Made by a program: the position numbers and the translations under genes. A DNA stretch of 64,000 bases from assembly GCA_012517325.1 (NCBI GenBank), contig JAAYVF010000130.1:1-64000 (forward strand). Reading direction: 5' to 3'. Every line of letters begins with the position of its first letter. Within the stretch, counting starts at the first letter, position 1. Shown here one piece after another: positions 1 to 64,000 of this stretch. The notes beneath the pieces are model-generated. The model did no database searches. It worked only from the letters and a program-made list of their open reading frames with translations, and was not told the origin of the DNA. Origin of the DNA: Myxococcales bacterium (GTDB lineage Bacteria; Lernaellota; Lernaellaia; Lernaellales; Lernaellaceae).

Positions 1-1
1 C

Positions 2-175
2 AGTTTCTGGATTCTCGGGTATCCCGTGTCAAGTTCTCCGACCAGCGCTACTGTCACCTTGACGGACGGCGTTTCTTATCCATCGAGAGGAATGACCGTC
101 CACGCCAACGCGGTCAATATCCTCTACACCGAGCCGTTCGGAGGCTCGACAAACCCCGGTTGTTCCGAGGAATAA
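2..175 (+). CDS. C-terminal fragment of an unknown protein (5' end outside window)
   Basis: An open frame enters from the left edge and stops with TAA at 173-175, giving 57 residues that end in GCSEE. A rho-independent-like hairpin follows at 198-238, which supports a true gene end. The visible part is Ser/Thr-rich with beta-strand-like character and one cysteine, as in secreted proteins, but I recognise no family. The fragment is too short for a functional call. Confidence 0.5.
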   Translation, partial: SFWILGYPVSSSPTSATVTLTDGVSYPSRGMTVHANAVNILYTEPFGGSTNPGCSEE

Positions 176-197
176 TTCGTCACGGCTGAACCGAATC

Positions 198-238
198 GAG
201 CGGTCGGGGGCCAGTGCCTCTCGGCCGCTTTTGCTTTT
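198..238 (+). terminator. Probable rho-independent terminator
   Basis: The arms AGCGGTCG (199-206) and CGGCCGCT (222-229) pair with one G-T wobble, with extra G/C pairing inside the loop, and are followed by TTTTGCTTTT. It sits 23 bases after the stop of the partial gene at the left edge. Confidence 0.6.
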
Positions 239-466
239 CGGCGCGTAGAAAGAAGTGGCGATAATTGTCGCGCTTATCAGGAATGGTTCTTAATAATTAA
301 TGTAAGGCAGGCGCAAACGATCCCGACTATTTGATTGGAAGGCAGGATACCGCGACTCTGGACCTGAAACAAAGCCTTCCACTCGTCAGCGAGGGAATCA
401 TTCCCTCACTTAAAGGGCTTCTATCCATCCTCTCTTCTGGCGGGTTCCAAACGGAGCCCGTCATCT

Positions 467-1198
467 TTATTTTTTCAGGCCGGCGACCCGGCGAAAGAGG
501 CCGGCGGGCACGAAGCGCAAAAAGCCCATGCCGATTCGCATCGGCAGCGGGAAATTGATCGTCAACCGATTGCGTTCGATCCCGGCCAGAATATAGTCCG
601 CCGCCTTCTCCGCCGACCAGAGGAAAAGCATTTTCTCTTTGTTTTTCGCCGTCATGGGCGTGGCGACGAATCCCGGATGCACGACCAGAAACTCGATCCC
701 GCTCTTTCGACCGTAGGTCACGCGGAATGATTCCATCAAGACCGAAACCGCCGCTTTGCTGGCGCAATAGGCGGCCGCGCCGGGCAATCCGCGGTATGCG
801 GCCAGACTGGACATCGCGACGAACTTTCCCGAGCCCCGTTGCGCCATGCGGGGATACAATTCATTCATGACGTGAAGAACACCGAAATAGTTGGTGGCGA
901 AGGTTCGCTGGTGCACGGCAAGGTTGATCGCCTCGGGCGGATCAAGATCGCCGATCCCGGCATTTAAGATCGCCACATCCGGCACTTGCGGCAATTGGGC
1001 GCAAACGGCCTTGACGTCCTCGTATCGGGTAACGTCGCAGGCGAAGGCGAAGAAACGGTCGGGATATCGCTTCGCGGTCTCGTTAAGCACTTCCACTCGA
1101 CGCGCCAATCCGTAAACCGTCTGGCCGCGGTCGCACAACAAACGCGCCATGGCGGCGCCCATTCCCGACGATGCTCCGGTGATTAGAAAAATCGCCAT
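467..1198 (-). CDS. Short-chain dehydrogenase/reductase (SDR) family oxidoreductase
   Basis: A 243-residue classical SDR, the usual family length. It shows the NAD(P)-binding TGASSGMG at residues 7-14, an NAG motif at 79-81, the catalytic serine region MSS near 129-131 and the catalytic YCASK (Y144, K148). Members reduce or oxidise alcohols and ketones with NAD(P)(H); the substrate cannot be read from the sequence. The basic C-terminal region (residues 205-243) is amphipathic or hydrophobic and may touch the membrane. It is a single gene, convergent with the partial gene at the left edge and divergent from the PEBP-like lipoprotein. Confidence 0.9.
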   Translation of the reverse strand: MAIFLITGASSGMGAAMARLLCDRGQTVYGLARRVEVLNETAKRYPDRFFAFACDVTRYEDVKAVCAQLPQVPDVAILNAGIGDLDPPEAINLAVHQRTFATNYFGVLHVMNELYPRMAQRGSGKFVAMSSLAAYRGLPGAAAYCASKAAVSVLMESFRVTYGRKSGIEFLVVHPGFVATPMTAKNKEKMLFLWSAEKAADYILAGIERNRLTINFPLPMRIGMGFLRFVPAGLFRRVAGLKK

Positions 1199-1327
1199 TG
1201 TCCACTCCTGACACCGATAAAATATGGGTTCGCTTGCTTGGACAAAAACGGGTCATTATTTTCCTCGCAGACCAATTGTTCGACTGCCGGTGAAGCGCCA
1301 CTATAAGCATGATTCAAGGAGAAGGCC

Positions 1328-1936
1328 ATGAAAAACGTGTCGGTGCTTTTCGCGATTTTTTTGGTATTGACGGGCGGTTTGTTCCTGGTCAATTGCGACT
1401 GTGGCGGGGCAAGCGACGACAGCGACTCGACCGGCAACGATTCGACGCCCGCGGCCGCCGGTTCGTTCGCTCTGACCTCCCCGGCCTACGTGAGCGCGGG
1501 AACGATTCCCCTCAAGTACGCCTGCGCGGAAAAAGGCGGACAAAACCTTTCGATTCCCCTGGCCTGGAGCAACGCGCCGGCGGAAACCCTCGCCTTTGCC
1601 CTGACGCTGAAAGATCCGGACGCGCCGAACGGGACGGTCGTTCATTGGGGATTGATCAACATCCCGAACGACTCGGGGCAACTCAACGAGGGGATCGGCG
1701 GCCAGAACTTGCCGAGTGGATCCTGGGAAACGCTCAATTATCGAGAGGAAATCGGCTATGGCGGCCCCTGCCCGCCGGCCGGCCAATCGCACCGCTACAT
1801 TTTCACTCTCCATGCCCTGAGCAAGGAATTCGCCAAACCGGCGAGCCATCAGTCGGTAGGGGAGATTCAGAGTGAGTTGGATCAAGCGACCATCGCCAAA
1901 GCCACCTTGATGGGTTACTACCCGACCAAGCCGTGA
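1328..1936 (+). CDS. YbhB/YbcL (PEBP, Raf-kinase-inhibitor-like) family lipoprotein
   Basis: 202 residues. A hydrophobic signal segment ends at Cys23, which probably is lipidated, although Asn at -1 is not the usual lipobox residue. A Ser/Asp/Ala-rich linker (about 28-45) leads into a PEBP domain with the family signatures DPDAPNG, VHWGLINIP and GYGGPCPP. Bacterial PEBP proteins bind small anionic ligands; their roles are poorly known. An AAGGAG-type ribosome binding site (caaggagaaggcc) precedes the ATG. A TATAAG box at 1302-1307 could be a -10, but no good -35 is seen. The call of family is firm; the biological role is unknown. Confidence 0.85.
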   Translation: MKNVSVLFAIFLVLTGGLFLVNCDCGGASDDSDSTGNDSTPAAAGSFALTSPAYVSAGTIPLKYACAEKGGQNLSIPLAWSNAPAETLAFALTLKDPDAPNGTVVHWGLINIPNDSGQLNEGIGGQNLPSGSWETLNYREEIGYGGPCPPAGQSHRYIFTLHALSKEFAKPASHQSVGEIQSELDQATIAKATLMGYYPTKP

Positions 1937-1974
1937 CGGCCGATCCGGTTTTTTCCGCGCCACAAGTAAAGGAA

Positions 1975-2002
1975 TTGAAATTCTTTTTTTACGTCTTATA
2001 AT
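1975..2002 (+). promoter_or_regulatory. Strong sigma70-like promoter before the subtilase gene
   Basis: TTGAAA at 1975-1980 and a perfect TATAAT at 1997-2002 are separated by 16 bases. The leader to the ATG at 2116 would be about 105 bases. Confidence 0.7.
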
Positions 2003-2115
2003 CCGTCAGTCAAAGCGAACGGCACACGAGGTGTCGTTTCGGCTTTACGGTTAGGGAAACGGTAAACCAACGGGTCGGTTTATCCGCAGGATCCACACTA
2101 GCAGAGGGCTACTAC

Positions 2116-4845
2116 ATGCTTAGAAGAATCATCCCCTTCATGTTGCTTCTTTTCTTCGTGGGAGCGACCGGAGCACAGGCGGCTTGGGTCGATCCCAATC
2201 TGACGAAGGAAATATCCGAAAACGGCCAGGACGATTGGGTAGGCGTTTACGTCGTACTCCAAGACCAGGTCGATCTGCGCGGCCTGTTGGCCGAACTGAA
2301 AGAAGAAAACGCCAGCCTCGCCCGCCGGCACTACGAAGTGATTACGGCGTTGCAGGAAAAAGCGGCGGAAACCCAGCCGGAATTTCTGAGCGAGATGCGC
2401 TCGGCCAAGGCCGCGAATCTGGTGAAGAGCATTCACCCCTTCTGGATCGCCAACGCGGTGGCGCTGACCATCAAGCCGACGTTCCTGAACGAATTGAAAG
2501 ATCACCCGGACATCAGCTCGATTTTCCTGGATTACCAGATCGAATTGATCACGCCGGTGGCGGTGAAAAGCTCCGCGGCGGCCGGCAAGGGCGTTGAAAA
2601 CGGCATCACCGTTTCGCGCGCGCCGGAACTGTGGAACATCGGCATCGACGGCACCGGCCGCCTGGCCTGCGACCAGGACACCGGCGCCGATAGCACGCAC
2701 CCGGCGTTCGGTAGCCGTTGGCGCGGCAATGACGCGGGCGTCACCCCGGCGGAAGCCTGGTTCGATCCGGTCTACAACGAAACCACCCCGTCCGACTCCG
2801 GCCAGCACGGCACCCACACCCTGGGCACCATCCTGGGCGACGACGGCGGCAGCAACCAGATCGGCATGGCGCCGGGCGCGAAATGGATCGGCGCCAAGAC
2901 GATCGACACCCCGGGCGGCAACATCTTCACCGACGCGGTCGCCGCGTTCGAATGGGCGGCGGATCCGGACGAAAATCCGAGCACCATGGACGACGTTCCC
3001 GACGTGGTCAATAATTCGTGGGGCTTGTCCCAGAGCTATTACGGTTCCTGCCGCAACGACTTCAACGCCTCGATCGTCGGCTGCGAGGCGGCCGGCGTGA
3101 CCGTGGTGTTCGCGGCCGGCAACGAAGGATCGAGTTCGCGAACCCTGCGTTCGCCGGGCAACCAGATCATGAGCGACGTGCAGGTCTTCTCGATCGCCGC
3201 CCTGAACCAGGACGGCACGACCGCCGCGAGCTTCTCCAGCCGTGGTCCGTCGGATTGCGACGGCACGACGATCAAACCCGAAGTCTCCGCGGTCGGCGTC
3301 GACGTGCGCAGCGCCATGCCGGGTGGCGGCTACCAACTGATGAGCGGCACCTCGATGGCGACCCCGCACGTCGCCGGCGCGGTGGTTCTGCTCAAGCAGG
3401 CCTACCCGGAAGCCACTCCGGAAGACATCAAGACCGCGCTGTACATGTCGGCCGTCGACCTGGGCACCGCGGGCGAGGATAACACCTTCGGCCGCGGTCG
3501 CATCGACATGATCGAGGCCTACAACTGGCTGACCGTCCACATGATCACCCCGGACGGCCGCATCGTGCTGGATCGCGACGGCTACTACAGCTGCGACGAC
3601 ATCATCACCATCACCGTGACCGACGAGGATCTGACCGGCGCAAGCATCAACGTGAACGTCGCCAGCACCAGCGTGCCGGCGGGCATCACCGTCGCTTTGG
3701 CCGAAACCTCCAACGCGCACATCTACCGCGGCACCGTGACGACCGTCGCGGCGGCCGATCTCGATCTGGCCGACGGCGACACGATCACCGCCACCTACAT
3801 CGACGCGAATGACGGCAACGGGCACACCAACGTGACCAAGACCGACACGGCCACCGCCGATTGCCTCGCGCCGACCTTCGCGGGCCTGCAATCCGCCACC
3901 CCGGGCGACTACCAGGTCGTCCTGGGCTGGAACGCCGCGTCCGACCTCAACCCGGTCGTTTATTACATCTATCGTTCGCTGACTTCCGGCGTCTACGCTT
4001 TTGACACCCCGTTGGCTTCAACCAGCGCGCTGACCTACACCGATGAAACCGCCGAAAACGGCACCACCTACTACTATGTGGTGCGCGCGGCCGACACCGT
4101 GGGCAACGAAGACGACAACACCATCGAACTCGACGCCCTGCCCGTCGGCCCGGACCGCCTCTTCACCGAGGATTGGGATTCCAAGGCCATCGGCGACTGG
4201 GAAATCGTCAACGGCGGTTGCAGCGGCACCTGGACGGTCGACAACCCCGGCGAGCGCTCCTCGCCCTATTGGCAGGACAACTTCGTGATCGCCGACTGCT
4301 CGACCTGCATCTTCGGCAACTTCGACGATTACCTGACCTCTCCGAGCATCGATACGCGCCACTACACCGATCTCGAACTGCGCTATTCGCACGAGTATTG
4401 GAAGGGCGGCCTGTTTGAAACGGTGATCGTCGACATCTCCGCCGACAACGGCACCACCTGGACCCAACTGAAAAAATACAACGACGACGCGGAAGGCGAG
4501 GAAGCGCTGACGCTGCCCGCCACCGTCGAGGGCCGGGCTCACTTCAAGTTCCGCTATCACTACGGCGCCAGCGCCCTGATGGGCTACTTCTGGGGCATCG
4601 ACAACATCGAAGTGACCGGTTGGCCCGACGGCACCGGCGATGACGATGACGACGACGATACGGCTCCGGATGACGATGACGACGACAACGACGACGCCAG
4701 CCCGGATGACGACGACACCACCGGCGACGACGATGCCGGCGATGACGATGTCGCCGACGACGACGCGGCCGACGATGATGCCGCCGATGATGACAACGAC
4801 AGCGGCGACGACGACGACAACGACGATTCCGGCTGCGGTTGCTGA
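2116..4845 (+). CDS. Secreted S8 (subtilisin-like) serine protease with Asp-rich SGCGC C-terminal tail
   Basis: 909 residues. A signal peptide (1-22, cut after AQA) is followed by an inhibitor-I9-like propeptide region (about 35-145). The catalytic triad of clan SB is visible: D188 in DTGAD, H231 in HGTHT, and S413 in SGTSMATPHVAG, with the oxyanion N336 in AAGNEG. A fibronectin-III-like region (about 590-680) and a jelly-roll-like module (about 685-838) follow. From about 840 the protein is nearly all Asp with Ala/Asn/Ser and ends DDSGCGC. It should be exported and probably cell-surface bound or released. The same tail occurs on the GPI-PLD-like protein at 59059, which suggests a shared sorting or anchoring signal. 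It has its own promoter and terminator. Confidence 0.92.
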   Translation: MLRRIIPFMLLLFFVGATGAQAAWVDPNLTKEISENGQDDWVGVYVVLQDQVDLRGLLAELKEENASLARRHYEVITALQEKAAETQPEFLSEMRSAKAANLVKSIHPFWIANAVALTIKPTFLNELKDHPDISSIFLDYQIELITPVAVKSSAAAGKGVENGITVSRAPELWNIGIDGTGRLACDQDTGADSTHPAFGSRWRGNDAGVTPAEAWFDPVYNETTPSDSGQHGTHTLGTILGDDGGSNQIGMAPGAKWIGAKTIDTPGGNIFTDAVAAFEWAADPDENPSTMDDVPDVVNNSWGLSQSYYGSCRNDFNASIVGCEAAGVTVVFAAGNEGSSSRTLRSPGNQIMSDVQVFSIAALNQDGTTAASFSSRGPSDCDGTTIKPEVSAVGVDVRSAMPGGGYQLMSGTSMATPHVAGAVVLLKQAYPEATPEDIKTALYMSAVDLGTAGEDNTFGRGRIDMIEAYNWLTVHMITPDGRIVLDRDGYYSCDDIITITVTDEDLTGASINVNVASTSVPAGITVALAETSNAHIYRGTVTTVAAADLDLADGDTITATYIDANDGNGHTNVTKTDTATADCLAPTFAGLQSATPGDYQVVLGWNAASDLNPVVYYIYRSLTSGVYAFDTPLASTSALTYTDETAENGTTYYYVVRAADTVGNEDDNTIELDALPVGPDRLFTEDWDSKAIGDWEIVNGGCSGTWTVDNPGERSSPYWQDNFVIADCSTCIFGNFDDYLTSPSIDTRHYTDLELRYSHEYWKGGLFETVIVDISADNGTTWTQLKKYNDDAEGEEALTLPATVEGRAHFKFRYHYGASALMGYFWGIDNIEVTGWPDGTGDDDDDDDTAPDDDDDDNDDASPDDDDTTGDDDAGDDDVADDDAADDDAADDDNDSGDDDDNDDSGCGC

Positions 4846-4870
4846 TAAAACCGCGCTACCGTTGAAACAA

Positions 4871-4902
4871 AAGGCCGTCCCCTTCGGGGGGCGGCCTTTT
4901 TC
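4871..4902 (+). terminator. Rho-independent terminator after the subtilase gene
   Basis: Arms AAGGCCG and CGGCCTT plus inner C/G pairs form a strong hairpin, followed by TTTTTCTT. It begins 25 bases after the stop codon. Confidence 0.85.
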
Positions 4903-4931
4903 TTAGGCGGTCAAGATCCGTCGCCGGCGGG

Positions 4932-5723
4932 TTATTGCGGTTGGTCGGCGATCAAAGTCGGTTCCGGGGATGAAATTTCGGGCTCGGCCAGTTTTTCATG
5001 CCGAATCCACCAAATGGCGACTCCGGTCAGTAGAACCAGCAATCCTTCCGCAACCCAGATATTGGCGAGTTTCATCGCGGTGACCGCGACCAGATTCAAC
5101 AAGCCGTGGGCGGCGATCGCCGCCAGCCACCAGCGAACGGCGCGCCGGCCGGCCCGAACCGCCCGCAGAACGAGCAAGGTGAACGCAATGTGGGCGAAGG
5201 TGGCCAGGATTCTTTCCACGCTGCCGACCAGCGGCATGTAGAGCGGCAGCACTTCCAGTTGCGCCCGGACCTCCTGGACGGCCGCCGGCAATTTCGCCAC
5301 GGGCGCGAACAACAGGTACAGGTTGCCGATCATCGAGCCGAAGCCGAGGAACAGCATTTCCATACCGCTGTGCCCGAGGCCGAAAAACACGCCGTTGTGC
5401 CAGCGATGCGGCGGTTTCAAGATATACCGCAGCACCAGATAACGGCCGCTTTCTTCAAACAGACCGGCGGTGAAGCACAGCATGACCAGCCACGACCATT
5501 CGATCACGGGGCTGCTTTTGATCCAATCCGCCAAAAAATGCGAAGCGAGCTGAACCGCCGGGACGCGGGTCATGATCTGAAAGACGAAAAAAGTCACGTA
5601 CCCGAGGATGAAATAAAGCCACTTCCCGTCGGTTTTCTTACGCCAGATAATCCCAGCGACGATCGGGAAAAGCAGATTGAATAAACCGACCAGGACCAGC
5701 GTGACGATCAGCGGAATATTCAT
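4932..5723 (-). CDS. YhfC-type (PF10086-like) intramembrane metalloprotease family protein
   Basis: About 263 residues with roughly seven hydrophobic membrane segments. Conserved-looking motifs FEESGRY, GLGHSGMEM and a later HIAFTLLV carry Glu and His residues inside membrane segments, as in the YhfC family, which is thought to be related to CAAX/Bce-type intramembrane proteases. I chose the ATG at 5723 (protein begins MNIPLIV) because AAGGGGA lies 11 bases upstream; an upstream start at 5780 would add 19 polar residues. The substrate is unknown. It is divergent from mutY and has no obvious operon partner. Confidence 0.7.
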   Translation of the reverse strand: MNIPLIVTLVLVGLFNLLFPIVAGIIWRKKTDGKWLYFILGYVTFFVFQIMTRVPAVQLASHFLADWIKSSPVIEWSWLVMLCFTAGLFEESGRYLVLRYILKPPHRWHNGVFFGLGHSGMEMLFLGFGSMIGNLYLLFAPVAKLPAAVQEVRAQLEVLPLYMPLVGSVERILATFAHIAFTLLVLRAVRAGRRAVRWWLAAIAAHGLLNLVAVTAMKLANIWVAEGLLVLLTGVAIWWIRHEKLAEPEISSPEPTLIADQPQ

Positions 5724-5873
5724 GGGCCGAAAAATCCCCTTGGTTTCGTCCGCTTTAGCACGATTGACCTCCCCCGGCAATTTGGAATACCCGAGCTATA
5801 TCTCCAACCCGCGTGAGCTTTGAGCGATATTCCGGATGAAGGCCGGGGCCGATCGGGTTATATTAAAGGCGAA

Positions 5874-6974
5874 ATGAGAACCACGGCCCCGAGTCTCACC
5901 CCCATCCGAAAAAACGCGTTGCGGCGACAATTAACGGCTTGGTTCCGCGCCAATGCCCGCGAATTTCCCTGGCGAAGCGAACCGACGCCATACCGCGTCT
6001 GGGTCTGCGAGATCATGGCCCAACAGACGCGCTTGGAGACCGTATTGCCGTATTTCGAGCGATTCACGACGCGGTTTCCGGATATCGCTGCCCTCGCCGC
6101 CGCTTCCGAGGATGACGTCCTGGCGCTCTGGTCGGGGCTGGGCTATTACAGCCGGGCGCGTCATCTTTGGCGCGCGGCGCGAATGCTCGTCGACGATTTC
6201 GCCGGCGAACTGCCGCACGATTCGGCGGCCTTGCAGTCGTTGCCCGGCATCGGCCGCTACACCGCCGGCGCCATCCTTTCCCTTGCTTTCCGGCAATCGG
6301 CCCCGATTCTGGACGGCAACGTCAGTCGCGTGCTGGCGCGGTTGTTCGCCCTCGAAACGGATATCCGTTCGACGGAAACGCGGCATGTTCTTTGGCGGCT
6401 GGCGGCCGAATTGGTGCCGGAGCGTAATCCTCATCTTTTCAATGAGGGCCTGATGGAACTGGGCGCGCTGATTTGCACGCCCACCCGTCCGGCCTGCGGT
6501 TCCTGTCCGCTACGGCGGCAATGTCTGGCCCTGGCGCAGGAGAAAACCGAAATTCTGCCGAGGCGCGGAAAAGCGGCGCCGGCTCGCGCGGTCGACTTGC
6601 TAGTCGCGGCGATTTTCAACCGCCACGGACGGGTTCTGCTGTTGCGCAATGAATCGATAGGCTTGTTCGGCGGTTTGTGGGCATTGCCGCAGATCGCGGC
6701 TAACCGCCGGGATTCGATTCGTGTCGATAAACAAGAATTGAGCGGCTTTTGCCGCGAGTTGCTCGGCGCATCCCCGGCAAAATGGGATCGCGTCGGGAAA
6801 GCGGAACATCAACTGAGCCACCGCCGGTTGATCGCCACGGTTTATCGCGGCCGGCTCGACCGGATGGAACCGACACTCGCGCGGCCGCATCGTTGGATCG
6901 ACCCGCTGAAACCGCCGGCCGATCTCGCCCTGGCGGCGTTTACCCGCAAATTGCTGCGGTTGGGCAAGGAATGA
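5874..6974 (+). CDS. mutY: A/G-specific adenine glycosylase MutY
   Basis: 366 residues from the ATG at 5874. The enzyme removes adenine mispaired with 8-oxoguanine. It has a HhH-GPD domain with catalytic E46 (VCEIMAQQTR), the hairpin LPGIGRYTAG, and D147 in ILDGNVSR. The [4Fe-4S] loop C201-x6-C208-x2-C211-x5-C217 is intact, and a NUDIX-like 8-oxoG recognition domain makes up the C-terminal third (from about 240). A TTG at 5820 could add 18 residues, but the ATG fits the family better. A TATATT at 5859-5864 would give a very short leader. The stop overlaps the next start in ATGA, so mutY and the sirtuin gene are probably translationally coupled. Confidence 0.95.
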   Translation: MRTTAPSLTPIRKNALRRQLTAWFRANAREFPWRSEPTPYRVWVCEIMAQQTRLETVLPYFERFTTRFPDIAALAAASEDDVLALWSGLGYYSRARHLWRAARMLVDDFAGELPHDSAALQSLPGIGRYTAGAILSLAFRQSAPILDGNVSRVLARLFALETDIRSTETRHVLWRLAAELVPERNPHLFNEGLMELGALICTPTRPACGSCPLRRQCLALAQEKTEILPRRGKAAPARAVDLLVAAIFNRHGRVLLLRNESIGLFGGLWALPQIAANRRDSIRVDKQELSGFCRELLGASPAKWDRVGKAEHQLSHRRLIATVYRGRLDRMEPTLARPHRWIDPLKPPADLALAAFTRKLLRLGKE

Positions 6975-7717
6975 ACCCGATGGAAGAAAAAATCACGGAA
7001 CTGGCGCGGCGGATCGGGCAGGCGAAAAAAATCGTGGTCTTGTCCGGCGCCGGCTTGTCGGCCGAGAGCGGCATCCCCACGTTTCGCGGCGCCGACGGAC
7101 TTTGGCAGAAATACAACATCTTCGAAATCGCCACCCCCGAAGCCTTCGAACGCGATCCGGAAATGGTGTGGGGGTTTTACAACCAGCGGCGGACCGACGC
7201 GCTGGCTTGCGAACCCAATCCGGCGCACTACGCCTTGCGCGAACTGGAAGAACTGGTCCCGGACTTCCTGCACATCACCCAGAACGTGGACAACCTTGCG
7301 CAGCGGGTCGGCATGAAAAATATCCTGGAGTTGCATGGCAACCTGTTCGCCACCCGTTGTTCGCAGTGCGACAGCCCTCATCCGCATCTGGATGGGATCG
7401 TGCCTTTTCCCACTCATTGCCAACGCTGCGGCGCCCTGGTGCGGCCGGGAGTGGTCTGGTTCGGCGAATCGGTCAATAAAATCGGCGAGGCGGCGCACGC
7501 CTTGCGCGCTTGCCAAGTATTCCTGGTGATCGGCACCAGCGCTCAAGTGCAACCGGCGGCCTCGCTGGCGTTGCTGGCCAAGCAGCAAAATGCCTACGTG
7601 GCCGAATTTAATGTCGAGGAAACGGACTTGTCCGACACCCTGGATCTGTTGGTTCTCGGTCCGGCCGGCGAAACCCTGCCGAGGCTGATCGATCGGCTGA
7701 AACAACACGCCCGCTGA
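6971..7717 (+). CDS. cobB: NAD-dependent protein deacylase of the Sir2/CobB (SIRT5-like) class
   Basis: 248 residues. Sirtuins remove acyl groups from lysine using NAD+. Visible are GAGLSAESGIPTFR (26-39), QNVDNL (104-109), catalytic H122 in LHGN, and four zinc cysteines C130, C133, C150 and C153. A Tyr-x-x-Arg pair, Y70 and R73, matches the pair that lets class III sirtuins accept succinyl and malonyl groups, so desuccinylase activity is likely. The start is the ATG that overlaps the mutY stop (ATGA). An acyl-lysine eraser fits an organism rich in acyl-CoA metabolism. Confidence 0.94.
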   Translation: MNPMEEKITELARRIGQAKKIVVLSGAGLSAESGIPTFRGADGLWQKYNIFEIATPEAFERDPEMVWGFYNQRRTDALACEPNPAHYALRELEELVPDFLHITQNVDNLAQRVGMKNILELHGNLFATRCSQCDSPHPHLDGIVPFPTHCQRCGALVRPGVVWFGESVNKIGEAAHALRACQVFLVIGTSAQVQPAASLALLAKQQNAYVAEFNVEETDLSDTLDLLVLGPAGETLPRLIDRLKQHAR

Positions 7718-7738
7718 CCTAACCTCGCCCGGCCCTGG

Positions 7739-7767
7739 TTGGCGTTTATTTTTCGGGCGGCTATACT
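7739..7767 (+). promoter_or_regulatory. Probable sigma70-like promoter before tkt
   Basis: TTGGCG at 7739-7744 and TATACT at 7762-7767 with a 17-base spacer. The leader to the ATG at 7863 is about 89 bases. Confidence 0.55.
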
Positions 7768-7862
7768 GATCGCCGTTCACGGAAAGAAATCGAAGCGTTG
7801 CCGATTGGGAAAAAACCACGTTCGTTCACGATTTGCCGCGAGCCGCGAGGGAGTAAATCATC

Positions 7863-9866
7863 ATGCCGCATAAACTGGATCAACTGGCGATCAACACCAT
7901 TCGTTTTCTGGCGGTGGACGCGGTGCAAGCCGCCAATTCCGGCCACCCGGGCGCGCCGCTCGGCGCGGCGCCGATGGCCTACGTTTTATGGGACCGGGTG
8001 CTCCGTCATCATCCGCGCCAACCCCGCTGGTTCAACCGCGATCGGTTCGTGCTTTCCGCCGGCCACGCCTCGGCGATGCTCTACGCTTTGCTGCACCTGA
8101 CGGGATACGATCTATCGCTCGACGACATCAAGAATTTCCGGCAATGGGGCAGCAAGACTCCGGGGCACCCGGAATACGGCGAAGTGCCCGGCGTCGAGGT
8201 TACGACCGGCCCGCTCGGCCAGGGATTCGCCCACGGCGTCGGCATGGCGCTCGCCGAAAAATGGCTGGCCGCCCGCTACAACCGGCCCGGCCACGCGATC
8301 ATCGACCACTTCACCTACGCCATCGTTTCCGACGGCGATTTGCAGGAAGGCATCAGCTACGAAGCGGCGAGCCTCGCCGGTCATCTGCGGCTCGGCAAGC
8401 TGATCTATCTTTACGATGACAACGGCATTCAGATCGAGGGATCGACCGGCACCAATTTCACAGAAGACATCCATCGCCGCTTCGCGGCGCAGGAATGGCA
8501 GGTGATCGGCCCGGTGGACGGCAACGATGTCGCGGCGCTCGAAAAAGCGATCGCGCTCGCCCGCCAGGAAACGGAGAAACCGTCCCTGATCCACGTCAAA
8601 ACGGTCATCGGCTTCGGCAGCCCGTTCGCCGGCCAGGCCGATTGCCACGGCTCTCCCCTGGGCCCGGAAAAAGTCGCGAAAACCAAGGAAACGCTCGGCT
8701 GGCCGTTGTCGCCGGCGTTTCACGTGCCGGCCGAGGTGGCCGAATACCTGGGCCGGGCCGTGGAGCGCGGCGCCGGTTACGAAGCCGAATGGCAACAAAA
8801 GTTCGCCGCCTATGCCGCGGCTTATCCGGAATTGGCCGAAAAATTGCGCGGCCAGATGGAAAACGCGCTGCCGGCCGGTTGGGACGAAGGCCTGGCGGAA
8901 CTTTTCGCCGGTGAAACCAAGCCGGTCGCGACGCGCGCCGCCTCGGGCAAGGTGCTGAATCAGCTCGCGAAGAAAATCGACTGGCTGCTGGGCGGCAGTG
9001 CCGACCTAGCCCCCAGCAACCAAACCTGGATCAAAGGCGAACCCGAGTTGTCGCCCGAAAATCCCGGCGGCCGCAACATCCATTTCGGTGTCCGCGAACA
9101 CGCCATGGGCGCCATCGCCGGCGGCCTCGCCCTGCACGGCGGCATCATCCCTTACACCGGAACCTTCCTGACTTTTTCCGATTACATGCGCACGCCGATG
9201 CGCCTGGCGGCATTGATGGGTATCCGGGCGATCTATCTCTTCAGCCACGACAGCATCGGTTTGGGCGAGGACGGCCCGACGCACCAGCCGATCGAACACG
9301 CCATGCTGCTGCGGCAGATCCCGAATCTGGTGCTGATCCGGCCCGCCGACGCGGCCGAAACCGTGGAAGCCTGGAAAGCGGCGCTGACCCGCGACAACGG
9401 CCCCACCACTTTGCTGTTGACCCGGCAGAACGTGCCGATTTTCGACCGCGCAAAGTACGGCGCGGCGGCCGGCCTGCATCGCGGCGGTTACGTGTTGTGG
9501 GATTCGACCGGAAAAACCCCACAGATCATTTTCATCGGCACGGGATCGGAACTGTCGCTGGCGCTGGCGGCCGGCGAAAAGCTGGCGGCCGAAGGCCTCG
9601 CCGTCCGCGTCGTCTCGTTGCCTTCCTGGGAGTTGTTCGACCGGCAGGACGCGGCGTATCGCGAAACGGTGTTGCCCGCGGCGGTCCGGGCCCGCGTCGC
9701 GGTCGAAGCCGGCAGTACCCAGGGATGGCAAAAGTACGTGGGGCTCGACGGCGCGGTGATCGGCCTGGATCGTTTCGGACTCAGCGCGCCCTTTGGGGTC
9801 TTGTACGAAAAATTCGGTTTTACGGTCGAGAATCTGGTCGCCACGGCGAAAAAGTGCTTAAAATGA
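7863..9866 (+). CDS. tkt: Transketolase
   Basis: 667 residues, full family length. Thiamine-diphosphate enzyme that moves two-carbon units in the pentose phosphate pathway. It starts [16 protein letters not shown], typical of transketolase rather than DXS. The ThDP/Mg motif GDGDLQEG-type appears as [13 protein letters not shown] near 158-170. The pyrimidine-binding half has [14 protein letters not shown], and the segment [16 protein letters not shown] is diagnostic. GAGGGAGTAA is a good ribosome binding site before the ATG. It is a single gene with its own promoter, and rpiB further along would work in the same pathway. Confidence 0.97.
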
Positions 9867-9897
9867 TCGCGGGAACGAGCGGCGCCAGAAAAACCCT

Positions 9898-9926
9898 TTG
9901 ACAAAACAGGCGGATCTGGCTACCCA
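9898..9926 (+). promoter_or_regulatory. Possible promoter before the porin-like gene
   Basis: A perfect TTGACA lies at 9898-9903 just after tkt. The best -10 at 17 bases is TACCCA (9921-9926), which is weak, so the -35 is the main evidence. Confidence 0.4.
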
Positions 9927-10005
9927 TAGAGTGTTATCCGAAAACATTTGGCGTTGGTCGCTCGTGGCGAAAACGTCTCCATTCGACTTGCTACAGGAGT
10001 GAGAA

Positions 10006-11172
10006 ATGAAACGTTTGGTATTTGCGTTGGCATTCTCGCTGGTATTTGGTTTGGCGGTAATGGCTTTCGCGGAAGGCGAAGAAGGCACTGCGGTGAAAAC
10101 CGACTGGACCAGCAACATCCAAGTCGGCGGATACATCGACGTCCGTCCCAGTTTTTATTGGTTCACTCCCGAAAACGGCGACCTGAAGGAAACGCATCAA
10201 AGCGACATCGTTTTTTACCAAGCCGGCCTGACGGTCACCGCGGTTCCGTTCTCCGCCGTACGCGGCGTGGCGACCGCTTACTACGGCGAAGGGCCGGTCA
10301 ACTGGGCGAATACGGATCTGGGCAACAATGCCGCCGGTTCGCTGTATTTTGACGAGGGCTACCTCCAACTGGGCGACGGCAACGGCCTGTATGCCCGCTT
10401 CGGCAAATATTACATCCCGACGGTCTCGAAAGACACCTTCGGCATGCATTTCAACCTGCTGCAACGGAACCTGTATGCCAACCCGGTAGCGCTCGGCGCG
10501 GGCTACAACCACAAGTACTTCGGCGTCAGCGCCCACCTGTTCAACGGCCGGCACGACACGGTCAGTTCGTCGGGCAACCCGGACAACGACATCATCGACA
10601 CCTACTCGGCGGCCCTCAATGTCAATCCGCTGGCGATGTTCGAACGTTACAACCTGACCATCGGCGGCTTCTACCTGACCGACGCCACCGAAACCTGGGG
10701 CCAGTTCGACGCGCTCTTCAACGGCCCTGCCATCAACTACGATGAAAACGTTCCCCTTTACGGCGGCTACCTGGTCGGCCGGTTCTACTTCTCCGATCTG
10801 GTCGGCCTGGGCGTGCGCGGCGAATACGCCACGACGGGCAAGTTCGACAAGGAAGATTATCTCGACGCCAAAGGCGACGATACCGCGATCAGCTTCATGA
10901 ACGCCGAAGTGGCCTTGTTGTTCTGGGAAAGCGTGCTGCAGTTGGGCGGCAAGTACGAGTCGGTCAACGGCCTCGACTATTTCGGCGTCACCAGCCCGAC
11001 CAGCCCGTATTACGATCCGAAATACGAAGCCGTCAGCTATCACCGTTACGGCGGTTTCCTGCGCACCAACCTGATGGAAGAGCTTTCCCTCGGTTTGGAA
11101 TACCTCGCCGGCGCGGATGACGAAGGCAATGCCGACAAGGAATTGCAGATCCAGGCGCGCCTGGATTTCTAG
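10006..11172 (+). CDS. Outer-membrane beta-barrel (porin-like) protein
   Basis: 388 residues. A clear signal peptide (1-23, ending AFA) precedes a chain of alternating polar and hydrophobic, Tyr/Phe/Gly-rich strands that ends LQIQARLDF. A terminal aromatic residue is the usual BAM recognition feature of outer-membrane barrels. The strand pattern suggests a phosphate-selective-porin-like barrel of about 16 strands, with an unknown solute. CAGGAG is the ribosome binding site. It is monocistronic, with a terminator at 11197. Confidence 0.75.
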   Translation: MKRLVFALAFSLVFGLAVMAFAEGEEGTAVKTDWTSNIQVGGYIDVRPSFYWFTPENGDLKETHQSDIVFYQAGLTVTAVPFSAVRGVATAYYGEGPVNWANTDLGNNAAGSLYFDEGYLQLGDGNGLYARFGKYYIPTVSKDTFGMHFNLLQRNLYANPVALGAGYNHKYFGVSAHLFNGRHDTVSSSGNPDNDIIDTYSAALNVNPLAMFERYNLTIGGFYLTDATETWGQFDALFNGPAINYDENVPLYGGYLVGRFYFSDLVGLGVRGEYATTGKFDKEDYLDAKGDDTAISFMNAEVALLFWESVLQLGGKYESVNGLDYFGVTSPTSPYYDPKYEAVSYHRYGGFLRTNLMEELSLGLEYLAGADDEGNADKELQIQARLDF

Positions 11173-11196
11173 CCCCTCGTTTGCGTCCGAAACAAG

Positions 11197-11226
11197 AGGC
11201 CGACCCTCGCGGGCCGGCCTTTTGAT
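11197..11226 (+). terminator. Rho-independent terminator after the porin-like gene
   Basis: AGGCCG/CGGCCT outer arms and CCC/GGG inner arms with one A-C mismatch, followed by TTTTGATTTT. Confidence 0.7.
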
Positions 11227-11251
11227 TTTATGCGGCAACGAGTAATCGCGC

Positions 11252-13129
11252 TTACGCCGCCGGCTTCAACGCCTCCGGTTGTTCCGTCGCCGACGCTTGC
11301 GGCACCTGTCCCGCCCTTTCCATTGTGATGTAATAGATTTGGATCAGCGCGCTGACCGAGTGCTGCACGTAATCGATTTGAATTTCCGGGCTCCAGTAGC
11401 TGAACATATAGCCGCCGAACGCCGCCTTCGGATGCGTGAAAAACATGGTGTTGACGTCATCGTACTGGTTGCGCATCAGGAACGCGGCGCCTTTTTGCAA
11501 CACCTCGAAATAGCGTTCCCGTTGTTTGGCGTCGTTCAGTTGTTGCGCCAGACGATACAGCGCGCCGGTCGCCTCCAACCGGCAAGCGGTCGCCACCGAA
11601 CTCGGGTTACGATAATAACCGCCGATCAGGGTTTCGTCCTTACCCGAATCGTTGAACTTGGCGTCCATGGCCTTGAAAATGCGTAGGGCATGCGCCACCT
11701 GGTTGGCCTTCGGCTTGAATTTGTGCACCTCGTTGATGGCATAGCCCAGCCAATGATCGTGCGGGATCTGGGCATCGTCGATTTTGGCGTCGCGCACGTC
11801 GGCGATGTAGTCGATGCCTTTGGACGCCACGTCGATCCAATGCGGATTGTTGTCGATGGCGTGCAGCGTCGCCAGGCCGAAAAAGGCCTCGCCCGGGTAA
11901 TAAAGCACCGGCTTGTCCTTCTTGTCCTGATCCGCCGCCGCGAGGTAATACCGCATCCGCACATCGCCGTTGGGCTGCATCAGGTAGTCGATGAACTTGG
12001 CATAGCCTTCCATCAACGGCAGGTACTGCCGATCGCCGGTCGCTTTGGTGTACCAACTGAAGGCCAGCAGCGACAAACCGGCGCCGCCGAGTTTGGCATA
12101 TTCCATTTTCGGATCGAACAGCGCCTGCCAATCCATTTTTTTCGCGTCATCGTCGTTCGGGCCGCGCGAATGCTTCTGCAACCAGCCCAGCGCCCGCTTC
12201 GCCGCCGCGAGCATTTCGGGATCCTGCGTGATTTCATAGATCTGCATCATGGCGAAGGTCGTGCCGGCATGGCGCAGCTCGTTGTACGACTTGGAATAAC
12301 GGTGCGTTTGCGGGTAATACAGGTAGTTGAACTCGCCGTCTTCCTTCACCGCCTGCTTCAAATATTCGCCGGTATCGACGATCGATTTTTTCAGCCGCTC
12401 GGGCGTGGGGTCGTAACCGTCGGCCCGGCCACCGCGTTTCAGGTTCCAGACGCCGCCGTTGCCGTCGTCCATGAAGGAAATGGTGGTGAACAACGCGTAG
12501 GTGAGCTGGTCGGCGCGGATCTGATCGCGGGCCACGCGACCGATGCCGCGATGTTGCAACAATTTTTTCATCATCGAGTAGGAGTAGCGGCCTTTTTTGT
12601 CGATCACGCTCCAATCCTGCAGTTCCTGCGGGAGCAAGGCGACCGGCGGATCGGTTTGGAAAATGGCGCCTTGCGTGGAGATGTCGCCTTTCCAGTGCTT
12701 CTTGGTTTCGTACGAGCGCTCATCGGTGCTTTCATCGATCAAATCGATGCGTAAAACGGCCTTGTCCAATTCCTCGTTGGCGGCCAGCCGCCGGAGGTTG
12801 TCGACGGCATTTTTCAAGGCTTTTTGAATGGAATCGCCCCAACCGTAGCCGGTCAACGCCGCCTGGTTGGCGCGCGGCAGGCTGACGAAAACGCCGCGTT
12901 TTTCATCGGCATAGATCCGCTTGTAGCGGTCCCGATCCTCGGGAAGCGTTTCGCCCTTGAGGTAGGCATGCGCCAATTCGAGCGCGTGCTTTTTTTCCAA
13001 TTCGGTGAGCGTCGTTTTGCGAACATTATAAAAATCCGCGTTTTTCGACCGCGTCTGCCCACAGGCGGCGGCAAAACCGATCGTCACCAGCAGAAACAAA
13101 ACCAAAATCATCGTGCGCTGTTGCCGCAT
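11252..13129 (-). CDS. Lipoprotein with alpha/alpha-barrel (six-hairpin glycosidase-like) domain
   Basis: 625 residues from the ATG at 13129, which follows GGAGGAAGC. The signal sequence ends in AAAC with Cys23 as the likely lipidated residue. Residues about 30-190 form an alpha/beta region that includes GVFVSL. From about 200 onward repeated helical pairs carry aromatic and Gly-rich turns (GGVWNLK, ELRHAGTTFAMMQIYE, YYPGEAFFGLATLH, HDHWLGYAINEVH, SSVATACRLEATGAL), as in enzymes with an alpha/alpha toroid that act on polysaccharides. I cannot name the reaction: no catalytic pair can be assigned with confidence. A probable periplasmic or outer-membrane location follows from the lipobox. It is convergent with the porin-like gene. 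Confidence 0.65.
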   Translation of the reverse strand: MRQQRTMILVLFLLVTIGFAAACGQTRSKNADFYNVRKTTLTELEKKHALELAHAYLKGETLPEDRDRYKRIYADEKRGVFVSLPRANQAALTGYGWGDSIQKALKNAVDNLRRLAANEELDKAVLRIDLIDESTDERSYETKKHWKGDISTQGAIFQTDPPVALLPQELQDWSVIDKKGRYSYSMMKKLLQHRGIGRVARDQIRADQLTYALFTTISFMDDGNGGVWNLKRGGRADGYDPTPERLKKSIVDTGEYLKQAVKEDGEFNYLYYPQTHRYSKSYNELRHAGTTFAMMQIYEITQDPEMLAAAKRALGWLQKHSRGPNDDDAKKMDWQALFDPKMEYAKLGGAGLSLLAFSWYTKATGDRQYLPLMEGYAKFIDYLMQPNGDVRMRYYLAAADQDKKDKPVLYYPGEAFFGLATLHAIDNNPHWIDVASKGIDYIADVRDAKIDDAQIPHDHWLGYAINEVHKFKPKANQVAHALRIFKAMDAKFNDSGKDETLIGGYYRNPSSVATACRLEATGALYRLAQQLNDAKQRERYFEVLQKGAAFLMRNQYDDVNTMFFTHPKAAFGGYMFSYWSPEIQIDYVQHSVSALIQIYYITMERAGQVPQASATEQPEALKPAA

Positions 13130-13207
13130 GCTTCCTCCGTGCGTCCATGAGAATCGCGAATGTAACAACCCACCTTCCCGGTCGTCAATCAGGTGTCGAT
13201 CGTTAGA

Positions 13208-13531
13208 CTATTTCTGCGCCCATTTGATTAAATCGGAATGAATCCGTTCGAGACGGCTTTGTTCGCGCCCGCGGCGGCGGCATTGCTCCAGAAAGCCCGA
13301 CCAGACCATCCCCAAAACCAAACCGGCGGCGGCGGCGACCAGGGCGGCGACCCAACCGACGCTGAACAGCAACGCCACGGCCACGAGCAATCCCGTCAGA
13401 TGGGGCCAGAGTTCGAACAGCCACAACGGCAGGTTGCGATACGCCAGCTTGATCAGCATCAGGGCGATCACCACTCCGGCAAACCCGAGGATCAGAAAGA
13501 ACAGAATATGCAAGGCGTCGTATTCACCCAT
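13208..13531 (-). CDS. Small membrane protein of unknown function
   Basis: 107 residues with about three hydrophobic segments (roughly 8-28, 43-62 and 62-80) and a basic, Arg-rich C-terminal tail that should face the cytoplasm. GGAGAAAAGCG before the ATG is a good ribosome binding site. I recognise no family. It is followed 78 bases downstream by the start-distal lipoprotein gene and is divergent from the pentapeptide/TPR gene. Confidence 0.65.
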   Translation of the reverse strand: MGEYDALHILFFLILGFAGVVIALMLIKLAYRNLPLWLFELWPHLTGLLVAVALLFSVGWVAALVAAAAGLVLGMVWSGFLEQCRRRGREQSRLERIHSDLIKWAQK

Positions 13532-13619
13532 CGCTTTTCTCCATTTTTCAGCCTCCGCCGAAAAAACAATTTGTCATCACCGGATGCCCTAGTTATAATT
13601 TTTCTCGCTTCAGGAAACA

Positions 13620-15053
13620 ATGCACATGACCAAGGACGAAATTCTCCTCGCCTTACGCGAGCGACGAAGCCTGGCGGGGCTGGAGCCGGCGAACCTGGAT
13701 TTGACCGGCGTCGATTTTACCGGCGTGGATTTATCCGGGACCACCTTTCGCGCTTGCCGGCTTTCCGGAGCGATCTTTCGCCGGGCCGTCTTGTCCGGGG
13801 CGCGTTTCGATCGTTGCCGATTGGCCGGCGCCGATTTTACCGAAGCCGACTTGCGGGGCCTTGGTTTTTCGCAGTGTCGGGGCTTGCCGCCGCGAACCAT
13901 CGCCCGCTTGGAGTCACAAGGAGCTGTCGTGAATAAACCAACCGGAAACTATGCGGCGATCCTGGGTGCGGCGGTCATTCTATTGACGGCGCTTTTGGTT
14001 TATTGGCTCGTGCCGAATTCTTCCCCGTCGGTGAACCCGACGAATCCGTCCGCGGCGGCGCCGGCGACCGACGCCGCAGCGGCCAAACCGGAAAACGAGG
14101 AAGCCGCCGCGCGACAGGCCGAGGAAATTGGCGATTGGCCCGGCGCCGTCGACCGGCTGCAAAAATTGACCACCCGCGAGCCAAACAACGCCCAACTGTT
14201 GTTGCGCTACGCCCGCGCCGCTGAAAACGCCGAACGCTACGATGTCGCGGCCGCGGTTCTCGAACGCCTGAAACCGCTCTCGCTCGGCGAGGCCGAACGG
14301 TTGCAAATGCAGACGCTGACGGCGGCGCTGCAAATACGGACCGGCAAGCGCGAGGAAGGCAACGCCCTGTTCGCTCAAATGCTGACCCAACACATCAGCG
14401 AGGCCGGGCTGTTGAATCGCCGCATGATCCTGCTGGAATGGGGAACCGTGGCCTGGAAAACCGGCGATCTGAAGGGGGCGCGGCAGCATTTTGAGGCGTT
14501 GCTGGCCATCAGCGCCCCGGAAGAAGCCGCCGGCATCAATCTGAATCTGGCGCTGGTCGAACGCGCGGCGGGCAACCGCGCCGCCGAAAGAGCGGCCTAC
14601 CTGGCGGTCATCAACGACGCCAAGGCCTCGGAAACCATGAAAGCCAATGCGGAAATCGCCGTATCGTTGTTGGACCTCGAGGGTCAGGAACCGGGAAAAC
14701 GATTCGCCGCGCTCGGCGTCGCCATTGCCAAGGGCGCCGACCCCGGACAGGCTCTGCAGGCGATTCGGCGGATCATCGAACAAAACGGCAAAAAGCTGAG
14801 TCCCGAGGCGATGATCGCGCTTTATCGTCAGGCGATGCCTTTACTGGAAAAAGCTGCGCCGCAACTCAATGATTTGCGGGTTGACCTCGCCAACCTATTG
14901 CTGCGGCAGGCCATGGCGGATGAGGCGCTGAAGATCTATCGGCAGGTGGCGGAACAATCGCCGGTCGCGGCGCAACGGGCCTGGGCCGCGGACATGGCGA
15001 TGGAACTGCAAAATCGCCAAAAAGCGAGCGAACCGGCGCCTGGCGCCAAATGA
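13620..15053 (+). CDS. Pentapeptide-repeat, membrane-anchored TPR protein
   Basis: 477 residues. Residues about 20-90 are pentapeptide repeats in the A(D/N)LxX pattern (PANLD, VDFTG, VDLSG, AIFRR, ARFDR, ADFTE, ADLRG). A single membrane span lies near 109-130, then an Ala/Pro/Glu linker (132-160), then TPR-like helical pairs to the end. Topology is probably cytoplasmic repeats, one span, and a periplasmic TPR domain that binds proteins. A second start is possible: GTG at 13929 (residue 104) has a perfect AAGGAG five bases upstream and would yield a short form that begins just before the membrane span. Function is unknown. Confidence 0.75.
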   Translation: MHMTKDEILLALRERRSLAGLEPANLDLTGVDFTGVDLSGTTFRACRLSGAIFRRAVLSGARFDRCRLAGADFTEADLRGLGFSQCRGLPPRTIARLESQGAVVNKPTGNYAAILGAAVILLTALLVYWLVPNSSPSVNPTNPSAAAPATDAAAAKPENEEAAARQAEEIGDWPGAVDRLQKLTTREPNNAQLLLRYARAAENAERYDVAAAVLERLKPLSLGEAERLQMQTLTAALQIRTGKREEGNALFAQMLTQHISEAGLLNRRMILLEWGTVAWKTGDLKGARQHFEALLAISAPEEAAGINLNLALVERAAGNRAAERAAYLAVINDAKASETMKANAEIAVSLLDLEGQEPGKRFAALGVAIAKGADPGQALQAIRRIIEQNGKKLSPEAMIALYRQAMPLLEKAAPQLNDLRVDLANLLLRQAMADEALKIYRQVAEQSPVAAQRAWAADMAMELQNRQKASEPAPGAK

Positions 15054-15149
15054 GGCTCACGCCCCTTTCCGCCACGGAACGCATCCTCGGTCGGGCGGAA
15101 GATAACAGCGTGATTACAGGCATTTTATCAGGTATCGACCGAAAGTCGT

Positions 15150-15178
15150 TTGACACCCTGACAAGGGCTATGTTAATT
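15150..15178 (+). promoter_or_regulatory. Sigma70-like promoter before the FadL-type barrel gene
   Basis: Perfect TTGACA at 15150-15155, 17-base spacer, TTAATT at 15173-15178. The leader to the ATG at 15299 is about 115 bases, within the 245-base gap after the TPR gene. Confidence 0.6.
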
Positions 15179-15298
15179 GTGATATTCAAGTTTTAGCAAC
15201 GGTCCGTTCAGTAATGCCTTTGGCATGACGATTCGCAAAACCGTGCGCTTCCTATCGTGATGAGAGGTTTCGGCCTTTTCTCGAAAGGGGTTCTCCTG

Positions 15299-16555
15299 AT
15301 GCAGCGTATAATCCTTTTAGCGCTAACCTGTTTGATTTTGCTTGTTGCCATTCCCGCGTTCGCCGGCCTGGGCGGTACGGGCCTCAATTACGGCTTCGGC
15401 GCCCGGGGCATCGCTCTCGGCGGCGCGTATTCGGCTCTTTCGGGAGATTCCTCGAGCGCCTTTTTCAATCCGGCCGCCATGGCCATGCTGGAAACCTCGC
15501 AGATCGGACTGTCTTACTTGTACGCGCAGCCTGAATTCTCCGGCGGCCCCAAGGGAGACCCCTACACCTTCGACCATTCCAACAAGATCATTCAGGCCAA
15601 CCTGGCGACCAAATTGAACACGCTGTTTAAAACCGAGCACCCCTTCTTCTTCGGTTTGAATATCGCCCTGGATGACAACACCGCCGCCTTCATCCGTTTT
15701 CGCGACGTGCAAAACCCCGAGGGCGAATACATCCGCTACGGTTCGTTCGGCTTCACCCTCAACGCCACCCTCGGCTTCGGCATCACCGACTGGCTGTACC
15801 TGGGCGGCGGCGTGCTGACGACGCTGCACGCCACCTCGCAATTCACCGTCAGCACCGATCTGTCGGGCAAGACCCAGCACGAGGGGAACACCCTGGAAAG
15901 CGACACGGTCTTTGCGCCCCTGGCCTCGGCGTTGCTGCACTTCGATCTGGTGGACATCGGCGCGACTTTCCACGGCCGCCACTGGGGCCAATTGGCACCC
16001 ATTACGGTCGAAGCCGAAGCGAACGTCGGCAGCAGCCCGCTGGCCTCGTTGCCGATGAAGCTTTATTACAAAGACAACTACAGCCCGCACCGGGTCGGCC
16101 TGGGCACCTATTGGCGGCCCCTCAACTGGATGAACATCGCGGCCGACGTGGTCTGGCTGAATTGGGGCGACTTCGACGACGAAATCACCATTGACGACCT
16201 GCCCCGCCGCGATATTCCGATCGAATTCAAGGACATTTTCGTGCCGCATCTCGGGTTGGAATTCGTGCCGATCCAAAACCTCTTCGTGCGGTCCGGCTAC
16301 TACTACGAGGACAGCCCCATCGTGAAAGGCGGGACGAGCCAGAACATGATGCTGGACAACACCAAACACGTCGGCAGCGCCGGCGTCGGTTACAACTGGC
16401 AGAATCCGCCGCTGTTGCGTTATCCGCTCGGATTTGATGCCGCTTACATCCTGCAATATTTGGTGCCGCGCGACATGGAATCGTCCGACAGCAAGAAATA
16501 CGAGAGCTCCGGCTACATGAACGGCGTCGTGGCCACCCTCACTCTCCGTTACTAG
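15299..16555 (+). CDS. OmpP1/FadL/TodX-type outer-membrane transport protein
   Basis: 418 residues from the ATG at 15299, which has AAAGGGG eight bases upstream; a start at 15257 would add 14 residues before the signal peptide. After the signal (ending AFAG) the mature N-terminus shows the family pattern GARGIALGGAYSAL then SSSAFFNPAAMAML. The rest is a long beta barrel that ends VATLTLRY. FadL-type barrels admit hydrophobic substrates such as fatty acids and aromatics. The downstream lipoprotein starts 15 bases after the stop, so the two are probably one operon and may act together. Confidence 0.85.
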   Translation: MQRIILLALTCLILLVAIPAFAGLGGTGLNYGFGARGIALGGAYSALSGDSSSAFFNPAAMAMLETSQIGLSYLYAQPEFSGGPKGDPYTFDHSNKIIQANLATKLNTLFKTEHPFFFGLNIALDDNTAAFIRFRDVQNPEGEYIRYGSFGFTLNATLGFGITDWLYLGGGVLTTLHATSQFTVSTDLSGKTQHEGNTLESDTVFAPLASALLHFDLVDIGATFHGRHWGQLAPITVEAEANVGSSPLASLPMKLYYKDNYSPHRVGLGTYWRPLNWMNIAADVVWLNWGDFDDEITIDDLPRRDIPIEFKDIFVPHLGLEFVPIQNLFVRSGYYYEDSPIVKGGTSQNMMLDNTKHVGSAGVGYNWQNPPLLRYPLGFDAAYILQYLVPRDMESSDSKKYESSGYMNGVVATLTLRY

Positions 16556-16570
16556 AGAAAGGAAACGGCC

Positions 16571-19342
16571 ATGTCGATCAGACGATTGCTGATTATTGCC
16601 GCGGCCTTGTGTTGGCTGGCAATGCTGGGTTGTAACGGCGATTACAACCAGACCACGCCGGTCTATCAAAACGATTTGCCGTTCACGGCCACCTATACCT
16701 ATCCCACGCCCAACATGCGCGAGTTCCCGGTCACCGGGTCGATGATCATCCATTTCAACAAGGATCTGCATCCCGACACCGGCCCGGACATCGTTTCCCT
16801 CAAGCGGATCGAAGCCAACGACTCACTCACCGATATTCCGGTCAACGTCGCCATCGCCGGCGGCAACCTCATCATCACGCCGTCGCAGTCGTTGCTGCCC
16901 ATGTACCGCTACGAATTGACGATTTCCTACGACCTGCGCAGCATCGACAACGAAAAGCCGGCTTACTCGAAGGACGGCTTGTTCCTCGCCTTCGAAACGC
17001 TGGGCGAAATGCCGCTCGACGGCGTGCCGATGCGGGTTTCCTCCGTGATGCCCGATCCGGACAACGACCCGTGTTTCGATTTCAACACGTTCCGCGTGTA
17101 TTTCACCGAACCGGTCAATCGCCAGTCGGTGGTGAACGGCAAGACGTTCATTCTCACCGACGAAGCGGGCAGCGTGGTGGACGGCACGATTTTCGCCCGC
17201 GCCACCCAGGTGGTGTTCGACCCCTTCGAGGATCTGCAGGCCGGCGACTACACCCTGACCCTGACCCGCGGCATTCTGGACGCCGGCGACGAACCGCTGG
17301 CCGAGGAAACCAGCTACACGTTCCACGTGAAAAGCAGCCAGCCGCGCAAAAGCCTGGTGATGGAAAATTGCCCGACCCTCGGCACCGAAAGCAGTTGCGA
17401 AGCCGTCGCCATGCCGGAAGATCTGCCGCGCAGCATGTTGACCGGCGAGTACGCCAATTCCATGCTGGTCGACAGCTTGTTGCTCGGTCCGACCCGCACC
17501 TACATCAGCGGACAACTGAAAACCGAGTTGGGCGATCCCGGTTCGAGCCCCAGCCAGATTCCGCTCATCATTCGCAAGGGCCAGGTGCTGCACGCCACCA
17601 ACATCGTCTCGAAGCTCGGCGGCGCAATCCCCACCGGTCTGGAAACCGGCGAGATCACGATTCACGTCCTGGCCGATTCGATCGGTTTCCTGCAGGCGTC
17701 CGATGTCGACACCCCGGTCACCGGCGGTCCGGCCTCCGTCTCCCTGACCCTGGACGCGGCGATCACCACCACCGCGGACGACGCGAACATGCTGATGTCG
17801 CAGATCATCCTCGGCACCCGGTTGCAGGGCATCGCCTACGTCGATCCGACCACCGACCACCTGGAGCTGGAAATCGCCGGCTTCGCCGAGTTCTTCATTT
17901 TCGGCGAACGCATTCGCACGATGATGAGCTTGACCATGTCCGACGCCATCACCGACTTGCAAGCCGAGCCGGACACCGCCCCGCCGGTGCTGCGGATGAC
18001 CGGCCCGACGCCGAACGAAACCCGTGTCCGGCTGGGCAACGCGATCTATCTGCTGTTCGACGAACCGGTCACCCCGGCCAGCGCGACGCAAGCCATTTCC
18101 CTGCGCGCCGCCAACGGCGGTATCGTTCCGATGCGTTACGTTTTCGCGAACGGCGCCAAAATCCTGTTGGTGCCCTGGGAGCCGCTGGAGCCGGATTCAA
18201 CCTATACCATCTGGGTCGATCCGGGGCTGGCGGACATCAACGGCAACGAAACCATCACTCCCCTTGCGCGCACCTTTACCACCGGCGCGATCGAATGGGG
18301 CGAGGAACCGCCGGTCATCGGCACGACCAGCCCGGGCGCGGGACGCGATCCGGCATACTTCGCCGGTCAGATGCCGATCGAGGTCTGGTTCAGCCAGATC
18401 ATGGATCGCGACAGCATCGTGCTGGGCGACAGCTTCGACGTGCTCGACCTCTCCGCCGAAAGATCCGTTCCCGGCACCATGCTGGTGTTCTTCAACCGCA
18501 TCGCGTTTTACCCCAACGAGCCGTTGATCGCCGGCCATACCTACCGGATCGTGATGACCGACGACATCACCAACTACGCCGGCGTCAAACTGGATCTCGA
18601 CCGCGATCATCAGCCGGGCGGGCCCGACGGCTTCCACGAGCGCTGGATCGAATTCATCGCCCTGGAGCGCAATCGGTGGGTGCCGCTGCGCCTGATGCTC
18701 TCGCCGGTGATCGACGTCAACGGTTCGGGCACCATCGACAATACCGAAACCATTCCCGACCAGGACACCAACGTTTTCCACATCAAGAATCCGCTCATTC
18801 CCGACCCGAGCTATGCCGTCGGATACATGATCGCCTACGTCAAGGGCCTGGCCTACAACGAGTCGGGACAGCCGTACATCGACATCGAACTGGGGCAAGG
18901 CATCAGCATGATCTCGACCAGCACGCAGGTCGACCTGAGCGTGATTTTCGGCCTGTTGGGAATGGGCGATCTGCTGGATGCGAAAGACGGGCTGTTCTCG
19001 CCGATGGGACGGATCATCATCGACTTGATCGAGCCGGGACTGGCGCCCTCGACCGAATCGGTCCACCACACCACGGCCTTGGATGTGTCGATGCTCGCCT
19101 ATTTCGGCGTCGATAACAGTTACATCAACAACCTGTTGGAGCACGAAGTGTCGCTGAAGGCATCCGGGGATCTCACCTTCTCCCAGGAAGGCCTGATGGT
19201 CGTGGATATCACCGGCAAGATGACGCTGCACCTGAACCTGGTCATCCCGCTGATCAACATCACGATTCCATTGCCGCTGCCGACCACGGTCAATCTCCGG
19301 GCGGTCAGCCGCAACCCGCTGTCGTGGTGGAACACTTTCTGA
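16571..19342 (+). CDS. Large lipoprotein with SbsA/Big_5-type Ig-like domains
   Basis: 923 residues. A signal sequence ends with LAMLGC (Cys21). Several Ig-like repeats follow, each with the Big_5/SbsA pattern of an extremum-type strand, for example VTGSMIIHFNKDL (about 55-67), FRVYFTEPVN (about 176), IYLLFDEPVT (about 493) and MPIEVWFSQIMD (about 602). The C-terminal 200 residues hold a beta-rich segment with repeated GNG/DNT loops and hydrophobic amphipathic strands. It is probably an outer-membrane-bound, surface or periplasmic scaffold. It is encoded right behind the FadL-type barrel, which suggests a partner role in uptake or in surface attachment. Confidence 0.75.
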   Translation: MSIRRLLIIAAALCWLAMLGCNGDYNQTTPVYQNDLPFTATYTYPTPNMREFPVTGSMIIHFNKDLHPDTGPDIVSLKRIEANDSLTDIPVNVAIAGGNLIITPSQSLLPMYRYELTISYDLRSIDNEKPAYSKDGLFLAFETLGEMPLDGVPMRVSSVMPDPDNDPCFDFNTFRVYFTEPVNRQSVVNGKTFILTDEAGSVVDGTIFARATQVVFDPFEDLQAGDYTLTLTRGILDAGDEPLAEETSYTFHVKSSQPRKSLVMENCPTLGTESSCEAVAMPEDLPRSMLTGEYANSMLVDSLLLGPTRTYISGQLKTELGDPGSSPSQIPLIIRKGQVLHATNIVSKLGGAIPTGLETGEITIHVLADSIGFLQASDVDTPVTGGPASVSLTLDAAITTTADDANMLMSQIILGTRLQGIAYVDPTTDHLELEIAGFAEFFIFGERIRTMMSLTMSDAITDLQAEPDTAPPVLRMTGPTPNETRVRLGNAIYLLFDEPVTPASATQAISLRAANGGIVPMRYVFANGAKILLVPWEPLEPDSTYTIWVDPGLADINGNETITPLARTFTTGAIEWGEEPPVIGTTSPGAGRDPAYFAGQMPIEVWFSQIMDRDSIVLGDSFDVLDLSAERSVPGTMLVFFNRIAFYPNEPLIAGHTYRIVMTDDITNYAGVKLDLDRDHQPGGPDGFHERWIEFIALERNRWVPLRLMLSPVIDVNGSGTIDNTETIPDQDTNVFHIKNPLIPDPSYAVGYMIAYVKGLAYNESGQPYIDIELGQGISMISTSTQVDLSVIFGLLGMGDLLDAKDGLFSPMGRIIIDLIEPGLAPSTESVHHTTALDVSMLAYFGVDNSYINNLLEHEVSLKASGDLTFSQEGLMVVDITGKMTLHLNLVIPLINITIPLPLPTTVNLRAVSRNPLSWWNTF

Positions 19343-19365
19343 GCAACGGATATTAAAACGACTGA

Positions 19366-19390
19366 GGGCGCTGCCGGCAGCGCCCTTTTT
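19366..19390 (+). terminator. Rho-independent terminator after the Ig-like lipoprotein gene
   Basis: A perfect 20-base palindrome (GGGCGCTGCC / GGCAGCGCCC at 19366-19385) is followed by TTTTT. It lies between two convergent genes. Confidence 0.85.
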
Positions 19391-20793
19391 CATTTGCGCG
19401 GCAGGTGGATCGGCCAACCCAGGCCGAGTTCGGCGGCCTCATGCCAGCCTTCGCTCAAGGTCGGATGCGGGTGAATCGTCCGGGCGACCTGGTGCAACGT
19501 CAATTCGTTTTCTAGGGCCAGCGCGGCTTCGCCGATCAACGCCGAGGCGTCACGGCCGACGATCTCCGCGCCGACGATCACCTGATCCGGCAAGCGGTAG
19601 ATCCACTTGAAGTACCCCTCGCTGGCGCCCATGGTCAGCGCCTTGCCGAGCGCCTGATACGGAAAAACGGCTTCCTCGACCGATACTCCACTGGCGTCGG
19701 CGGCTTCTTTGGATAGCCCGACTGTCGCGATTTCCGGCGCGGTGAAGACGACCCCGGGGACGGCGCGCGGCGCAAAAATCGCGTTCTCGCCGGCGATCGC
19801 CGCCACGGCCACCAGCGCCTCCGCGCTGGCTTTGTGCGCCAGCATCGGCCCGGGGACGATGTCGCCGATGGCGAAAATCGCCGGGTCCTTGGTTCGCCGC
19901 TGCCCGTCCACCTCGATGAAACCGCGTGAATCGCGCGTCACCGCGGTGTTTTCCAGGCCGATCGAACCGGTGAACGGTTTGCGGCCGACCGTGACCAGGA
20001 TTTTCTCGGCCTCCAGGATGCTCGTCGCGCCGTCCGGGCCGACGACCGTCAGTTTGCCGATGCCGCCGGCAACTTCCAGGCCGGTCGCCTTGGTTTGCAG
20101 CAGCGTCTTGATCTTCAACCGCCGCAAGTTGCGCTCCACCAGTTTGACGGCGTCGCGCGGCTGGCCGGTCAGCAAGCCGTCGAGCAACTCCACCACCGTG
20201 ACCTGGCTGCCGAGCATGGCGTAAACCGTTCCCAATTCCATCCCGATGTACCCGCCGCCAACCACGATGAGCCGCGGCGGAATTTCACCGAGCGCCAAAG
20301 CTTCACGGCTGGAAATCACCACCTGGCCGTCGAAAGGAAGCCCGGGCACCTCGAACGGTTTCGAGCCGGTGGCGAGAATCGTCGCGCGGGTGGTCAGTTC
20401 ACGCTCACCACCGGCCTCGCGGACGCGAATCGTCTTGGCATCAATGAATGAAGCCTCGCCGGCGATCACCGTGGCGCCGGCGGCTTTCAACAACGAGCCG
20501 ACACCGGTGGTCAGGCGTTTGACGATCCGATCCTTCCAGGCGATGGAATTGCGCCATTCAATTGCCGGTTTTTCCACCGCGATACCCAGGGACCGGAAAT
20601 CGCCGATCGCGGCGTAGGCGTCGGCGACGTGGATCAACGCCTTGCTGGGAATGCAACCATGATTCAGGCATTCGCCGCCCAGGGATTCCTTTTCGATCAC
20701 CGCGGTTTTCAACCCTTTTTGCGCGGCGCGAATCCCGGCGACATAACCACCCGGGCCCGCTCCGATCACCACGACATCGAAGACTTCACTCAT
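19390..20793 (-). CDS. lpdA: Dihydrolipoyl dehydrogenase
   Basis: 467 residues. The flavoprotein reoxidises dihydrolipoyl groups of 2-oxoacid dehydrogenase or glycine cleavage complexes and passes electrons to NAD+. It has the FAD motif GAGPGGYVAG (11-20), the redox disulfide C42-x4-C47 in GGECLNHGCIPSK, a second nucleotide motif VGGGYIGMELG, and the dimer-interface HPHPTLSE with the active-site His. The start is the second of two adjacent ATGs; it overlaps the stop of the upstream gene, so translation may be coupled. No E1 or E2 component is in the window, so its complex is unknown. Confidence 0.95.
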   Translation of the reverse strand: MSEVFDVVVIGAGPGGYVAGIRAAQKGLKTAVIEKESLGGECLNHGCIPSKALIHVADAYAAIGDFRSLGIAVEKPAIEWRNSIAWKDRIVKRLTTGVGSLLKAAGATVIAGEASFIDAKTIRVREAGGERELTTRATILATGSKPFEVPGLPFDGQVVISSREALALGEIPPRLIVVGGGYIGMELGTVYAMLGSQVTVVELLDGLLTGQPRDAVKLVERNLRRLKIKTLLQTKATGLEVAGGIGKLTVVGPDGATSILEAEKILVTVGRKPFTGSIGLENTAVTRDSRGFIEVDGQRRTKDPAIFAIGDIVPGPMLAHKASAEALVAVAAIAGENAIFAPRAVPGVVFTAPEIATVGLSKEAADASGVSVEEAVFPYQALGKALTMGASEGYFKWIYRLPDQVIVGAEIVGRDASALIGEAALALENELTLHQVARTIHPHPTLSEGWHEAAELGLGWPIHLPRK

Positions 20794-21901
20794 CATTCCC
20801 CTCGTTTTCCGCGGCCGGCGTGGTCGGGCCGCCGGTGGAATTCTTCTCATTCGCCAGATCCACCAGTTGCCGGTCGATGCGGTCGCGCAGATCACCGACC
20901 GGCGACCCGGCATTCTCCGCGATGGTCAACTGGTCTTTCAACGCCCGCAAACCGACCGCGTCGTCGGCCGCCGTATAAAGATCCAGCAGCCGCATGGCTG
21001 TCGCAAAATCATAACCATTGTTTTGCCAGATGGCGACCAGATACAGTTCGCGGCAAAGTCGGATCGCCTGCTCGGCGGGCCCGCCGGCGCCCAGTTGCTG
21101 GCATTCCGCCAGACCGCTTTCGTTATCGGCCTTCGCGTTTCCCGTCGCCCTGATGCTTTCCAGCCAGGCGCGGATCAGGGCGTGGTTGTCGCTCAACGGC
21201 TGGGAAAACGAAAAACACACATCGAAAATCCGTTGATCCTGAAACAGCGTGGTCGCGACCCATTGCCGGCCGGTGGCCGGCGAAACGTATTCGCGACCGA
21301 TCGCGGTCAACGGGCCGCGCGACCATTTCCACAGATGGGACATCCGCCCGCCGCCGCTCTCGGCGATCATTTCGGCCTGAATCTGCCGCCGGCCGATCCA
21401 ATCCAGCAGGCGCCAGGCCGCGATCCGCGTTTTCAGGGACGGTTGGCGAGTGGTGCGCAGCACCTGCAGCACTTGCGCCGGCGACCAATCCTCATTGAGC
21501 AACCAGGAACCGGGAAACGGCGCCAACATGCGCAACCGTTCTTTTAGAGGTTGAGGAAAAAACGCGACGCGCGCTTCGGACGGCGATCCGGTCGCCTGAT
21601 AATAAACGGTCAATTCCCCCGGCAAAACGCGGGAAATTTCGTAACCGCCGGCCTGAAAAGGGACCGCCAGCGTCACTCCCGGCAGCGAGAGGGTCGAAAA
21701 ATGAAGCACTTGCGGCGGCGGAAACGACGGGTTGGTCTGCAATTTGACGATCGGCCCGGCGGCGGGCAGACCGGACACCGACCAGGCCCAGAAATTTAGC
21801 CCGATGCCGCCGATGAGCAGCAAAGCCGCCAAGGTAACAAAGAGCCAGCGAAATCGTATCTTCGTGATCCGATTCGATTGCCCGGTGAATTTCATTGCCA
21901 C
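20786..21901 (-). CDS. Membrane-anchored protein of unknown function
   Basis: 371 residues with a basic N-terminus, one membrane span (about 20-42) and a periplasmic-type remainder. The last third is helical and contains a TPR-like stretch (about 260-340). I recognise no enzymatic motif. A second ATG two codons in (21895) is an alternative start. Its start overlaps the stop of the zinc-ribbon gene upstream and its stop overlaps the lpdA start, so the three genes form a tight operon. Confidence 0.7.
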   Translation of the reverse strand: MAMKFTGQSNRITKIRFRWLFVTLAALLLIGGIGLNFWAWSVSGLPAAGPIVKLQTNPSFPPPQVLHFSTLSLPGVTLAVPFQAGGYEISRVLPGELTVYYQATGSPSEARVAFFPQPLKERLRMLAPFPGSWLLNEDWSPAQVLQVLRTTRQPSLKTRIAAWRLLDWIGRRQIQAEMIAESGGGRMSHLWKWSRGPLTAIGREYVSPATGRQWVATTLFQDQRIFDVCFSFSQPLSDNHALIRAWLESIRATGNAKADNESGLAECQQLGAGGPAEQAIRLCRELYLVAIWQNNGYDFATAMRLLDLYTAADDAVGLRALKDQLTIAENAGSPVGDLRDRIDRQLVDLANEKNSTGGPTTPAAENEGNDE

Positions 21902-23088
21902 TCATCGGGTTTGCCGTCACCGTCGGTGTCGGTGCCGCTGCGGGCGAATTTACCTTCCGCGGTAAAGGACTGGAACGAATCGTAGATTCCGTCGGCGTTG
22001 GAATCGAGTTGAATCCACCGCGTCGTGCCGTCCAGGTTGAACAAGGTTTCCTTGTCGAAAAGCCCGTCGCCGTTGGTGTCTTCCTCCAAGGAGACGCGAA
22101 TCCCTTCGCCGTTGAGCGATTCGATTTTCTCGATGACGCCATCGCCGTCGCTGTCGTAGCGGCGTTGAAAGATTTGCCGCGAACCCCGGTAAACGAGATA
22201 CAGATCCAGGTAGCCGTTTTGCTTGGTGTCCGATCCTTCCATCAACAGGCGACCGGTCGCATCGTATCGCTCGTAGGCGTCGAATAAACCGTCGCCCGTG
22301 CGATCGCTCCAACTTTCCGACAACTGACCCTTGACGTTGAAGAATTCGATCTTGGACACCAGGTTGGGATTGGGGTTCGCGTAATGGTACGCAATGCGCA
22401 CCGCGTCGTTCCGGCCGAAGATCTGCACTTGATCGACCCGGCCGTCGGCGTTCGTGTCCAAGCGGGCCAGGCGCGGCCGGCCGTTCACGTCGAGCAGGAC
22501 GATTTTTTCCATCACCTTGTCGTGATTTTCATCGAACCGGCGTTCCACGACCTTGCCGTCGGCGCCGTAAATATCCCAGAGATCGGTTTTCCCGTCGCCG
22601 TTGGCGTCGATGGGTTTGGCTTCGCCCGGTTTTATTTTTTCGACTTTGGCTTCGCCGGTGAACCGGCCGATCGCCGCGTAGAAAATCGCCACCACGGCGA
22701 TCAGCAACGCCACGATGATCGGCGCGATATAAGCGGCCTTCGGCGAGCGCGCCTCGGTCGGCGCTTCGCCGGCTTCCTTTTTCTTGGCGATGACCCGGCG
22801 AATCGCGGCGTTTTTTCGGGTCGACATGCCGCACTCGGGGCAGATCTGCTCTTTCAAAGCGACCGTTTTACCGCAACTCGCGCAGGTTTTCGTGAAGAGC
22901 TGACCACAGGCATCGCAGCGGTCGTAACTGTAGTTTTTCGTCCCGCAATTCGGGCAGTTGATGCCTTTCAGGATGGGGGTCGATCGCGTGGGCCCGGGGG
23001 ATAAAAGAGCGCCGCAAAAGGTGCACTGAGTGCTGTCGAACGGAATTTCGTTCTGACAGAGCGGGCAAACAATTAAGTAATCCTTCAT
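21892..23088 (-). CDS. Zinc-ribbon, single-span protein with EF-hand-like Ca-binding repeats
   Basis: 398 residues. The N-terminus (1-95) holds several CxxC pairs (CPLC, CTFC, CPNC, CDAC, CASC, CPEC), a double zinc-ribbon of the DZANK type. One membrane span (about 125-148) follows. The rest has at least seven acidic loops of the DxNxDGxxD type (for example DANGDGKTD, DTNGDGLFD, DSDGDGVIE), which resemble EF-hand or thrombospondin-type-3 calcium loops, spaced about every 35 residues. The cytoplasmic zinc module and outside calcium module suggest a sensor or scaffold, which is inference. GGGAGCG precedes the ATG. Confidence 0.75.
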   Translation of the reverse strand: MKDYLIVCPLCQNEIPFDSTQCTFCGALLSPGPTRSTPILKGINCPNCGTKNYSYDRCDACGQLFTKTCASCGKTVALKEQICPECGMSTRKNAAIRRVIAKKKEAGEAPTEARSPKAAYIAPIIVALLIAVVAIFYAAIGRFTGEAKVEKIKPGEAKPIDANGDGKTDLWDIYGADGKVVERRFDENHDKVMEKIVLLDVNGRPRLARLDTNADGRVDQVQIFGRNDAVRIAYHYANPNPNLVSKIEFFNVKGQLSESWSDRTGDGLFDAYERYDATGRLLMEGSDTKQNGYLDLYLVYRGSRQIFQRRYDSDGDGVIEKIESLNGEGIRVSLEEDTNGDGLFDKETLFNLDGTTRWIQLDSNADGIYDSFQSFTAEGKFARSGTDTDGDGKPDEWQ

Positions 23089-23194
23089 TGCGCTCCCGAT
23101 CGGTTCAAAAACCAGCTAACAGGATTTTGCCGAAAAATCAAGACGTTTTCGGCAAATCGAGGCTTCGGGATGCGGCCGGGCGAACCCTCGCCCG

Positions 23195-23226
23195 AAAAAA
23201 AAGCCCGGGATCGCGAGATCCCGGGC
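23195..23226 (-). terminator. Rho-independent terminator after the acyl-CoA dehydrogenase gene
   Basis: On the minus strand a perfect 10-base stem (GCCCGGGATC / GATCCCGGGC, loop TCGC) is followed by eight Ts. Confidence 0.92.
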
Positions 23227-23250
23227 CGGTGAGGATCAATCGGTGATCGG

Positions 23251-25110
23251 TTAGAAGATCACGTCGAACGGGCTGGTGTCGCAAGTCTTGAAGTAGTCGG
23301 CGATGACCTGCGCTTCGGGCAAAATGTTGTTGACGAACCAGATGGCCGTCTGAATCTTGTTGTGGAGGTAGCGAGCTTCCTCGTTTTCCTTCACCAAGGC
23401 CTTTTGCTTCGCCGCGTCGCCCGCCGCGCCCTTTTCCTCGTACAGCTTGTTGAGCAGTTCGCTGGCTTTCACCGCCATCTCGAGGTGCAGGTGCGAGAGC
23501 AGGATGTGACCGAACATGTCGAGGAACGGCCGCGCCTGGAGAATCGGGATCAGCTTCTCTTTGAAGCTTTCCTTCTTCATGAAGCCGCCGAGGCTCATCA
23601 CGGTCATCGCCAGGGTTTCCTGGGATTTCTGCAGCTTTTTGACGTAGGCGCCGAGCGCGTGGCCGGCGTTTTTCTGGCAGAAACCGGCCAGTTCCTGCAT
23701 GTAGGTCATGAACAGGGTGCCGCTCTTCATGGTCAGTTTGCGGCCCAAGAGATCCATCGCCTGAATGCCGTTGGTGCCTTCGTAGATCGAGGTGATCTTG
23801 GTGTCGCGGGCGTACTGTTCGACCGGATACTCGGAGCAGTAGCCGTAGCCGCCGTACACCTGGATCGCCTGCTCGGTGACGTCGTAGGCCCAATCGGAGC
23901 AATAAGCTTTGCAGATCGGGACGAACAGCTCGACCAGGCCGTGGTAACGGTCTTTGTCCGAGCCTTCGGAGACCTTGGAAAGGTCATCGTAGTAAGCCGT
24001 TTTGGCCAACAGGGCGCGGAAGCCTTCGGAGAAGGCCTTGCAGAACATCAGCATCCGGCGGATGTCCGGGTGTTCGACGATCGGGACGCCCGGCGCGTCG
24101 TGCTGGGCCATGTCTTTCACGTGACGGAACTGGACGCGCTCTTTCGCGTAATTCAGGGCGTTGAGCCAGGCGGTGTTGGCCACCGCGGCCGCCTGCAGAC
24201 CGACGTACAACCGGGCTTCGTTCATCATCATGAACATGTACTGAATGCCGCAGTTTTCCTCGCCGACCAGCCAGCCCTTGCACTTGCCGTTTTCGCCGAA
24301 GTTCAACGTGCAGGTGGCCGAGCCCTTGATGCCCATCTTGTGCTCGATGCCGCCGGTGGTCACGTCGTTGAATTCGCCGATGCTGCCGTCGTCGTTAACC
24401 AGGAATTTCGGGACCAGCAACAGGCTGATGCCCTTCACGCCTCCCGGGGCGCCATCGATGCGGGCGAGCACGGGGTGAATGATGTTTTCGCACATATTGT
24501 GATCGCCGGACGAGATGAAGATCTTCGTGCCGGTCACGTTGAACGTGCCGTCGGGGTTCCGCTTGGCGGAGGTCTTCACCGCGCCGACATCGGAACCGGC
24601 GCCCGGTTCGGTGAGGCACATGGTGCCGGCCCATTCGCCGGTGAACATCTTGGGCAGGTACTTGTTCTTGAGTTCGTCGCTGGCGAAGTGATCGAACATG
24701 CGGGCCGCGCCGATCGACAACTCGGGATACATGGTGAACGCGGTGCAAGCGCCGCAGAAGAATTCCATGAAGATCATGTTGATGGTGGCCGGCCAACCCA
24801 TGCCGCCCCATTCCGGGTTGGCGGACAGGGTCAGGAAGCCGTTTTCCACGAAGGTGTCGTAGGCTTCTTTGAAGCCCGCCGGCACGTAGACGTGGCCGTT
24901 TTCGAACTTCACGCCGTTCTTGTCGCCGATTTCATTCAGCGGCGCGATGACGTCCTGGGCGATTTTCAACGCCGTCTGGACCATCTGCCAGGCGGTGTCC
25001 CAGTCAAAGCCGGCTTCCTGGAATTTGGGATATTTACCCAATTCCCCGACATTCAAGTAATCCTGCAAAACGAAGCGAATGTCGCGCTCGTCAACCAAGT
25101 AATGGCCCAT
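23251..25110 (-). CDS. Acyl-CoA dehydrogenase, large (about 600-residue) class
   Basis: 619 residues. FAD enzyme of beta-oxidation that makes trans-2-enoyl-CoA. The catalytic base is E444 in IYEGTNGIQAMDLLGRK. The FAD/substrate loop MCLTEPGAGSDVGAVKT and the C-terminal extension (about 480-619, the Acyl-CoA_dh_C type) mark the FadE5-like class, longer than the 380-residue short/medium-chain enzymes. AAGGAGGGTACCC before the ATG is a near-perfect ribosome binding site. Its upstream region carries an FadR-like operator (25180-25197), so it should be repressed when fatty acyl-CoA is absent. The electron acceptor (ETF) is not in the window. Confidence 0.94.
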   Translation of the reverse strand: MGHYLVDERDIRFVLQDYLNVGELGKYPKFQEAGFDWDTAWQMVQTALKIAQDVIAPLNEIGDKNGVKFENGHVYVPAGFKEAYDTFVENGFLTLSANPEWGGMGWPATINMIFMEFFCGACTAFTMYPELSIGAARMFDHFASDELKNKYLPKMFTGEWAGTMCLTEPGAGSDVGAVKTSAKRNPDGTFNVTGTKIFISSGDHNMCENIIHPVLARIDGAPGGVKGISLLLVPKFLVNDDGSIGEFNDVTTGGIEHKMGIKGSATCTLNFGENGKCKGWLVGEENCGIQYMFMMMNEARLYVGLQAAAVANTAWLNALNYAKERVQFRHVKDMAQHDAPGVPIVEHPDIRRMLMFCKAFSEGFRALLAKTAYYDDLSKVSEGSDKDRYHGLVELFVPICKAYCSDWAYDVTEQAIQVYGGYGYCSEYPVEQYARDTKITSIYEGTNGIQAMDLLGRKLTMKSGTLFMTYMQELAGFCQKNAGHALGAYVKKLQKSQETLAMTVMSLGGFMKKESFKEKLIPILQARPFLDMFGHILLSHLHLEMAVKASELLNKLYEEKGAAGDAAKQKALVKENEEARYLHNKIQTAIWFVNNILPEAQVIADYFKTCDTSPFDVIF

Positions 25111-25179
25111 GGGTACCCTCCTTCATCGGTATGCATGCAATATCGTTAGTAGTGAGACTACAGGTGCATCTACAATTGG

Positions 25180-25197
25180 TGAATGAATACTCATTCA
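25180..25197 (-). promoter_or_regulatory. TetR-type FadR-like operator before the acyl-CoA dehydrogenase gene
   Basis: The 18-base site is a perfect 7-base inverted repeat, TGAATGA and TCATTCA, around ATAC. It agrees with the B. subtilis FadR (YsiA) consensus as I recall it, including the central TA. It lies just downstream of a weak minus-strand promoter (TTGACG at 25237-25232, TAGCCT at 25213-25208), a position that would block transcription. Confidence 0.65.
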
Positions 25198-25286
25198 GAA
25201 CAGACGGAGGCTAGCATAAAAGCGACGGGGCCGTCAAGGCAAATCACCCGGCAAATCGCCCGCGATCCGCCGGGCGCGAATAGCGC

Positions 25287-25315
25287 TTGACAAGACTGGG
25301 GCATCCCGTTATACA
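25287..25315 (+). promoter_or_regulatory. Strong sigma70-like promoter before rpsT
   Basis: Perfect TTGACA at 25287-25292, 17-base spacer, TATACA at 25310-25315. Leader to the GTG start at 25387 is about 65 bases. Confidence 0.75.
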
Positions 25316-25386
25316 TGGCATCCCTGTTCGGTAGGAAGAACCGCGGATTCGCGGTGGAAGTACATGATTTTTCAGGAGGCAAGAAG

Positions 25387-25662
25387 GTGGCTAACCACAA
25401 AAGCGCCGAGAAACGGATGCGGCAGAGCGAAGACAGACGGTTGCGCAACCGCACCATCCGTTCCCAGGTGAAGACTGAAACCAAAAAGATGCAGACCGTG
25501 ATCGAATCCGGCGAAGCCGCCGCCGTGAAATCGCAATTGAAAGAGACGATGTCCCAACTGGCGAAAGCGGGCAGCAAGGGCGTGATGAAGAAAAAGACCG
25601 TCAGCCGCCGCATCGGCCGCCTGGCAAAAGCCGCCAACAAGAAGTTAGCGCCGACGACATAG
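25387..25662 (+). CDS. rpsT: 30S ribosomal protein S20
   Basis: 91 residues, normal for S20, a basic helical protein that binds 16S rRNA. The sequence ANHKSAEKRMRQSEDRR is the family N-terminus, and KTVSRRIGRLAKAAN is the usual C-terminal helix. The start is GTG at 25387: AGGAGG lies seven bases upstream. A longer ATG reading from 25315 would add 24 unrelated residues and overlap the promoter. It is monocistronic with a strong promoter. Its last 18 bases overlap the 3' end of convergent holA. Confidence 0.95.
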   Translation: MANHKSAEKRMRQSEDRRLRNRTIRSQVKTETKKMQTVIESGEAAAVKSQLKETMSQLAKAGSKGVMKKKTVSRRIGRLAKAANKKLAPTT

Positions 25663-26640
25663 ATCGAGGATCAAACGTTCGAGGATCGCCCGCTCGTTGC
25701 TGCGGCCGTCCTTGAGCAGCAGGTCGAAACGCGCCAACGCCAAGAGACCGTCGCGCAACGCCTGCTGGCTGAACGTTTTGGCCTGCAGCAAAGTTTTCTT
25801 CGCCAACCACGGCGTCGTCCCCAAAGCGCGGGCGGCGTCGTTTTCATTTAACTTTTCTTTCAACAAAAGCCGCGCGGCGATCAATTGCCGCAAGCTGCGG
25901 CCCATCAGCGACAGCACCGCCAGCGGCGATTGTCCCTGGTCGATCATCTCCTTGACGATCCGCAGCGCCTCGGCCGTCCGCCGTTCGGTGATCAGGTCGA
26001 ACAACTCGTAAAAGGTCTGTTCCTTTACCGACGCCATCACCGCCGTCAAATCGTCGACCCGAACCGGCTTGCCCCCCGCGTGCAGAGCCGCCTTTTCCAG
26101 CTCGCGCGCCACGGCCGCCAGGTCGGTGCCGACGGCGTGAATCAGATACGCGCCCGCCTCGGCGTCCAACTCGACTTTCATTTCGCGGGCGATCGCCTGC
26201 ACCCACGGCCGCATCCGGTTTTCGTAAAGCCGTTCGAACTCCAGCACCAACCCGGATTTTTTCGCCAGCTTGGTCAGTTTGGCCCGGCCGTCGATTTTTT
26301 CGGCGAGCAGCACCAGGACGGTGAAATCGGCGGGCGATTCGAGGTAATCGGTCAACGCTTCCTGATCTTTCGCCTTGGCTTTGTGCCATTGATTGAGAAT
26401 AATCAGGCGATGTTTGGACATCATCGGCAGACTGTTGGCCAGCCGCGGCACGTCGGCCAGGTTATCGTCACCGACCTGAAACACGTCGGTGTTCAGATCG
26501 GCCATCGCGCCCAGCGGCACCGCCGCGGTGATTCGCCGGCGGGCAAGATCCAACTGATAGGATTGCGGCCCGGCCACCAGGTAGACCGGCTTCAGCCCTT
26601 CGGCCAGACTTTTTTCCAGCGCCTCGATCGACATGCTCAT
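25645..26640 (-). CDS. holA: DNA polymerase III subunit delta
   Basis: 331 residues, the usual delta length. The delta subunit opens the beta sliding clamp in the clamp loader. The N-terminal pattern of KPVYLVAGPQSYQLD and the block LPMMSKHRLIILNQW, then a helical second domain and a C-terminal collar domain (about 210-331), match the family; delta lacks a Walker A, as seen here. The start overlaps the lptE stop in ATGA, and lptE-holA adjacency is common in bacteria. The 3' end overlaps rpsT by 18 bases in convergent orientation. Confidence 0.92.
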   Translation of the reverse strand: MSMSIEALEKSLAEGLKPVYLVAGPQSYQLDLARRRITAAVPLGAMADLNTDVFQVGDDNLADVPRLANSLPMMSKHRLIILNQWHKAKAKDQEALTDYLESPADFTVLVLLAEKIDGRAKLTKLAKKSGLVLEFERLYENRMRPWVQAIAREMKVELDAEAGAYLIHAVGTDLAAVARELEKAALHAGGKPVRVDDLTAVMASVKEQTFYELFDLITERRTAEALRIVKEMIDQGQSPLAVLSLMGRSLRQLIAARLLLKEKLNENDAARALGTTPWLAKKTLLQAKTFSQQALRDGLLALARFDLLLKDGRSNERAILERLILDLCRRR

Positions 26641-27188
26641 TCAAACCCGTCGAAAATGCGGTCGTGAACATCGGCCGAAACTTCGCGCGCCAACCAGTCG
26701 ATCGCCGCCGTTTTGTTGGCCTCGCTTTCGAAAATATCGGCCACGGCGCGATACTCGCGGACCTTGACGAGGTTGTCGTCCGACCATAGCACGACTTGAT
26801 CGCGATCGATCAACCGGATCGACACCCGCAGTTGCGCCCGGTACTCGACGGCGTAATCGCTGGTCGAGAAGGAGATCGGCGCGGTTTTAAACTTGGTGAC
26901 CGTGCCCAGCAAAACGGCGTCGGCCTGGTCGGCGTCGGCCAGGCTGACCCACCCGCTTTCCGCGAAACGGCGGCGCAGTTCGTCGGTCAGCTTGGCTTCC
27001 AGCCCTGGTTCCATGGTGTCGTTTTTCAGAACGGGGATCGCCAAGCGCTTGATTTGCGGAGGCAAGTTATTGCCCGGGCGGGCCAGATGGTAACCGCACC
27101 CGGCCAGCAGGAGGCCGGCCGTGAAAGACAAGAGGACAATAAAGAAACGGGAACCGGCAAAACGCCGGTTCCCGTGGGGTTTATGCAA
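26637..27188 (-). CDS. lptE: LPS-assembly lipoprotein LptE
   Basis: About 183 residues. LptE plugs the LptD barrel that delivers LPS to the outer leaflet. The signal FFIVLLSFTAGLLLAGC and the mature GYHL start are typical, as is the pattern RLAIPVLKNDTMEPGLEAKLTDELRRRF of bacterial LptE/RlpB. The start is uncertain. A TTG at 27188 gives a basic n-region (HKPHGNRRFAGSR), but the codons fall in a hairpin that looks like the terminator of the gene upstream. A shorter start would leave only about 11 residues before the Cys. A start at 27317 would overlap the upstream gene by over 100 bases. The stop overlaps holA in ATGA. Confidence 0.88.
   Translation of the reverse strand: MHKPHGNRRFAGSRFFIVLLSFTAGLLLAGCGYHLARPGNNLPPQIKRLAIPVLKNDTMEPGLEAKLTDELRRRFAESGWVSLADADQADAVLLGTVTKFKTAPISFSTSDYAVEYRAQLRVSIRLIDRDQVVLWSDDNLVKVREYRAVADIFESEANKTAAIDWLAREVSADVHDRIFDGFE
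27141..27174 (-). terminator. Probable terminator overlapping the lptE signal-peptide region
   Basis: Perfect 11-base arms CGGGAACCGGC and GCCGGTTCCCG with a five-base loop, followed on the minus strand by TTTCTTTATT. It follows the secreted-protein gene that ends at 27206 but lies within the likely lptE reading frame. Confidence 0.7.
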
Positions 27189-27205
27189 CGTGACTGCCGA
27201 ACGGC

Positions 27206-27709
27206 TCACTGTTGTTGCGGTTTGAAGGGCTTCCAATCGACGGTGTTGTCCTTCATTTTCCAGATCACGACCGCTTCTTTGGTTTCGTTGTTTTCGACGT
27301 AATTGACGAGCCACCAAATCTCGCTCTTTTCGATGTTGAAGGGAGCGATCGGCTTGGTAAAGTAGGCGGTATCGTTGAATTCCTTCGCCGCGGTGTTCAT
27401 GATTTTGGAAAAATCCATACCGAGCTTTTTATCCTGGGAACGCTTGTAGACCACTTTTTCGTCGGTAACGACATAGACATCCATCAACGTGAATTTACCC
27501 TGCCAGACCGACACTTGATATTGCAGATTGTTCAGGCCGTTCGCGTCCCATTTGGCGGACACATAGTTCAGATTCATTCCGGCCGGACATTTGTGGTAGG
27601 TGCCGAAGGGAATTTTTTTCAGGCTGAAATCGCGGACCTCGGCCGAAGCCAGGCCAGCCAAGGAAATCGCCAGTGCCACGATGGTCAAGCATACAAAAAC
27701 TTTACGCAT
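27206..27709 (-). CDS. Secreted protein of unknown function
   Basis: 167 residues from the ATG at 27709, eight bases after GGGAG; a start two codons earlier is possible. A classical signal peptide (MRKVFVCLTIVALAISLAG..., cut near ASA) precedes a small beta-rich domain with many Lys, Asn and Trp (VWQGKFTLMDVYVV, SEIWWLVNYVE). It ends in a polar Gln-rich tail. I recognise no family. It should be periplasmic. A terminator follows. Confidence 0.65.
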   Translation of the reverse strand: MRKVFVCLTIVALAISLAGLASAEVRDFSLKKIPFGTYHKCPAGMNLNYVSAKWDANGLNNLQYQVSVWQGKFTLMDVYVVTDEKVVYKRSQDKKLGMDFSKIMNTAAKEFNDTAYFTKPIAPFNIEKSEIWWLVNYVENNETKEAVVIWKMKDNTVDWKPFKPQQQ

Positions 27710-27786
27710 TTCCATTCTCCCGCGGGCGTTTAACTTTTGATTTCTCGTGCCCGAACTTTCTAATGGAATTAGCCGCCGCTGTCAAC

Positions 27787-28761
27787 TCAATAATAGACGA
27801 TCAGCCCCGCCGCCGCGCCGCCGTGCGACATCTCCAGACGGGTCTCTTTCGACGCCCGGGGTATTTCCAACCGGTACTCGGTAGCAGAAGCAAATTGATA
27901 CCGGCCGACGAGAAAAACACCGACCCAATCGGTGATTCGCACGTCCAGGCCGACCTCGCCGCCATAGACGGCCAACCAGTCATGTCCGTTGACGGTCAAC
28001 TCGTCGTGCTTGAGCGGAATGGGGCTGTCGATGTCCTCGGGTTCCATCCGATAACTCAGGTAAATCGTGCCGCCGATCGCGCCGATGAACGGATTTACCC
28101 GGTAACGCGGTAGAATTTCGGCATAAACGCCGGCCAGCAGCGGCGTAGCAGTGGCCGTGTTGATCCGGCGATAGCTTGCGTAACCGAGCGCGGCATCCTG
28201 TTTGTAATAGCCCATCAGGTACCCCGACTGCAGGGAAACCGCGAGCCAGGGAATGGGGTGGTATTTGAACCCGAGCGTCCCGCCGTAAAGGTATCCGAAG
28301 GCGTCGAACGTTTCCTCGGCCAATGGATAGTAGAGGGTCGGCGCCAATTGAAAACTGGCCCGCCGGACGAACGGCTTAGGAGCCGATTCGGGTGTGGCGA
28401 CGACGACTTCCCCGCCCTCTTCCGCCTGCGGCGTTGCCGTCTCGGCGGGAGGAGCGGGTGGCTCGGCTTCGGTCGGAGCGGGCTCGGTCACCGTGATGAC
28501 CTCCGACGAATCATCCGACACCGGCGGTGTTTCTTCGCCGGGAAGTGCCGGCGGCTGGTCGGCCGGCGGCGTTTCCACGGGGGCGGGAGGCGGCGGCTGA
28601 TCGACCGGCAGCGGTGTCGTTTCCTCCTCGGGTGGCGGCGTCGCCTCGCCGCTTTCATCGCCCGAATCCTGGGCCCAGGCCGCCGAAAACAGGAGGGAAA
28701 TCGCCACCGCCAACAACAAGGCGAGCAACCGATTGGCTTTATCCGGCAAGCGTTGCGGCAC
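27787..28761 (-). CDS. Outer-membrane beta-barrel protein with Pro/Glu-rich linker
   Basis: 324 residues from GTG at 28761, which has GAGGGG six bases upstream; the longer ATG reading from 28794 overlaps the PHP gene. The signal peptide ends at AWA. Residues about 35-140 are a Pro/Glu/Thr-rich disordered linker that could cross peptidoglycan or reach the surface. The C-terminal half has beta-barrel features: YLYGGTLGFKYHP, YLMGYYK, FIGAIGGTIYLSYRM, and a final strand GGAAAGLIVYY with a terminal aromatic. It resembles an eight-stranded OmpA/OmpW-like barrel. The cargo is unknown. Confidence 0.65.
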   Translation of the reverse strand: MPQRLPDKANRLLALLLAVAISLLFSAAWAQDSGDESGEATPPPEEETTPLPVDQPPPPAPVETPPADQPPALPGEETPPVSDDSSEVITVTEPAPTEAEPPAPPAETATPQAEEGGEVVVATPESAPKPFVRRASFQLAPTLYYPLAEETFDAFGYLYGGTLGFKYHPIPWLAVSLQSGYLMGYYKQDAALGYASYRRINTATATPLLAGVYAEILPRYRVNPFIGAIGGTIYLSYRMEPEDIDSPIPLKHDELTVNGHDWLAVYGGEVGLDVRITDWVGVFLVGRYQFASATEYRLEIPRASKETRLEMSHGGAAAGLIVYY

Positions 28762-28790
28762 GTCGTTCCCCTCTTCCCGCCAGGGTTCGC

Positions 28791-29462
28791 TCAACCGAGC
28801 GGGATCTCGACCTGAAAAAATTTATGATCGTAATGCGGAATGATGGCCTTCGCCTTGATCGCCGCGACCAAAGACGCCGCATCGACAACTTGAGCCGGCA
28901 GGTTGGTCGAACATTTTCCCAACACCGAGACTTCATGGGCGTCGCTGCCGCCGCTCATCGCCAGGCCGAAATCGTTGGCGACCCGCATCAGATTTTGGAA
29001 ATAGCCGGTTTTCAACAACCCCTGCCGGTTGAGGTTGATCATGGTGCCGTTGAACAGTTCCAGGCCGTCGACGTGCGACGCCACCGATTCCACCTCGGGC
29101 AGGTGCGACACTTCGTATACTTTCGCTCGCTGGTTGACGAACGGATGCGCCCAGATCACGGCGGAGCGGTCGCGGCCGCCCAGGTCGCCGATTGAATTCA
29201 ATTTTTCGGGGATCGAGCGGAGAAAATCCTCGTCGGCCGAAAAGACCAGAAAATCGCCCTCGGCGGTGCGGATTTCCAAGCCGCAGACCACCGTGGTCGC
29301 CGGCAACAGCCGCCGCAATTCAAGGCAGCTTTCGATCGTGCCGAAATCGGTGATCGTGGCCAAGGTGCGCGGTTCGTTTTGCAGGAAGGCCGCGACATCG
29401 CTCACCGCGACTTTCGAGGTCGTCGAGCGATTGCTGTGAATGTGCAGATCGACCTGCGGCAT
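28791..29462 (-). CDS. PHP-domain metal-dependent phosphoesterase-like protein
   Basis: 223 residues. The PHP fold is used for phosphoester hydrolysis with a two- or three-metal site. Seen are DLHIHSNRS (motif I, H6 and H8 region), WAHPF with its His, and GGSDAHE at the C-terminal site. The motif-II position reads TDF where most PHP proteins have TDH, so one metal ligand is replaced by Phe. The enzyme may use fewer metals or may be altered in activity. It is seven bases downstream of the lipoprotein gene at 29470, which suggests an operon. Confidence 0.8.
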   Translation of the reverse strand: MPQVDLHIHSNRSTTSKVAVSDVAAFLQNEPRTLATITDFGTIESCLELRRLLPATTVVCGLEIRTAEGDFLVFSADEDFLRSIPEKLNSIGDLGGRDRSAVIWAHPFVNQRAKVYEVSHLPEVESVASHVDGLELFNGTMINLNRQGLLKTGYFQNLMRVANDFGLAMSGGSDAHEVSVLGKCSTNLPAQVVDAASLVAAIKAKAIIPHYDHKFFQVEIPLG

Positions 29463-29469
29463 GCGGTTT

Positions 29470-30081
29470 TTATCCCTGGAGTTGCGCCCTGGCCTTGGCG
29501 ACCAGGCCGCCGAAGTCCTCGATGCGCCAATTGCCGTCGATTCGGATCAATTTGACCTTGACCGTCGCCTCGGTCTTGCTGTCCTCGCCGAACGACATCG
29601 GATCGAGCGTGAGGTTATCGCCTTTAATGAGGTGAACCTTGATCGTCGCCTTGTCGCCATCGATTTCCGGCTGGCCGACGATCTCGGCCTTTTTCATCCG
29701 GATCAAGTCGAGGTAGGCGCAGATTTCGGTGTTGGCGTTACCGGTCAGAAACAGTTGGCGCAGCCGGGCGCGCGCTTCCTGGTAACGGCGCGCTTTAGCC
29801 GGATCTTTTTCCGGCGCGCGGTTGGCGGCCTGGAAATCCTGGTCGAGCGCCACATTCAACGCGGCGAAGAAGGCGAACAGGGCGCTTTCCGGCGCGCTTT
29901 GATCGGCGGGAATATCCGGCGCGGTGGCGGCGGGTTGGGCCGCGCCAGGGGCGGCGTTGGGAGCCGCGGCGTCCGCGGGCGCCGGCGACGCGCCGGCCGC
30001 CAGTTGCTCCGCCGTTTTTTTCTCACCACCGCAGGCGGCGACGACGACCACGAGAAACAAGACGATCCAGAGCCGTTTCAT
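29470..30081 (-). CDS. Lipoprotein of unknown function
   Basis: 203 residues. The signal sequence ends in VVVAAC, with Cys17 lipidated. An Ala/Pro-rich linker (about 25-65) joins a C-terminal domain (about 66-203) that resembles NTF2-like/DUF4878-type folds, with helices then strands ATIKVHLIKG and TEATVKVKLIRIDGNWRIEDFGG. The ending pattern of Trp-Arg-Ile-Asp/Glu is typical of that fold, but the assignment is inference. AAGGAAATTCC precedes the ATG. It heads the small operon with the PHP gene. Confidence 0.65.
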   Translation of the reverse strand: MKRLWIVLFLVVVVAACGGEKKTAEQLAAGASPAPADAAAPNAAPGAAQPAATAPDIPADQSAPESALFAFFAALNVALDQDFQAANRAPEKDPAKARRYQEARARLRQLFLTGNANTEICAYLDLIRMKKAEIVGQPEIDGDKATIKVHLIKGDNLTLDPMSFGEDSKTEATVKVKLIRIDGNWRIEDFGGLVAKARAQLQG

Positions 30082-30222
30082 GGAATTTCCTTTGCGTCAG
30101 CCCGTTCCGGCACGTTGTATTGCGATGCGTTGAAATCAATCACCGGTTCGTCCGCTCGTCAATAGCGCGCCGGCGACGGTCATTTTCGCATTTCGCGGGG
30201 AGCGCGACAATCGACCGGCCGC

Positions 30223-30822
30223 TTATTCGGCCGCGGCCAGGTCGCCCAGCTCAAAGGCCTTGGCGTTGGTCGCCCGGAATTTTTCCGGCACGGCTTCGAT
30301 GACGACCCGGCGCACGGCCTCCTTTTCCACCGGCAAAGAGCGGGCGTGCGTCATCGCGCCCATGAGTACGGCGTTAACCGCCATGGCGTTGCCGGCCTGT
30401 TCCGCCAGCGCGGTCGCGTCCAGGGCGATCACCCGGCCGACCGCTGCGCGCACCTGATCCAGTATTTTTTCCAGCGGCGGGTACTTGCCTTGGCCGATCG
30501 TCACCGTGAACGGCACGATGGGCCGGGTGTTGATCACCGCCACCGTCTTGCGCGAACAGTACGGCAAGGCCCGCAAGGCCTCGAGCGGCTCGAAGGCCAG
30601 CAGAATGTCGGCGTCGCCCCGGCCGATCAGCGGGCTCTTGGCCCCGCCGATCAAAACAGTGCTTTCGACCACACCGCCGCGTTGGCTCATGCCGTGCACC
30701 TCGGAGACCGTGACGGGCAGACCGGCCGCCAGGGCCGCTTCGCCGAGCAGCCGGCTGGCCGTCAGGCTGCCCTGCCCGCCCACGCCGCAGATGTAGACTC
30801 GCGTGTTGCCATCGGGTTTCAT
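30223..30822 (-). CDS. iorB: Indolepyruvate:ferredoxin oxidoreductase beta subunit (IorB)
   Basis: 199 residues, the usual IorB length. It is the pyruvate-ferredoxin-oxidoreductase gamma-type domain (GVGGQGSLTASRLLGEAALAAG near the N-terminus, SEVHGMSQRGG, then GRGDADILLAFEPLEALR). With IorA it oxidises aryl pyruvates, made by transamination of Trp, Phe and Tyr, to aryl-acyl-CoA and reduces ferredoxin. The ATG overlaps the iorA stop in ATGA, so the two subunits are translationally coupled. An in-frame extension above 30822 lies in iorA and is not real. Confidence 0.94.
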   Translation of the reverse strand: MKPDGNTRVYICGVGGQGSLTASRLLGEAALAAGLPVTVSEVHGMSQRGGVVESTVLIGGAKSPLIGRGDADILLAFEPLEALRALPYCSRKTVAVINTRPIVPFTVTIGQGKYPPLEKILDQVRAAVGRVIALDATALAEQAGNAMAVNAVLMGAMTHARSLPVEKEAVRRVVIEAVPEKFRATNAKAFELGDLAAAE

Positions 30823-33800
30823 GAGCTTGCCTCTTTCGTCAACAAGGACACCGGGACGATGGCGCCATTGGGGCAGACCTGGACGCAGGCGCCGCAGCCG
30901 TCGCAAAGAATCGGATTGATCTGAATCCGGCCGTTGTCCTGGTAAAACGCCGGACAACCGAAATTGTCGAGGCAATTGTGGCAAGCCGCGCAAAGCCCGC
31001 AGGCCAGGCAGCGGTCCGCCTCGCGCTTGGCGTCGGCCTCGCTGAGCGAGCCCTCCACCTCCGCGAAGCCGCCGACGGCTTCCGCTACCGGCAGCGACGG
31101 CGCATGGCGGCGCGGTTCCGGTGTCAAACCGACCGGTCGATAACGCGATTCGGCCAGCATGGACTCGCGATCGCGCCAGGCTTCGCGAACGACCTTTTCC
31201 GGCTGCTCGGCCAGCGCGCGGTCGATGCCGTACGCGGCGTATTTGCCCCATTGCAGGGCCGCCACGACGCTCGCCGGACCGGTGACGGCGTCGCCGCCGC
31301 CGAAGACGAACGGATCGGCGGTCGCGCCGGTTTGCGGATCGGCCTGTATCCGTCCCCAGCGATCGACCAGTTTTTCGCCAAGGCCGGTCAGGCTCTCGTC
31401 CGCCATCTGCCCGATCGCGGAAATCAACGTATCGGCCGTCAGAACGAACGTCTGGTCCGTCGGCTCGGGACGCGGCCGACCTGATTTGTCCGGAGCGCTC
31501 AATCTCATCCGGCGGCAAGTGACGGTCAGACGCGCGCCGTCGCGCGTGATTTTTTCGGGCGCGCCCAATTCGATCAAGCCGACGCCTTCCGCGATCGCGG
31601 CCGCGATCTCGGCGCCGATCGCCGGCATTTCCGCCCGCGTCCGACGATAAAGCACGGTCACACGCGACGCCCTCAGGCGAAGCGCCGTGCGCGCCGCGTC
31701 GATCGCGCTGTTGCCGCCGCCGACGACCACAACCTCACCGGCCAGTTGCGGCTTCCCGCCGCCATTCACTTCCCGTAAAAATTGCAGCGCGTCGCGCACG
31801 CCCGGCGAATCCTCGCCCGGTATGCCCAGTGCCGCGCCGCGTGGTTGACCGAGCGCCAGAAAAACCGCGGCATAGCCATCGCGCTTCAATCCGTCCAGAT
31901 TGAAATCGACGCCGAAGCGCGCGCCGTAGCGAAAACGTACGCCCAGATCGGCGAGCATGACCAGATCCTTGTTCAGTTCCTCGCGCGGCAGGCGGTATTC
32001 CGGGATGCCCCAGCGGCAAAGGCCGCCCGCTTCGCTTTCCGCCTCGAAAATCTCGACCTCATAACCGCGCCAACGCAGATCGAAGGCGCACGACAGGCCC
32101 GCCGGGCCGGCGCCGACGACCGCGACTTTCTTGCCTTTCCCGCGAATCGTTTCCTTGAGCTTGGCGACGTAGGCGGCGCGGTCGGCCGGCGTTTCCCGCT
32201 CCATCGCGAATCGCTTGAGCGCGTTGACGGCGATCGGCTCGTCGATGTCGCCGCGCACACAGACTGCCTCGCACGGATGGTTGCAAACGCGGCAGACGAC
32301 GTGCGGCAGGATCAGGCGCTGGCGGATCAGCGCGCGCGCCTCGGCGTAGCGCCCGGCGGCGATCTGCTCGACGTATCCCTGCACGCACAGGCCGAGCGGA
32401 CAGGCCGCCTCGCACGGCGGATGCTCCATCTTCGCCGGCGCGGACTCGGGGTATAGTTCCGGCGCGTCCGGCCCGGCGGCGACCCGCGCCAACCCGCGGG
32501 CCAACGCGTAATGCCGTTGCGGCAGCAGGTCGCATTGCAGGCCTTGCGCCTTGCGGCCGCAGACCATGCAGCGGTCGTGATCGATCGCGAATTTTTCCGC
32601 CTCTTTCTTTTTGCCCGACGATTTCTTCGCGAACAGCGGACAGGCGCTCCGCGAGATCAATACATTGGTTCCCGGTTGGCGGCGCAACGCGCGGATCGTT
32701 TCCAGGCTTTCCTTGAAGTGCGTCGGATCGATCACCTCGACCCGTTCGACGCCCGCCGCGCGCGCCAGCGCCGCGAGGTCCACCGCCAGTTCGCCCTGGC
32801 TGGACGTTCCCGGATGCGGCTGGTGACCGGTCATGCCCGTGGTGCCGTTGTCCATGATGATCAGCAGTAAATCGCGGTGTTGGTGCACCGAATTGATCAG
32901 GCCCGTCAGGCCGGAATGATAAAAGGTCGAATCGCCGAGGAAGGACACGACCGGCTTGTCCTGCGTCGCGGCGAATCCGCCGGAACTGCTGGCCGATGAT
33001 CCCATGCAGATGAAGTAGTCGCCCATGCCGATCGGCGGCGCGAAGCCGAGGGTGTAGCAGCCGATGTCCGACAGGTACAACGCCTCGTCGCCGACCGCCA
33101 GCTTGACCGCGTAATACGTGGCGCGGTGCGGGCAGCCGGGGCAGAGAATCGGCGGCCGTCCCGGCAGGCTGGTCGGATCGGCCGTCGTTTCACGGTCCCA
33201 ATCCAGCCCGAGGATCTGCGTCAGCGCCGCCGTCACTACGTCGGGACCCACCTCGCCGAGCAGTGAAAAATGGCCGCTTTCCTTGCCGAAAATCGGCACC
33301 AGCTTGCCGGCGCGGACGCAGGCCGAGCGCAGTTCATCCTCGAGAATCGGGTCCAGTTCCTCGACCACCAGCGCCCGCTCGATCTCCTTCACCCAATCCG
33401 CCAACCGCCGACGGGGAACCGGATAGGACGTGGCCAGTGCGAACACCCGGACCTGGGTTTCGACGCCCAGGCGCTTGATGACATCCTCGACGTAACAGGC
33501 CGAAACGCCGCCGGTCAGAATGCCCAGGCGGCCTTCGCCCCACTGCCGGTTGAGCGGCGAGGTTTCGAATTCCGCCTCGATTTTCCGCAGGTTTTCCTCG
33601 ACCACCGGATGGCGCAGTTTAGCCACCGCCGGCACCGGGGTGAACCGGCGCTTATCGGGCACGAAACCCAGGCGGGTTTTTTCCGGCGGCAGTTCGCCGA
33701 TTGCCACCGCCGCCCGTGTGTGGCTGACGCGGGTCGTGGTGCGCAGCAACACCGGCGTCTGATGCCGTTCCGACAAAACGAAAGCCTCCTGGACCAGCCG

Positions 33801-34247
33801 ATAGGCCTCTTCGGGCGTGGCCGGTTCGAGCATCGGCAATTTGCCGAGCCGGGCGTAATGGCGGTTGTCCTGTTCGTTCTGGCTGCTGTGACAACCGGGA
33901 TCGTCCGCCGTGACCAACACCAGGCCGCCGCGCACGCCGATGTAGGACAGCGTCATCAGGGGATCGGCGGCCACGTTGACCCCGACGTGTTTCATGGCGA
34001 CCAGCGTGCGGACGCCCGCGGCAGCCGCCGCGCCGGCCACTTCCAGCGCGACTTTTTCATTGACGGAGTATTCGAAGACGACGCCGGCGTCTCCGTGCAG
34101 CTTGGCGAAGGTGTCGCCGATTTCCGAACTGGGGGTGCCGGGATACGTGGACATGAAGCCGACGCCGGCTTCCAGCGCGCCGCGCACGATCGCTTCGTTT
34201 CCGAGCAGCAGCAGGCGGGTGTTTTGTGCGGTGACCAATGGGTGCAT
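30819..34247 (-). CDS. iorA: Indolepyruvate:ferredoxin oxidoreductase alpha subunit fused to GltD-like flavoprotein
   Basis: 1142 residues, about twice normal IorA. Residues about 1-560 are IorA: pyrimidine domain with MSTYPGTPSSEIGD and the ThDP domain with PILCPGCPHRATYYAVK, GDSTF and the Mg-binding GTTGMTGHQPHP. Residues about 605-695 are an alpha-helical Fer4 module (CEAACPLGLCVQGY, CRVCNHPCEAVC) of the kind found in glutamate synthase small subunit, and 705-1010 are its FAD/NAD(P)H domains (VAVVGAGPAGLSCAF, VVVGGGNSAIDAARTAL). The last 70 residues are the 2x[4Fe-4S] ferredoxin (CLACGLCAACHNC, CDGCGACVQVCP). The GltD-like part seems inserted between the ThDP domain and the ferredoxin. The start at 34247 has GGAGCCAAGGC upstream. 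The fusion could link aryl pyruvate oxidation to NAD(P)(H). Confidence 0.93.
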   Translation of the reverse strand: MHPLVTAQNTRLLLLGNEAIVRGALEAGVGFMSTYPGTPSSEIGDTFAKLHGDAGVVFEYSVNEKVALEVAGAAAAAGVRTLVAMKHVGVNVAADPLMTLSYIGVRGGLVLVTADDPGCHSSQNEQDNRHYARLGKLPMLEPATPEEAYRLVQEAFVLSERHQTPVLLRTTTRVSHTRAAVAIGELPPEKTRLGFVPDKRRFTPVPAVAKLRHPVVEENLRKIEAEFETSPLNRQWGEGRLGILTGGVSACYVEDVIKRLGVETQVRVFALATSYPVPRRRLADWVKEIERALVVEELDPILEDELRSACVRAGKLVPIFGKESGHFSLLGEVGPDVVTAALTQILGLDWDRETTADPTSLPGRPPILCPGCPHRATYYAVKLAVGDEALYLSDIGCYTLGFAPPIGMGDYFICMGSSASSSGGFAATQDKPVVSFLGDSTFYHSGLTGLINSVHQHRDLLLIIMDNGTTGMTGHQPHPGTSSQGELAVDLAALARAAGVERVEVIDPTHFKESLETIRALRRQPGTNVLISRSACPLFAKKSSGKKKEAEKFAIDHDRCMVCGRKAQGLQCDLLPQRHYALARGLARVAAGPDAPELYPESAPAKMEHPPCEAACPLGLCVQGYVEQIAAGRYAEARALIRQRLILPHVVCRVCNHPCEAVCVRGDIDEPIAVNALKRFAMERETPADRAAYVAKLKETIRGKGKKVAVVGAGPAGLSCAFDLRWRGYEVEIFEAESEAGGLCRWGIPEYRLPREELNKDLVMLADLGVRFRYGARFGVDFNLDGLKRDGYAAVFLALGQPRGAALGIPGEDSPGVRDALQFLREVNGGGKPQLAGEVVVVGGGNSAIDAARTALRLRASRVTVLYRRTRAEMPAIGAEIAAAIAEGVGLIELGAPEKITRDGARLTVTCRRMRLSAPDKSGRPRPEPTDQTFVLTADTLISAIGQMADESLTGLGEKLVDRWGRIQADPQTGATADPFVFGGGDAVTGPASVVAALQWGKYAAYGIDRALAEQPEKVVREAWRDRESMLAESRYRPVGLTPEPRRHAPSLPVAEAVGGFAEVEGSLSEADAKREADRCLACGLCAACHNCLDNFGCPAFYQDNGRIQINPILCDGCGACVQVCPNGAIVPVSLLTKEASS

Positions 34248-34346
34248 GCCTTGGCTCCTTCGACTTGGCGTCAGTCTAAAGAGAGCCGGCAAGCGGGTCA
34301 ACCAGAAGCGGCCGGCCGCGAAAAAACCTTTGAAAACCAGCGTTGG

Positions 34347-34375
34347 TTGACACCTCCGGTTCGCCTTCCTAAGAT
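34347..34375 (+). promoter_or_regulatory. Strong sigma70-like promoter before the Rossmann-protein gene
   Basis: Perfect TTGACA at 34347-34352, exact 17-base spacer, TAAGAT at 34370-34375. The region lies between divergent iorA and the gene at 34434. Confidence 0.75.
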
Positions 34376-34433
34376 GCCGTTGCTCCGTGTTTTTTGGCTA
34401 GTGAACGTCGACACACCTTCAGGAGAGAAGCCA

Positions 34434-36245
34434 ATGACCGTTCGTGGTGAAACAGTACTCGTCCTGGGCGGCTGGGGGCTGGTCGGCCGCGCCGTCTGTC
34501 ATGAACTCATGCAAGACCATCCGAAACGAATGGTTGTCTGCAGCCTCACCAAGGAGGAGGCGGAAGAAGCCGTCCGCGATCTCGAACGCGAGCGCGACCA
34601 GATGAACGAGGCGGACGGCGAAAAGATCAAAACCAGGTTCGTCGCCGAATGGGGCGATATTTTCGCCCGCCTGGAATTCAAGGATCGCAACGCCCGCGAA
34701 ATCAAGGACAACAAGGATCTGGAAAAGATCATCGACGATACGTTCAACGATCTGAAAAAAATCAATCTCGACCGGATGTTCCTGTACCACATGATCAACA
34801 AGTACAAGCCGGCGGTGGTCATCGACGCGATCAACACCGCGACCATCGTGGCCTACAAGGACATTTACGCGGCCACGCTCGACCTGCGGCTGAAGCTCGA
34901 GGCCTTGGAAAAAGCCCAGGCCGGCTCCGGCGATCTCGATCAGGCGGTCAGGGACATCGGCCACAGCATCCGCGAACACCTGTCGAGCATCTATCTGCCG
35001 CGGCTGATCCGCCACATCCAGATCATGTACCTCGCGCTGAAGAAAGTGCGGACCAAGTTCTTCGTGAAAATCGGCACCACCGGCACCGGCGGCATGGGCC
35101 TCAACATTCCGTATACGCATTCCGAGGAAAAGCCGAGCCAGAAGCTGCTGTCGAAAAGCGCGGTGGCCGGCGCCCACAGCCTGCTGCTGTTTTTGATGGC
35201 CAACACCCCGGACACGGCGTTCACCATCGAGATCAAGCCGGCGGCGGCGATTGCCTGGAAGTCGATCGATCACGGCACGGTGAAGCGCGGCAAGACGCCG
35301 ATCGCGCTGTACGACAACCCGCCGAAGAAGGCCTTCGCGCTGGGGCAGTACCTTTCGCTCGACCTGCCCTGCGCCCAGGCCGGCGACCGCATTGTCGACA
35401 CCGGCAAGGCGCTCGAGGCGGTATACATCAACACCGGCGAAAACGGTTTGTTCTCGCAGGGCGAGTTCACCGCGATCACCACGACCGGCCAGATGGAATA
35501 CGTCACGCCGGAGGAAATCGCGCGCAACGTCCGCGCCGAATTGCTGGGCGGCAACACCGGCCACGACATCATCACGGCGCTGAAAAACTCGATCATGAGC
35601 AGCACCTACCGCGCCGGGTTCATGCGCGACATGGCGATCCAACGCCTGAACAAGCTCGAAAAGGAGCACGGCGAGAGCGTGGCCTTCGAAATCCTCGGCC
35701 CGCCCCGGTTGTCGAAGTTGCTGTACGAGGCTTATCTGTTGAAGCAGGCCTACGGCACGCCCGAAAAAATCGCGGCGCAGACTCCTGCCGACATGGCCGC
35801 CAAGCTCGAAGGCCTGGTCACGAAAAACGCCGACCTGCGCCAGGCGATCATTTCCATCGGGGTGCCGATTCTGCTGAGCGACGGCGAGCGCCTGTTGCGC
35901 GGCCCGAAAATCGTCAGCCCGCCGTTCCGCGGCGACAACCAGATTCCGCTGACCCCGCGCCTGGTCGATCAATATTGCGAGGAAGGCTGGGTTGACTTGC
36001 GCGTCGCCAACCTCGCCGTCTGGCGCCAGCGGATCGAAAAGTTGACCGGCCTGCTCGACGCCGTGGATTGGTCGAAAGAAGGCGCCAACACCTCCAGCCG
36101 ATTTAATCGCAAGAACTACCTCGACGAAAGCGGTAAGCTCAACATCGGCGAGATCGTCGGCTGGATCTTCAACACCGAGGAAGGCGGCAGCCGGATGAAC
36201 TTCGTGCCCATCAAGGCTCGCCCGCTGAAGCCGCTGAAGCAGTAG
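34434..36245 (+). CDS. Rossmann-fold NAD(P)-binding protein of unknown function
   Basis: 603 residues from the ATG at 34434, eight bases after AGGAGA. It starts TVLVLGGWGLVGRAVCHEL, a GxxGxxG nucleotide-binding loop close to that of SDR/epimerase proteins, followed by a basic, charged helix-rich region with ...FNDLKKINLDRMF and VIDAINTATIVAY (about 122-134). The C-terminal 300 residues have no motif I recognise, with a repeated AEELLGGN-like helix. Frame upstream is open far to 33270 across iorA; that part is not real. Own promoter and terminator make it a monocistronic gene, which may be well expressed. Candidate for study. Confidence 0.7.
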   Translation: MTVRGETVLVLGGWGLVGRAVCHELMQDHPKRMVVCSLTKEEAEEAVRDLERERDQMNEADGEKIKTRFVAEWGDIFARLEFKDRNAREIKDNKDLEKIIDDTFNDLKKINLDRMFLYHMINKYKPAVVIDAINTATIVAYKDIYAATLDLRLKLEALEKAQAGSGDLDQAVRDIGHSIREHLSSIYLPRLIRHIQIMYLALKKVRTKFFVKIGTTGTGGMGLNIPYTHSEEKPSQKLLSKSAVAGAHSLLLFLMANTPDTAFTIEIKPAAAIAWKSIDHGTVKRGKTPIALYDNPPKKAFALGQYLSLDLPCAQAGDRIVDTGKALEAVYINTGENGLFSQGEFTAITTTGQMEYVTPEEIARNVRAELLGGNTGHDIITALKNSIMSSTYRAGFMRDMAIQRLNKLEKEHGESVAFEILGPPRLSKLLYEAYLLKQAYGTPEKIAAQTPADMAAKLEGLVTKNADLRQAIISIGVPILLSDGERLLRGPKIVSPPFRGDNQIPLTPRLVDQYCEEGWVDLRVANLAVWRQRIEKLTGLLDAVDWSKEGANTSSRFNRKNYLDESGKLNIGEIVGWIFNTEEGGSRMNFVPIKARPLKPLKQ

Positions 36246-36254
36246 GATTACGTT

Positions 36255-38435
36255 TTAAGTGATAGCGGCCGACCGGTGATGCCGGTCGGCCGATTTTTCT
36301 TTCGCTTCCCGTTTATTTTTTTTGTTTAAGTATTTTTCATAATTTTCTTTTACTCCTTCAATTTCTTCGTATTCTCGCTTTTCATAATTATATTCAGCCG
36401 CATAAAAAACAGTCACATCGTCATGATCAAAACCGTGGAGTAAAAGAATCGCCGGCCCTTCCGTCAGATTGCGACTGAACATTTCAGCGATCTCCTTTCG
36501 AATTTTATTCAAACGTTCGCGCGTCGCATCACCACGATCCTTATCGCCTCCAATATACGTTAAGGTGATGACATCGTTGTTTATCTGCATATGAAGCAGA
36601 TCGCAATAAAGCAATTTTTTGGCATTTTTTTTATATCTTTCTCGAAATTCGCTATAGCTTTCGCAATATAATGAAAATTCTCTTACAATTTCATCATTGA
36701 TTATTTTTATAACTTTTTCTTTTTTTTCAATTTCAATGTATATCCTCTTTTGCAAGTATTGACTGTATGTCTCATCTTTTTTTATTTTCACAGTATCAAC
36801 ATGCTTTTCATAATACTCAGTTAGGAGCGCCTTTTTATCATTTGTCTTTTGGAAAACATTAAATCCATAAATAGCTTTGAAAGCATCCTTCGGTTTAACG
36901 CTCTCACTTGTTCTGTCCCATTCCTGGAGTTGATCACAAAGCGATAGTAAAAAAGCAATCGGATGCTCGGTGAACTTCACGGAAAGAGATTTATAGGTAG
37001 TCTGCCTGATGTTGTGCAACGCCATTGCCGCGCAGGCTACCGCAATATCTTCTTGAATTTCTTTTCGCTTTTTTAAATATTCCTCGTGCCTACTGTTATA
37101 TGTGTACAAATAGTATGCATCGCACATTTCTTTTTTCTCGAATTTCAATCCGATTTCATGCAAATCCAAATGTAACGTTAAAAGAAGAAATAATGCGCTT
37201 GCGACCCCATGATCAAGATCTTCAATCTGCAATTGGTCTTGGAACAATGCTGTCAACGAAGTCAGCACGACCGTCTGATCCTTGAATACCGATTCGTCCG
37301 ATTCATTTGAAGATTCTTTTGTAAAGGAAAATTCATTTTCTCGAATGACACGGCTGATACGCATTAAAAGGTTTTTCACTTCGTCCTCAATGTATTTATC
37401 TCTTTTCAAATGGATATGCGAAAGAGTAAAACCGGGAACATGGTTGAAAAATTCCTCTTGCAAGGTCTTTTGCAAATATTTGAGCGATTCCGCCACATAA
37501 CCGACATCGTGAAAGAGTGAGGCAATCAACCATGTCCGCATGGTCCGAATATAAAGATCGCTGTTCGAAATATTTTCGCCGGAATATTTGATCCAGTTTC
37601 GCCGGATTTCAGGCATCAACCCTTCAAGAATCCGACAACCCATTAAAAAAACATAAATCACATGAATGAAATGGTCTCGATATTTGGATGAGAATGAGAA
37701 AAGGATTTTTTCTTGTTTTTGATAAATATCGAGCAATTCGAAGGTAAGACTTTCGGCAAAGAACAAACGAGTTAATATTCTTGCTAATTCCAAAGCGCTT
37801 TCGCTGGGATCTTCTTTTTCGGGTTCATTCTCTTTCTTGTTCAAACCTTTTGTTTTTATTTTCCATCCCGAATTCAATCGAAGTAACGAAAAATCCCTGA
37901 AAAATTTTTCGATATCTTCCTTGAACTTTTCCAATTTTTCATCATCATATTTTTTATTATATTCATCCTTACATAGATATTCCAATGCCTTATAAATGAA
38001 TTTTTTTTGATCTCCTTTATCGGATTTTCGCCAATATGCCATCTGAGTGAAATATGCCCTAGGTTGAGACAAGCAGGAAGGAAGAATATGTAGCTCAGTG
38101 AGTTTGATCAATAAAGCCCGATATTCATCACGTATCGCATGAGATTCTATAAAATCTATATTGTTAGAATGTCTAATAAACTCATTAATTATCTTTTTCA
38201 CTATTTCTTTATCTTTCGAAGTGTCCACTTTTAATTTATTCAATTGCTCGTAAAAATTCTTTTTTACATTGTTTTTATCCTTTTCTTCCAATTTTTTTAA
38301 AAATTCAGCAAGAGAGTCTTTCAAGTTCGTATCATTGCAATCAATTGAAGCAATCCCTTTGTTTAAATAAACATTGACAACAACTATATGTGCTAATAAT
38401 TTATACATTTTCACTAAATCATTGTCGTCATTCAT
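36255..38435 (-). CDS. AT-rich, HD-domain protein (putative metal-dependent phosphohydrolase)
   Basis: 726 residues, lysine-, glutamate-, isoleucine- and asparagine-rich and visibly AT-rich unlike its neighbours, so probably acquired by transfer. An HD-type metal site appears as H255/H258 in RDHFIHV, the HD pair H309-D310 in LFHDVGY, H409 in DLDHG, H474 in ALHN, H491 and D501 in LCDQLQEWDR. HD proteins cleave phosphodiesters or nucleotides. Residues 1-200 and 510-726 are helical and charged with no family I recognise. The last 12 residues (SADRHHRSAAIT) are encoded by the neighbouring gene's terminator, so the native C-terminus may be lost. GGAG eight bases before the ATG supports expression. 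A defence role is possible but unproven. Confidence 0.8.
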   Translation of the reverse strand: MNDDNDLVKMYKLLAHIVVVNVYLNKGIASIDCNDTNLKDSLAEFLKKLEEKDKNNVKKNFYEQLNKLKVDTSKDKEIVKKIINEFIRHSNNIDFIESHAIRDEYRALLIKLTELHILPSCLSQPRAYFTQMAYWRKSDKGDQKKFIYKALEYLCKDEYNKKYDDEKLEKFKEDIEKFFRDFSLLRLNSGWKIKTKGLNKKENEPEKEDPSESALELARILTRLFFAESLTFELLDIYQKQEKILFSFSSKYRDHFIHVIYVFLMGCRILEGLMPEIRRNWIKYSGENISNSDLYIRTMRTWLIASLFHDVGYVAESLKYLQKTLQEEFFNHVPGFTLSHIHLKRDKYIEDEVKNLLMRISRVIRENEFSFTKESSNESDESVFKDQTVVLTSLTALFQDQLQIEDLDHGVASALFLLLTLHLDLHEIGLKFEKKEMCDAYYLYTYNSRHEEYLKKRKEIQEDIAVACAAMALHNIRQTTYKSLSVKFTEHPIAFLLSLCDQLQEWDRTSESVKPKDAFKAIYGFNVFQKTNDKKALLTEYYEKHVDTVKIKKDETYSQYLQKRIYIEIEKKEKVIKIINDEIVREFSLYCESYSEFRERYKKNAKKLLYCDLLHMQINNDVITLTYIGGDKDRGDATRERLNKIRKEIAEMFSRNLTEGPAILLLHGFDHDDVTVFYAAEYNYEKREYEEIEGVKENYEKYLNKKNKREAKEKSADRHHRSAAIT
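36266..36299 (+). terminator. Rho-independent terminator after the Rossmann-protein gene
   Basis: Perfect 11-base stem CGGCCGACCGG / CCGGTCGGCCG with a five-base loop (TGATG), followed by ATTTTTCT. It overlaps the last codons of the convergent HD gene. Confidence 0.9.
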
Positions 38436-38601
38436 TAAATATTCTCCATATCACTTGTTGGCTTTTTTAAATGAAATGTAAAATCAATGGCGTGGTTGCG
38501 GTATTTTTATTTCATAACACCCATGATGTCAATGAAATTTATTCGATTAACTCATTTGCTATTTCGACGGTTGGCAAGTTATCAAAAAAGTGAATTACAT
38601 T

Positions 38602-40416
38602 CTATATTTTCGCCAAGATCTCGTTCTCGATCCGCTTGATGTCGGCGGCGATGGCGGCGGCTTTTTCGTCGACGGCGTCACGCTGGGCGTAATCGCCGTG
38701 GTAGGCGATGTAGTGCTTGATCTTCGGTTCGGTGCCTGAGGGGCGGACGGTGACGGCGTCCAGGCCGCTGTCGCCGAGCACGAAAACCAGGACGTTGCTC
38801 CGGTCGAGGCCGAGGGATTTTTTCTCGCCGGTCGCCGCCCGCCACTCGGTGTCCCGCTGCCGGTCGATCACCGCCGTGACGGACAAGCCGGCGATCGCCG
38901 CCGGCGGCCGGTCGCGCAACGCGTCCATCAATTTGCGCATCTTTTCGGCGCCCGCCTCGCCCTCGAGAAACACCGAAAACGACGTGTCCGAAAAGTAGCC
39001 GTACGTGGCGTAGACCCGCTGCAGGCGCTCCCACAGCGATTCGCCGCGCGCCTTGTAGTAGGCGGCCATCTGCGCCGCCGTGACCGCCGCCGCGCCGCTG
39101 TCCTTGTCGCGCACCTCGGGGCTCACCATGTAACCGATGGATTCCTCGCAGGCGAAAACCAGCGAATGGGGCGGCTGCCCTTTTTCCTCGCGCTCGTGGA
39201 TGACGGCCGCGATGTTCTTGAAGCCCACCAGCAGGTGATCGACGATTTCCACGCCGAACTTTTCGGCGATAGCGCGCAGCAGCTTCGTGGTGACCAGCGT
39301 GGTCAGTACGTAAGCGTCGGCCGGCAAACGGCCTTGTTCCTGCCGCCGGGCCAGAATGAATTCCAGCATCACCGCCTGGAACTGGTTGCCGGTCAAATAG
39401 GCAAATGTGCCGTCGGGCTTCGGCACGAAGATGCCGAGGCGGTCGGCGTCCGGGTCGCTCGCCATCACCAGGTCCGCCTCGATCCGGCGGCCCAGTTGTA
39501 CCGCCGCGTCCATCGCCGCCGGCACCTCGGGGTTCGGATAGTTGTTGACCACCGTCGGAAAGCGGCCGTCGGGGACGGTCTGCGCCTCGGGCATTTGCAC
39601 GGCGTCGAACCCGGCGGCTTTCAGGGCCGGCGGCACGTTGGTGAACCCGGCCCCGTGCAGCGGCGAATAGACAAGGGTCGCGGCGCGTTCGTCGCAGAAA
39701 ATCGCGTCGCGCCGGATCATCTCGAGATAGGCGCGGTCGACGCGGTCGTCGAGCACCTCGACCAGCCCGGCGGCCTTGGCCTGATCCAGATCGAGGCGAT
39801 CGAGTTTTTTCACCTGGCGGACCATCTCGAGAATCGCCTTGTCGTGCGGCGCCACCACCTGCCCGCCGTCTTCCCAGTAGGCTTTGAAGCCGTTGTCCTG
39901 CGGCGGGTTGTGGCTGGCGGTGACCACGACGCCGGCGATGGTTTTCAACAAGCGCACGGCGAACGACAGCAGCGGCGTGGTGCGCGGCCCGTCGAAGAGG
40001 TAGACCTTGATGCCCGCCGCGGCGATGACCTCGGCGGTGATGCGGGTGAATTCGGGGGACGACAGGCGCACGTCGTGCGCCACCACGACGCCGCGCCGGG
40101 CGAGCGAGCCGTCGCGGTCGAGGCTTTTGATGTAGGCGGCAACGCCCGCCGCCGATTCGCCGACCGTGCGCGCGTTCATGCGATTCGCGCCGACGCCCAC
40201 GGTGCCGCGCCGGCCGCCGGTGCCGAAGGGAATGATCTGGTAGAACGCATCGATCAGCGGCGTCGGGCGGATGAGGTCGAGGACGCCGGCTTGAAATTCC
40301 TCGTATTCCGGATCGGTGAGCCAGGTGCTGGCGTTGTGGTAGGTGTCCGGGGTGATTTCCCCGACTTCACGCAGGAAATCGAGGATTTTCAGATAGTGCG
40401 CGATCCGTTCGTTCAT
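38602..40416 (-). CDS. Phosphoglucomutase/phosphomannomutase family protein
   Basis: 604 residues, the alpha-D-phosphohexomutase length for the larger PGM type. The catalytic phosphoserine S168 lies in TASHNPPQDNG, the metal loop DPDADR is at 321-326, the sugar loop CEESIGY is near 425, and the phosphate-binding VRPSGTEPKIKHY is at the C-terminus. FGTGGRRG near 64-71 is the N-terminal phosphate loop. It interconverts hexose 1- and 6-phosphates for glycogen or cell-wall sugars. The ATG lies in the 3' end of the HAD gene (50-base overlap), which ties the two in one transcript. Confidence 0.94.
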   Translation of the reverse strand: MNERIAHYLKILDFLREVGEITPDTYHNASTWLTDPEYEEFQAGVLDLIRPTPLIDAFYQIIPFGTGGRRGTVGVGANRMNARTVGESAAGVAAYIKSLDRDGSLARRGVVVAHDVRLSSPEFTRITAEVIAAAGIKVYLFDGPRTTPLLSFAVRLLKTIAGVVVTASHNPPQDNGFKAYWEDGGQVVAPHDKAILEMVRQVKKLDRLDLDQAKAAGLVEVLDDRVDRAYLEMIRRDAIFCDERAATLVYSPLHGAGFTNVPPALKAAGFDAVQMPEAQTVPDGRFPTVVNNYPNPEVPAAMDAAVQLGRRIEADLVMASDPDADRLGIFVPKPDGTFAYLTGNQFQAVMLEFILARRQEQGRLPADAYVLTTLVTTKLLRAIAEKFGVEIVDHLLVGFKNIAAVIHEREEKGQPPHSLVFACEESIGYMVSPEVRDKDSGAAAVTAAQMAAYYKARGESLWERLQRVYATYGYFSDTSFSVFLEGEAGAEKMRKLMDALRDRPPAAIAGLSVTAVIDRQRDTEWRAATGEKKSLGLDRSNVLVFVLGDSGLDAVTVRPSGTEPKIKHYIAYHGDYAQRDAVDEKAAAIAADIKRIENEILAKI

Positions 40417-41107
40417 CGGCGACTCCCAAGGTTTGCAATACCCGTTTGGTATCGGCGAAATTTTCGAACACGATATCGGCGCCCAGTTCGGCCAGGCGCG
40501 CGGCGCTGAAATTCAAGGTACCGACGCCCACCGCGGTGCACCCGTTGTCCTTGGCCGTGGCGATATCGCGGTCGGTATCGCCGATAATATATACATCCCG
40601 GCCGGGCCGAACCACCGTGCCGAGGTGGCGGGAGGCGCGTTCAAGGGCGATCGGCACGAGGCGCGAGCGGATTTCCTCGTCGCTGCCGAAAGCGCCGTAG
40701 GGGAAATAGCGCCACAGGTCGAAGTGCGACAGCTTCGCCCGCGCGCCGCCGATCACGTTGCCGGTCAAAAGGCCGATGGAAACGCCGGGGCATCCCGTCA
40801 GCGCCAGGATCAGTTCCTTCACGCCGGGATAGAGAATCGCCTTGGTGCTGCGCGGCATTTCCTCGGCGATGTACTGCTCGTACTTGGTGATCAGCGCGCG
40901 GATTTCCTGGTCCGGATCGGCGACCGGCAGGTTGTGCTTGACCAGCGCCTCACGGAAAATCGCCGGATCGACCTTGCCCTGAAAGTGGAACTCGGCGAAC
41001 GAATTGGGAATCCGGTAGCGTTCCTCGAACGCCCGCTCCATGGCGCGCAGGCCGGCGCCGCCTGAAAGCATGATAGTGCCGTCGATATCAAAAAGAAAAA
41101 TTTTCAC
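40367..41107 (-). CDS. HAD-family phosphatase (phosphoglycolate-phosphatase-like)
   Basis: 246 residues. The HAD motif I DIDGT places the nucleophile at D7 and the acid at D9. Motif II is LLTGN (S/T position near 114), then a Lys in the cap side and IIGDTDRDIATAKDNGCTAVGV as motif III-IV. Cap helices 20-95 mark the C1 type. It probably dephosphorylates a small phosphometabolite such as phosphoglycolate. The stop overlaps the phosphohexomutase start region, so coexpression is likely. Confidence 0.88.
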   Translation of the reverse strand: MKIFLFDIDGTIMLSGGAGLRAMERAFEERYRIPNSFAEFHFQGKVDPAIFREALVKHNLPVADPDQEIRALITKYEQYIAEEMPRSTKAILYPGVKELILALTGCPGVSIGLLTGNVIGGARAKLSHFDLWRYFPYGAFGSDEEIRSRLVPIALERASRHLGTVVRPGRDVYIIGDTDRDIATAKDNGCTAVGVGTLNFSAARLAELGADIVFENFADTKRVLQTLGVADERTDRALSENPRFPA

Positions 41108-41116
41108 GATCCGTCC

Positions 41117-41641
41117 TCAGCGAAAACTGCGTTCGAGGCGAGCCAGAACCGGATTGATGCTCTTCAACTGGTTGCGGTCGGCCACCACCGTCACTTCCAG
41201 TTTTTCCAACAGGCGATGGTCCGGGCCGAAACGGCTCGGCACCGTCTTGCCGAGGATTTCGGCGGCTTCGGCCGGTTCCAGATTGGATAAGGCGATTCCG
41301 GGCAGCGCCAGGCTGAACTGGGTCACTTGCAGGCGCCGCAGCACGTCGCAGATTTCCTGCACGATATTCCGGTATTGCTCGAGATTGAACTTCTCGCGTG
41401 CTCCCAATCCGAAAAGCAGGATCATCTTCACCGGCAGTTGGTGACTGGCCGGCATCAGCAGCGGTTCGCCCAGGCGGCCATCGATGAACCGGCGCATGAT
41501 CAGCTTGGAAAACCGGCCGCACATCCGCCAATCGGTCAGCCCGGTCGGCCCCTTGAGCGGCCGCTCGTCCTGAAAAAAGGACAGCACCATCGCCTCGGCG
41601 GGGACCTGATCGATATCCTGGCTCGTGCCGCGAAGTTTCAT
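41117..41641 (-). CDS. Stand-alone leucyl-aminopeptidase (M17) N-terminal-like domain protein
   Basis: 174 residues. The shape MVLSFFQDERPLKGPTGLTDWRMCGRFSKLI resembles the macro-like N-terminal domain of M17 leucyl aminopeptidases, which does not hold the active site. The C-terminal peptidase domain with its two-metal site is absent from this gene and its surroundings, so it should not be a peptidase. The start overlaps nusB in ATGA. The role is unknown; it may bind a small ligand. Confidence 0.65.
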   Translation of the reverse strand: MKLRGTSQDIDQVPAEAMVLSFFQDERPLKGPTGLTDWRMCGRFSKLIMRRFIDGRLGEPLLMPASHQLPVKMILLFGLGAREKFNLEQYRNIVQEICDVLRRLQVTQFSLALPGIALSNLEPAEAAEILGKTVPSRFGPDHRLLEKLEVTVVADRNQLKSINPVLARLERSFR

Positions 41642-42066
41642 TGCCCCTCGGGTTCCTCTTGTCCTTTGAAGTCCCGCGCGATTTTATCGATGATCCCGTT
41701 GATGAACGCGCCGGAATCCTCCGTGCCGAACCGTTTGCCGATCTCCACTGCCTCGTTGATCGTGACGTTCTTCGGTATTTCCGGGCAGTGCAGGATCTCG
41801 AACGTCGCCACGCGCAAAATATTGCGGTCCACGCCGGTCATGCGATCCAGCGTCCAGTTCTCGCTGTACTGCGCCAGCAGGTCGTCGATCTGCTTCTGGT
41901 TCGCCAGCACGCCGTACACGAGGCGATCGGAAAACTCCCGCACCTCCGGCGGCACCTGGATGTCGCGCCAGAACAGGTCGAGCACCAGTTCGATCGGCGT
42001 TTCCACCGCGTCATGCTGATAAAGAATCTGAAGCGTAAATTCGCGCGCTTTATGCCGATTGCCCAT
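41638..42066 (-). CDS. nusB: Transcription antitermination protein NusB
   Basis: 142 residues, full length for NusB. It pairs with NusE (S10) on boxA RNA in rRNA antitermination. Family blocks are KAREFTLQILYQHD at the N-terminus and LDRMTGVDRNILRVATFEIL with INEAVEIGKRFG in the C-terminal half. It follows ribH by six bases, the common ribH-nusB order of many bacteria. The stop overlaps the next start in ATGA. Confidence 0.95.
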   Translation of the reverse strand: MGNRHKAREFTLQILYQHDAVETPIELVLDLFWRDIQVPPEVREFSDRLVYGVLANQKQIDDLLAQYSENWTLDRMTGVDRNILRVATFEILHCPEIPKNVTINEAVEIGKRFGTEDSGAFINGIIDKIARDFKGQEEPEGQ

Positions 42067-42072
42067 GATGTT

Positions 42073-42537
42073 CTATTTAATCTGCTCGTAAACGCTGATC
42101 ATTTCCAACGCGGACAATGCCGCTTCCGCCCCTTTGTTGCCCGCCTTGCTGCCCGCCCGCTCGATGGCTTGCTCGAGCGTGTCGGTGGTCAGCACGCCGA
42201 AACTGATCGGCACCTTGGCCTCCAGCGCCGCCTGCGCGATGCCCTTGCTGACCTCGGCGGCGATGTACTCGAAGTGCGGCGTGCCGCCGCGGATCACCGC
42301 GCCCAGCGCGATCACCGCGTCGTATTTGCCGGAAAGCGCCAGTTGCCGGGCTACCGCCGGGATCTCGAACGAACCCGGAACCCAGACGACGGTGATGGCT
42401 TCCTTGTCGCCGTCGTGCCGGACGATCGCGTCCACCGCGCCGTCGAGCAGCTTGCTGGTCACGAAGCTGTTCCAACGCGACACCACGATGGCGAAGCGAA
42501 AGCCTTTGGCGACGATCTTTCCCTCAATTTGCTTCAT
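42073..42537 (-). CDS. ribH: 6,7-dimethyl-8-ribityllumazine synthase
   Basis: 154 residues. The enzyme condenses dihydroxybutanone phosphate with aminoribitylamino-uracil to give the riboflavin precursor lumazine, as an icosahedral or pentameric shell. Visible are [52 protein letters not shown] (phosphate site) and the His in the same block. Its start overlaps the ribBA stop by 14 bases. Confidence 0.96.
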
Positions 42538-43771
42538 GGTCGGAATCCTCGCAGCAGGGGTCCAGGTTTTCCAACTGGTGACCCAGTTTTTCCTTCTTGG
42601 TGCGCATGTACGCGATGTTTTCCCGCCGATACGGCACTTCGATCGGGATTCGTTCCAGGATATTGAGTCCGAAACCCGACAGGCCGATCATCTTCTTCGG
42701 GTTGTTGGTCAACAAGTTTATCTTCTTAATGCCCAGGGACACAAGGATCTGGGCGCCGACGCCATAATCGCGCAAATCGGGCTTGAAGCCCAGGCTGATA
42801 TTGGCCTCGACGGTGTCCATGCCTTTTTCCTGCAGGGCATAGGCCTTGATCTTGTTGCCCAACCCGATGCCGCGGCCTTCCTGGTTCATGTACAATAGCA
42901 CGCCTTTGCCCGATTTTTCGATCATGTGCATGGCTTTGTGCAACTGATCGCCGCAATCGCAGCGGAACGAGCCGAACACGTCGCCCGTCAGGCAGCTCGA
43001 GTGCACCCGGACCAGAACGGGATCGTCGCCCGCCACGTCTCCCTTGATCAGCGCCACGTGCTCGTGCTGGCCTTCCTCGACGTCCGAGACGAAAACCTTG
43101 GCGATGAACTCGCCGCCCCACTTGGTCGGCAGGTGGGCCTCGGCGATGCAGCGCACGTGGATTTCGTTCTTCATCCGGTATTCGATGATGTCGGCGATGG
43201 AACAGATCAGCAGCTCGTGCTCGGCGGCGAATTTGCGCAGGTCGGGCAACCGCGCCATGGTGCCGTCGTCCTTCATAACCTCGCAAATCACCGCCATCGG
43301 CGTCAGGCCGGCCATCCGCATCAGATCGACGCTGCCCTCGGTCTGGCCGGTGCGGCGCAACACGCCGCCCCTTCGGGCGCGCAGCGGAAACACGTGGCCG
43401 GGACGGGCCAGGTCGGCCGGTTGGGTTTTGGGATCGACGGCCGTGCGGATCGTCGTGGCGCGGTCGTGCGCCGAGATGCCGGTGGTGACGCCGTGCCGCG
43501 CTTCGATGCTGACGGTGAACGCGGTACCGAAGCGGCTGGTGTTGTCGCTGACCATCGGAAACAGTTGCAGTTCGTCGGCCCGTTCCTCGGTCATCGTCAG
43601 GCAGACCAGGCCGCGGGCGTTTTTGACCATGAAGTTGACGGCTTCCGGCGACACTTTCTCGGCCGCCAGGCACAAATCGCCTTCGTTTTCGCGGTCCTCG
43701 TCGTCGACGAGAATGATCATTTTCCCCTGGCGGATCGCTTCAATGACTTCCGGTATTTTGGCAAATGGCAT
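42524..43771 (-). CDS. ribBA: Bifunctional 3,4-dihydroxy-2-butanone-4-phosphate synthase/GTP cyclohydrolase II
   Basis: 415 residues. The N-terminal half (about 1-205) is the DHBP synthase with [12 protein letters not shown] and the downstream HDRATT block. The C-terminal half (about 210-400) is GTP cyclohydrolase II with the zinc cysteines in [17 protein letters not shown] and the catalytic [12 protein letters not shown]. These two steps feed the two branches of riboflavin synthesis. It follows ribE by six bases. No RFN riboswitch was recognised upstream of the rib genes. Confidence 0.96.
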
Positions 43772-43777
43772 GATGTT

Positions 43778-44449
43778 CTACTTCCCGCTGTTCAGAAAAC
43801 CGTGTTCGGCCAGAAATTCCTCGGTCAACTTGGATTCCGGCGGCTGTTTCCCCGTTGGAAACCGTTGCAGGAGAAAACGTTCCACGTATTTTCCGAGCAG
43901 ATCCGTTTCCAGATTCACCGCATCGCCCGAACGCCGCCCCGACAGGGCGGTCGATTCCCAAGTATGCGGAATAATTCCCAATTCAAAACCTTGCGCGTCC
44001 ACCTGGTTGATCGTCAGACTGACTCCGTCCACCGCGATCGAGCCTTTGGACACGCAATAGCGCAGGATCTCGGCCGGCGCTTCGATCCGCAGCACGACGA
44101 AGCCGCCCTGTTCGGCGACCTGCCGGACCGTGCCGATGCCGTCGACGTGCCCGGCCACCAGATGGCCGCCCAGGCGGTCGCCCAGGCGCAGGGCACGTTC
44201 CAGGTTCAGCCGATCGCCGGGACGCCGCTGCCCGGCCGTCGTCCGCGCCAGGGTCTCCGGGCTGACATCGGCCAGCAAGCGGGCGCCGTCACCGCCGGTC
44301 ACGGTCAGACAATAGCCGTCGACCGCGATCGATTCGCCGATCTGCAGGTCCGGCAAGGCCGGCGTCGCCCGCAGGCGAAACGCCAGGTTCGCGCCCCGGC
44401 GCTCGGTGCCTTCCAACAGGCCGATGGATTCGATCAAACCAGTAAACAC
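43778..44449 (-). CDS. ribE: Riboflavin synthase alpha subunit
   Basis: 223 residues. Two homologous lumazine-binding repeats, the first starting [10 protein letters not shown] and the second near VAGHVDGIGTV, with IAVDGVSLTINQV marking the second site. The enzyme converts two lumazine molecules into riboflavin and the uracil precursor. Its start overlaps the ribD stop by 16 bases. Confidence 0.95.
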   Translation of the reverse strand: MFTGLIESIGLLEGTERRGANLAFRLRATPALPDLQIGESIAVDGYCLTVTGGDGARLLADVSPETLARTTAGQRRPGDRLNLERALRLGDRLGGHLVAGHVDGIGTVRQVAEQGGFVVLRIEAPAEILRYCVSKGSIAVDGVSLTINQVDAQGFELGIIPHTWESTALSGRRSGDAVNLETDLLGKYVERFLLQRFPTGKQPPESKLTEEFLAEHGFLNSGK

Positions 44450-45597
44450 TCGCCTACTTCCTCGAGGTGGCTTTCCACCAGCAGATCAACGCCCAGCCGC
44501 CGCGTATGAAAATCCTTCAGGCGCAGGGCTTGATCCATGGTCGCCGCCAGTTCGCCGGCGATCCACGATTTGGCGTCGCGGCCGCCGACCAGCTTGGGCG
44601 CGAGCACCAGATTCAATTTATCCGCCAGCCGGAGCTGGAGAAAAGAGGCGTGGACGTGCCCTCCGCCCTCCACCAGCAAGGCGGCGATCTGGCGGCGATG
44701 CAGTGCTTGGAGCACCGCCGCGATGTCCACCCGGCCGTCGGCGTCGGCGGGGAATATATCCACTATTACGCCCGGCTTGGCAAGGCGGTCGATTTTTTCC
44801 CGCGGCGCCCGGTCGGTGACGGCCACCAGCGTCTGTCCGGGCAGCTTTCCGCTGACGACCTTGGCGGCGGGCGGAATCCGCAGGCGGGAATCGAGAATCA
44901 CCCGCAAAGGCTGCCGGTGGGGGAAGAAATCCGGCAACCGGCAGGTCAGTTGCGGATCGTCGGCGATCACGGTGTCGACCCCGACCAGAATGGCGTCGTT
45001 GACGTGGCGCAGCCAGTGGGCGAACCGGAGCGCGGCCGGCCCGCTGACCCATTGGCTATGTCCGCTGGCGGTGGCGATGCGGCCGTCCAGGGTGGTCGCG
45101 GCCTTGAGCGTGACGAAGGGCCGCCCGGCGCAAATGTACCGGCAATAACCCTCGTTGAGCGCGATGGCTTCCTTCGCCAGAACTCCGCTTTCAACCGGGA
45201 TTCCCGCTGATTCAAGGCGGCGGATGCCGCTGCCGTTGACGAGCGGATTGGGGTCTTGATGGGCGATGATCACCCGGGCGAGTCGGCTTTCGATGATCGC
45301 TTCGGTGCAAGGGGGCGTGCGGCCCTGGTGATTGCAGGGCTCGAGATTGACGTACAGAGTGGCGCCGGCCGGATTTTCGCCGCGCCGGCGGCAATCGGCC
45401 AGGGCTTCCCGTTCGGCGTGCGGGTTGCCGACGGCGGTGTGATAGCCTTCGCCGATGATTCGGCCGTCGCGCACGAGGACGGCGCCGACCATTGGATTCG
45501 GGTTGGTCCAGCCATGCCCGCGAACGGCCAGGCGCAAGGCCCGGCGCATGATTTGTCGGCCTGGTTCGGGGTCAAGCGCCGCTTGATTTCCGTTCAT
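44434..45597 (-). CDS. ribD: Bifunctional diaminohydroxyphosphoribosylaminopyrimidine deaminase/reductase
   Basis: 387 residues. The N-terminal deaminase holds the zinc motif HAEREAL with [12 protein letters not shown]. The C-terminal reductase domain (about 150-370) carries NADPH-binding features such as [19 protein letters not shown]. It performs two early steps of riboflavin synthesis. The start overlaps the nrdR stop by 26 bases, so nrdR-ribD-ribE-ribBA-ribH-nusB looks like one transcript. Confidence 0.95.
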
Positions 45598-46042
45598 CCA
45601 GTATCTCTTTCAACTCCGCCATGAAGGCATCGACATCTTTAAAAGAACGATAGACCGAGGCGAACCGGACGTACGCGACCGGGTGCAGGTACTTCAACCG
45701 CGAAACGACGTATTCGCCGATGTCGCGGCTGGAAATTTCCCGATCGCCCTGTTCGGAAAAATGACGTTCGACCTCGCTGACCAGGTCTTCCATCTGGTCG
45801 ATCGAAACTGAAAGTTTTTCGCAGGCCCGGCTGATGCCGGCGTAGATTTTCTGGCGGTCGAACGGCTCGCGCCGGCCGTCCTTCTTCACCACGTGGGGCA
45901 GGATTTCCTCGATGCGCTCGTAGGTCGTGAAGCGGCGTTCGCACTTCAGGCACTCGCGCCGCCGCCGAATGACGTTGCCCTCCTTGCGAAAACGGGAGTC
46001 CATCACCTTGCTCTGATCGGAACCGCAATAGGGACAACGCAT
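45572..46042 (-). CDS. nrdR: Transcriptional repressor NrdR
   Basis: 156 residues. NrdR represses ribonucleotide reductase genes when dATP is high. The zinc ribbon [15 protein letters not shown] with [12 protein letters not shown] lies at 3-45, and an ATP-cone (about 50-140, [22 protein letters not shown]) follows. Its place before ribD is a common bacterial arrangement. No NrdR box was found near it. Confidence 0.95.
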
Positions 46043-46099
46043 CGCCTGTCTCCTTACGCTCGGTTAGACCGCGCCGCCGCGTCGATCGGGCGGGACATC

Positions 46100-46537
46100 C
46101 TACTTTTCCAGCGCGGCGATCTTTTGCAATCGTTTTTCGTGCCGGCCGCCGTCGAAGCCGGTGGCCAGAAACGCCGCGACGATCTCTTTCGCCAGTTCGT
46201 CGCCGAGCACGCGTCCGCCCAGCACCAGCATATTGGCGTCGTTGTGCCGGCGCGCCATTTTGGCCATGAATTCGTTGGTGCACAGCGCCGCGCGAATGCC
46301 CCTGACCTTGTTGGCGGTGATGCTCATGCCAATGCCGGTGCCGCAAATCAGGATGCCGCGTTCGACCTCGCCGCCGGCAACCATCTCGGCCGCCAGCTTG
46401 CCGAAATCGGGATAATCCACGCTTTCCTCGGTGTGCGTACCGATATCGAGCAGTTCATGACCGGAGCCGGCCAGCATTTCCTTGAGGGTATTTTTCAGGG
46501 CCAATCCGCCATGGTCGCAAGCGATCACCAGCCTCAT
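46100..46537 (-). CDS. rpiB: Ribose-5-phosphate isomerase B
   Basis: 145 residues from ATG at 46537 (reads MRLVIACDHGG), nine bases after GGGAG; an ATG two codons earlier is also possible. Visible are DHGGLALKN, then GILICGTGIGMSITANKVRGIRA, which holds the active-site Cys. It interconverts ribose 5- and ribulose 5-phosphate and connects with transketolase. The upstream queE frame runs into this gene for about 80 bases. Confidence 0.93.
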   Translation of the reverse strand: MRLVIACDHGGLALKNTLKEMLAGSGHELLDIGTHTEESVDYPDFGKLAAEMVAGGEVERGILICGTGIGMSITANKVRGIRAALCTNEFMAKMARRHNDANMLVLGGRVLGDELAKEIVAAFLATGFDGGRHEKRLQKIAALEK

Positions 46538-46567
46538 CGTCATTCGCTCCCTTGCGGTGGGATTTTA

Positions 46568-46725
46568 CTAGCAGGGTGTTGAAAAACACCCGGCGTGCGA
46601 TCCATGGATGGATCGCCATTTTCGCTAACTTCCGAAGTTGCCGAAAATGAAGCGAAACAAAAACCACGCTTTTTGTTGAGCGTGGTTGAAAAAGGCCAGG
46701 ACGACCTTTTTCAACAGCCTGTTGG
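46568..46725. repeat. 158-bp hairpin-rich element with imperfect terminal inverted repeats (MITE/REP-like)
   Basis: Ends match in inverted orientation at 16 of 20 bases (CTAGCAGGGTGTTGAAAAAC at 46568-46587 against the reverse of 46706-46725). Inside are five more or less perfect hairpins: GGTGTT/AACACC (46575-46590), GCGATCCA/TGGATCGC (46597-46616), a 15-base arm near 46617-46649 with two mismatches, AACCACGCT/AGCGTGGTT (46662-46687), and an 11-base arm with GTTGAAAAAGG (46685-46715). It interrupts the 3' end of queE. No transposase is present, so it may be a non-autonomous element. Confidence 0.7.
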
Positions 46726-47412
46726 ATCGAAAAGCTATCACGCCGCCCGGCGAAAAGCAACGCGCCGCCCTCCTCTCGCCGCCGATCTTGCGGATTCCAG
46801 AGGATTTTGTGCAACTGGAGCTGCAACCGCAACGACAACCGCGACGCCAGCACCCACTCCGCCAATTCGGCGGGGTCGAGCCGGCCGAAAACCGGCGACA
46901 AGAGCAGCGGACAACGCCCGGCCAGCCGGTTGGCACGGATGAAATCGACGGCAAAATCGAAATCCGGGTGGTCGGCGACGAGAAACTTCAGTTCGTCGAC
47001 CGGCCGGAGGTGATTCAGGTTGGCGAGCAGAAAAGGCTCGGCCGCCCGGGCGGAGGGCGGTTTGACGTCCACGATGCGCACGGCACGCGGATCCAGCGAA
47101 TCGATCGGTCGGGTGCCGTTGGTTTCCACCAACACCGTTTTGCCGCGTTCGGCCAACGCCGCAATCAATTCGCCGGCCAGGGGCTGGTTCAGCGGTTCGC
47201 CGCCCGTGACCACGATCAGGTCCGTGTCCTGCGCGTCGGCCTCGGACAGCAGCGAGGCGATCAAGCGGGATTCGCCCTCTTCCCAGGCGTATCCGCTGTC
47301 GCACCAGAGACAACGCAAATTGCAGCCGGTGAGCCGGATGAACCAGGCGGGCAGACCCTGGCGGGTCGTCTCGCCGGCGAGGCTGCGAAAGGTTTCGCAA
47401 ACCCGGAGAGCG

Positions 47413-47934
<522 letters not shown>

Positions 47935-47961
47935 CGCATTTCTCCCCTCGGTCCGTCGCGC

Positions 47962-48747
47962 TCAACGCTTCGGCAGGTATTTCAGTGGATCCACGGCTTT
48001 GGAGCCGATGCGCACCTGGAATTGCACCAGCGGCTGCGCGGCCCGGCCGGTCTGGCCGACCTCGGCGATCTTCTGGCCCTGCCGCACGGTGTCGCCTTTT
48101 TTCACCAGGTTCTTTTTGTTGCACGCGTAAATGGAAAAGAAGTTGTTCTCGTGGCGGACGACCACCATGTTGCCGTATCCCTTGAATTCATCGGACGACA
48201 AAATGACCTTGCCGTCGGCCACCGCGACGATCGCCGTCCCCTCCGGCGCGCCGATTTCCACGCCGTGCGAGGCCACGTCGTCGGTCGTTTCGCCGAATCG
48301 CTCGAGCACCTGCCCGCCCTGTACCGGCCAGATGAACTGGAGCTTCTCGGTATTGACGGTCGCGGTGCTGCGCGGCGGTTCCTTGGGTTGGATCTCTTCC
48401 TTTTTCGGCTTGTCGACCTTGGGTTGCGGCGTCGCCTCGGGCGGCGGGTTCTTCTTCGGTTCGGCGGCCTTTTTCTCGGGTTTCTTGGCGGCCGGCTTGG
48501 TATCGGTCCGTCCCGCGTAGTCGGCGACTTTCTGGTTGGGCAAGCGCGGGATTTTGACCTGCTGGCCGATTTCGAGGTTGTAGGGATCGACGCCCGGATT
48601 GTTGCGCTGGATTTCCTGCACCGACACCCCGTATTCCTTGCTCAGGCCGTACAGCGTGTCGCCCGGCTGAATCACGTGGTAATAGGCGCAGCCGGACAGC
48701 GCCAGCCAAAGGAGAACCGCGATCCCGAGGGACAAGGTTCGGTTCAT
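47962..48747 (-). CDS. nlpD: NlpD-like LysM/M23 lipoprotein with degenerate LytM active site
   Basis: 261 residues from ATG at 48747, after GGGGAGG. The lipobox ends LALSGC (Cys20). A LysM domain (IQPGDTLYGLSKEYGVSVQEIQRNN) binds peptidoglycan, a Lys/Pro/Glu-rich linker follows (about 70-130), then a C-terminal M23 domain. Catalytic ligands are altered: the canonical HxxxD reads HGVEI, the second His position reads YACN, and the HxH motif reads VQFQ. It should therefore activate amidases as in E. coli NlpD/EnvC rather than cut. The ATG overlaps the LOG-like stop in ATGA. Confidence 0.9.
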   Translation of the reverse strand: MNRTLSLGIAVLLWLALSGCAYYHVIQPGDTLYGLSKEYGVSVQEIQRNNPGVDPYNLEIGQQVKIPRLPNQKVADYAGRTDTKPAAKKPEKKAAEPKKNPPPEATPQPKVDKPKKEEIQPKEPPRSTATVNTEKLQFIWPVQGGQVLERFGETTDDVASHGVEIGAPEGTAIVAVADGKVILSSDEFKGYGNMVVVRHENNFFSIYACNKKNLVKKGDTVRQGQKIAEVGQTGRAAQPLVQFQVRIGSKAVDPLKYLPKR

Positions 48748-49247
48748 GGTTGCCTCCCCGTCGGGTGAATGCGCGCCATCGCCAGTTGCACGGCTTGCTC
48801 CGGATTCTCGGCCTGCAACATGCCGTCGATGGTCCAGGAATTGAGACCGACGACGGGCTTGCCGAGTTTCAAGGCAACGGCGATTTCCGAAAGCGTGCCG
48901 TAACCGCCGCAAACCGCGATCAAGGCGTCGGCGCTGTGGGCCAGCACGACGTTGCGCGCGTGGCCCAGGTTGGTGACGATTTCCACGTCCAGGTAAGCGT
49001 TGCCGGTATGGCGTTCGCCCAGCGGCAGAATGCCGATCACCAAGCCACCCGCTTCCCGGGCGCCCAGGCTGGCGGCCTCCATGACGCCGCCCATGCCGCC
49101 CGACAGCAGCGTCGCGCCCCCGCGGGCGATCTCCCGCCCGACGCGGACGGCCAGTTCCCGGTTGACCGGATCGCAGGCCGCCAGACCGATCACCGCGATC
49201 TGGTTTCGCCGGGAATGGGCTTTGACTACCGGGCGCGGCGCGTTCAT
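48744..49247 (-). CDS. TIGR00725/LOG-like Rossmann protein
   Basis: 167 residues. The family has a Rossmann fold with GGMGGVMEAASLGAREAGG and GGYGTLSEIAVAL, which resemble the PGGxGTxxE site of LOG/lysine-decarboxylase-like proteins. Some relatives hydrolyse nucleoside monophosphates; the function here is not known. It sits between pcm and the nlpD-like gene, an insertion in the surE-pcm-nlpD cluster. Stop and next start overlap by ATGA. Confidence 0.8.
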   Translation of the reverse strand: MNAPRPVVKAHSRRNQIAVIGLAACDPVNRELAVRVGREIARGGATLLSGGMGGVMEAASLGAREAGGLVIGILPLGERHTGNAYLDVEIVTNLGHARNVVLAHSADALIAVCGGYGTLSEIAVALKLGKPVVGLNSWTIDGMLQAENPEQAVQLAMARIHPTGRQP

Positions 49248-49254
49248 ATCCGGC

Positions 49255-49920
49255 TCACTCCTCCCAGCCGAAGTGGCCCACCAGAGGCACGAATCGGCAG
49301 GGGCCGTAATTTTCCTTCACGATCCGCTTGTGCTCTTTGAGAAAGCGGAACAGCGTCTGCGTGTGGCGGTCGCCGATCGGGATCACCAGCCGGCCGCCGA
49401 CCGCGAGCTGGTCGAGGTATTGTTTCGGGGCGTCGGGCGCGCCGGCGGTGACGATGATGGCGTCGTACGGCGCCTCTTCCTTCCAGCCGTGCGTGCCGTC
49501 GCTGATCCGCACCAGGATATTGAAAAGTTTCAGTTCCTCGAAGAGTTTTTCCGCGGCGCGGCCCAGTTCGCGCAGCCGCTCGACGGTGAGCACCTTGTCG
49601 GCCAGCCGGGCCAGGATCGCCGCCTGGTAACCCGAGCCGGTGCCGATTTCCAGGACTTTGTCGGTGCTTTTCAGTTCCAGCGCCTCGGTCATCATGGCGA
49701 CAATCAGCGGCTGGCTGATGGTCTGGCCGGCGGCGATGGGCAAGGCGCGGTCGGCGTAGGCCTCCGGCCAGGATTTTTCGGGGATGAACCGTTCGCGGGG
49801 CAGTTCGCCCATGACCTTCAGCACGCGTTCGTCCGTGATGCCGCGCTTGCGCAATTGCCGATCGACCATGTCGGCGCGCGCCATGGCCATTCGTTCGTTG
49901 CTCCACTCTTCCTTTACCAT
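49255..49920 (-). CDS. pcm: Protein-L-isoaspartate O-methyltransferase
   Basis: 221 residues from ATG at 49920, which overlaps the surE stop by seven bases; an upstream ATG-type start at 49968 is less likely. It methylates damaged isoaspartyl residues using S-adenosylmethionine. The SAM motif VLEIGTGSGYQAAILARL and the family block RERFIPEKSWPEAYADRALPIAAGQTISQP are clear. It is part of the surE-pcm-nlpD cluster that protects stationary cells in other bacteria. Confidence 0.95.
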   Translation of the reverse strand: MVKEEWSNERMAMARADMVDRQLRKRGITDERVLKVMGELPRERFIPEKSWPEAYADRALPIAAGQTISQPLIVAMMTEALELKSTDKVLEIGTGSGYQAAILARLADKVLTVERLRELGRAAEKLFEELKLFNILVRISDGTHGWKEEAPYDAIIVTAGAPDAPKQYLDQLAVGGRLVIPIGDRHTQTLFRFLKEHKRIVKENYGPCRFVPLVGHFGWEE

Positions 49921-50657
49921 GGGCGGTCGGCCAACTCCTGCAAAAACGAGTGATTGGTCATGTCGCAACTGATCGGCGTCAGCGAGGCGTAGCCTTCGCG
50001 CACCGCCACCATGTCGCTGCCCTCGATTTCCTCGAACCCGAGTTCCTGTCCGGCGATCCAGTAATATGTTTTCCCGCGCGGGTCAACGCGCTCCTGGATT
50101 TCGTCGCCGTAAACCCGCTTGCCCTGCCGGGTGACGCGCAGTCCCTTGAGCGCTGCCGCCGGCCCGTTGGGCACGTTGACGTTCAACAGCGTCCCCGCCG
50201 GCAAGCCGTGGCGGATGATGCCGGCCGCGACGCGCGCGGCGATCGCCGTCGCGCCGCCGAAGTCGAAATTGTCGCGCGCATCCACGCTGATGGCAAACGC
50301 GGGCACGCCGATCAGCACTGCTTCGAGCGCGGCCATGACGGTGCCGCTGTAAGTCAGGTCCTGGCCGAGGTTGCCGCCCTGGTTGATGCCGCTGATGACC
50401 AGTTCCGGCCGGCGTTCGCGCAGCAGGCCGTTGAGCGCCAGGTGCACGCAATCCGCCGGGGTGCCGTCGCAGGCGAACCAATCGGCCTTCGTCGGCGCCA
50501 CCCGGAGCGGCCGTTCCAGCGTCAGACTGTGCGCGCAGGTGCTGCGGTTGCCGTCCGGCGCGACCACGATGATCTCGCCGAAGGCTCGCATCGCCTCCGC
50601 CAGCGCCGCCAATCCCTTGGCGTCGATGCCGTCGTCGTTGGTGAGCAGAATGCGCAC
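49914..50657 (-). CDS. surE: 5'-nucleotidase SurE
   Basis: 247 residues from GTG at 50657 (VRILLTNDDGI), after GGACGGAC. The metal-dependent phosphatase acts on nucleoside monophosphates and short polyphosphates. The metal site uses N7/D8/D9 of LTNDDG, S39 in GNRSTCAHS and the Asn in SGINQGGN. A longer ATG start at 50711 adds a basic tail that is not typical. It leads the pcm-LOG-like-nlpD run. Confidence 0.95.
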   Translation of the reverse strand: MRILLTNDDGIDAKGLAALAEAMRAFGEIIVVAPDGNRSTCAHSLTLERPLRVAPTKADWFACDGTPADCVHLALNGLLRERRPELVISGINQGGNLGQDLTYSGTVMAALEAVLIGVPAFAISVDARDNFDFGGATAIAARVAAGIIRHGLPAGTLLNVNVPNGPAAALKGLRVTRQGKRVYGDEIQERVDPRGKTYYWIAGQELGFEEIEGSDMVAVREGYASLTPISCDMTNHSFLQELADRPW

Positions 50658-50745
50658 TCGTCCGTCCGTTCGCGTTTTGGCGATCCTACCCGATCGGCGC
50701 CGAACCGACAAGGCAAAACCGGCGGGAAAGCGGAATCGTTTCGGC

Positions 50746-51522
50746 TTACAGAAGCTGGTGATCGCGCGAAAAATACCCGCGCGAAAGGATCAGCGTGCCG
50801 CCGATGGCGGCGATGGCGGTGACGCTGGTCAGCAGGTAAAAAATGACCACTTGGTAGCGAATCGCCAGCAACGGCGAAACGCCGCTGATGATTTGGCCGG
50901 TCATCATGCCGGGTAGCTGCACGATCCCGGCGGTCATCAGGCCGTTGATGGTCGGCACCATGGCCTGCTTCAGCGCCTGGCGCACGATGGCGCCGCTGGC
51001 CTGCCAGCTCGTGGCGCCGATCGACAGCGCGGCCTCGATCCGTTCCCGCCCGTCGCGCATGCCCGTGTGCACCGCGCGCGCCCCCACCGAAACCGCGTTC
51101 ATCGCGCCGTTGAGCGCCATGCCCATGATCGGAATGACGTAGGCCGGGTTGTAATACGGCGAAATACCGAGAATCAGGTAGAACACGTAGGCCGAAAGGA
51201 CGACCGCCGCCAGGCCGATGACGCCCGTCGCCATCACGATCACCCGGACACGCGGCATGTCGGCGCGCTTGGCGGCGTTGTACCCGGCAATGACGGTCAT
51301 GACCACCAGGACCGCGAAAACGGGCAACGCCGATTGCAGGGAAAACACCCAATGCAGGATGTAGCCGACCAGCCACAGTTGCAGAAAAACGCGGACAGTC
51401 CCGACCAGCAGGTCGGTTTCCAACGCCAGCGACAGGAAGCGGCTGACGAGATAGGGAATCAGCATCATCAGGGCGCAGAACAGCAGATCCAGGTAAGTGA
51501 TGTTCAGGATTGTGCTGTTCAT
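50746..51522 (-). CDS. fetB: UPF0014/FetB-type ABC transporter permease
   Basis: 258 residues with seven likely membrane segments. UPF0014 (YbbM) permeases with FetA export iron or confer oxidative-stress resistance. Conserved YNAAKRADMPRV (near 85) and ALSIGATSWQASGAIVRQAL (near 165) mark the family. It starts eight bases after the ATPase stop, so the two form an operon in the order ATPase then permease. Confidence 0.9.
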   Translation of the reverse strand: MNSTILNITYLDLLFCALMMLIPYLVSRFLSLALETDLLVGTVRVFLQLWLVGYILHWVFSLQSALPVFAVLVVMTVIAGYNAAKRADMPRVRVIVMATGVIGLAAVVLSAYVFYLILGISPYYNPAYVIPIMGMALNGAMNAVSVGARAVHTGMRDGRERIEAALSIGATSWQASGAIVRQALKQAMVPTINGLMTAGIVQLPGMMTGQIISGVSPLLAIRYQVVIFYLLTSVTAIAAIGGTLILSRGYFSRDHQLL

Positions 51523-51529
51523 GCCGCCG

Positions 51530-52270
51530 TTAATCCTCGTGGTTTGCCAGGATGCCGGACGCGGGCCCGCGCGGATCGTCCAGAATCGCCGCGGGATTGC
51601 CGTCGGCCGCTACCCGGCCGTTCTCGATCAGAATCAGGCGCGCGCAGCGCCGCAATTTGTCGGGCTCGTGCGAAACGTGCAGGATCGTCAGGCCGCCGTC
51701 CCCCGCGAGACGGTGCAACTCGTCGAGGATTTCCCCCGCCACCTTCGGGTCCAGATTGGCTGTGCTCTCGTCCAGCAGCAGCACCGCCGGGTCGAGGTAC
51801 AGCACCCGCGCCAGTTGGACGCGGATCTGCTGGCCGACCGACAACGCCGCCGCGTCCCGGTTGAAGGTTTCGGCCGGCAGGCGCACGAGCCGCAGCATCT
51901 CCATGGCGCGTTCGCGGGAGCCGGCGCCGCGCCCGGTCAGCGTATCGGGCAACAACACGTTTTCCAGCACCGTGCCGGGGAAAATCACGCTGCGCTGATT
52001 GACCAGCGTCACCTGACGGCGAAATTCAGTGACCTCGAGCCGGCGCGTGTCGCGGCCGCCGTAACGGATTTCGCCGCGATCGGGGTCTTCCAGCCGGTTG
52101 AGCAAGCGCAGAAAGGTGGATTTGCCGCCGCCGCTGCGGCCGATGACGCCGATCGTCTGGCCGGCGGGCACGGTCAACGAAAAATCGGCGAGCACGTCCT
52201 GCCGGCCGCCGTCGGCCAGCGGTTTGCTGCGATAAACGTGGTCGACCTGAATTTCTTCCGCGCGCGCCAA
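51530..52270 (-). CDS. fetA: ABC transporter ATP-binding protein (FetA-like)
   Basis: 246 residues. Walker A GRSGGGKST (about 42-50), Q-loop near VNQRSVIFPGTV, signature LSVGQQIRVQLAR, Walker B AVLLLDEST and a switch His in ILHVSHEPDKLRR. With the FetB-like permease it should form an exporter, probably for iron. It lies 14 bases from the GH13 gene stop and may be read from the same transcript. Confidence 0.93.
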   Translation of the reverse strand: MARAEEIQVDHVYRSKPLADGGRQDVLADFSLTVPAGQTIGVIGRSGGGKSTFLRLLNRLEDPDRGEIRYGGRDTRRLEVTEFRRQVTLVNQRSVIFPGTVLENVLLPDTLTGRGAGSRERAMEMLRLVRLPAETFNRDAAALSVGQQIRVQLARVLYLDPAVLLLDESTANLDPKVAGEILDELHRLAGDGGLTILHVSHEPDKLRRCARLILIENGRVAADGNPAAILDDPRGPASGILANHED

Positions 52271-52283
52271 GCGATACTCCGGG

Positions 52284-53906
52284 TTATTCCTCTTCGATCA
52301 TCAGCACTTCGTACGGGATCAATTTGACGTGGCCGGATATCTTCTCCGGCCGCTCGAACGTGCTGACCAGAACCGCGCCGTTAACCGCAACCGGCGAGAT
52401 CTTTTCGCGGTCGGCGAAATTGAGCAGCACCGTGATCGCCTGTTTTCCGGCGCGCCGCCGAAACGCGAACACATGCGGATCGGGCAAGCCCAGCGCCTCG
52501 AACGAACCGTGCTGCAACGCCGGCTTTTGTTTACGCAGCCAGCTCAATCGTTTGTAGAAATTGAGCAGCGAACGCGGCACCTTGGCCGCGTTTTGCACGC
52601 AAAGCAATTCGGCCTCCGGGTCGAGCGGCAGCCAGGGCTCGCCCGTCGTGAACCCGGCGCCCGGCCCGCCTTTCCACAACATCGGCGTCCGGCTGGAATC
52701 GCGGCCCTGATAGAGCGGCCAGACCTTTTTGCCCATCGGATCCCGAATGAGCCGGCGCGGGAACCAACGGTTGGTCATGCCGATTTCCTCGCCGTAATAC
52801 AGAAACGGCGTCCCCCGCAAGGTGAGCAGCAGCGCGGCGCACAGTTTGCCGCGGTCCATCGCGTAGGGGCGATGCCCGTAAATCGCGTACCCGCCCAGGC
52901 GGCCGATGTGCCGCGGCACATCGTGGTTGGAAAGCACGTAGGCCGGCCAGCCGTCGGCCGGACAGCGGCCCTCGAATTTTTCGACCACGCGGCGGAACGA
53001 ATCGGCGCGGAACCGGGCCACGGCGAGAAATTCCATATTGAAAGCCAGGTGGAGTTCGCGGTCGTTCGTGTACGTCGCGGCCTGCGAATCCTCCCACGGG
53101 AAGGAAACGATTTCGCCGACCATCATCCGGTCGGGGTACTCGTCGAGCAGCTTCCGGAATTCTTTTAACACCTCGTGGGTCTCGGGCAGATCGCGCGTCT
53201 GCGCGACGTCCTGTGTCTTGCCCATGTACCAGCCGGCCAGGCTGAAATGATTGTCGCGCAACTGCTCGTCTTCCAGCAGGTAATTGATCAGGTCGAGCCG
53301 GAAGCCGTCGACGCCGCGGTCGAGCCAGAAGCGGATATCGTCCAGCACGGCCTGCCGCACCGCCGGATTGCGCCAGTTCAGGTCCGGTTGGAAATCAAAA
53401 AAGGCGTGGTAGAACCACTGCCCCGTCGGCGGATCGTACTTCCACGCCGGACCGCCGGGCGCCGCCGCCCAGTTGTTGGGCGGGCCGCCGTTCTTGCCGT
53501 CGGCCCAGATGTACCAGTCGCGTTTCGGGTTGTCGCGGCTGGAACGCGATTCGCGAAACCACGGATGCTCGTCCGAGGTGTGGTTGGGCACGAAGTCGAG
53601 GATGATCTTGATGCCGCGGCGGTGCGCCTCGGCGAGCAGGTGGTCAAAATCGGCCAGGGTGCCGTGCTGCGGGTGGACGCTCCGGTAATCGGCGACGTCG
53701 TAGCCGAAATCGCGGTCGGGACTTTGATAGAACGGCGTCAGCCAGATCGCGTCGACGCCCAACGAGTTCGGCGTGCCGTCGTTCAGGTAATCGAGGTGTT
53801 CGATGATGCCCGGCAGATCGCCGATGCCGTCGCCGTTGCCGTCGGCGAAACTGCGCACGTAAATCTGGTAAATGATCCCGCTTTTCCACCAGGGAGTCGC
53901 GCTCAT
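52284..53906 (-). CDS. GH13 alpha-glucosidase (oligo-1,6-glucosidase-like)
   Basis: 540 residues. A (beta/alpha)8 GH13 enzyme with the catalytic nucleophile D205 (GFRLDLINYL), acid/base E265 (MVGEIVSFP), and transition-state D329 (LSNHDVPR). Region I DFVPNHTSDEHPWF and domain B (about 105-175) are normal, and a C-terminal beta domain (about 470-540) is present. It acts on the alpha-glucosidic bonds of malto-oligosaccharides or isomaltose; trehalose or sucrose specificity cannot be excluded. No signal peptide is seen, so it is probably cytoplasmic. Confidence 0.93.
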   Translation of the reverse strand: MSATPWWKSGIIYQIYVRSFADGNGDGIGDLPGIIEHLDYLNDGTPNSLGVDAIWLTPFYQSPDRDFGYDVADYRSVHPQHGTLADFDHLLAEAHRRGIKIILDFVPNHTSDEHPWFRESRSSRDNPKRDWYIWADGKNGGPPNNWAAAPGGPAWKYDPPTGQWFYHAFFDFQPDLNWRNPAVRQAVLDDIRFWLDRGVDGFRLDLINYLLEDEQLRDNHFSLAGWYMGKTQDVAQTRDLPETHEVLKEFRKLLDEYPDRMMVGEIVSFPWEDSQAATYTNDRELHLAFNMEFLAVARFRADSFRRVVEKFEGRCPADGWPAYVLSNHDVPRHIGRLGGYAIYGHRPYAMDRGKLCAALLLTLRGTPFLYYGEEIGMTNRWFPRRLIRDPMGKKVWPLYQGRDSSRTPMLWKGGPGAGFTTGEPWLPLDPEAELLCVQNAAKVPRSLLNFYKRLSWLRKQKPALQHGSFEALGLPDPHVFAFRRRAGKQAITVLLNFADREKISPVAVNGAVLVSTFERPEKISGHVKLIPYEVLMIEEE

Positions 53907-54017
53907 GAAAACCGCCTCTCCACCGCACTCGCGATCGGTCCGACCGGGTGCGAGGTTAACCGACCGGCGCTTCGGCCGTCAAGGAATCAGGGCGAGCGCC
54001 GCCGCGCGATCGGCCGG

Positions 54018-54950
54018 TCAGCGCTGGACGCCGTTCAGAAAACGCAGGATCTCCGGATTGACCAGCTCCGGCCGCTCCTGTTGCGACAGATGGCCGCATT
54101 CGGGAATGTACCGCAAACGGACGTGCGGCGCCGCGAGCACCAGTTGTTTGCCTTGGGCCGGCGACACCCAGTGATCCTGTTCGCCCCAGATCGCCAGGAC
54201 CGGCTGCCGAAGTTGCGGATAACGGCGCGTCATGTTGTCGAATTCCGGTGAAAAATACTGCGTGGTCAACTTGGCCAGCGCGTCGGTGAATCCCGGTTTG
54301 TTGATCGGCCGTGCGTATTCGTCCACCATGGCGTCGTTCACCAGGCGGTCATTAAAACAGACATCCCGCAAGATAAAGCGCACCGCTTCGCGGTTGGCGA
54401 ATTTCGCGCCGACCCGATTCAAGCCGGTCCGCGCCGCCAGCGGCATCCAGCCCTGCCGGTCGATGTGATAGGTGACCGGGTCCAGCGCGATGACCTTGCG
54501 GACGCACTCGGGATAGTTCAGGGCCAGGTAGAACGAAATGCCGCCGCCCATGGAACTGCCGCCGACGATGAAGCTTTGCAGGGAAAGGCGGTCGGCGAAT
54601 TTGACGATCTCGCCCGCGATGTTTTCGATGGAATAGACGAAGTACGGCGGCGGCACTTCCGAACGGCCCAACCCCGGCTGGTCCACCAGAATCACCCGAT
54701 AGCCCGCGGCCAGCAGCGGTTTGACGTTTTCATGGAACGTGTAGGTCGAATCGGCGAAGCCGTGAATCAGCAGGATCGGCTCGCCCTGCCCGAGGTCGAT
54801 GTAGTGCAACCGGTAGCCGCCGACGTCCAGGTCGTGGCGGTACGGCGCGACCCAATCGTTCCAGGCGCGATCGCCCGGCCCGACCTCGACCTGGCAGGCC
54901 GCGATCACCAGCAATGCCAGACAGCCGACCAACAACATCCGCTTTTTCAT
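54018..54950 (-). CDS. Alpha/beta-hydrolase lipoprotein
   Basis: 310 residues from ATG at 54950. The signal ends VIAAC with Cys18-19 likely lipidated. The fold is alpha/beta hydrolase with the oxyanion HGFADSTY, nucleophile S133 in GGSSMGGG, an acid Asp in WGEQDHW and catalytic His in CGHLSQQE. It resembles esterases and C-C hydrolases of this group but the substrate is unknown. The start overlaps the pfkB-type stop (ATGA). The lipobox places it at the envelope. Confidence 0.85.
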   Translation of the reverse strand: MKKRMLLVGCLALLVIAACQVEVGPGDRAWNDWVAPYRHDLDVGGYRLHYIDLGQGEPILLIHGFADSTYTFHENVKPLLAAGYRVILVDQPGLGRSEVPPPYFVYSIENIAGEIVKFADRLSLQSFIVGGSSMGGGISFYLALNYPECVRKVIALDPVTYHIDRQGWMPLAARTGLNRVGAKFANREAVRFILRDVCFNDRLVNDAMVDEYARPINKPGFTDALAKLTTQYFSPEFDNMTRRYPQLRQPVLAIWGEQDHWVSPAQGKQLVLAAPHVRLRYIPECGHLSQQERPELVNPEILRFLNGVQR

Positions 54951-55819
54951 GCCAGCCCCCATTCATCCCGGAATCGATCGTACAAGCCACGGTTTTCGGT
55001 CGTCGCGCCCGGAATCCCGCAGATTTCGCCGGCGAACCGCGCGGCGCGGGACAGGGCGATATCAGAAGGCCAACCGGCCAACAGACCCAACACGACCACC
55101 GAGCAGAAGGCGTCGCCGGCGCCGACCGCGTCGATGAACGAGTCCGCTTTGCAGGAGGCGACCGCAATGCGATTGCCGGAACGGTGCCACAATTGCGCGC
55201 CTTTTTCGCCCGCGGTGACCAGAGCCCATTCGGCGCCGGTCGCCTGAAGCAAATCCAGCGCCGCGTCGGGCGAACCGCCCGCCAACAGCCGCAATTCGTC
55301 CGCGTTGAGTTTGAGCCAGCGGGCCCGTTTCATCAGCGTTTCCACGGCGTCGCGCCGCCACCATGGCGCGCGCAGATTGACATCGAGAAACACGGGCCAA
55401 TCGTATTGCCCGGCGATTTGCGTCAGCGCGCGCGCGGCAACCGGCGACCGCGCGGCCAGCGTCCCGTGAATCAGCAGGGCGTCATCCGGCAAACGGCCGA
55501 GCTCGGGGGTATCGATGTAATCATAGGCCTGTTCGGGAAGGATGTCGTAAGTCGGCTGGCCATCCCGCAAACTGACCCGCACGATTCCGGTCGGATGATC
55601 GGCATCGATCCGCAGGCCGGCCAGGTCCATTCCCCAGTCCCGCATCCGGGCGAGGATTTTTTCGCCCCGGACGTCGCGTCCGACGCGGCTGATCATCAAC
55701 GGCGAGCAACCGAAGCCCTGCAAATGCCAGGCGACGTTGAACGGCGCGCCGCCAAGAATTTCCCGCCCGTCGGAGAAAACGTCGAACAGCACTTCCCCGA
55801 AAACCAACGGTCGTTTCAT
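54947..55819 (-). CDS. PfkB-family carbohydrate kinase
   Basis: 290 residues from ATG at 55819 (MKRPLVFGEVLFDVF). Ribokinase-fold sugar or nucleoside kinase. Signatures are GGAPFNVAWHLQ near 26, DVNLRAPWW, LVTAGEKGAQ and the catalytic anion hole DAVGAGDAFCSVV. The pattern of FGEVLFDVF and GGAPFNVAWHL is most like fructokinases. A TTG-like extension to 55852 is unlikely. The ATG is preceded by a short palindrome, 55822-55834. The stop overlaps the hydrolase start. Confidence 0.9.
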   Translation of the reverse strand: MKRPLVFGEVLFDVFSDGREILGGAPFNVAWHLQGFGCSPLMISRVGRDVRGEKILARMRDWGMDLAGLRIDADHPTGIVRVSLRDGQPTYDILPEQAYDYIDTPELGRLPDDALLIHGTLAARSPVAARALTQIAGQYDWPVFLDVNLRAPWWRRDAVETLMKRARWLKLNADELRLLAGGSPDAALDLLQATGAEWALVTAGEKGAQLWHRSGNRIAVASCKADSFIDAVGAGDAFCSVVVLGLLAGWPSDIALSRAARFAGEICGIPGATTENRGLYDRFRDEWGLA

Positions 55820-55848
55820 GGCCGGTTTAACCGGTGGGCGATGGCTGG

Positions 55849-56364
55849 TCAAAGTTCGATCTCATTCGTGAAAACGCGTTTGGGCACATCCGGCCGGGGA
55901 GCGGTGCCCGCCGGCCGGCCGCAATAACCGAGCGCCACCAGCCGCTTGCCTTGTTCCAGGCCGAGCAAGTCCTGGAAACCGCGCTCCTCCGGCGGAAAAA
56001 CCCACTCGATCGCCAGATCCTTTTCCCGCGCCGCCAGCGACAAATGGCTCATCGCGATCGGCACGTCGATCATGAAGAACGGCTGTTCCTTGTGCAAACG
56101 CTTGATCCATCCCGGCGCCGCCTGCGCCGCGATCAACACCGGAGCCGCCGCGCATTCAGTCAGACCGGCCCGTTGGGCCGCCGCGGCGATCAAGGCGGCT
56201 TCGCGAATCAGGGAGAACCACCAGATCTGCTTGTTGTTGGCCGAAGGCGCCAGCCGGGCCGTTTGGAGCAGACCTAAAAGGACCTCGTCCCCGACCGCGG
56301 CGCTTTGAAACGAAGTGACGCGCTCAACCGGCAGCAACCGCTCGACCAGCAATGCGGCGCTCAT
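55849..56364 (-). CDS. Nitroreductase-fold protein (second, shorter member)
   Basis: 171 residues from ATG at 56364, overlapping the upstream nitroreductase stop in ATGA. The block LLGLLQTARLAPSANNKQIWW is the nitroreductase-type FMN region, and AIEWVFPPEERGF then LVALGYCGRPAGTAP are the family's C-terminal patterns. It is shorter than a typical 190-220-residue member. It may form a pair with the upstream nitroreductase, or a heterodimer. Substrate unknown. Confidence 0.7.
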   Translation of the reverse strand: MSAALLVERLLPVERVTSFQSAAVGDEVLLGLLQTARLAPSANNKQIWWFSLIREAALIAAAAQRAGLTECAAAPVLIAAQAAPGWIKRLHKEQPFFMIDVPIAMSHLSLAAREKDLAIEWVFPPEERGFQDLLGLEQGKRLVALGYCGRPAGTAPRPDVPKRVFTNEIEL

Positions 56365-56930
56365 GACCGGCCTCCTTTCCACTCGAAAATTTCCTCCAGC
56401 GGTTTGCGCCGGTCGGCTTGCGCAAAGGTGCGGCTGACCATTTCCAGCCGGCCCTTTTCGGTCGGGTAGCCGAGCGGTGAGACGATACACGGTCGCCAGT
56501 CGGGCGGCAGATGGAGCAGCTTGCCGACGCCGTCGGGATTGAATCCGGCGATCCAACAGGTTCCCAAATCCATTTCCGCCGCCGCCAGGACCACGGATTC
56601 CATTACCATCGAGATGGGGCCCAGCGACAGCGGCCGGTCGGCTTCGGCCGAATCGGCGGGGCTCTTCACCAGCATGACCAGAAACGCCGGGACCGGCGTG
56701 ACGTACAACCAGAGGTTGATCTTGCCCTGCCAGCCCGAGACGATCGCCCCACGCAGCCGGTCGGCCAAGACCGGGTCGGCGGCGATGTACAGCGCGCCCG
56801 CGGTCGCGCCGTAGGCTTGCTGCGCCGCCTCCGCCACCACCTGCAAGCGTTGGAATTTTTCCGGCTCGATCGGCCGGTCGGCAAATTTGCGGACGCTCCG
56901 CCGCCGGTGCGCCAGTTCCAGAAAGTCCAT
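56361..56930 (-). CDS. Nitroreductase family protein
   Basis: 189 residues from ATG at 56930, with AAGGAG nearby. FMN-dependent NAD(P)H oxidoreductase of the nitroreductase superfamily. The N-terminal MDFLELAHRRRSVRKFADRPIEPE is typical, with a C-terminal PSNPDG-like FNPDGVGKLLHLPPDWRP and VSPLGYPTE. It may reduce nitro, flavin or quinone substrates. It is immediately followed by a second related gene, and is divergent from the propionyl-CoA synthetase. Confidence 0.88.
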   Translation of the reverse strand: MDFLELAHRRRSVRKFADRPIEPEKFQRLQVVAEAAQQAYGATAGALYIAADPVLADRLRGAIVSGWQGKINLWLYVTPVPAFLVMLVKSPADSAEADRPLSLGPISMVMESVVLAAAEMDLGTCWIAGFNPDGVGKLLHLPPDWRPCIVSPLGYPTEKGRLEMVSRTFAQADRRKPLEEIFEWKGGRS

Positions 56931-57088
56931 TTCTTCACTCCTTGTCGTCGATGGATCAGGGAGAGATTGTAACCAAAGATGCGGCCCGCCAGAACCCCGC
57001 CTCTTGCATCTCGGCAAAAAAAACTGCACAAAAGAGCATATTCCTGGATTGCAACCAAATCGCGAAAAATGAGGGAAAGGACGGCAGG

Positions 57089-58990
57089 ATGAGCGCCAAG
57101 TATGCGGACATGCATCGCGAGTCGATCGAACACCCGGACGTTTTCTGGGGCCGGGAAGCCGAAAAACTGTTCTGGTACAAAAAATGGGACAAGGTGCTGG
57201 ACGATTCCAACCCGCCGTTCTATCGCTGGTTCGCGGGCGGCGAAACCAACCTGTGCTACAACGCGGTGGACCGCCACGCGCTGGGCGCCGGCCGCAACAA
57301 GGTGGCCATCATCTGGGAAAGCCCGGAAACCGGGCAAAGCCGCGTCATCAGCTTTTTCGAGCTGTACCGGCTGGTCAACCGCTTCGCCGCGGTGTTGAAA
57401 AGCCAGGGCATCGGCAAAGGCGACCGCGTCATCATCTACATGCCGATGGTGCCCGAGGCGCTCGTGGCGGTGCTGGCCTGCGCGCGCATCGGCGCGATCC
57501 ACGGCGTGGTCTTCGCCGGCTTCTCGGCCGATTCGCTGGCCAACCGCATCGACGACTGCCAGCCGAAAATGGTTATCTGCGCCGAGGCGAGCCGCCGCAA
57601 GGGCAAACCGGTGCCGCTGAAGAAAATCGTCGACCAGGCGCTGTCGCTGGCCCAGGTGAACGTGCCGCGGGTCATCGTCCTGGATCGCGGCTTGGACGCC
57701 TGGAACAAGGTGGAAGGCCGGGATCTGCTCTGGCACGAGGAAATGGCGAAAATCGGCACCGCCGCCGTCGAGCCCGAGCGGATGAAATCGTCCGACCCGA
57801 GCTATATCCTTTACACCTCCGGCACCACCGGCAAGCCGAAGGGCGTGCTGCGCGACACCGGCGGCTATATGGTCGCCATCCACGCCTCGATGTCGCAAAT
57901 CTACGGCTGCGGCCCCCACGACGTGTATTGGTCGACCTCCGACATCGGCTGGGTCGTCGGGCACAGCTACATCATCTACGGGCCGCTGCTGGCCGGCATC
58001 CCGACGCTGCTTTTCGAAGGCACGCCCGACAGCCCGACTCCCGGTATCTGGTGGGAAGTCATCGAGAAATACGGCGTCACGGTGGTCTTTTCCGCGCCGA
58101 CCGCGATGCGTATCCTGCGTAAGTTCCCCTCGCACTGGATGCAGGAACACGACCTCGGTTCGCTGCGCCACGTCTTTCTCGCCGGCGAACCGCTCGACGA
58201 ATCGACCTATCAGTGGGCCAACGAGGCGCTGAAAAAGCCGATCATCGACCATTATTGGCAGACCGAGAGCGGCTGGGCGATCCTGACCAACCACATGGGC
58301 ATCGAGACTCTGCCGATCAAGCCGGGTTCGCCGACCAAGCCCGCGATGGGCTGGAACCTGGACGTGGTGGACGACAAGGGCCAGGCGGTGCCGCCGGGCG
58401 AACGCGGCGTACTGGTCGCGCGGCCGCCGCTGGCGCCGGGCGCCCTGCTGACCATCTGGGGCGACGACGAGCTTTACAAAAACACCTACTTCGAGAAATT
58501 CGACAAATCCGCGCCCCTGCTCTACTACAGCGGCGATTTTTCCATCAAAGACGCCGACGGCTACTTCTGGATGCTGGGACGCGCCGACGAGGTCATCAAC
58601 GTCGCCGGCCACCGCCTGGGCACCCGCGAGGTCGAGGAAGTGCTTTCCGAGCACCCGAAAGTCGCCGAGGCCTCGGCCATCGGCATCGCCGACGAACTCA
58701 AGGGCCAGGCCATCGCCGCCTTCGTAGTGCTCAAGCAAGGAGTGGAATTCAGCGACGCCGTGCGCCAGGAACTAGTCAATTCCATCCGCGACCGCATCGG
58801 CGCCATCGCGACGCCCAAGACCCTGGAAGTCGTGGCCATGCTGCCGAAAACGCGCTCCGGCAAGGTGATGCGGCGCGTGTTGCGCGCCCTTTGCGAGGAA
58901 AAATCCCTAGGTGACGTTTCGACCCTGGAAGACGGGGCTAGTGTCGAGGAAGTGCGCGCGGCATTGGAAAAGATGGGCCGGAAAATCTAA
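57089..58990 (+). CDS. prpE: Propionyl-CoA synthetase (AMP-forming)
   Basis: 633 residues from ATG at 57089. It activates propionate or a related short acid to the CoA thioester through an acyl-AMP. The ATP motif YTSGTTGKPKGV and acetyl-CoA-synthetase-type LGRADEVINVAGHRLGTREVE are clear; the C-terminal catalytic lysine lies in KTRSGKVMRR. The segment GWVVGHSYIIYGPLLAG resembles PrpE/ACSS3 more than acetate-specific Acs. The Lys of KTRSGK is the likely acetylation site that the sirtuin encoded upstream could reverse. A terminator follows. Confidence 0.92.
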   Translation: MSAKYADMHRESIEHPDVFWGREAEKLFWYKKWDKVLDDSNPPFYRWFAGGETNLCYNAVDRHALGAGRNKVAIIWESPETGQSRVISFFELYRLVNRFAAVLKSQGIGKGDRVIIYMPMVPEALVAVLACARIGAIHGVVFAGFSADSLANRIDDCQPKMVICAEASRRKGKPVPLKKIVDQALSLAQVNVPRVIVLDRGLDAWNKVEGRDLLWHEEMAKIGTAAVEPERMKSSDPSYILYTSGTTGKPKGVLRDTGGYMVAIHASMSQIYGCGPHDVYWSTSDIGWVVGHSYIIYGPLLAGIPTLLFEGTPDSPTPGIWWEVIEKYGVTVVFSAPTAMRILRKFPSHWMQEHDLGSLRHVFLAGEPLDESTYQWANEALKKPIIDHYWQTESGWAILTNHMGIETLPIKPGSPTKPAMGWNLDVVDDKGQAVPPGERGVLVARPPLAPGALLTIWGDDELYKNTYFEKFDKSAPLLYYSGDFSIKDADGYFWMLGRADEVINVAGHRLGTREVEEVLSEHPKVAEASAIGIADELKGQAIAAFVVLKQGVEFSDAVRQELVNSIRDRIGAIATPKTLEVVAMLPKTRSGKVMRRVLRALCEEKSLGDVSTLEDGASVEEVRAALEKMGRKI

Positions 58991-59010
58991 GCAAAAGGTC
59001 GGATAATCGA

Positions 59011-59040
59011 AAGGGCGACCCGGCGGGCCGCCCTTTTTTT
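59011..59040 (+). terminator. Rho-independent terminator after prpE
   Basis: AAGGGCG and CGCCCTT arms plus CCC/GGG with one mismatch, followed by seven Ts. Confidence 0.8.
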
Positions 59041-59058
59041 ATTCGCTGACCGATCGGC

Positions 59059-61872
59059 TCAACAGCCGCATCCCGAATCGTCGTCGTCATCGTCATCGTC
59101 CCCGGACGGCGGCGAAATGTCGTCGTTGTCATCGTCATTCACGGCGTCATCGTCGGCGGAGTCGTCGTTGTCGTCGTCATCCACGGCGTCATCGTCGGCG
59201 GAGTCGTCGTTGTCGTCGTCATCGTCGTCGGCCGTGCCCGACTCGACGGTGAGCGCGGCGGCCAGCGCGGCCTCGCCGAAGCGGTTCGTCAGCCGCAAAT
59301 CGTAGGCGCCCGGTTCGGTGTCCGCTGGAACGGCGAGCGTGAATTCCAGCGTTTCCGCGTCGAGTGCGACGATTTCCTCGCCGGTCAGCAGACTGTCATT
59401 GCGTGCGAGCCGCACGCCGAGGCCTTTATCGAGCAGCCGCTCGCCGGTCAGTGTGAAGGTCAGGGTTTCGCCCGCTGTCGCGCGATCAGGGTCGAGCGCG
59501 GTGACCGCCGGCACGGGAGGCGGCACGACGACCACCCGGCCGTTCGTGCGAGCATCGTCCGTCGCATGACGCGCTCCGAAAACCGCGTCGGTCAGTCCGT
59601 CGCCGTCGTAATCGAGGAAGGCGATTTCGTTGCCGAACAAGGATTGCGCGGTCTCGTAAGGGATCGCCCAATCGGCGCTGTCCGGGCTGCCGTCGATTTC
59701 ACCGGTTGGGAACGACTCACCGCCGAGATAAAGACGCGCCGCGCCGGCTTCGAATCCCGCGTCGGTCTGGCGATAAGGTTCGGTGAGCCACAGGTCGTCG
59801 ATGCCGTCCTGGTTGTAGTCGACGACGCCGATTCGCCAGCCAAGGCGCGCGCCGGTCTGATCGTTGCGGAACAAGGCGGCCGGCGTCAGCTCGTCGAGAT
59901 TCAGATCGCCGTCGAGATCCGCGGGGTCCAGCAACCAGACCGCGCCCCCCTGCCGGGCCGATGCGGCCGAATGCGTTGAGCCAGCCAGCGCCAGATAGGT
60001 TTTATCGTCGCCGTAGGGCGCGACGATGGCAAACTCGGCGCCGGTCTGTTCGAGGGAATAGGTTCCGGCGATCGTGAACGCCGGCGCGAAATCGGCCGCT
60101 TGATAGGCATAAAGCCGGCCGGCGCTCAAGGCCGAGCCTGCGTTGAATTTCGGCGCGCCGACTAGCAGGAACCGGCCGGCGTCACCCAGGTCGACCGCCG
60201 CCAACCGATAGCCGAACCAATCGTAGTCGTTTTCGCCGTATTGCACCCAAGCCGCGTCGTCCGGCGAAAGCGGCGCGCCACCGGTCAGGTTCTGGCTGGA
60301 CAGAAAAACCGCGACCTGCCCGCGTTGATAACCTTCGACCGCCGCGAACGGCGAACCGATCAACAGATCGCCGTAACCGTCGCCGTCGAGATCACTGCCC
60401 GCCAGTGCCCAGCCGAGATTGTTGCGGTGCTGCGCCGATTCGATGATCAAATCCGGCTCGGCGGCAAGCCCTTTTCCCGTACCGAAATAAACGGCGACCG
60501 CGCCGTGATACGACAGGTCGTCGGCTCCCGTGCTCGGCGCCGAAACCGCCAGGTCGTCACGGCCGTCGCGGTTTAGGTCCACCACGGCCAGGCTCCAACC
60601 GAAGCGCCCGGCGAGAATCGTTCCCGTCAGTTCGATATCCGCCGGCGAGGCGGAAAGATCGCGGATCTCGTGGCCGTCGATCGACACGCCGGAGTAGATG
60701 ACCCGGACGCGGCCGATTTGCGGCTCGCCGGGTCCGCCGTCACCGGGCGAGCCCATCGCCAAATCGTCCCGGCCGTCCTGATTGAAATCGCCGACCGCCA
60801 GGCTGGACCCGAGGTAGCCGTAGGGCGTATCGGCGACGAACGTCAGCGTGCGATCCATCCCTTCGACCTCGCGCAGGACGGCGTCATTTTTTTGCGGGGC
60901 GGGGTTCAAGGCGCCGTGAAAGATCACCCCGCGCGCCGTGTGTTCCGCGCGAAGAGCAATTTCACCGCGCGCTTGCATCGCCCGGCCGATTACCATCCAG
61001 CGGCGCAAGGAGCGACCGTCCTCCGCCGGCGAAAGCGCCGGAAGCGCCAGGGAATCGCCCGCGCCGTTCTGCAGGCGATCGATCAACCCGATCCAGCGCC
61101 AGGCGGTCTGATTGCCCATGTCGTCGAGGCCGCCGGCGAAAAAATCCTGGTACTGCTCCGGCTCGAACACCGTCAGCAGCGCGAAGAGATCGGCGGTCGA
61201 CGCCGCCAGCGCGCGCAACGCCAGCGAGCCCAGATACATCAGATTCATCGCGGTTTCGAGTATTTCCGGTGTAACGCGATCGTAGCCGAGGTTCTGATAC
61301 ACCTGGGCCAGGTCCGCCGTCGGCACATACCAATCGGTGAGGTATGAAAAATCATTGGCGCGGACGATGAACGCTTCGCCGCCGATGTCGCCGTAGTGGT
61401 GGGCCAGGTCGAAGTGGTCGGGAAATTCGAGTTCGCCCATCACGCCCAGAAAGCCCTCTTCGTAGCTCTGCTCGTGATGAGTCGTGAATTGCGTGTCCGC
61501 CACGACGTGCGCCAGGAATCCCAGCAGAAAAACCGCCGTCTGTCGGGTTTCCTCGTCCCACGGTTGCGGGTAAGTCGCCCGCACGTAATCGGCGGCGGCT
61601 TCGACCATCGATGCCGAATGTGCGGCCTCGGCCTCTGCGGTATAGCCGACGAGCCAACCCCAGTCGGGAAATCCCGCGCCCGCCAGCAGCGCGCCGTTAC
61701 CGGCGTCCAGCCATTCCTCGTATTCCGGGTAATCCGGATCGGCGAACACCCAGGCGGCGCGCTGGCAAACATCGCCGTGCGTCAGCACACCGCAAGCCTG
61801 CGCCGCGGGAAGCGAAAAAAGCAGAACGAACGAAAACAGCGAAACCAGGGCGATCGTTTTCTTTTGGAACAT
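59059..61872 (-). CDS. Secreted GPI-phospholipase-D-like protein with FG-GAP propeller and SGCGC tail
   Basis: 937 residues from ATG at 61872 (AAGGA eight bases upstream). The signal peptide is followed by ACGVLTHGDVCQRA; the N-terminus CG(x)xTH resembles mature human GPI-PLD (from memory). A zinc-dependent phospholipase C/S1-P1-type helical domain (about 25-300) has FLAHVVADTQFTTHHEQSYEEGF, with several histidines. FG-GAP integrin-like repeats follow (about 340-750; DFNQDGRDDLAMGSPGD, DLNRDGRDDLAVSAPS, DLDGDGYGDLLIGSPF, DYDGDGLTDAVFG). Then comes an IPT/TIG-type strand domain and an Asp tract with two 14-residue repeats, ending DDDDDDSGCGC. This domain order resembles GPI-PLD. It probably acts on phospholipids or glycolipids outside the cell. 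Confidence 0.85.
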   Translation of the reverse strand: MFQKKTIALVSLFSFVLLFSLPAAQACGVLTHGDVCQRAAWVFADPDYPEYEEWLDAGNGALLAGAGFPDWGWLVGYTAEAEAAHSASMVEAAADYVRATYPQPWDEETRQTAVFLLGFLAHVVADTQFTTHHEQSYEEGFLGVMGELEFPDHFDLAHHYGDIGGEAFIVRANDFSYLTDWYVPTADLAQVYQNLGYDRVTPEILETAMNLMYLGSLALRALAASTADLFALLTVFEPEQYQDFFAGGLDDMGNQTAWRWIGLIDRLQNGAGDSLALPALSPAEDGRSLRRWMVIGRAMQARGEIALRAEHTARGVIFHGALNPAPQKNDAVLREVEGMDRTLTFVADTPYGYLGSSLAVGDFNQDGRDDLAMGSPGDGGPGEPQIGRVRVIYSGVSIDGHEIRDLSASPADIELTGTILAGRFGWSLAVVDLNRDGRDDLAVSAPSTGADDLSYHGAVAVYFGTGKGLAAEPDLIIESAQHRNNLGWALAGSDLDGDGYGDLLIGSPFAAVEGYQRGQVAVFLSSQNLTGGAPLSPDDAAWVQYGENDYDWFGYRLAAVDLGDAGRFLLVGAPKFNAGSALSAGRLYAYQAADFAPAFTIAGTYSLEQTGAEFAIVAPYGDDKTYLALAGSTHSAASARQGGAVWLLDPADLDGDLNLDELTPAALFRNDQTGARLGWRIGVVDYNQDGIDDLWLTEPYRQTDAGFEAGAARLYLGGESFPTGEIDGSPDSADWAIPYETAQSLFGNEIAFLDYDGDGLTDAVFGARHATDDARTNGRVVVVPPPVPAVTALDPDRATAGETLTFTLTGERLLDKGLGVRLARNDSLLTGEEIVALDAETLEFTLAVPADTEPGAYDLRLTNRFGEAALAAALTVESGTADDDDDDNDDSADDDAVDDDDNDDSADDDAVNDDDNDDISPPSGDDDDDDDDSGCGC

Positions 61873-61908
61873 GCGCCGATCCTTTTCTCCACCCTCCACT
61901 TTCAATAT

Positions 61909-64000
61909 TTACCGGCAATCGCGCCGATCGGCAACTTGCTCGCCGGCGTCGAATTGGCCGGGGATGCCGGGCACCGGCCTGGCCGGGCGATCGTTGACGA
62001 TCAATTCGCGCAGGCGATGGCCCGGGTCGTCGACGGCGATCCGCCACCCGGCGCGTTCCGCGGACTCGATCGTCAGGCGCAACCGGCCGTCGGCGAACGA
62101 AACGAGCGCCGCCGCGCAACGATCGAGCGCCCAGACCCGCTCCCGCTCCAGATCGACGTAGACCTGGCCGAATTGCCGGTAGGTCATCCCGGCGGCGTAA
62201 AGCGCCGTGCCGCAACCCCAATCGGGCGAAAGGTAACCGGCGGTCATTTCGTCGCGTCCCGTGTGGCCGTAATTTTCGAGGATCGCGCCCCGGTCGCGCG
62301 GACGGAGATGAATCAGGTTCCCCGGCGCAACTGGCTGCATTTCCTCGGCCAGCATGGTGGTGAACGAGGCGCGCAGCGCCGCCAGCGCCCGCTCCAGCAT
62401 CTCCGGCCGGCGCGTGGCGCGGTACAGGTCGAAGTACAATGGGACGAACAACCCCTGCCGCGCGTCGTTGAATTCGGCGTCAGCGTTCATCACCGCGAAA
62501 CCGCCGAAGGTATCGATGGAAAGTCGCGGATGATCGAACACCTGCTGGAACTGGCTGAGCCGGCCGGTCAGCCGTTCCGCCAGCGACAGCCACTTTTCGT
62601 CCTCGGTCGCGAGGTAGACGTCCAGGGCCGCGCACGCCGCCCAATACATGCTGAGTGAATTGACCGGAAAACAGCCGGTGAAGGGCTCCGGCCCGTCCTG
62701 CCCGGTGGGTCGCCCGGCGCAGGAATAAAGCAATTCGAAATCGAACCACTTTTCCTCGGGCAACACTTCCCTTTCGACGAACGACAACGATGCTTTCGCC
62801 GCCGCGAGCCAACGGTCGTCGGGCGCCAGGCGATGCAGGCGCGCCCAGAACATCGCCGGGGCCGCCGTCGACGCGCTGCGCGCCAGGATTTCCTGGGCCT
62901 GTAGTCCGTGCGGACCGGCCTCCATCCAAGCAGGCACCGAACCATCCGTCTGTTGATGGGTCAGCAGAAATTCCGCCAGCCGCGCGCTCCGGGCAAGGAT
63001 GCGCGGATCGGGCGCGATCCATTCATGCCATTCGAGCAGGTGGAAGGCGGTGACCGCCGCGTCCGGCAAATGATAGGCGTCGATCATCTCGAAGGCGCGG
63101 GTGCCGCGCCGCCAGCTCACCTTGCCGTCCGGAATCAGGCAGATCGACGGCGGACAACCCTCGTCCAGCGGCGCCGCCAGCGCCAGTTCGACGATCCGCC
63201 GCGCGCGGCCGCGCAAGACGGTATCGCCGGAGCGCCCGGCGTGTAGCGCCGCGCCCAAGGCGGTGCGCGCCTGATTGAACCAGCATTGAAAAGAAACGAT
63301 CGGCAGCACCTTCAGCCGGCCGGCGTGCAGAAAACCGGTCAGCAGCCGGTAACCGAGCGGGTGCAGGAACAGCGAGGTCTGCACCATCCCCATCAGCTTG
63401 ATCATGCCGCCCTGGTGCTTGAGGTAGGAGCGGAACTCCTTTTCGCCCATGACCGCCGGCGCGCTGCCGGCGGTGACGGTCTGGGTGATCATCCCCGCCA
63501 CGGGCCGTCCTTCATGGTGAAACTCGCGATAAAGGTCCTCGCGGAAGATGCGCCCGACGACCAGATCCCCCGCCGCGGCGAACGGCAGCATTTGCGGCTC
63601 GCAGCCCGCTTTACGGGAAAAGCGATCCCAGGCGAAGGAGGCCACCTCGGCCAGCGGCAGTTCGCCATGCAGCGGCCGTTCGAGCAGGTAATGACTCGTC
63701 CGGATGATGGTGTCGCGCGGGATGGCGCTGTCGGCGCGGGACTTTTCGAAAAAGATGTGCCCCTGCGTCCGCCAGGCGCCGAGCCCGAACGAAAAAACCG
63801 AATTGCCGTCCTCGTTCCGCCGTAAAAAGTTCAGATAAAGCCGGCCGTAAACCGGCCACATCGCGACATCCGCGACCAGCGCGATCGCCCGCGAGCCGGC
63901 CCCGGCGATTACCGCCGGCGTCCGCCAAACCTGATCCGCCATGACGAATTTCTCGCCCGGCCGCAAATAGGGAACCCACGCCTTGTCCGCCGGTCCGCCG
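61909..64000 (-). CDS. Partial protein of unknown function with alpha/alpha-barrel-like region
   Basis: At least 697 codons; the frame stays open to the right edge (reading ...WVPYLRPGEKFVMADQ), so the start lies outside the window. Residues with helices and aromatic-rich turns (for example VTAFHLLEWHEWI, PAWMEAGPHGLQAQEIL, GCFPVNSLSMYWAACAALDVYL, LENYGHTGRDEMTAGYLSPDW) suggest an alpha/alpha toroid as in glycosidases or terpene cyclases. I recognise no active site. It stops 37 bases before the GPI-PLD-like gene start, in the same direction, so they may be co-transcribed. Confidence 0.7.
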   Translation of the reverse strand, partial: GGPADKAWVPYLRPGEKFVMADQVWRTPAVIAGAGSRAIALVADVAMWPVYGRLYLNFLRRNEDGNSVFSFGLGAWRTQGHIFFEKSRADSAIPRDTIIRTSHYLLERPLHGELPLAEVASFAWDRFSRKAGCEPQMLPFAAAGDLVVGRIFREDLYREFHHEGRPVAGMITQTVTAGSAPAVMGEKEFRSYLKHQGGMIKLMGMVQTSLFLHPLGYRLLTGFLHAGRLKVLPIVSFQCWFNQARTALGAALHAGRSGDTVLRGRARRIVELALAAPLDEGCPPSICLIPDGKVSWRRGTRAFEMIDAYHLPDAAVTAFHLLEWHEWIAPDPRILARSARLAEFLLTHQQTDGSVPAWMEAGPHGLQAQEILARSASTAAPAMFWARLHRLAPDDRWLAAAKASLSFVEREVLPEEKWFDFELLYSCAGRPTGQDGPEPFTGCFPVNSLSMYWAACAALDVYLATEDEKWLSLAERLTGRLSQFQQVFDHPRLSIDTFGGFAVMNADAEFNDARQGLFVPLYFDLYRATRRPEMLERALAALRASFTTMLAEEMQPVAPGNLIHLRPRDRGAILENYGHTGRDEMTAGYLSPDWGCGTALYAAGMTYRQFGQVYVDLERERVWALDRCAAALVSFADGRLRLTIESAERAGWRIAVDDPGHRLRELIVNDRPARPVPGIPGQFDAGEQVADRRDCR

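Follow-up and report, generated by a model that had tools for sequence, protein, structure and literature searches.

An Asp-rich GCGC tail, resembling a MYXO-CTERM signal without the helix, on exported proteins of the proposed phylum Ca. Lernaellota

The closest described counterpart of the tail reported here is the MYXO-CTERM signal (TIGR03901) of Myxococcota, which is handled by the protease myxosortase. Its signature has been described as GCGC, whose Cys is required for cleavage and anchoring; the same authors propose a model in which the Cys receives a lipid and myxosortase cleaves immediately distal to it, and they favour Lgt as the still unidentified lipidating enzyme (PMC11980579). JDVT-CTERM, Synerg-CTERM and other Cys-containing CTERM signals, as well as PEP-CTERM, GlyGly-CTERM and LPXTG, are likewise short modular C-terminal tags of exported proteins, and JDVT-CTERM and Synerg-CTERM share an invariant Cys with the tail. 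However, all of these signals are tripartite, with a helix and a basic cluster, and each has a processing protease as its partner. In Bacteroidetes lipoproteins, the surface-export signal (LES) consists of acidic residues beside the lipidated Cys (PMC5080379). Could a MYXO-CTERM-like tag do without its membrane helix? Here, we describe a tail that, judged from sequence, may be a helix-less ("pre-cleaved") MYXO-CTERM sorting signal, with its terminal Cys lipidated and the protein anchored at the surface (probability about 0.5).

The window is a stretch of 64,000 nucleotides from a genome of 5.25 Mb in 134 contigs (the source genome, G000). The first-pass annotation had claimed that a subtilase and an unrelated GPI-PLD-like protein in it share an Asp tract and an identical DSGCGC end, and both C-termini bear this out, the second protein being a phospholipase C/FG-GAP protein. 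The Asp-rich tails, of 68 residues (4639-4845) and 56 residues (59059-59229), respectively, are both closed by DSGCGC-stop. The features are as follows.

2116..4845, + strand: subtilase (S8) gene with the tail, 909 aa (PF00082, E 2.5e-48)
2116..2181, + strand: predicted Sec signal peptide MLRRIIPFMLLLFFVGATGAQA of the subtilase, without lipobox (heuristic only)
4639..4827, + strand: Asp-rich low-complexity stalk of the subtilase, 63 codons
4828..4845, + strand: SGCGC-stop terminal motif of the subtilase; GCGC is the MYXO-CTERM-type signature
4869..4900, + strand: intrinsic-terminator hairpin directly 3' of the subtilase stop (z -3.9, strong)
4932..5780, - strand: YhfC-family intramembrane peptidase gene, convergent with the subtilase (PF10086, E 5.9e-33)
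59059..61872, - strand: zinc-dependent phospholipase C and FG-GAP repeat gene with the tail, 937 aa (PF00882, PF01839)
61795..61872, - strand: predicted signal peptide MFQKKTIALVSLFSFVLLFSLPAAQA of the phospholipase C/FG-GAP protein (heuristic only)
59077..59229, - strand: Asp-rich stalk of the phospholipase C/FG-GAP protein, 51 codons
59059..59076, - strand: SGCGC-stop terminal motif of the phospholipase C/FG-GAP protein

Since a strong terminator hairpin follows the subtilase stop, the gene end is real, with no downstream extension missing. The convergent YhfC-family gene and the subtilase are separated by 87 bases; we take this family (PF10086) to be a distant relative of the CAAX/CPBP proteases. 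Its assignment was confirmed, yet it adjoins one carrier only and is no more than a possible cognate enzyme of the tail.

In the source genome, D-x-S-G-C-G-C-stop matches 16 times against 0 for the reversed control, and GGCGC-stop 81 times against 20; 75 GGCGC-stop frames, read one by one, comprise 71 credible genes and 4 short chance frames. About 70 proteins have the exact GCGC-stop end, almost all behind an Asp-rich tract, and reversed-pattern controls for this Asp-linked form are near zero. We also took an unbiased sample of 1.26 Mb, which includes the window and has 836 called genes, and counted a C-terminus as Asp-rich if Asp made up 25% or more of residues -44 to -5. Cys occurs in the last four residues of 23 of the 24 Asp-rich C-termini, compared with 32 of the 812 other genes (Fisher p 9e-29). 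A chance low-complexity ending is ruled out by the reversed-pattern controls together with this sample, from which roughly 90-140 tagged proteins can be estimated by scaling to the whole genome. The 23 sampled tails end in GCGC (11), SCGC (4), GCSC (1) or one of seven variants with single or shifted Cys (GGCN, GGCI, GGCF, GCGA twice, ACGF and GCGCG). Consequently, the exact GCGC is not essential, since about one third of the sampled Asp-rich tails end without CxC-stop. As for the identical DSGCGC end, it holds insofar as the constant part is GCGC, or a minimum of one Cys close to the end, but the preceding residue varies, as does the Asp tract in length. The sole sampled Asp-rich C-terminus without Cys (C87:53099) has a lipobox-like N-terminus.

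The proposed phylum Ca. Lernaellota corresponds to FEN-1099 (PMC13248872). The tail is present in all seven genomes of this phylum examined, with 32, 12, 21, 22, 21, 25 and 2 matches of DDxxGCGC-stop against 0 for the control. Outside the phylum, none of 283 genomes had more than two matches of a looser tail pattern, and a scan of GTDB r220 (84,980 genomes) returned FEN-1099 contigs plus single chance-like frames elsewhere; as a system, the tail was not found in any scanned genome outside Lernaellota. No published description of such a tail was found in a literature search that was thin on subscription papers and did not include the original Lernaellota description. For a phylum that is uncultured, the tail could provide a simple rule to predict which proteins make up the surface proteome.

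A hydropathy heuristic, complemented by inspection, gave a signal peptide for 61 of the 63 carriers with an upstream region to inspect; in three of these the peptide begins from a later start, and in two it is interrupted by a frameshift or an in-frame stop. The tail was thus found on further exported proteins rather than on cytoplasmic ones, and the early suggestion of a modular tail on unrelated exported proteins extends genome-wide and phylum-wide (7/7 genomes): the carriers fall into at least 34 unrelated body groups (BLAST), among them S8, C25 and M14 peptidases, phospholipase C, PKD, Kelch-like (by eye) and FG-GAP proteins. Gingipain-type C25 peptidases with a propeptide, bearing the Asp-rich GCGC tail, are found at L027 3351-6710 and L018 (- strand); in Bacteroidota, such peptidases are T9SS cargo.

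Could the tail belong to a dedicated system that involves no lipid? The Cys would then be bonded, by a disulfide or otherwise, to a surface partner or glycan, or be recognized by an outer-membrane translocon, as T9SS C-terminal domains are. The strict Cys-terminal end of most carriers, the gingipain-like C25 carriers, from a family whose Bacteroidota members use T9SS, and the YhfC intramembrane peptidase beside the window subtilase are all in its favour. However, the tail offers a low-complexity stalk only, with no conserved folded C-terminal domain, and the YhfC linkage is a single case. We regard such a system as improbable.

The tail is like MYXO-CTERM in its C-terminal Gly-Cys(-Gly-Cys) signature, in the signal peptide of its carriers, in being found on dozens of unrelated surface-type hydrolases and adhesins in a genome, and in the presence of myxosortase and T2SS in most of the tail genomes. 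It differs in having an Asp-rich stalk and in ending at the signature, without the transmembrane helix or the Arg-rich cluster. As had been remarked from the window alone, the hydrophobic helix is indeed lacking: of the 33 Asp-linked GCGC places, 32 end with the signature and have no helix downstream, only L090 running on into one, and neither a transmembrane helix nor a C-terminal Arg/Lys cluster follows the signature in the tail carriers. In the seven carriers scanned, there was no match to TIGR03901 at E up to 1, nor to any NCBIfam CTERM model, barring weak body-domain matches, in keeping with the suggestion that the tail is not in current lists. The proteins of the source genome above the TIGR03901 cut-off are tripartite ones, not helix-less tails. 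Since the helix and the basic cluster were tested and are absent, the tail is not a member of MYXO-CTERM as defined.

A mere resemblance to MYXO-CTERM, as first proposed, nevertheless understates the relation, because MYXO-CTERM proteins of the same genomes, most of which have myxosortase, share the Asp-rich GCGC. True tripartite MYXO-CTERM proteins are few per phylum genome, with TIGR03901 matches in 7/7, and they often have the Asp-rich GCGC signature followed by the helix and the Arg/Lys cluster (for example L120 and L247; one Asp-rich tripartite protein reads DDDDDDDDGCGC-VIGGGADGAGLAFAMLALGLAALAVSLRKKR). The tail is real, modular and phylum-wide, and a helix-less MYXO-CTERM-like signal is the best description of it. 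Small Cys-rich tripartite MYXO-CTERM proteins also form tandem clusters in several genera of the phylum (L240 / G000 C122:68928-70405; G003 C25:4013-4951; G001 C106:8989-9770).

The shared signature would also suit a vestige or an artefact, that is, MYXO-CTERM proteins in which a stop or frameshift removed the helix, or Asp repeats that happen to lie near a GC-rich end. However, no helix with basic cluster was found downstream of the stop as part of the gene in the 70 carriers checked; five were flagged for a downstream helix, in frames that seem to open the following gene. Loss of the helix by frameshift or stop read-through was rejected on these grounds, the stops being TGA, TAG and TAA. Moreover, no body homology was found between tripartite and helix-less proteins, and the tail occurs on about 70 proteins of one genome and in 7/7 genomes with zero reversed controls. 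An origin of this kind is highly improbable.

The myxosortase core (NF040914) scores 118 bits in the source genome, over a cut-off of 100, and is above cut-off in five of the seven phylum genomes (the source genome and four others), with a weak match in G002. The tail differs from MYXO-CTERM here too, as it is abundant in G001 without detectable myxosortase: this genome, 99% complete, gave no Mrt_core match despite 22-27 tails, which could be due to an assembly gap. The T2SS secretin GspD is matched in 7/7 genomes, above cut-off in 6/7, the G002 copy being in fragments. Given the published cut just distal to the Cys, the helix-less tail ends where myxosortase would cut. The tag would thus be encoded already trimmed, once apparently without myxosortase, with cysteine modification separated from the cleavage step; as a MYXO-CTERM-like tag without membrane helix, it suggests that proteins may be attached to the surface without the usual sorting protease.

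Unlike classical bacterial lipoproteins, none of 61 tail carriers has an N-terminal lipobox, compared with 49 of 373 other signal-peptide-like proteins (p 7e-4). In the 46 predicted lipoproteins of the sample, the D fraction directly after the lipobox Cys is raised, as in LLTAC-GGGGDDDDDSAAIDDDDD, with a mean of 0.27, whereas other exported proteins have 0.12 (p 1e-7). Long Asp-rich linkers lie right behind the lipobox Cys at G000 C25:68707-70485, C73:27304-28989, C132:35340-36989 and others. A linker of this type is also found behind an ordinary signal peptide in some relatives, including some tail carriers, and is therefore not limited to lipid-bearing cysteines. The C-terminal tail looks like a mirror image of the N-terminal lipoprotein Cys with its Asp-rich linker, and the tail Cys looks like an anchor site, because the carriers avoid the lipobox and the lipoproteins have these mirror-image linkers. 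Acidic residues beside an anchored Cys, together with the Asp-rich linker of N-terminal lipoproteins in the source genome, recall the LES lipoproteins of Bacteroidetes (PMC5080379), whereas the tail Cys is C-terminal and without lipobox, and its lipidation is putative.

Alternatively, the tail may be no anchor at all: the carriers would be freely secreted, for example by T2SS, with a stalk for solubility or Ca2+ binding and a CxC that binds metal or forms a disulfide. The absence of a helix and basic cluster would suit this, as would the many hydrolases among the carriers (S8, C25, M14, phospholipase C), which are able to act in the medium, and the release by T2SS of TraA without its MYXO-CTERM (PMC11980579). 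Against it, the tail and the N-terminal lipobox are mutually exclusive, the signature is common to the tail and tripartite MYXO-CTERM, and the single-Cys variants GGCN, GGCF and GCGA cannot make a CxC chelate or an internal disulfide. Free secretion is the less likely reading, although it is a stronger competitor than a non-lipid system.

Surface anchoring via a modified terminal Cys would accordingly rank as the likeliest function, at about even odds, and we infer that the tail serves in surface attachment and cysteine modification, as the first-pass annotation had supposed. According to the helix-less MYXO-CTERM reading, the carriers would cross the inner membrane by Sec, and the terminal cysteine would receive a lipid in the periplasm, the most likely enzyme being one of two orphan Lgt-like paralogs, with Lgt-C as the leading candidate. 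A protease step would be unnecessary for a chain that already stops at the point of the myxosortase cut. The carrier would then be moved to the outer-membrane surface by T2SS, as proposed for MYXO-CTERM, and the acidic stalk would act as a spacer and might also direct export to the surface, as the acidic LES does in lipoproteins of Bacteroidetes.

Each of the seven phylum genomes has at least three Lgt-family matches. Three such genes are located as follows.

L363 4146-4934 (G000 C7): Lgt-family gene
L364 8099-9154 (G000 C27): Lgt-family gene
L365 6571-7533 (G000 C87): Lgt-family gene

Lgt-A, which is over the TIGR00544 cut-off in the source genome, adjoins two lspA genes in tandem, while the other Lgt-family genes are not next to lspA. 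The orphans Lgt-B (7/7 genomes) and Lgt-C (6/7 genomes; clade support 100/99) are both just under this cut-off, and Lgt-C aligns with the solved E. coli Lgt (5azb, E 1e-12). Lgt-C is absent only from G004, the genome with 2 tails, which has instead an Lgt closer to the E. coli type by motifs. This correlation is weak, amounting to a single loss among seven genomes; no conserved linkage was found between Lgt-C and tail genes, nor any convincingly conserved Lgt-C neighbours. The usual substrate Cys of Lgt adjoins a signal peptide that is inserted in the membrane. The position of the tail Cys at a soluble C-terminus, not beside such a peptide, counts against the Lgt reading. That a dedicated Lgt paralog lipidates the end Cys of a soluble acidic tail, protease-independently and with no membrane span in the substrate, giving "mirror-image lipoproteins", is a tentative and rather unlikely proposal. 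The orphan paralogs are pointed to as candidates for the unknown cysteine-modifying enzyme of MYXO-CTERM. A gene for a GlpG-like rhomboid protease (L363 6251-6931, - strand) lies close to the orphan Lgt-C gene in the source genome.

What the first reader, a model, noticed from the sequence alone, without database searches (positions are those of the whole stretch)
30819..34247. IorA fused to a GltD-like NAD(P)H:ferredoxin-type flavoprotein
Normal IorA is about 600 residues. Here a GltD-like module with Fer4 cysteines and two nucleotide-binding motifs sits between the ThDP domain and the terminal ferredoxin. This could pass electrons between aryl pyruvate, ferredoxin and NAD(P)H inside one chain, perhaps an electron-bifurcating or reverse reaction.
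Basis: partly seen in the sequence, partly recalled or inferred. Interest (0 to 1): 0.65.

Follow-up and report, generated by a model that had tools for sequence, protein, structure and literature searches.

The report
Indolepyruvate oxidoreductase with built-in NADPH module
A bacterial enzyme that breaks down aromatic amino-acid products carries, inserted inside its own electron-carrier domain, a second enzyme that probably loads the electrons straight onto NADP or NAD, so that the cell need not use free ferredoxin.

Summary
Window 30819-34247 (-) is one open frame of 1142 aa: an IorA (TIGR03336 above cutoff) with a GltD-like Fe-S/FAD/NAD(P) module set between its ThDP part and its terminal ferredoxin, followed by iorB. 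It is not an assembly join: the fusion is a single frame in three other genomes of its small phylum (49-68% identity), present but interrupted in two more, and recurs in three genomes of two other groups. The terminal ferredoxin scores as IorA's own, so the module was inserted into IorA rather than added at its end. Best reading: an arylpyruvate:NAD(P)+ oxidoreductase (CoA-acylating) with a fixed wire ThDP - ferredoxin clusters - GltD clusters - FAD - NAD(P)+. The window clade keeps the YRR motif linked to NADP; the second clade lost it and probably uses NAD. All eight fused rows carry the lysine that ligates the FAD-proximal cluster in StnC, whose flavin does not bifurcate, and no second acceptor module was seen, so bifurcation and reverse reaction are not supported. 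In two second-clade genomes fused iorAB heads an operon resembling the indoleacetate (iaa) pathway, pointing to indolepyruvate as substrate. New variant of a known kind; no activity shown.

The parts
30819..34247 (-). Fused IorA-GltD protein, 1142 aa, stop codon included
   Evidence: single ORF; families; conserved fusion
32529..34220 (-). IorA ThDP part, residues 10-573
   Evidence: TIGR03336 residues 11-573; POR_N and TPP_enzyme_C; AF2 model matches 2-oxoacid:ferredoxin oxidoreductases 6n2n Z 33.7, 5c4i Z 33.2, 9bt4 Z 33.0
32526..32582 (-). Linker with C560-x2-C563-G and C572, residues 556-574, relic of the first ferredoxin motif of IorA
   Evidence: C in 8 of 8 fused rows; low model confidence here
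32193..32426 (-). GltD-type N-terminal [4Fe-4S] domain, residues 608-685; C612, C616, C655, C659, C663, fusion-specific C621, and Lys ligand K678 (32214-32216)
   Evidence: Fer4_20; ligand columns; K678 aligns with StnC K170
31251..32132 (-). FAD and NAD(P) double Rossmann part, residues 706-999 (GxGxxG 712-717, GGGN 843-846, YRR 867-869 at 31641-31649)
   Evidence: Pyr_redox_2; motifs; model Z 47.8 to 9bov_A
30858..31010 (-). Terminal 2x[4Fe-4S] ferredoxin domain, residues 1080-1130, of IorA type (CPAF, C-x5-CP spacing)
   Evidence: 65.5 bits with an IorA-Fd profile, 37.6 with a GltD-Fd profile
30223..30822 (-). iorB, 199 aa, start overlaps the iorA stop by 4 bases (ATGA)
   Evidence: TIGR03334 211.9 bits, cutoff 205.8; POR domain; an iorB follows the fused gene in 8 of 8 fused genomes whose next gene is held

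Best explanation
The fused IorA with IorB is a self-contained arylpyruvate (indolepyruvate-type) : NAD(P)+ oxidoreductase that makes arylacetyl-CoA. ThDP decarboxylates the 2-oxoacid. Electrons leave one by one through the terminal IorA ferredoxin domain (two [4Fe-4S]), pass to the two [4Fe-4S] clusters of the inserted GltD-like domain, the FAD-proximal one ligated by a lysine, and reach FAD, which hands a hydride to NADP+ (window clade, YRR) or NAD+ (second clade, YRR lost). It is a non-bifurcating, oxidation-directed wire that replaces diffusible ferredoxin. Shown: architecture, conservation, origin of the terminal ferredoxin, motif states, operon context. Inferred: cofactor content, order of transfer, nucleotide preference, substrate, direction.
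For: IorA and IorB equivalog models above cutoff. Fusion kept as one frame across genera and families and in other phylum-level groups. All Fe-S, FAD and NAD(P)-fold positions kept in 8 of 8 fused rows, save the last five columns in contig-truncated L128. GltD module structurally closest to the modules of Nfn-ABC and StnC, Z 46-48 over 466-468 residues. K678 = StnC K170; StnC FAD reported non-bifurcating and the lysine needed for activity. YRR reported to mark NADP use in DsrL-2/NfnB, while DsrL-1 prefers NAD. Second clade: fused iorAB, HyuA, HyuB, acyl-CoA dehydrogenase, B12-type mutase and CaiB-like in the same order in G212 and G123, a molybdenum hydroxylase also in G212, matching parts of the indoleacetate pathway. 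Functional precedent: phenylglyoxylate:NAD+ oxidoreductase (title seen in the reference list of PMC5109826).
Against: No biochemical data. The linker with three invariant Cys is poorly modelled (block means 48-79 for residues 561-610) and the relative placing of the two halves is not secure (pTM 0.67), so the wire is not shown to be short enough. Two usual ligands of the distal GltD cluster (NfnB C39/C42) are missing next to C612. The aminotransferases near the two second-clade operons are only 26% identical to each other and are not shown to act on tryptophan. The window genome has no iaa-type HyuB, so its substrate rests on IorA similarity alone. It also holds an unfused iorAB.
Confidence: 0.7

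Rival explanations
1. A three-way redox hub: the enzyme oxidises arylpyruvate and equilibrates electrons between free ferredoxin and NAD(P)H, as an Ior plus a ferredoxin:NADP+ reductase in one chain; which way it runs depends on the cell.
For: The terminal ferredoxin domain is complete and of IorA type, so docking of free ferredoxin may persist; the GltD-type module of NfnB reduces ferredoxin.
Against: A fixed wire makes free ferredoxin unnecessary; an unfused, presumably ferredoxin-type iorAB is kept in the same genome, which would make the second use redundant.
Confidence: 0.18
2. Flavin-based electron bifurcation or confurcation at the GltD FAD, for example arylpyruvate plus a second donor or acceptor with NADP(H).
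For: The fold is that of NfnB/StnC, parts of bifurcating complexes, and the arginine equivalent to NfnB R201 is kept (R752).
Against: Lys instead of Glu on the FAD-proximal cluster in 8 of 8 fused rows, the state of non-bifurcating StnC (StnC keeps the arginine too, so it does not discriminate). Neighbour genes in the window show no second acceptor module.
Confidence: 0.05
3. NAD(P)H-driven reductive carboxylation of arylacetyl-CoA to arylpyruvate (amino-acid synthesis direction).
For: Ior-type enzymes can run in reverse with strongly reduced ferredoxin (recalled).
Against: NAD(P)H is too weak a reductant for this couple (recalled potentials); the second-clade operon is catabolic in make-up.
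Confidence: 0.03
4. A fused protein whose GltD part is a structural or regulatory leftover without electron transfer to NAD(P).
For: The IorA/IorB pair alone would work with ferredoxin.
Against: FAD, NAD(P)-fold and Fe-S positions are kept over divergence down to 41% identity.
Confidence: 0.04

Closest known systems
Indolepyruvate:ferredoxin oxidoreductase IorAB (TIGR03336/TIGR03334)
   Same: ThDP half, terminal 2x[4Fe-4S] ferredoxin, separate IorB; both models above cutoff
   Different: An insert of about 500 residues with Fe-S, FAD and NAD(P) sites inside the ferredoxin domain; predicted acceptor is NAD(P)+, not ferredoxin
StnC / NfnA of the Stn and Nfn-ABC transhydrogenases
   Same: GltD-like module with Lys at the proximal cluster; 39-42% identity, Z 46-48 (paper passages)
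   Different: There the module is joined to NuoG-like Fe-S domains and works with a separate bifurcating pair; here it is joined to IorA
DsrL (iron-sulfur flavoprotein of DsrAB)
   Same: Order Fe-S domain, FAD/NAD(P), linker, terminal 2x[4Fe-4S] ferredoxin; NAD and NADP variants told by YRR
   Different: Separate protein partnering sulfite reductase; the authors set aside look-alikes linked to 2-oxoacid:ferredoxin oxidoreductase genes, so adjacency of the two modules was already noticed
Phenylglyoxylate:NAD+ oxidoreductase PadEFGHI
   Same: Aromatic 2-oxoacid to acyl-CoA with NAD+ (title seen in a reference list; a GltD-like subunit is recalled)
   Different: Several separate subunits; the IorB here scores 19.5 bits against a cutoff of 300 for PadE
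Pyruvate:NADP+ oxidoreductase (recalled)
   Same: 2-oxoacid:ferredoxin oxidoreductase fused to an NADPH flavoprotein
   Different: Different flavoprotein (cytochrome P450 reductase type), pyruvate as substrate, end-to-end fusion; not compared here

Membership tests
IorAB | IorA equivalog model score | tested here: met
   710.1 bits, cutoff 650.9
IorAB | Separate IorB gene in tandem | tested here: met
   TIGR03334 211.9 bits, cutoff 205.8; ATGA overlap
IorAB | Terminal 2x[4Fe-4S] ferredoxin of IorA type | tested here: met
   59.5-72.4 bits in 7 fused domains (8 rows given, L128 cut by its contig end); IorA controls 51.2-71.2 (these trained the profile), GltD-Fd controls 13.7-30.8
IorAB | Chain of about 600 aa without a flavoprotein | tested here: not met
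   1142 aa against a median of 623 in 100 unfused frames
IorAB | Arylpyruvate as substrate | not testable with these tools
   operon context in G212 and G123 is indirect
GltD (glutamate synthase small subunit) | Curated GltD model scores | tested here: not met
   TIGR01316 262.6 bits, cutoff 471.75; TIGR01318 233.5, cutoff 482.95
Bifurcating NfnB | Glu ligand on the FAD-proximal cluster | tested here: not met
   Lys in 8 of 8 fused rows
Bifurcating NfnB | Arg near flavin N5 | tested here: met
   R752 aligns with StnC R239; R in 8 of 8 fused rows; equivalence of R239 with NfnB R201
StnC/NfnA type | Lys at the proximal cluster and GltD-like fold | tested here: met
StnC/NfnA type | Joined NuoG-like domains | tested here: not met
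   none among the Pfam matches of the chain
DsrL | Domain order after the IorA half | tested here: met
   Fer4_20, Pyr_redox_2, Fer4
DsrL | dsrAB in the genome | not tested
   no search made
PadEFGHI | PadE gamma model for the IorB partner | tested here: not met
   19.5 bits, cutoff 300
PRK12771 (GltD with ferredoxin) | Curated model score | tested here: not met
   451.5 bits, cutoff 516

The most novel reading that the evidence does not exclude
A ferredoxin-free indolepyruvate dehydrogenase: the fusion carries an extra, fusion-specific Fe-S site (C560, C563, C572, C621: in 8 of 8 fused rows; C621 in 0 of 26 unfused GltD-type rows) that bridges IorA and the flavoprotein. In the second clade it feeds tryptophan carbon as indoleacetyl-CoA straight into an iaa-type (auxin) degradation operon with NADH as the product, in place of the CoA ligase.
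Probability: 0.3. Interest if true: 0.72.

Novelty: new variant of a known kind. Interest (0 to 1): 0.55.

Why it matters
Ior enzymes are known as makers of low-potential ferredoxin. A version wired to NAD(P) gives up that energy for an irreversible, carrier-independent step, which would change how aromatic amino-acid catabolism is drawn from genome annotation: the IorA model calls these chains plain Ior. The two clades differ in the NADP-marking motif, so they offer a natural pair for testing what sets nucleotide choice, and a Lys at the proximal cluster outside Stn-type enzymes is a direct test of what makes a GltD-type flavin bifurcate or not.

Tried and rejected
Assembly join: rejected by single-frame orthologs. 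Simple end-to-end fusion with a GltD-ferredoxin protein of the PRK12771 type: not favoured; the terminal ferredoxin scores as IorA's, and the chains of that type in the sample have Glu where the fusion has Lys. Unfused Desulfovibrio-like IorA as the scar of a lost module: looked for in 14 tails and dropped, as their first ferredoxin motif is degenerate in many different ways. Fusion or adjacent GltD in the 80 IorA loci of genome contigs: 0 of 80 within the flanks held (the 80 are the best of at least 578). Fusion in 297 genomes of the class of G029: none; 231 have a close unfused IorA, best 764 bits over the ThDP half. One or two origins: not settled. In the group test, which sets the two clades against each other only, each is one side of a branch (support 100 on the ThDP tree, 98 on the GltD tree); as drawn, the window clade's own branch has 93 and 86, and the joining of the two clades is unresolved. 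The four shared cysteines speak for one origin. Print: in the held library, searches listed no paper on this fusion; I saw listings only, and most subscription papers are not held. (386 genomes around G212) mostly repeated the sample. PADLOC gave nothing for the two unnamed neighbours.
Full report
Observation. The frame 30819-34247 on the minus strand encodes 1142 aa from an ATG at 34247. Its first half is IorA by a curated model above cutoff (TIGR03336, 710.1 against 650.9; residues 11-573), and its second half holds Fer4_20, Pyr_redox_2 and Fer4. iorB follows with a 4-base overlap (30223-30822; TIGR03334 211.9 against 205.8). Unfused IorA frames among the fetched loci have a median of 623 aa (n = 100, range 523-715; pieces of broken or partial genes dropped).

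Not an artefact. Of the 7 genomes held for the phylum, window included, 4 have the fusion as one open frame (window, G001, G005, G003), 2 have it broken (G002 at an NN gap, G006 by a frame change in the linker) and 1 (G004) has no match. A profile of the four intact chains (A1), run over 386 genomes sampled across the domain, found 8 with the fusion: those 6 plus G212 and G123. Searching the group of G212 added G387: 2 of 5 genomes there, and 1 of 2 in the group of G123. G123 and G387 run into contig ends. G212 and G387 are listed with 6% and 9% contamination, G123 with 1%, so their host assignment is less sure. None of 297 genomes in the class of G029, whose unfused IorA is close to the fused ones, has the fusion, and none of the 80 kept genome contigs IorA loci has it or an adjacent gltD within the flank held.

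How it is built. Aligning fused chains with unfused IorA and unfused GltD-type chains (A2, 76 rows) puts the insert inside the first cysteine motif of the IorA ferredoxin domain: the linker keeps D-x3-C-x2-C-G, and the C-terminus has the full domain again. Profiles made from 36 IorA ferredoxin domains and 11 GltD-type ones (of 41 and 26 rows given; the others did not fit the motif pattern) were run on 7 fused domains (of 8 rows; L128 is cut by its contig end). IorA profile: 59.5-72.4 bits; GltD-type profile: 28.1-40.2. So the terminal ferredoxin is IorA's own. The stretch just before it (RCLxCGxC) is GltD-like.

What the module is. An AlphaFold2 model (A2; mean pLDDT 88.9, pTM 0.67) gave as closest solved structures the Nfn-ABC chain 9bov_A (Z 47.8, 468 residues, 42% identity), 9n5v_A (47.1) and StnC 8oh5_C (46.1), then NfnL 5jca_L (40.0), and for the N-half 2-oxoacid:ferredoxin oxidoreductases (6n2n 33.7, 5c4i 33.2, 9bt4 33.0). 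According to passages of PMC10482914, the StnC FAD is non-bifurcating, its FAD-proximal cluster is ligated by K170 in one state where NfnB has Glu, and K170 changed to Ala or Cys loses physiological activity. I recovered K170, R239 and C114 by numbering the aligned chain. Fused K678 aligns with K170 and is Lys in 8 of 8 fused rows; among 26 unfused GltD-type rows 17 have Lys and 9 Glu. R752 aligns with R239. C621, one place from the C114 column, is Cys in 8 of 8 fused rows and in 0 of 26 unfused. With C560, C563 and C572 of the linker (8 of 8) this makes four cysteines found in all fused rows; they may complete the distal cluster, two of whose NfnB-type ligands are missing, or hold a further one. 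The linker is modelled poorly, so this is open.

Which nucleotide. YRR (867-869) is present in 5 of 5 window-clade rows and in 0 of 3 second-clade rows (C-L-E, E-R-E, S-L-E). PMC7596348 (abstract, sections 14 and 18, and passages) links YRR to NADP use in DsrL-2 and NfnB, and reports that DsrL-1 prefers NAD. I infer NADP for the window clade and NAD for the second.

Which substrate. In G212 and G123 the fused iorA and iorB are followed in the same order by HyuA, HyuB, acyl-CoA dehydrogenase, a methylmalonyl-CoA-mutase-type protein and a CaiB-type CoA-transferase (Pfam for all but the G212 CaiB, which I recognised only by its likeness to the G123 chain), with a B12-binding protein annotated in G123 and a molybdenum hydroxylase and a 3-hydroxyacyl-CoA dehydrogenase/hydratase in G212. 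Identities between the two: fused IorA 56, IorB 43, HyuA 65, HyuB 78, acyl-CoA dehydrogenase 69, mutase 73%. PMC8360864 (introduction and passages) gives a CoA-transferase IaaL, mutase IaaGH and dehydrogenase IaaF after indoleacetyl-CoA in indoleacetate degradation, and PMC5214803 (passages) places predicted 2-oxoindoleacetyl-CoA lactamases among the hydantoinases. The match of parts makes indolepyruvate, giving indoleacetyl-CoA, the likely substrate there. Against: the curated models did not name these proteins as iaa members, the nearby aminotransferases are only 26% alike, and the window phylum lacks this HyuB: of its 7 genomes only G001 has any match, at 28%. So for the window protein arylpyruvate rests on IorA similarity only. 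The window genome also has an unfused iorAB.

Mechanism. ThDP chemistry as in other 2-oxoacid:ferredoxin oxidoreductases, then the built-in ferredoxin clusters, the GltD clusters, FAD and NAD(P)+. The potential drop (about -0.5 V to about -0.32 V, recalled) makes the step run toward acyl-CoA. Nothing found offers a second acceptor, and the Lys state is that of a non-bifurcating flavin. Phenylglyoxylate:NAD+ oxidoreductase is the functional precedent (its title seen in the reference list of PMC5109826; subunit details recalled).

Trees. On the ThDP tree (49 rows) and the GltD tree (34 rows) each fused clade stands apart from the other (group test 100 and 98), but whether the two clades are sisters is unresolved; the quick method was used.

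Verdict. Real, conserved and sensible; a new variant of a known kind. Interest 0.55: no activity is known, and an NAD-linked relative made of separate subunits exists.

Noticed in passing
window 36255-38435 (-): A 726-aa open frame of 35% G+C in a 61% G+C window, no Pfam or PADLOC match; in G001 (L151) the two genes that flank it here lie next to each other, so it looks like an insertion. It contains an HD-like FHDVGY stretch (seen by eye).
   Followed up: partly
window 34434-36245 (+): A 603-aa protein without a Pfam match, divergent from iorA, with a Rossmann-like start; a close relative lies divergent to the fused gene in G001 as well (L151 5961-7775).
   Followed up: partly
L014, L038, L041, L051, L167-L169, L172-L176: Unfused IorA of Desulfovibrio-like genomes has lost a variable part of the first ferredoxin cysteine motif, often leaving one clear cluster; this group lies near the fused clades on the ThDP tree.
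   Followed up: partly
L154 4369-20000, L155 3300-17430: iaa-like operon headed by the fused iorAB in two phylum-level groups, with HyuAB nearer to caprolactamase than to acetophenone carboxylase models, all below cutoff.
   Followed up: partly
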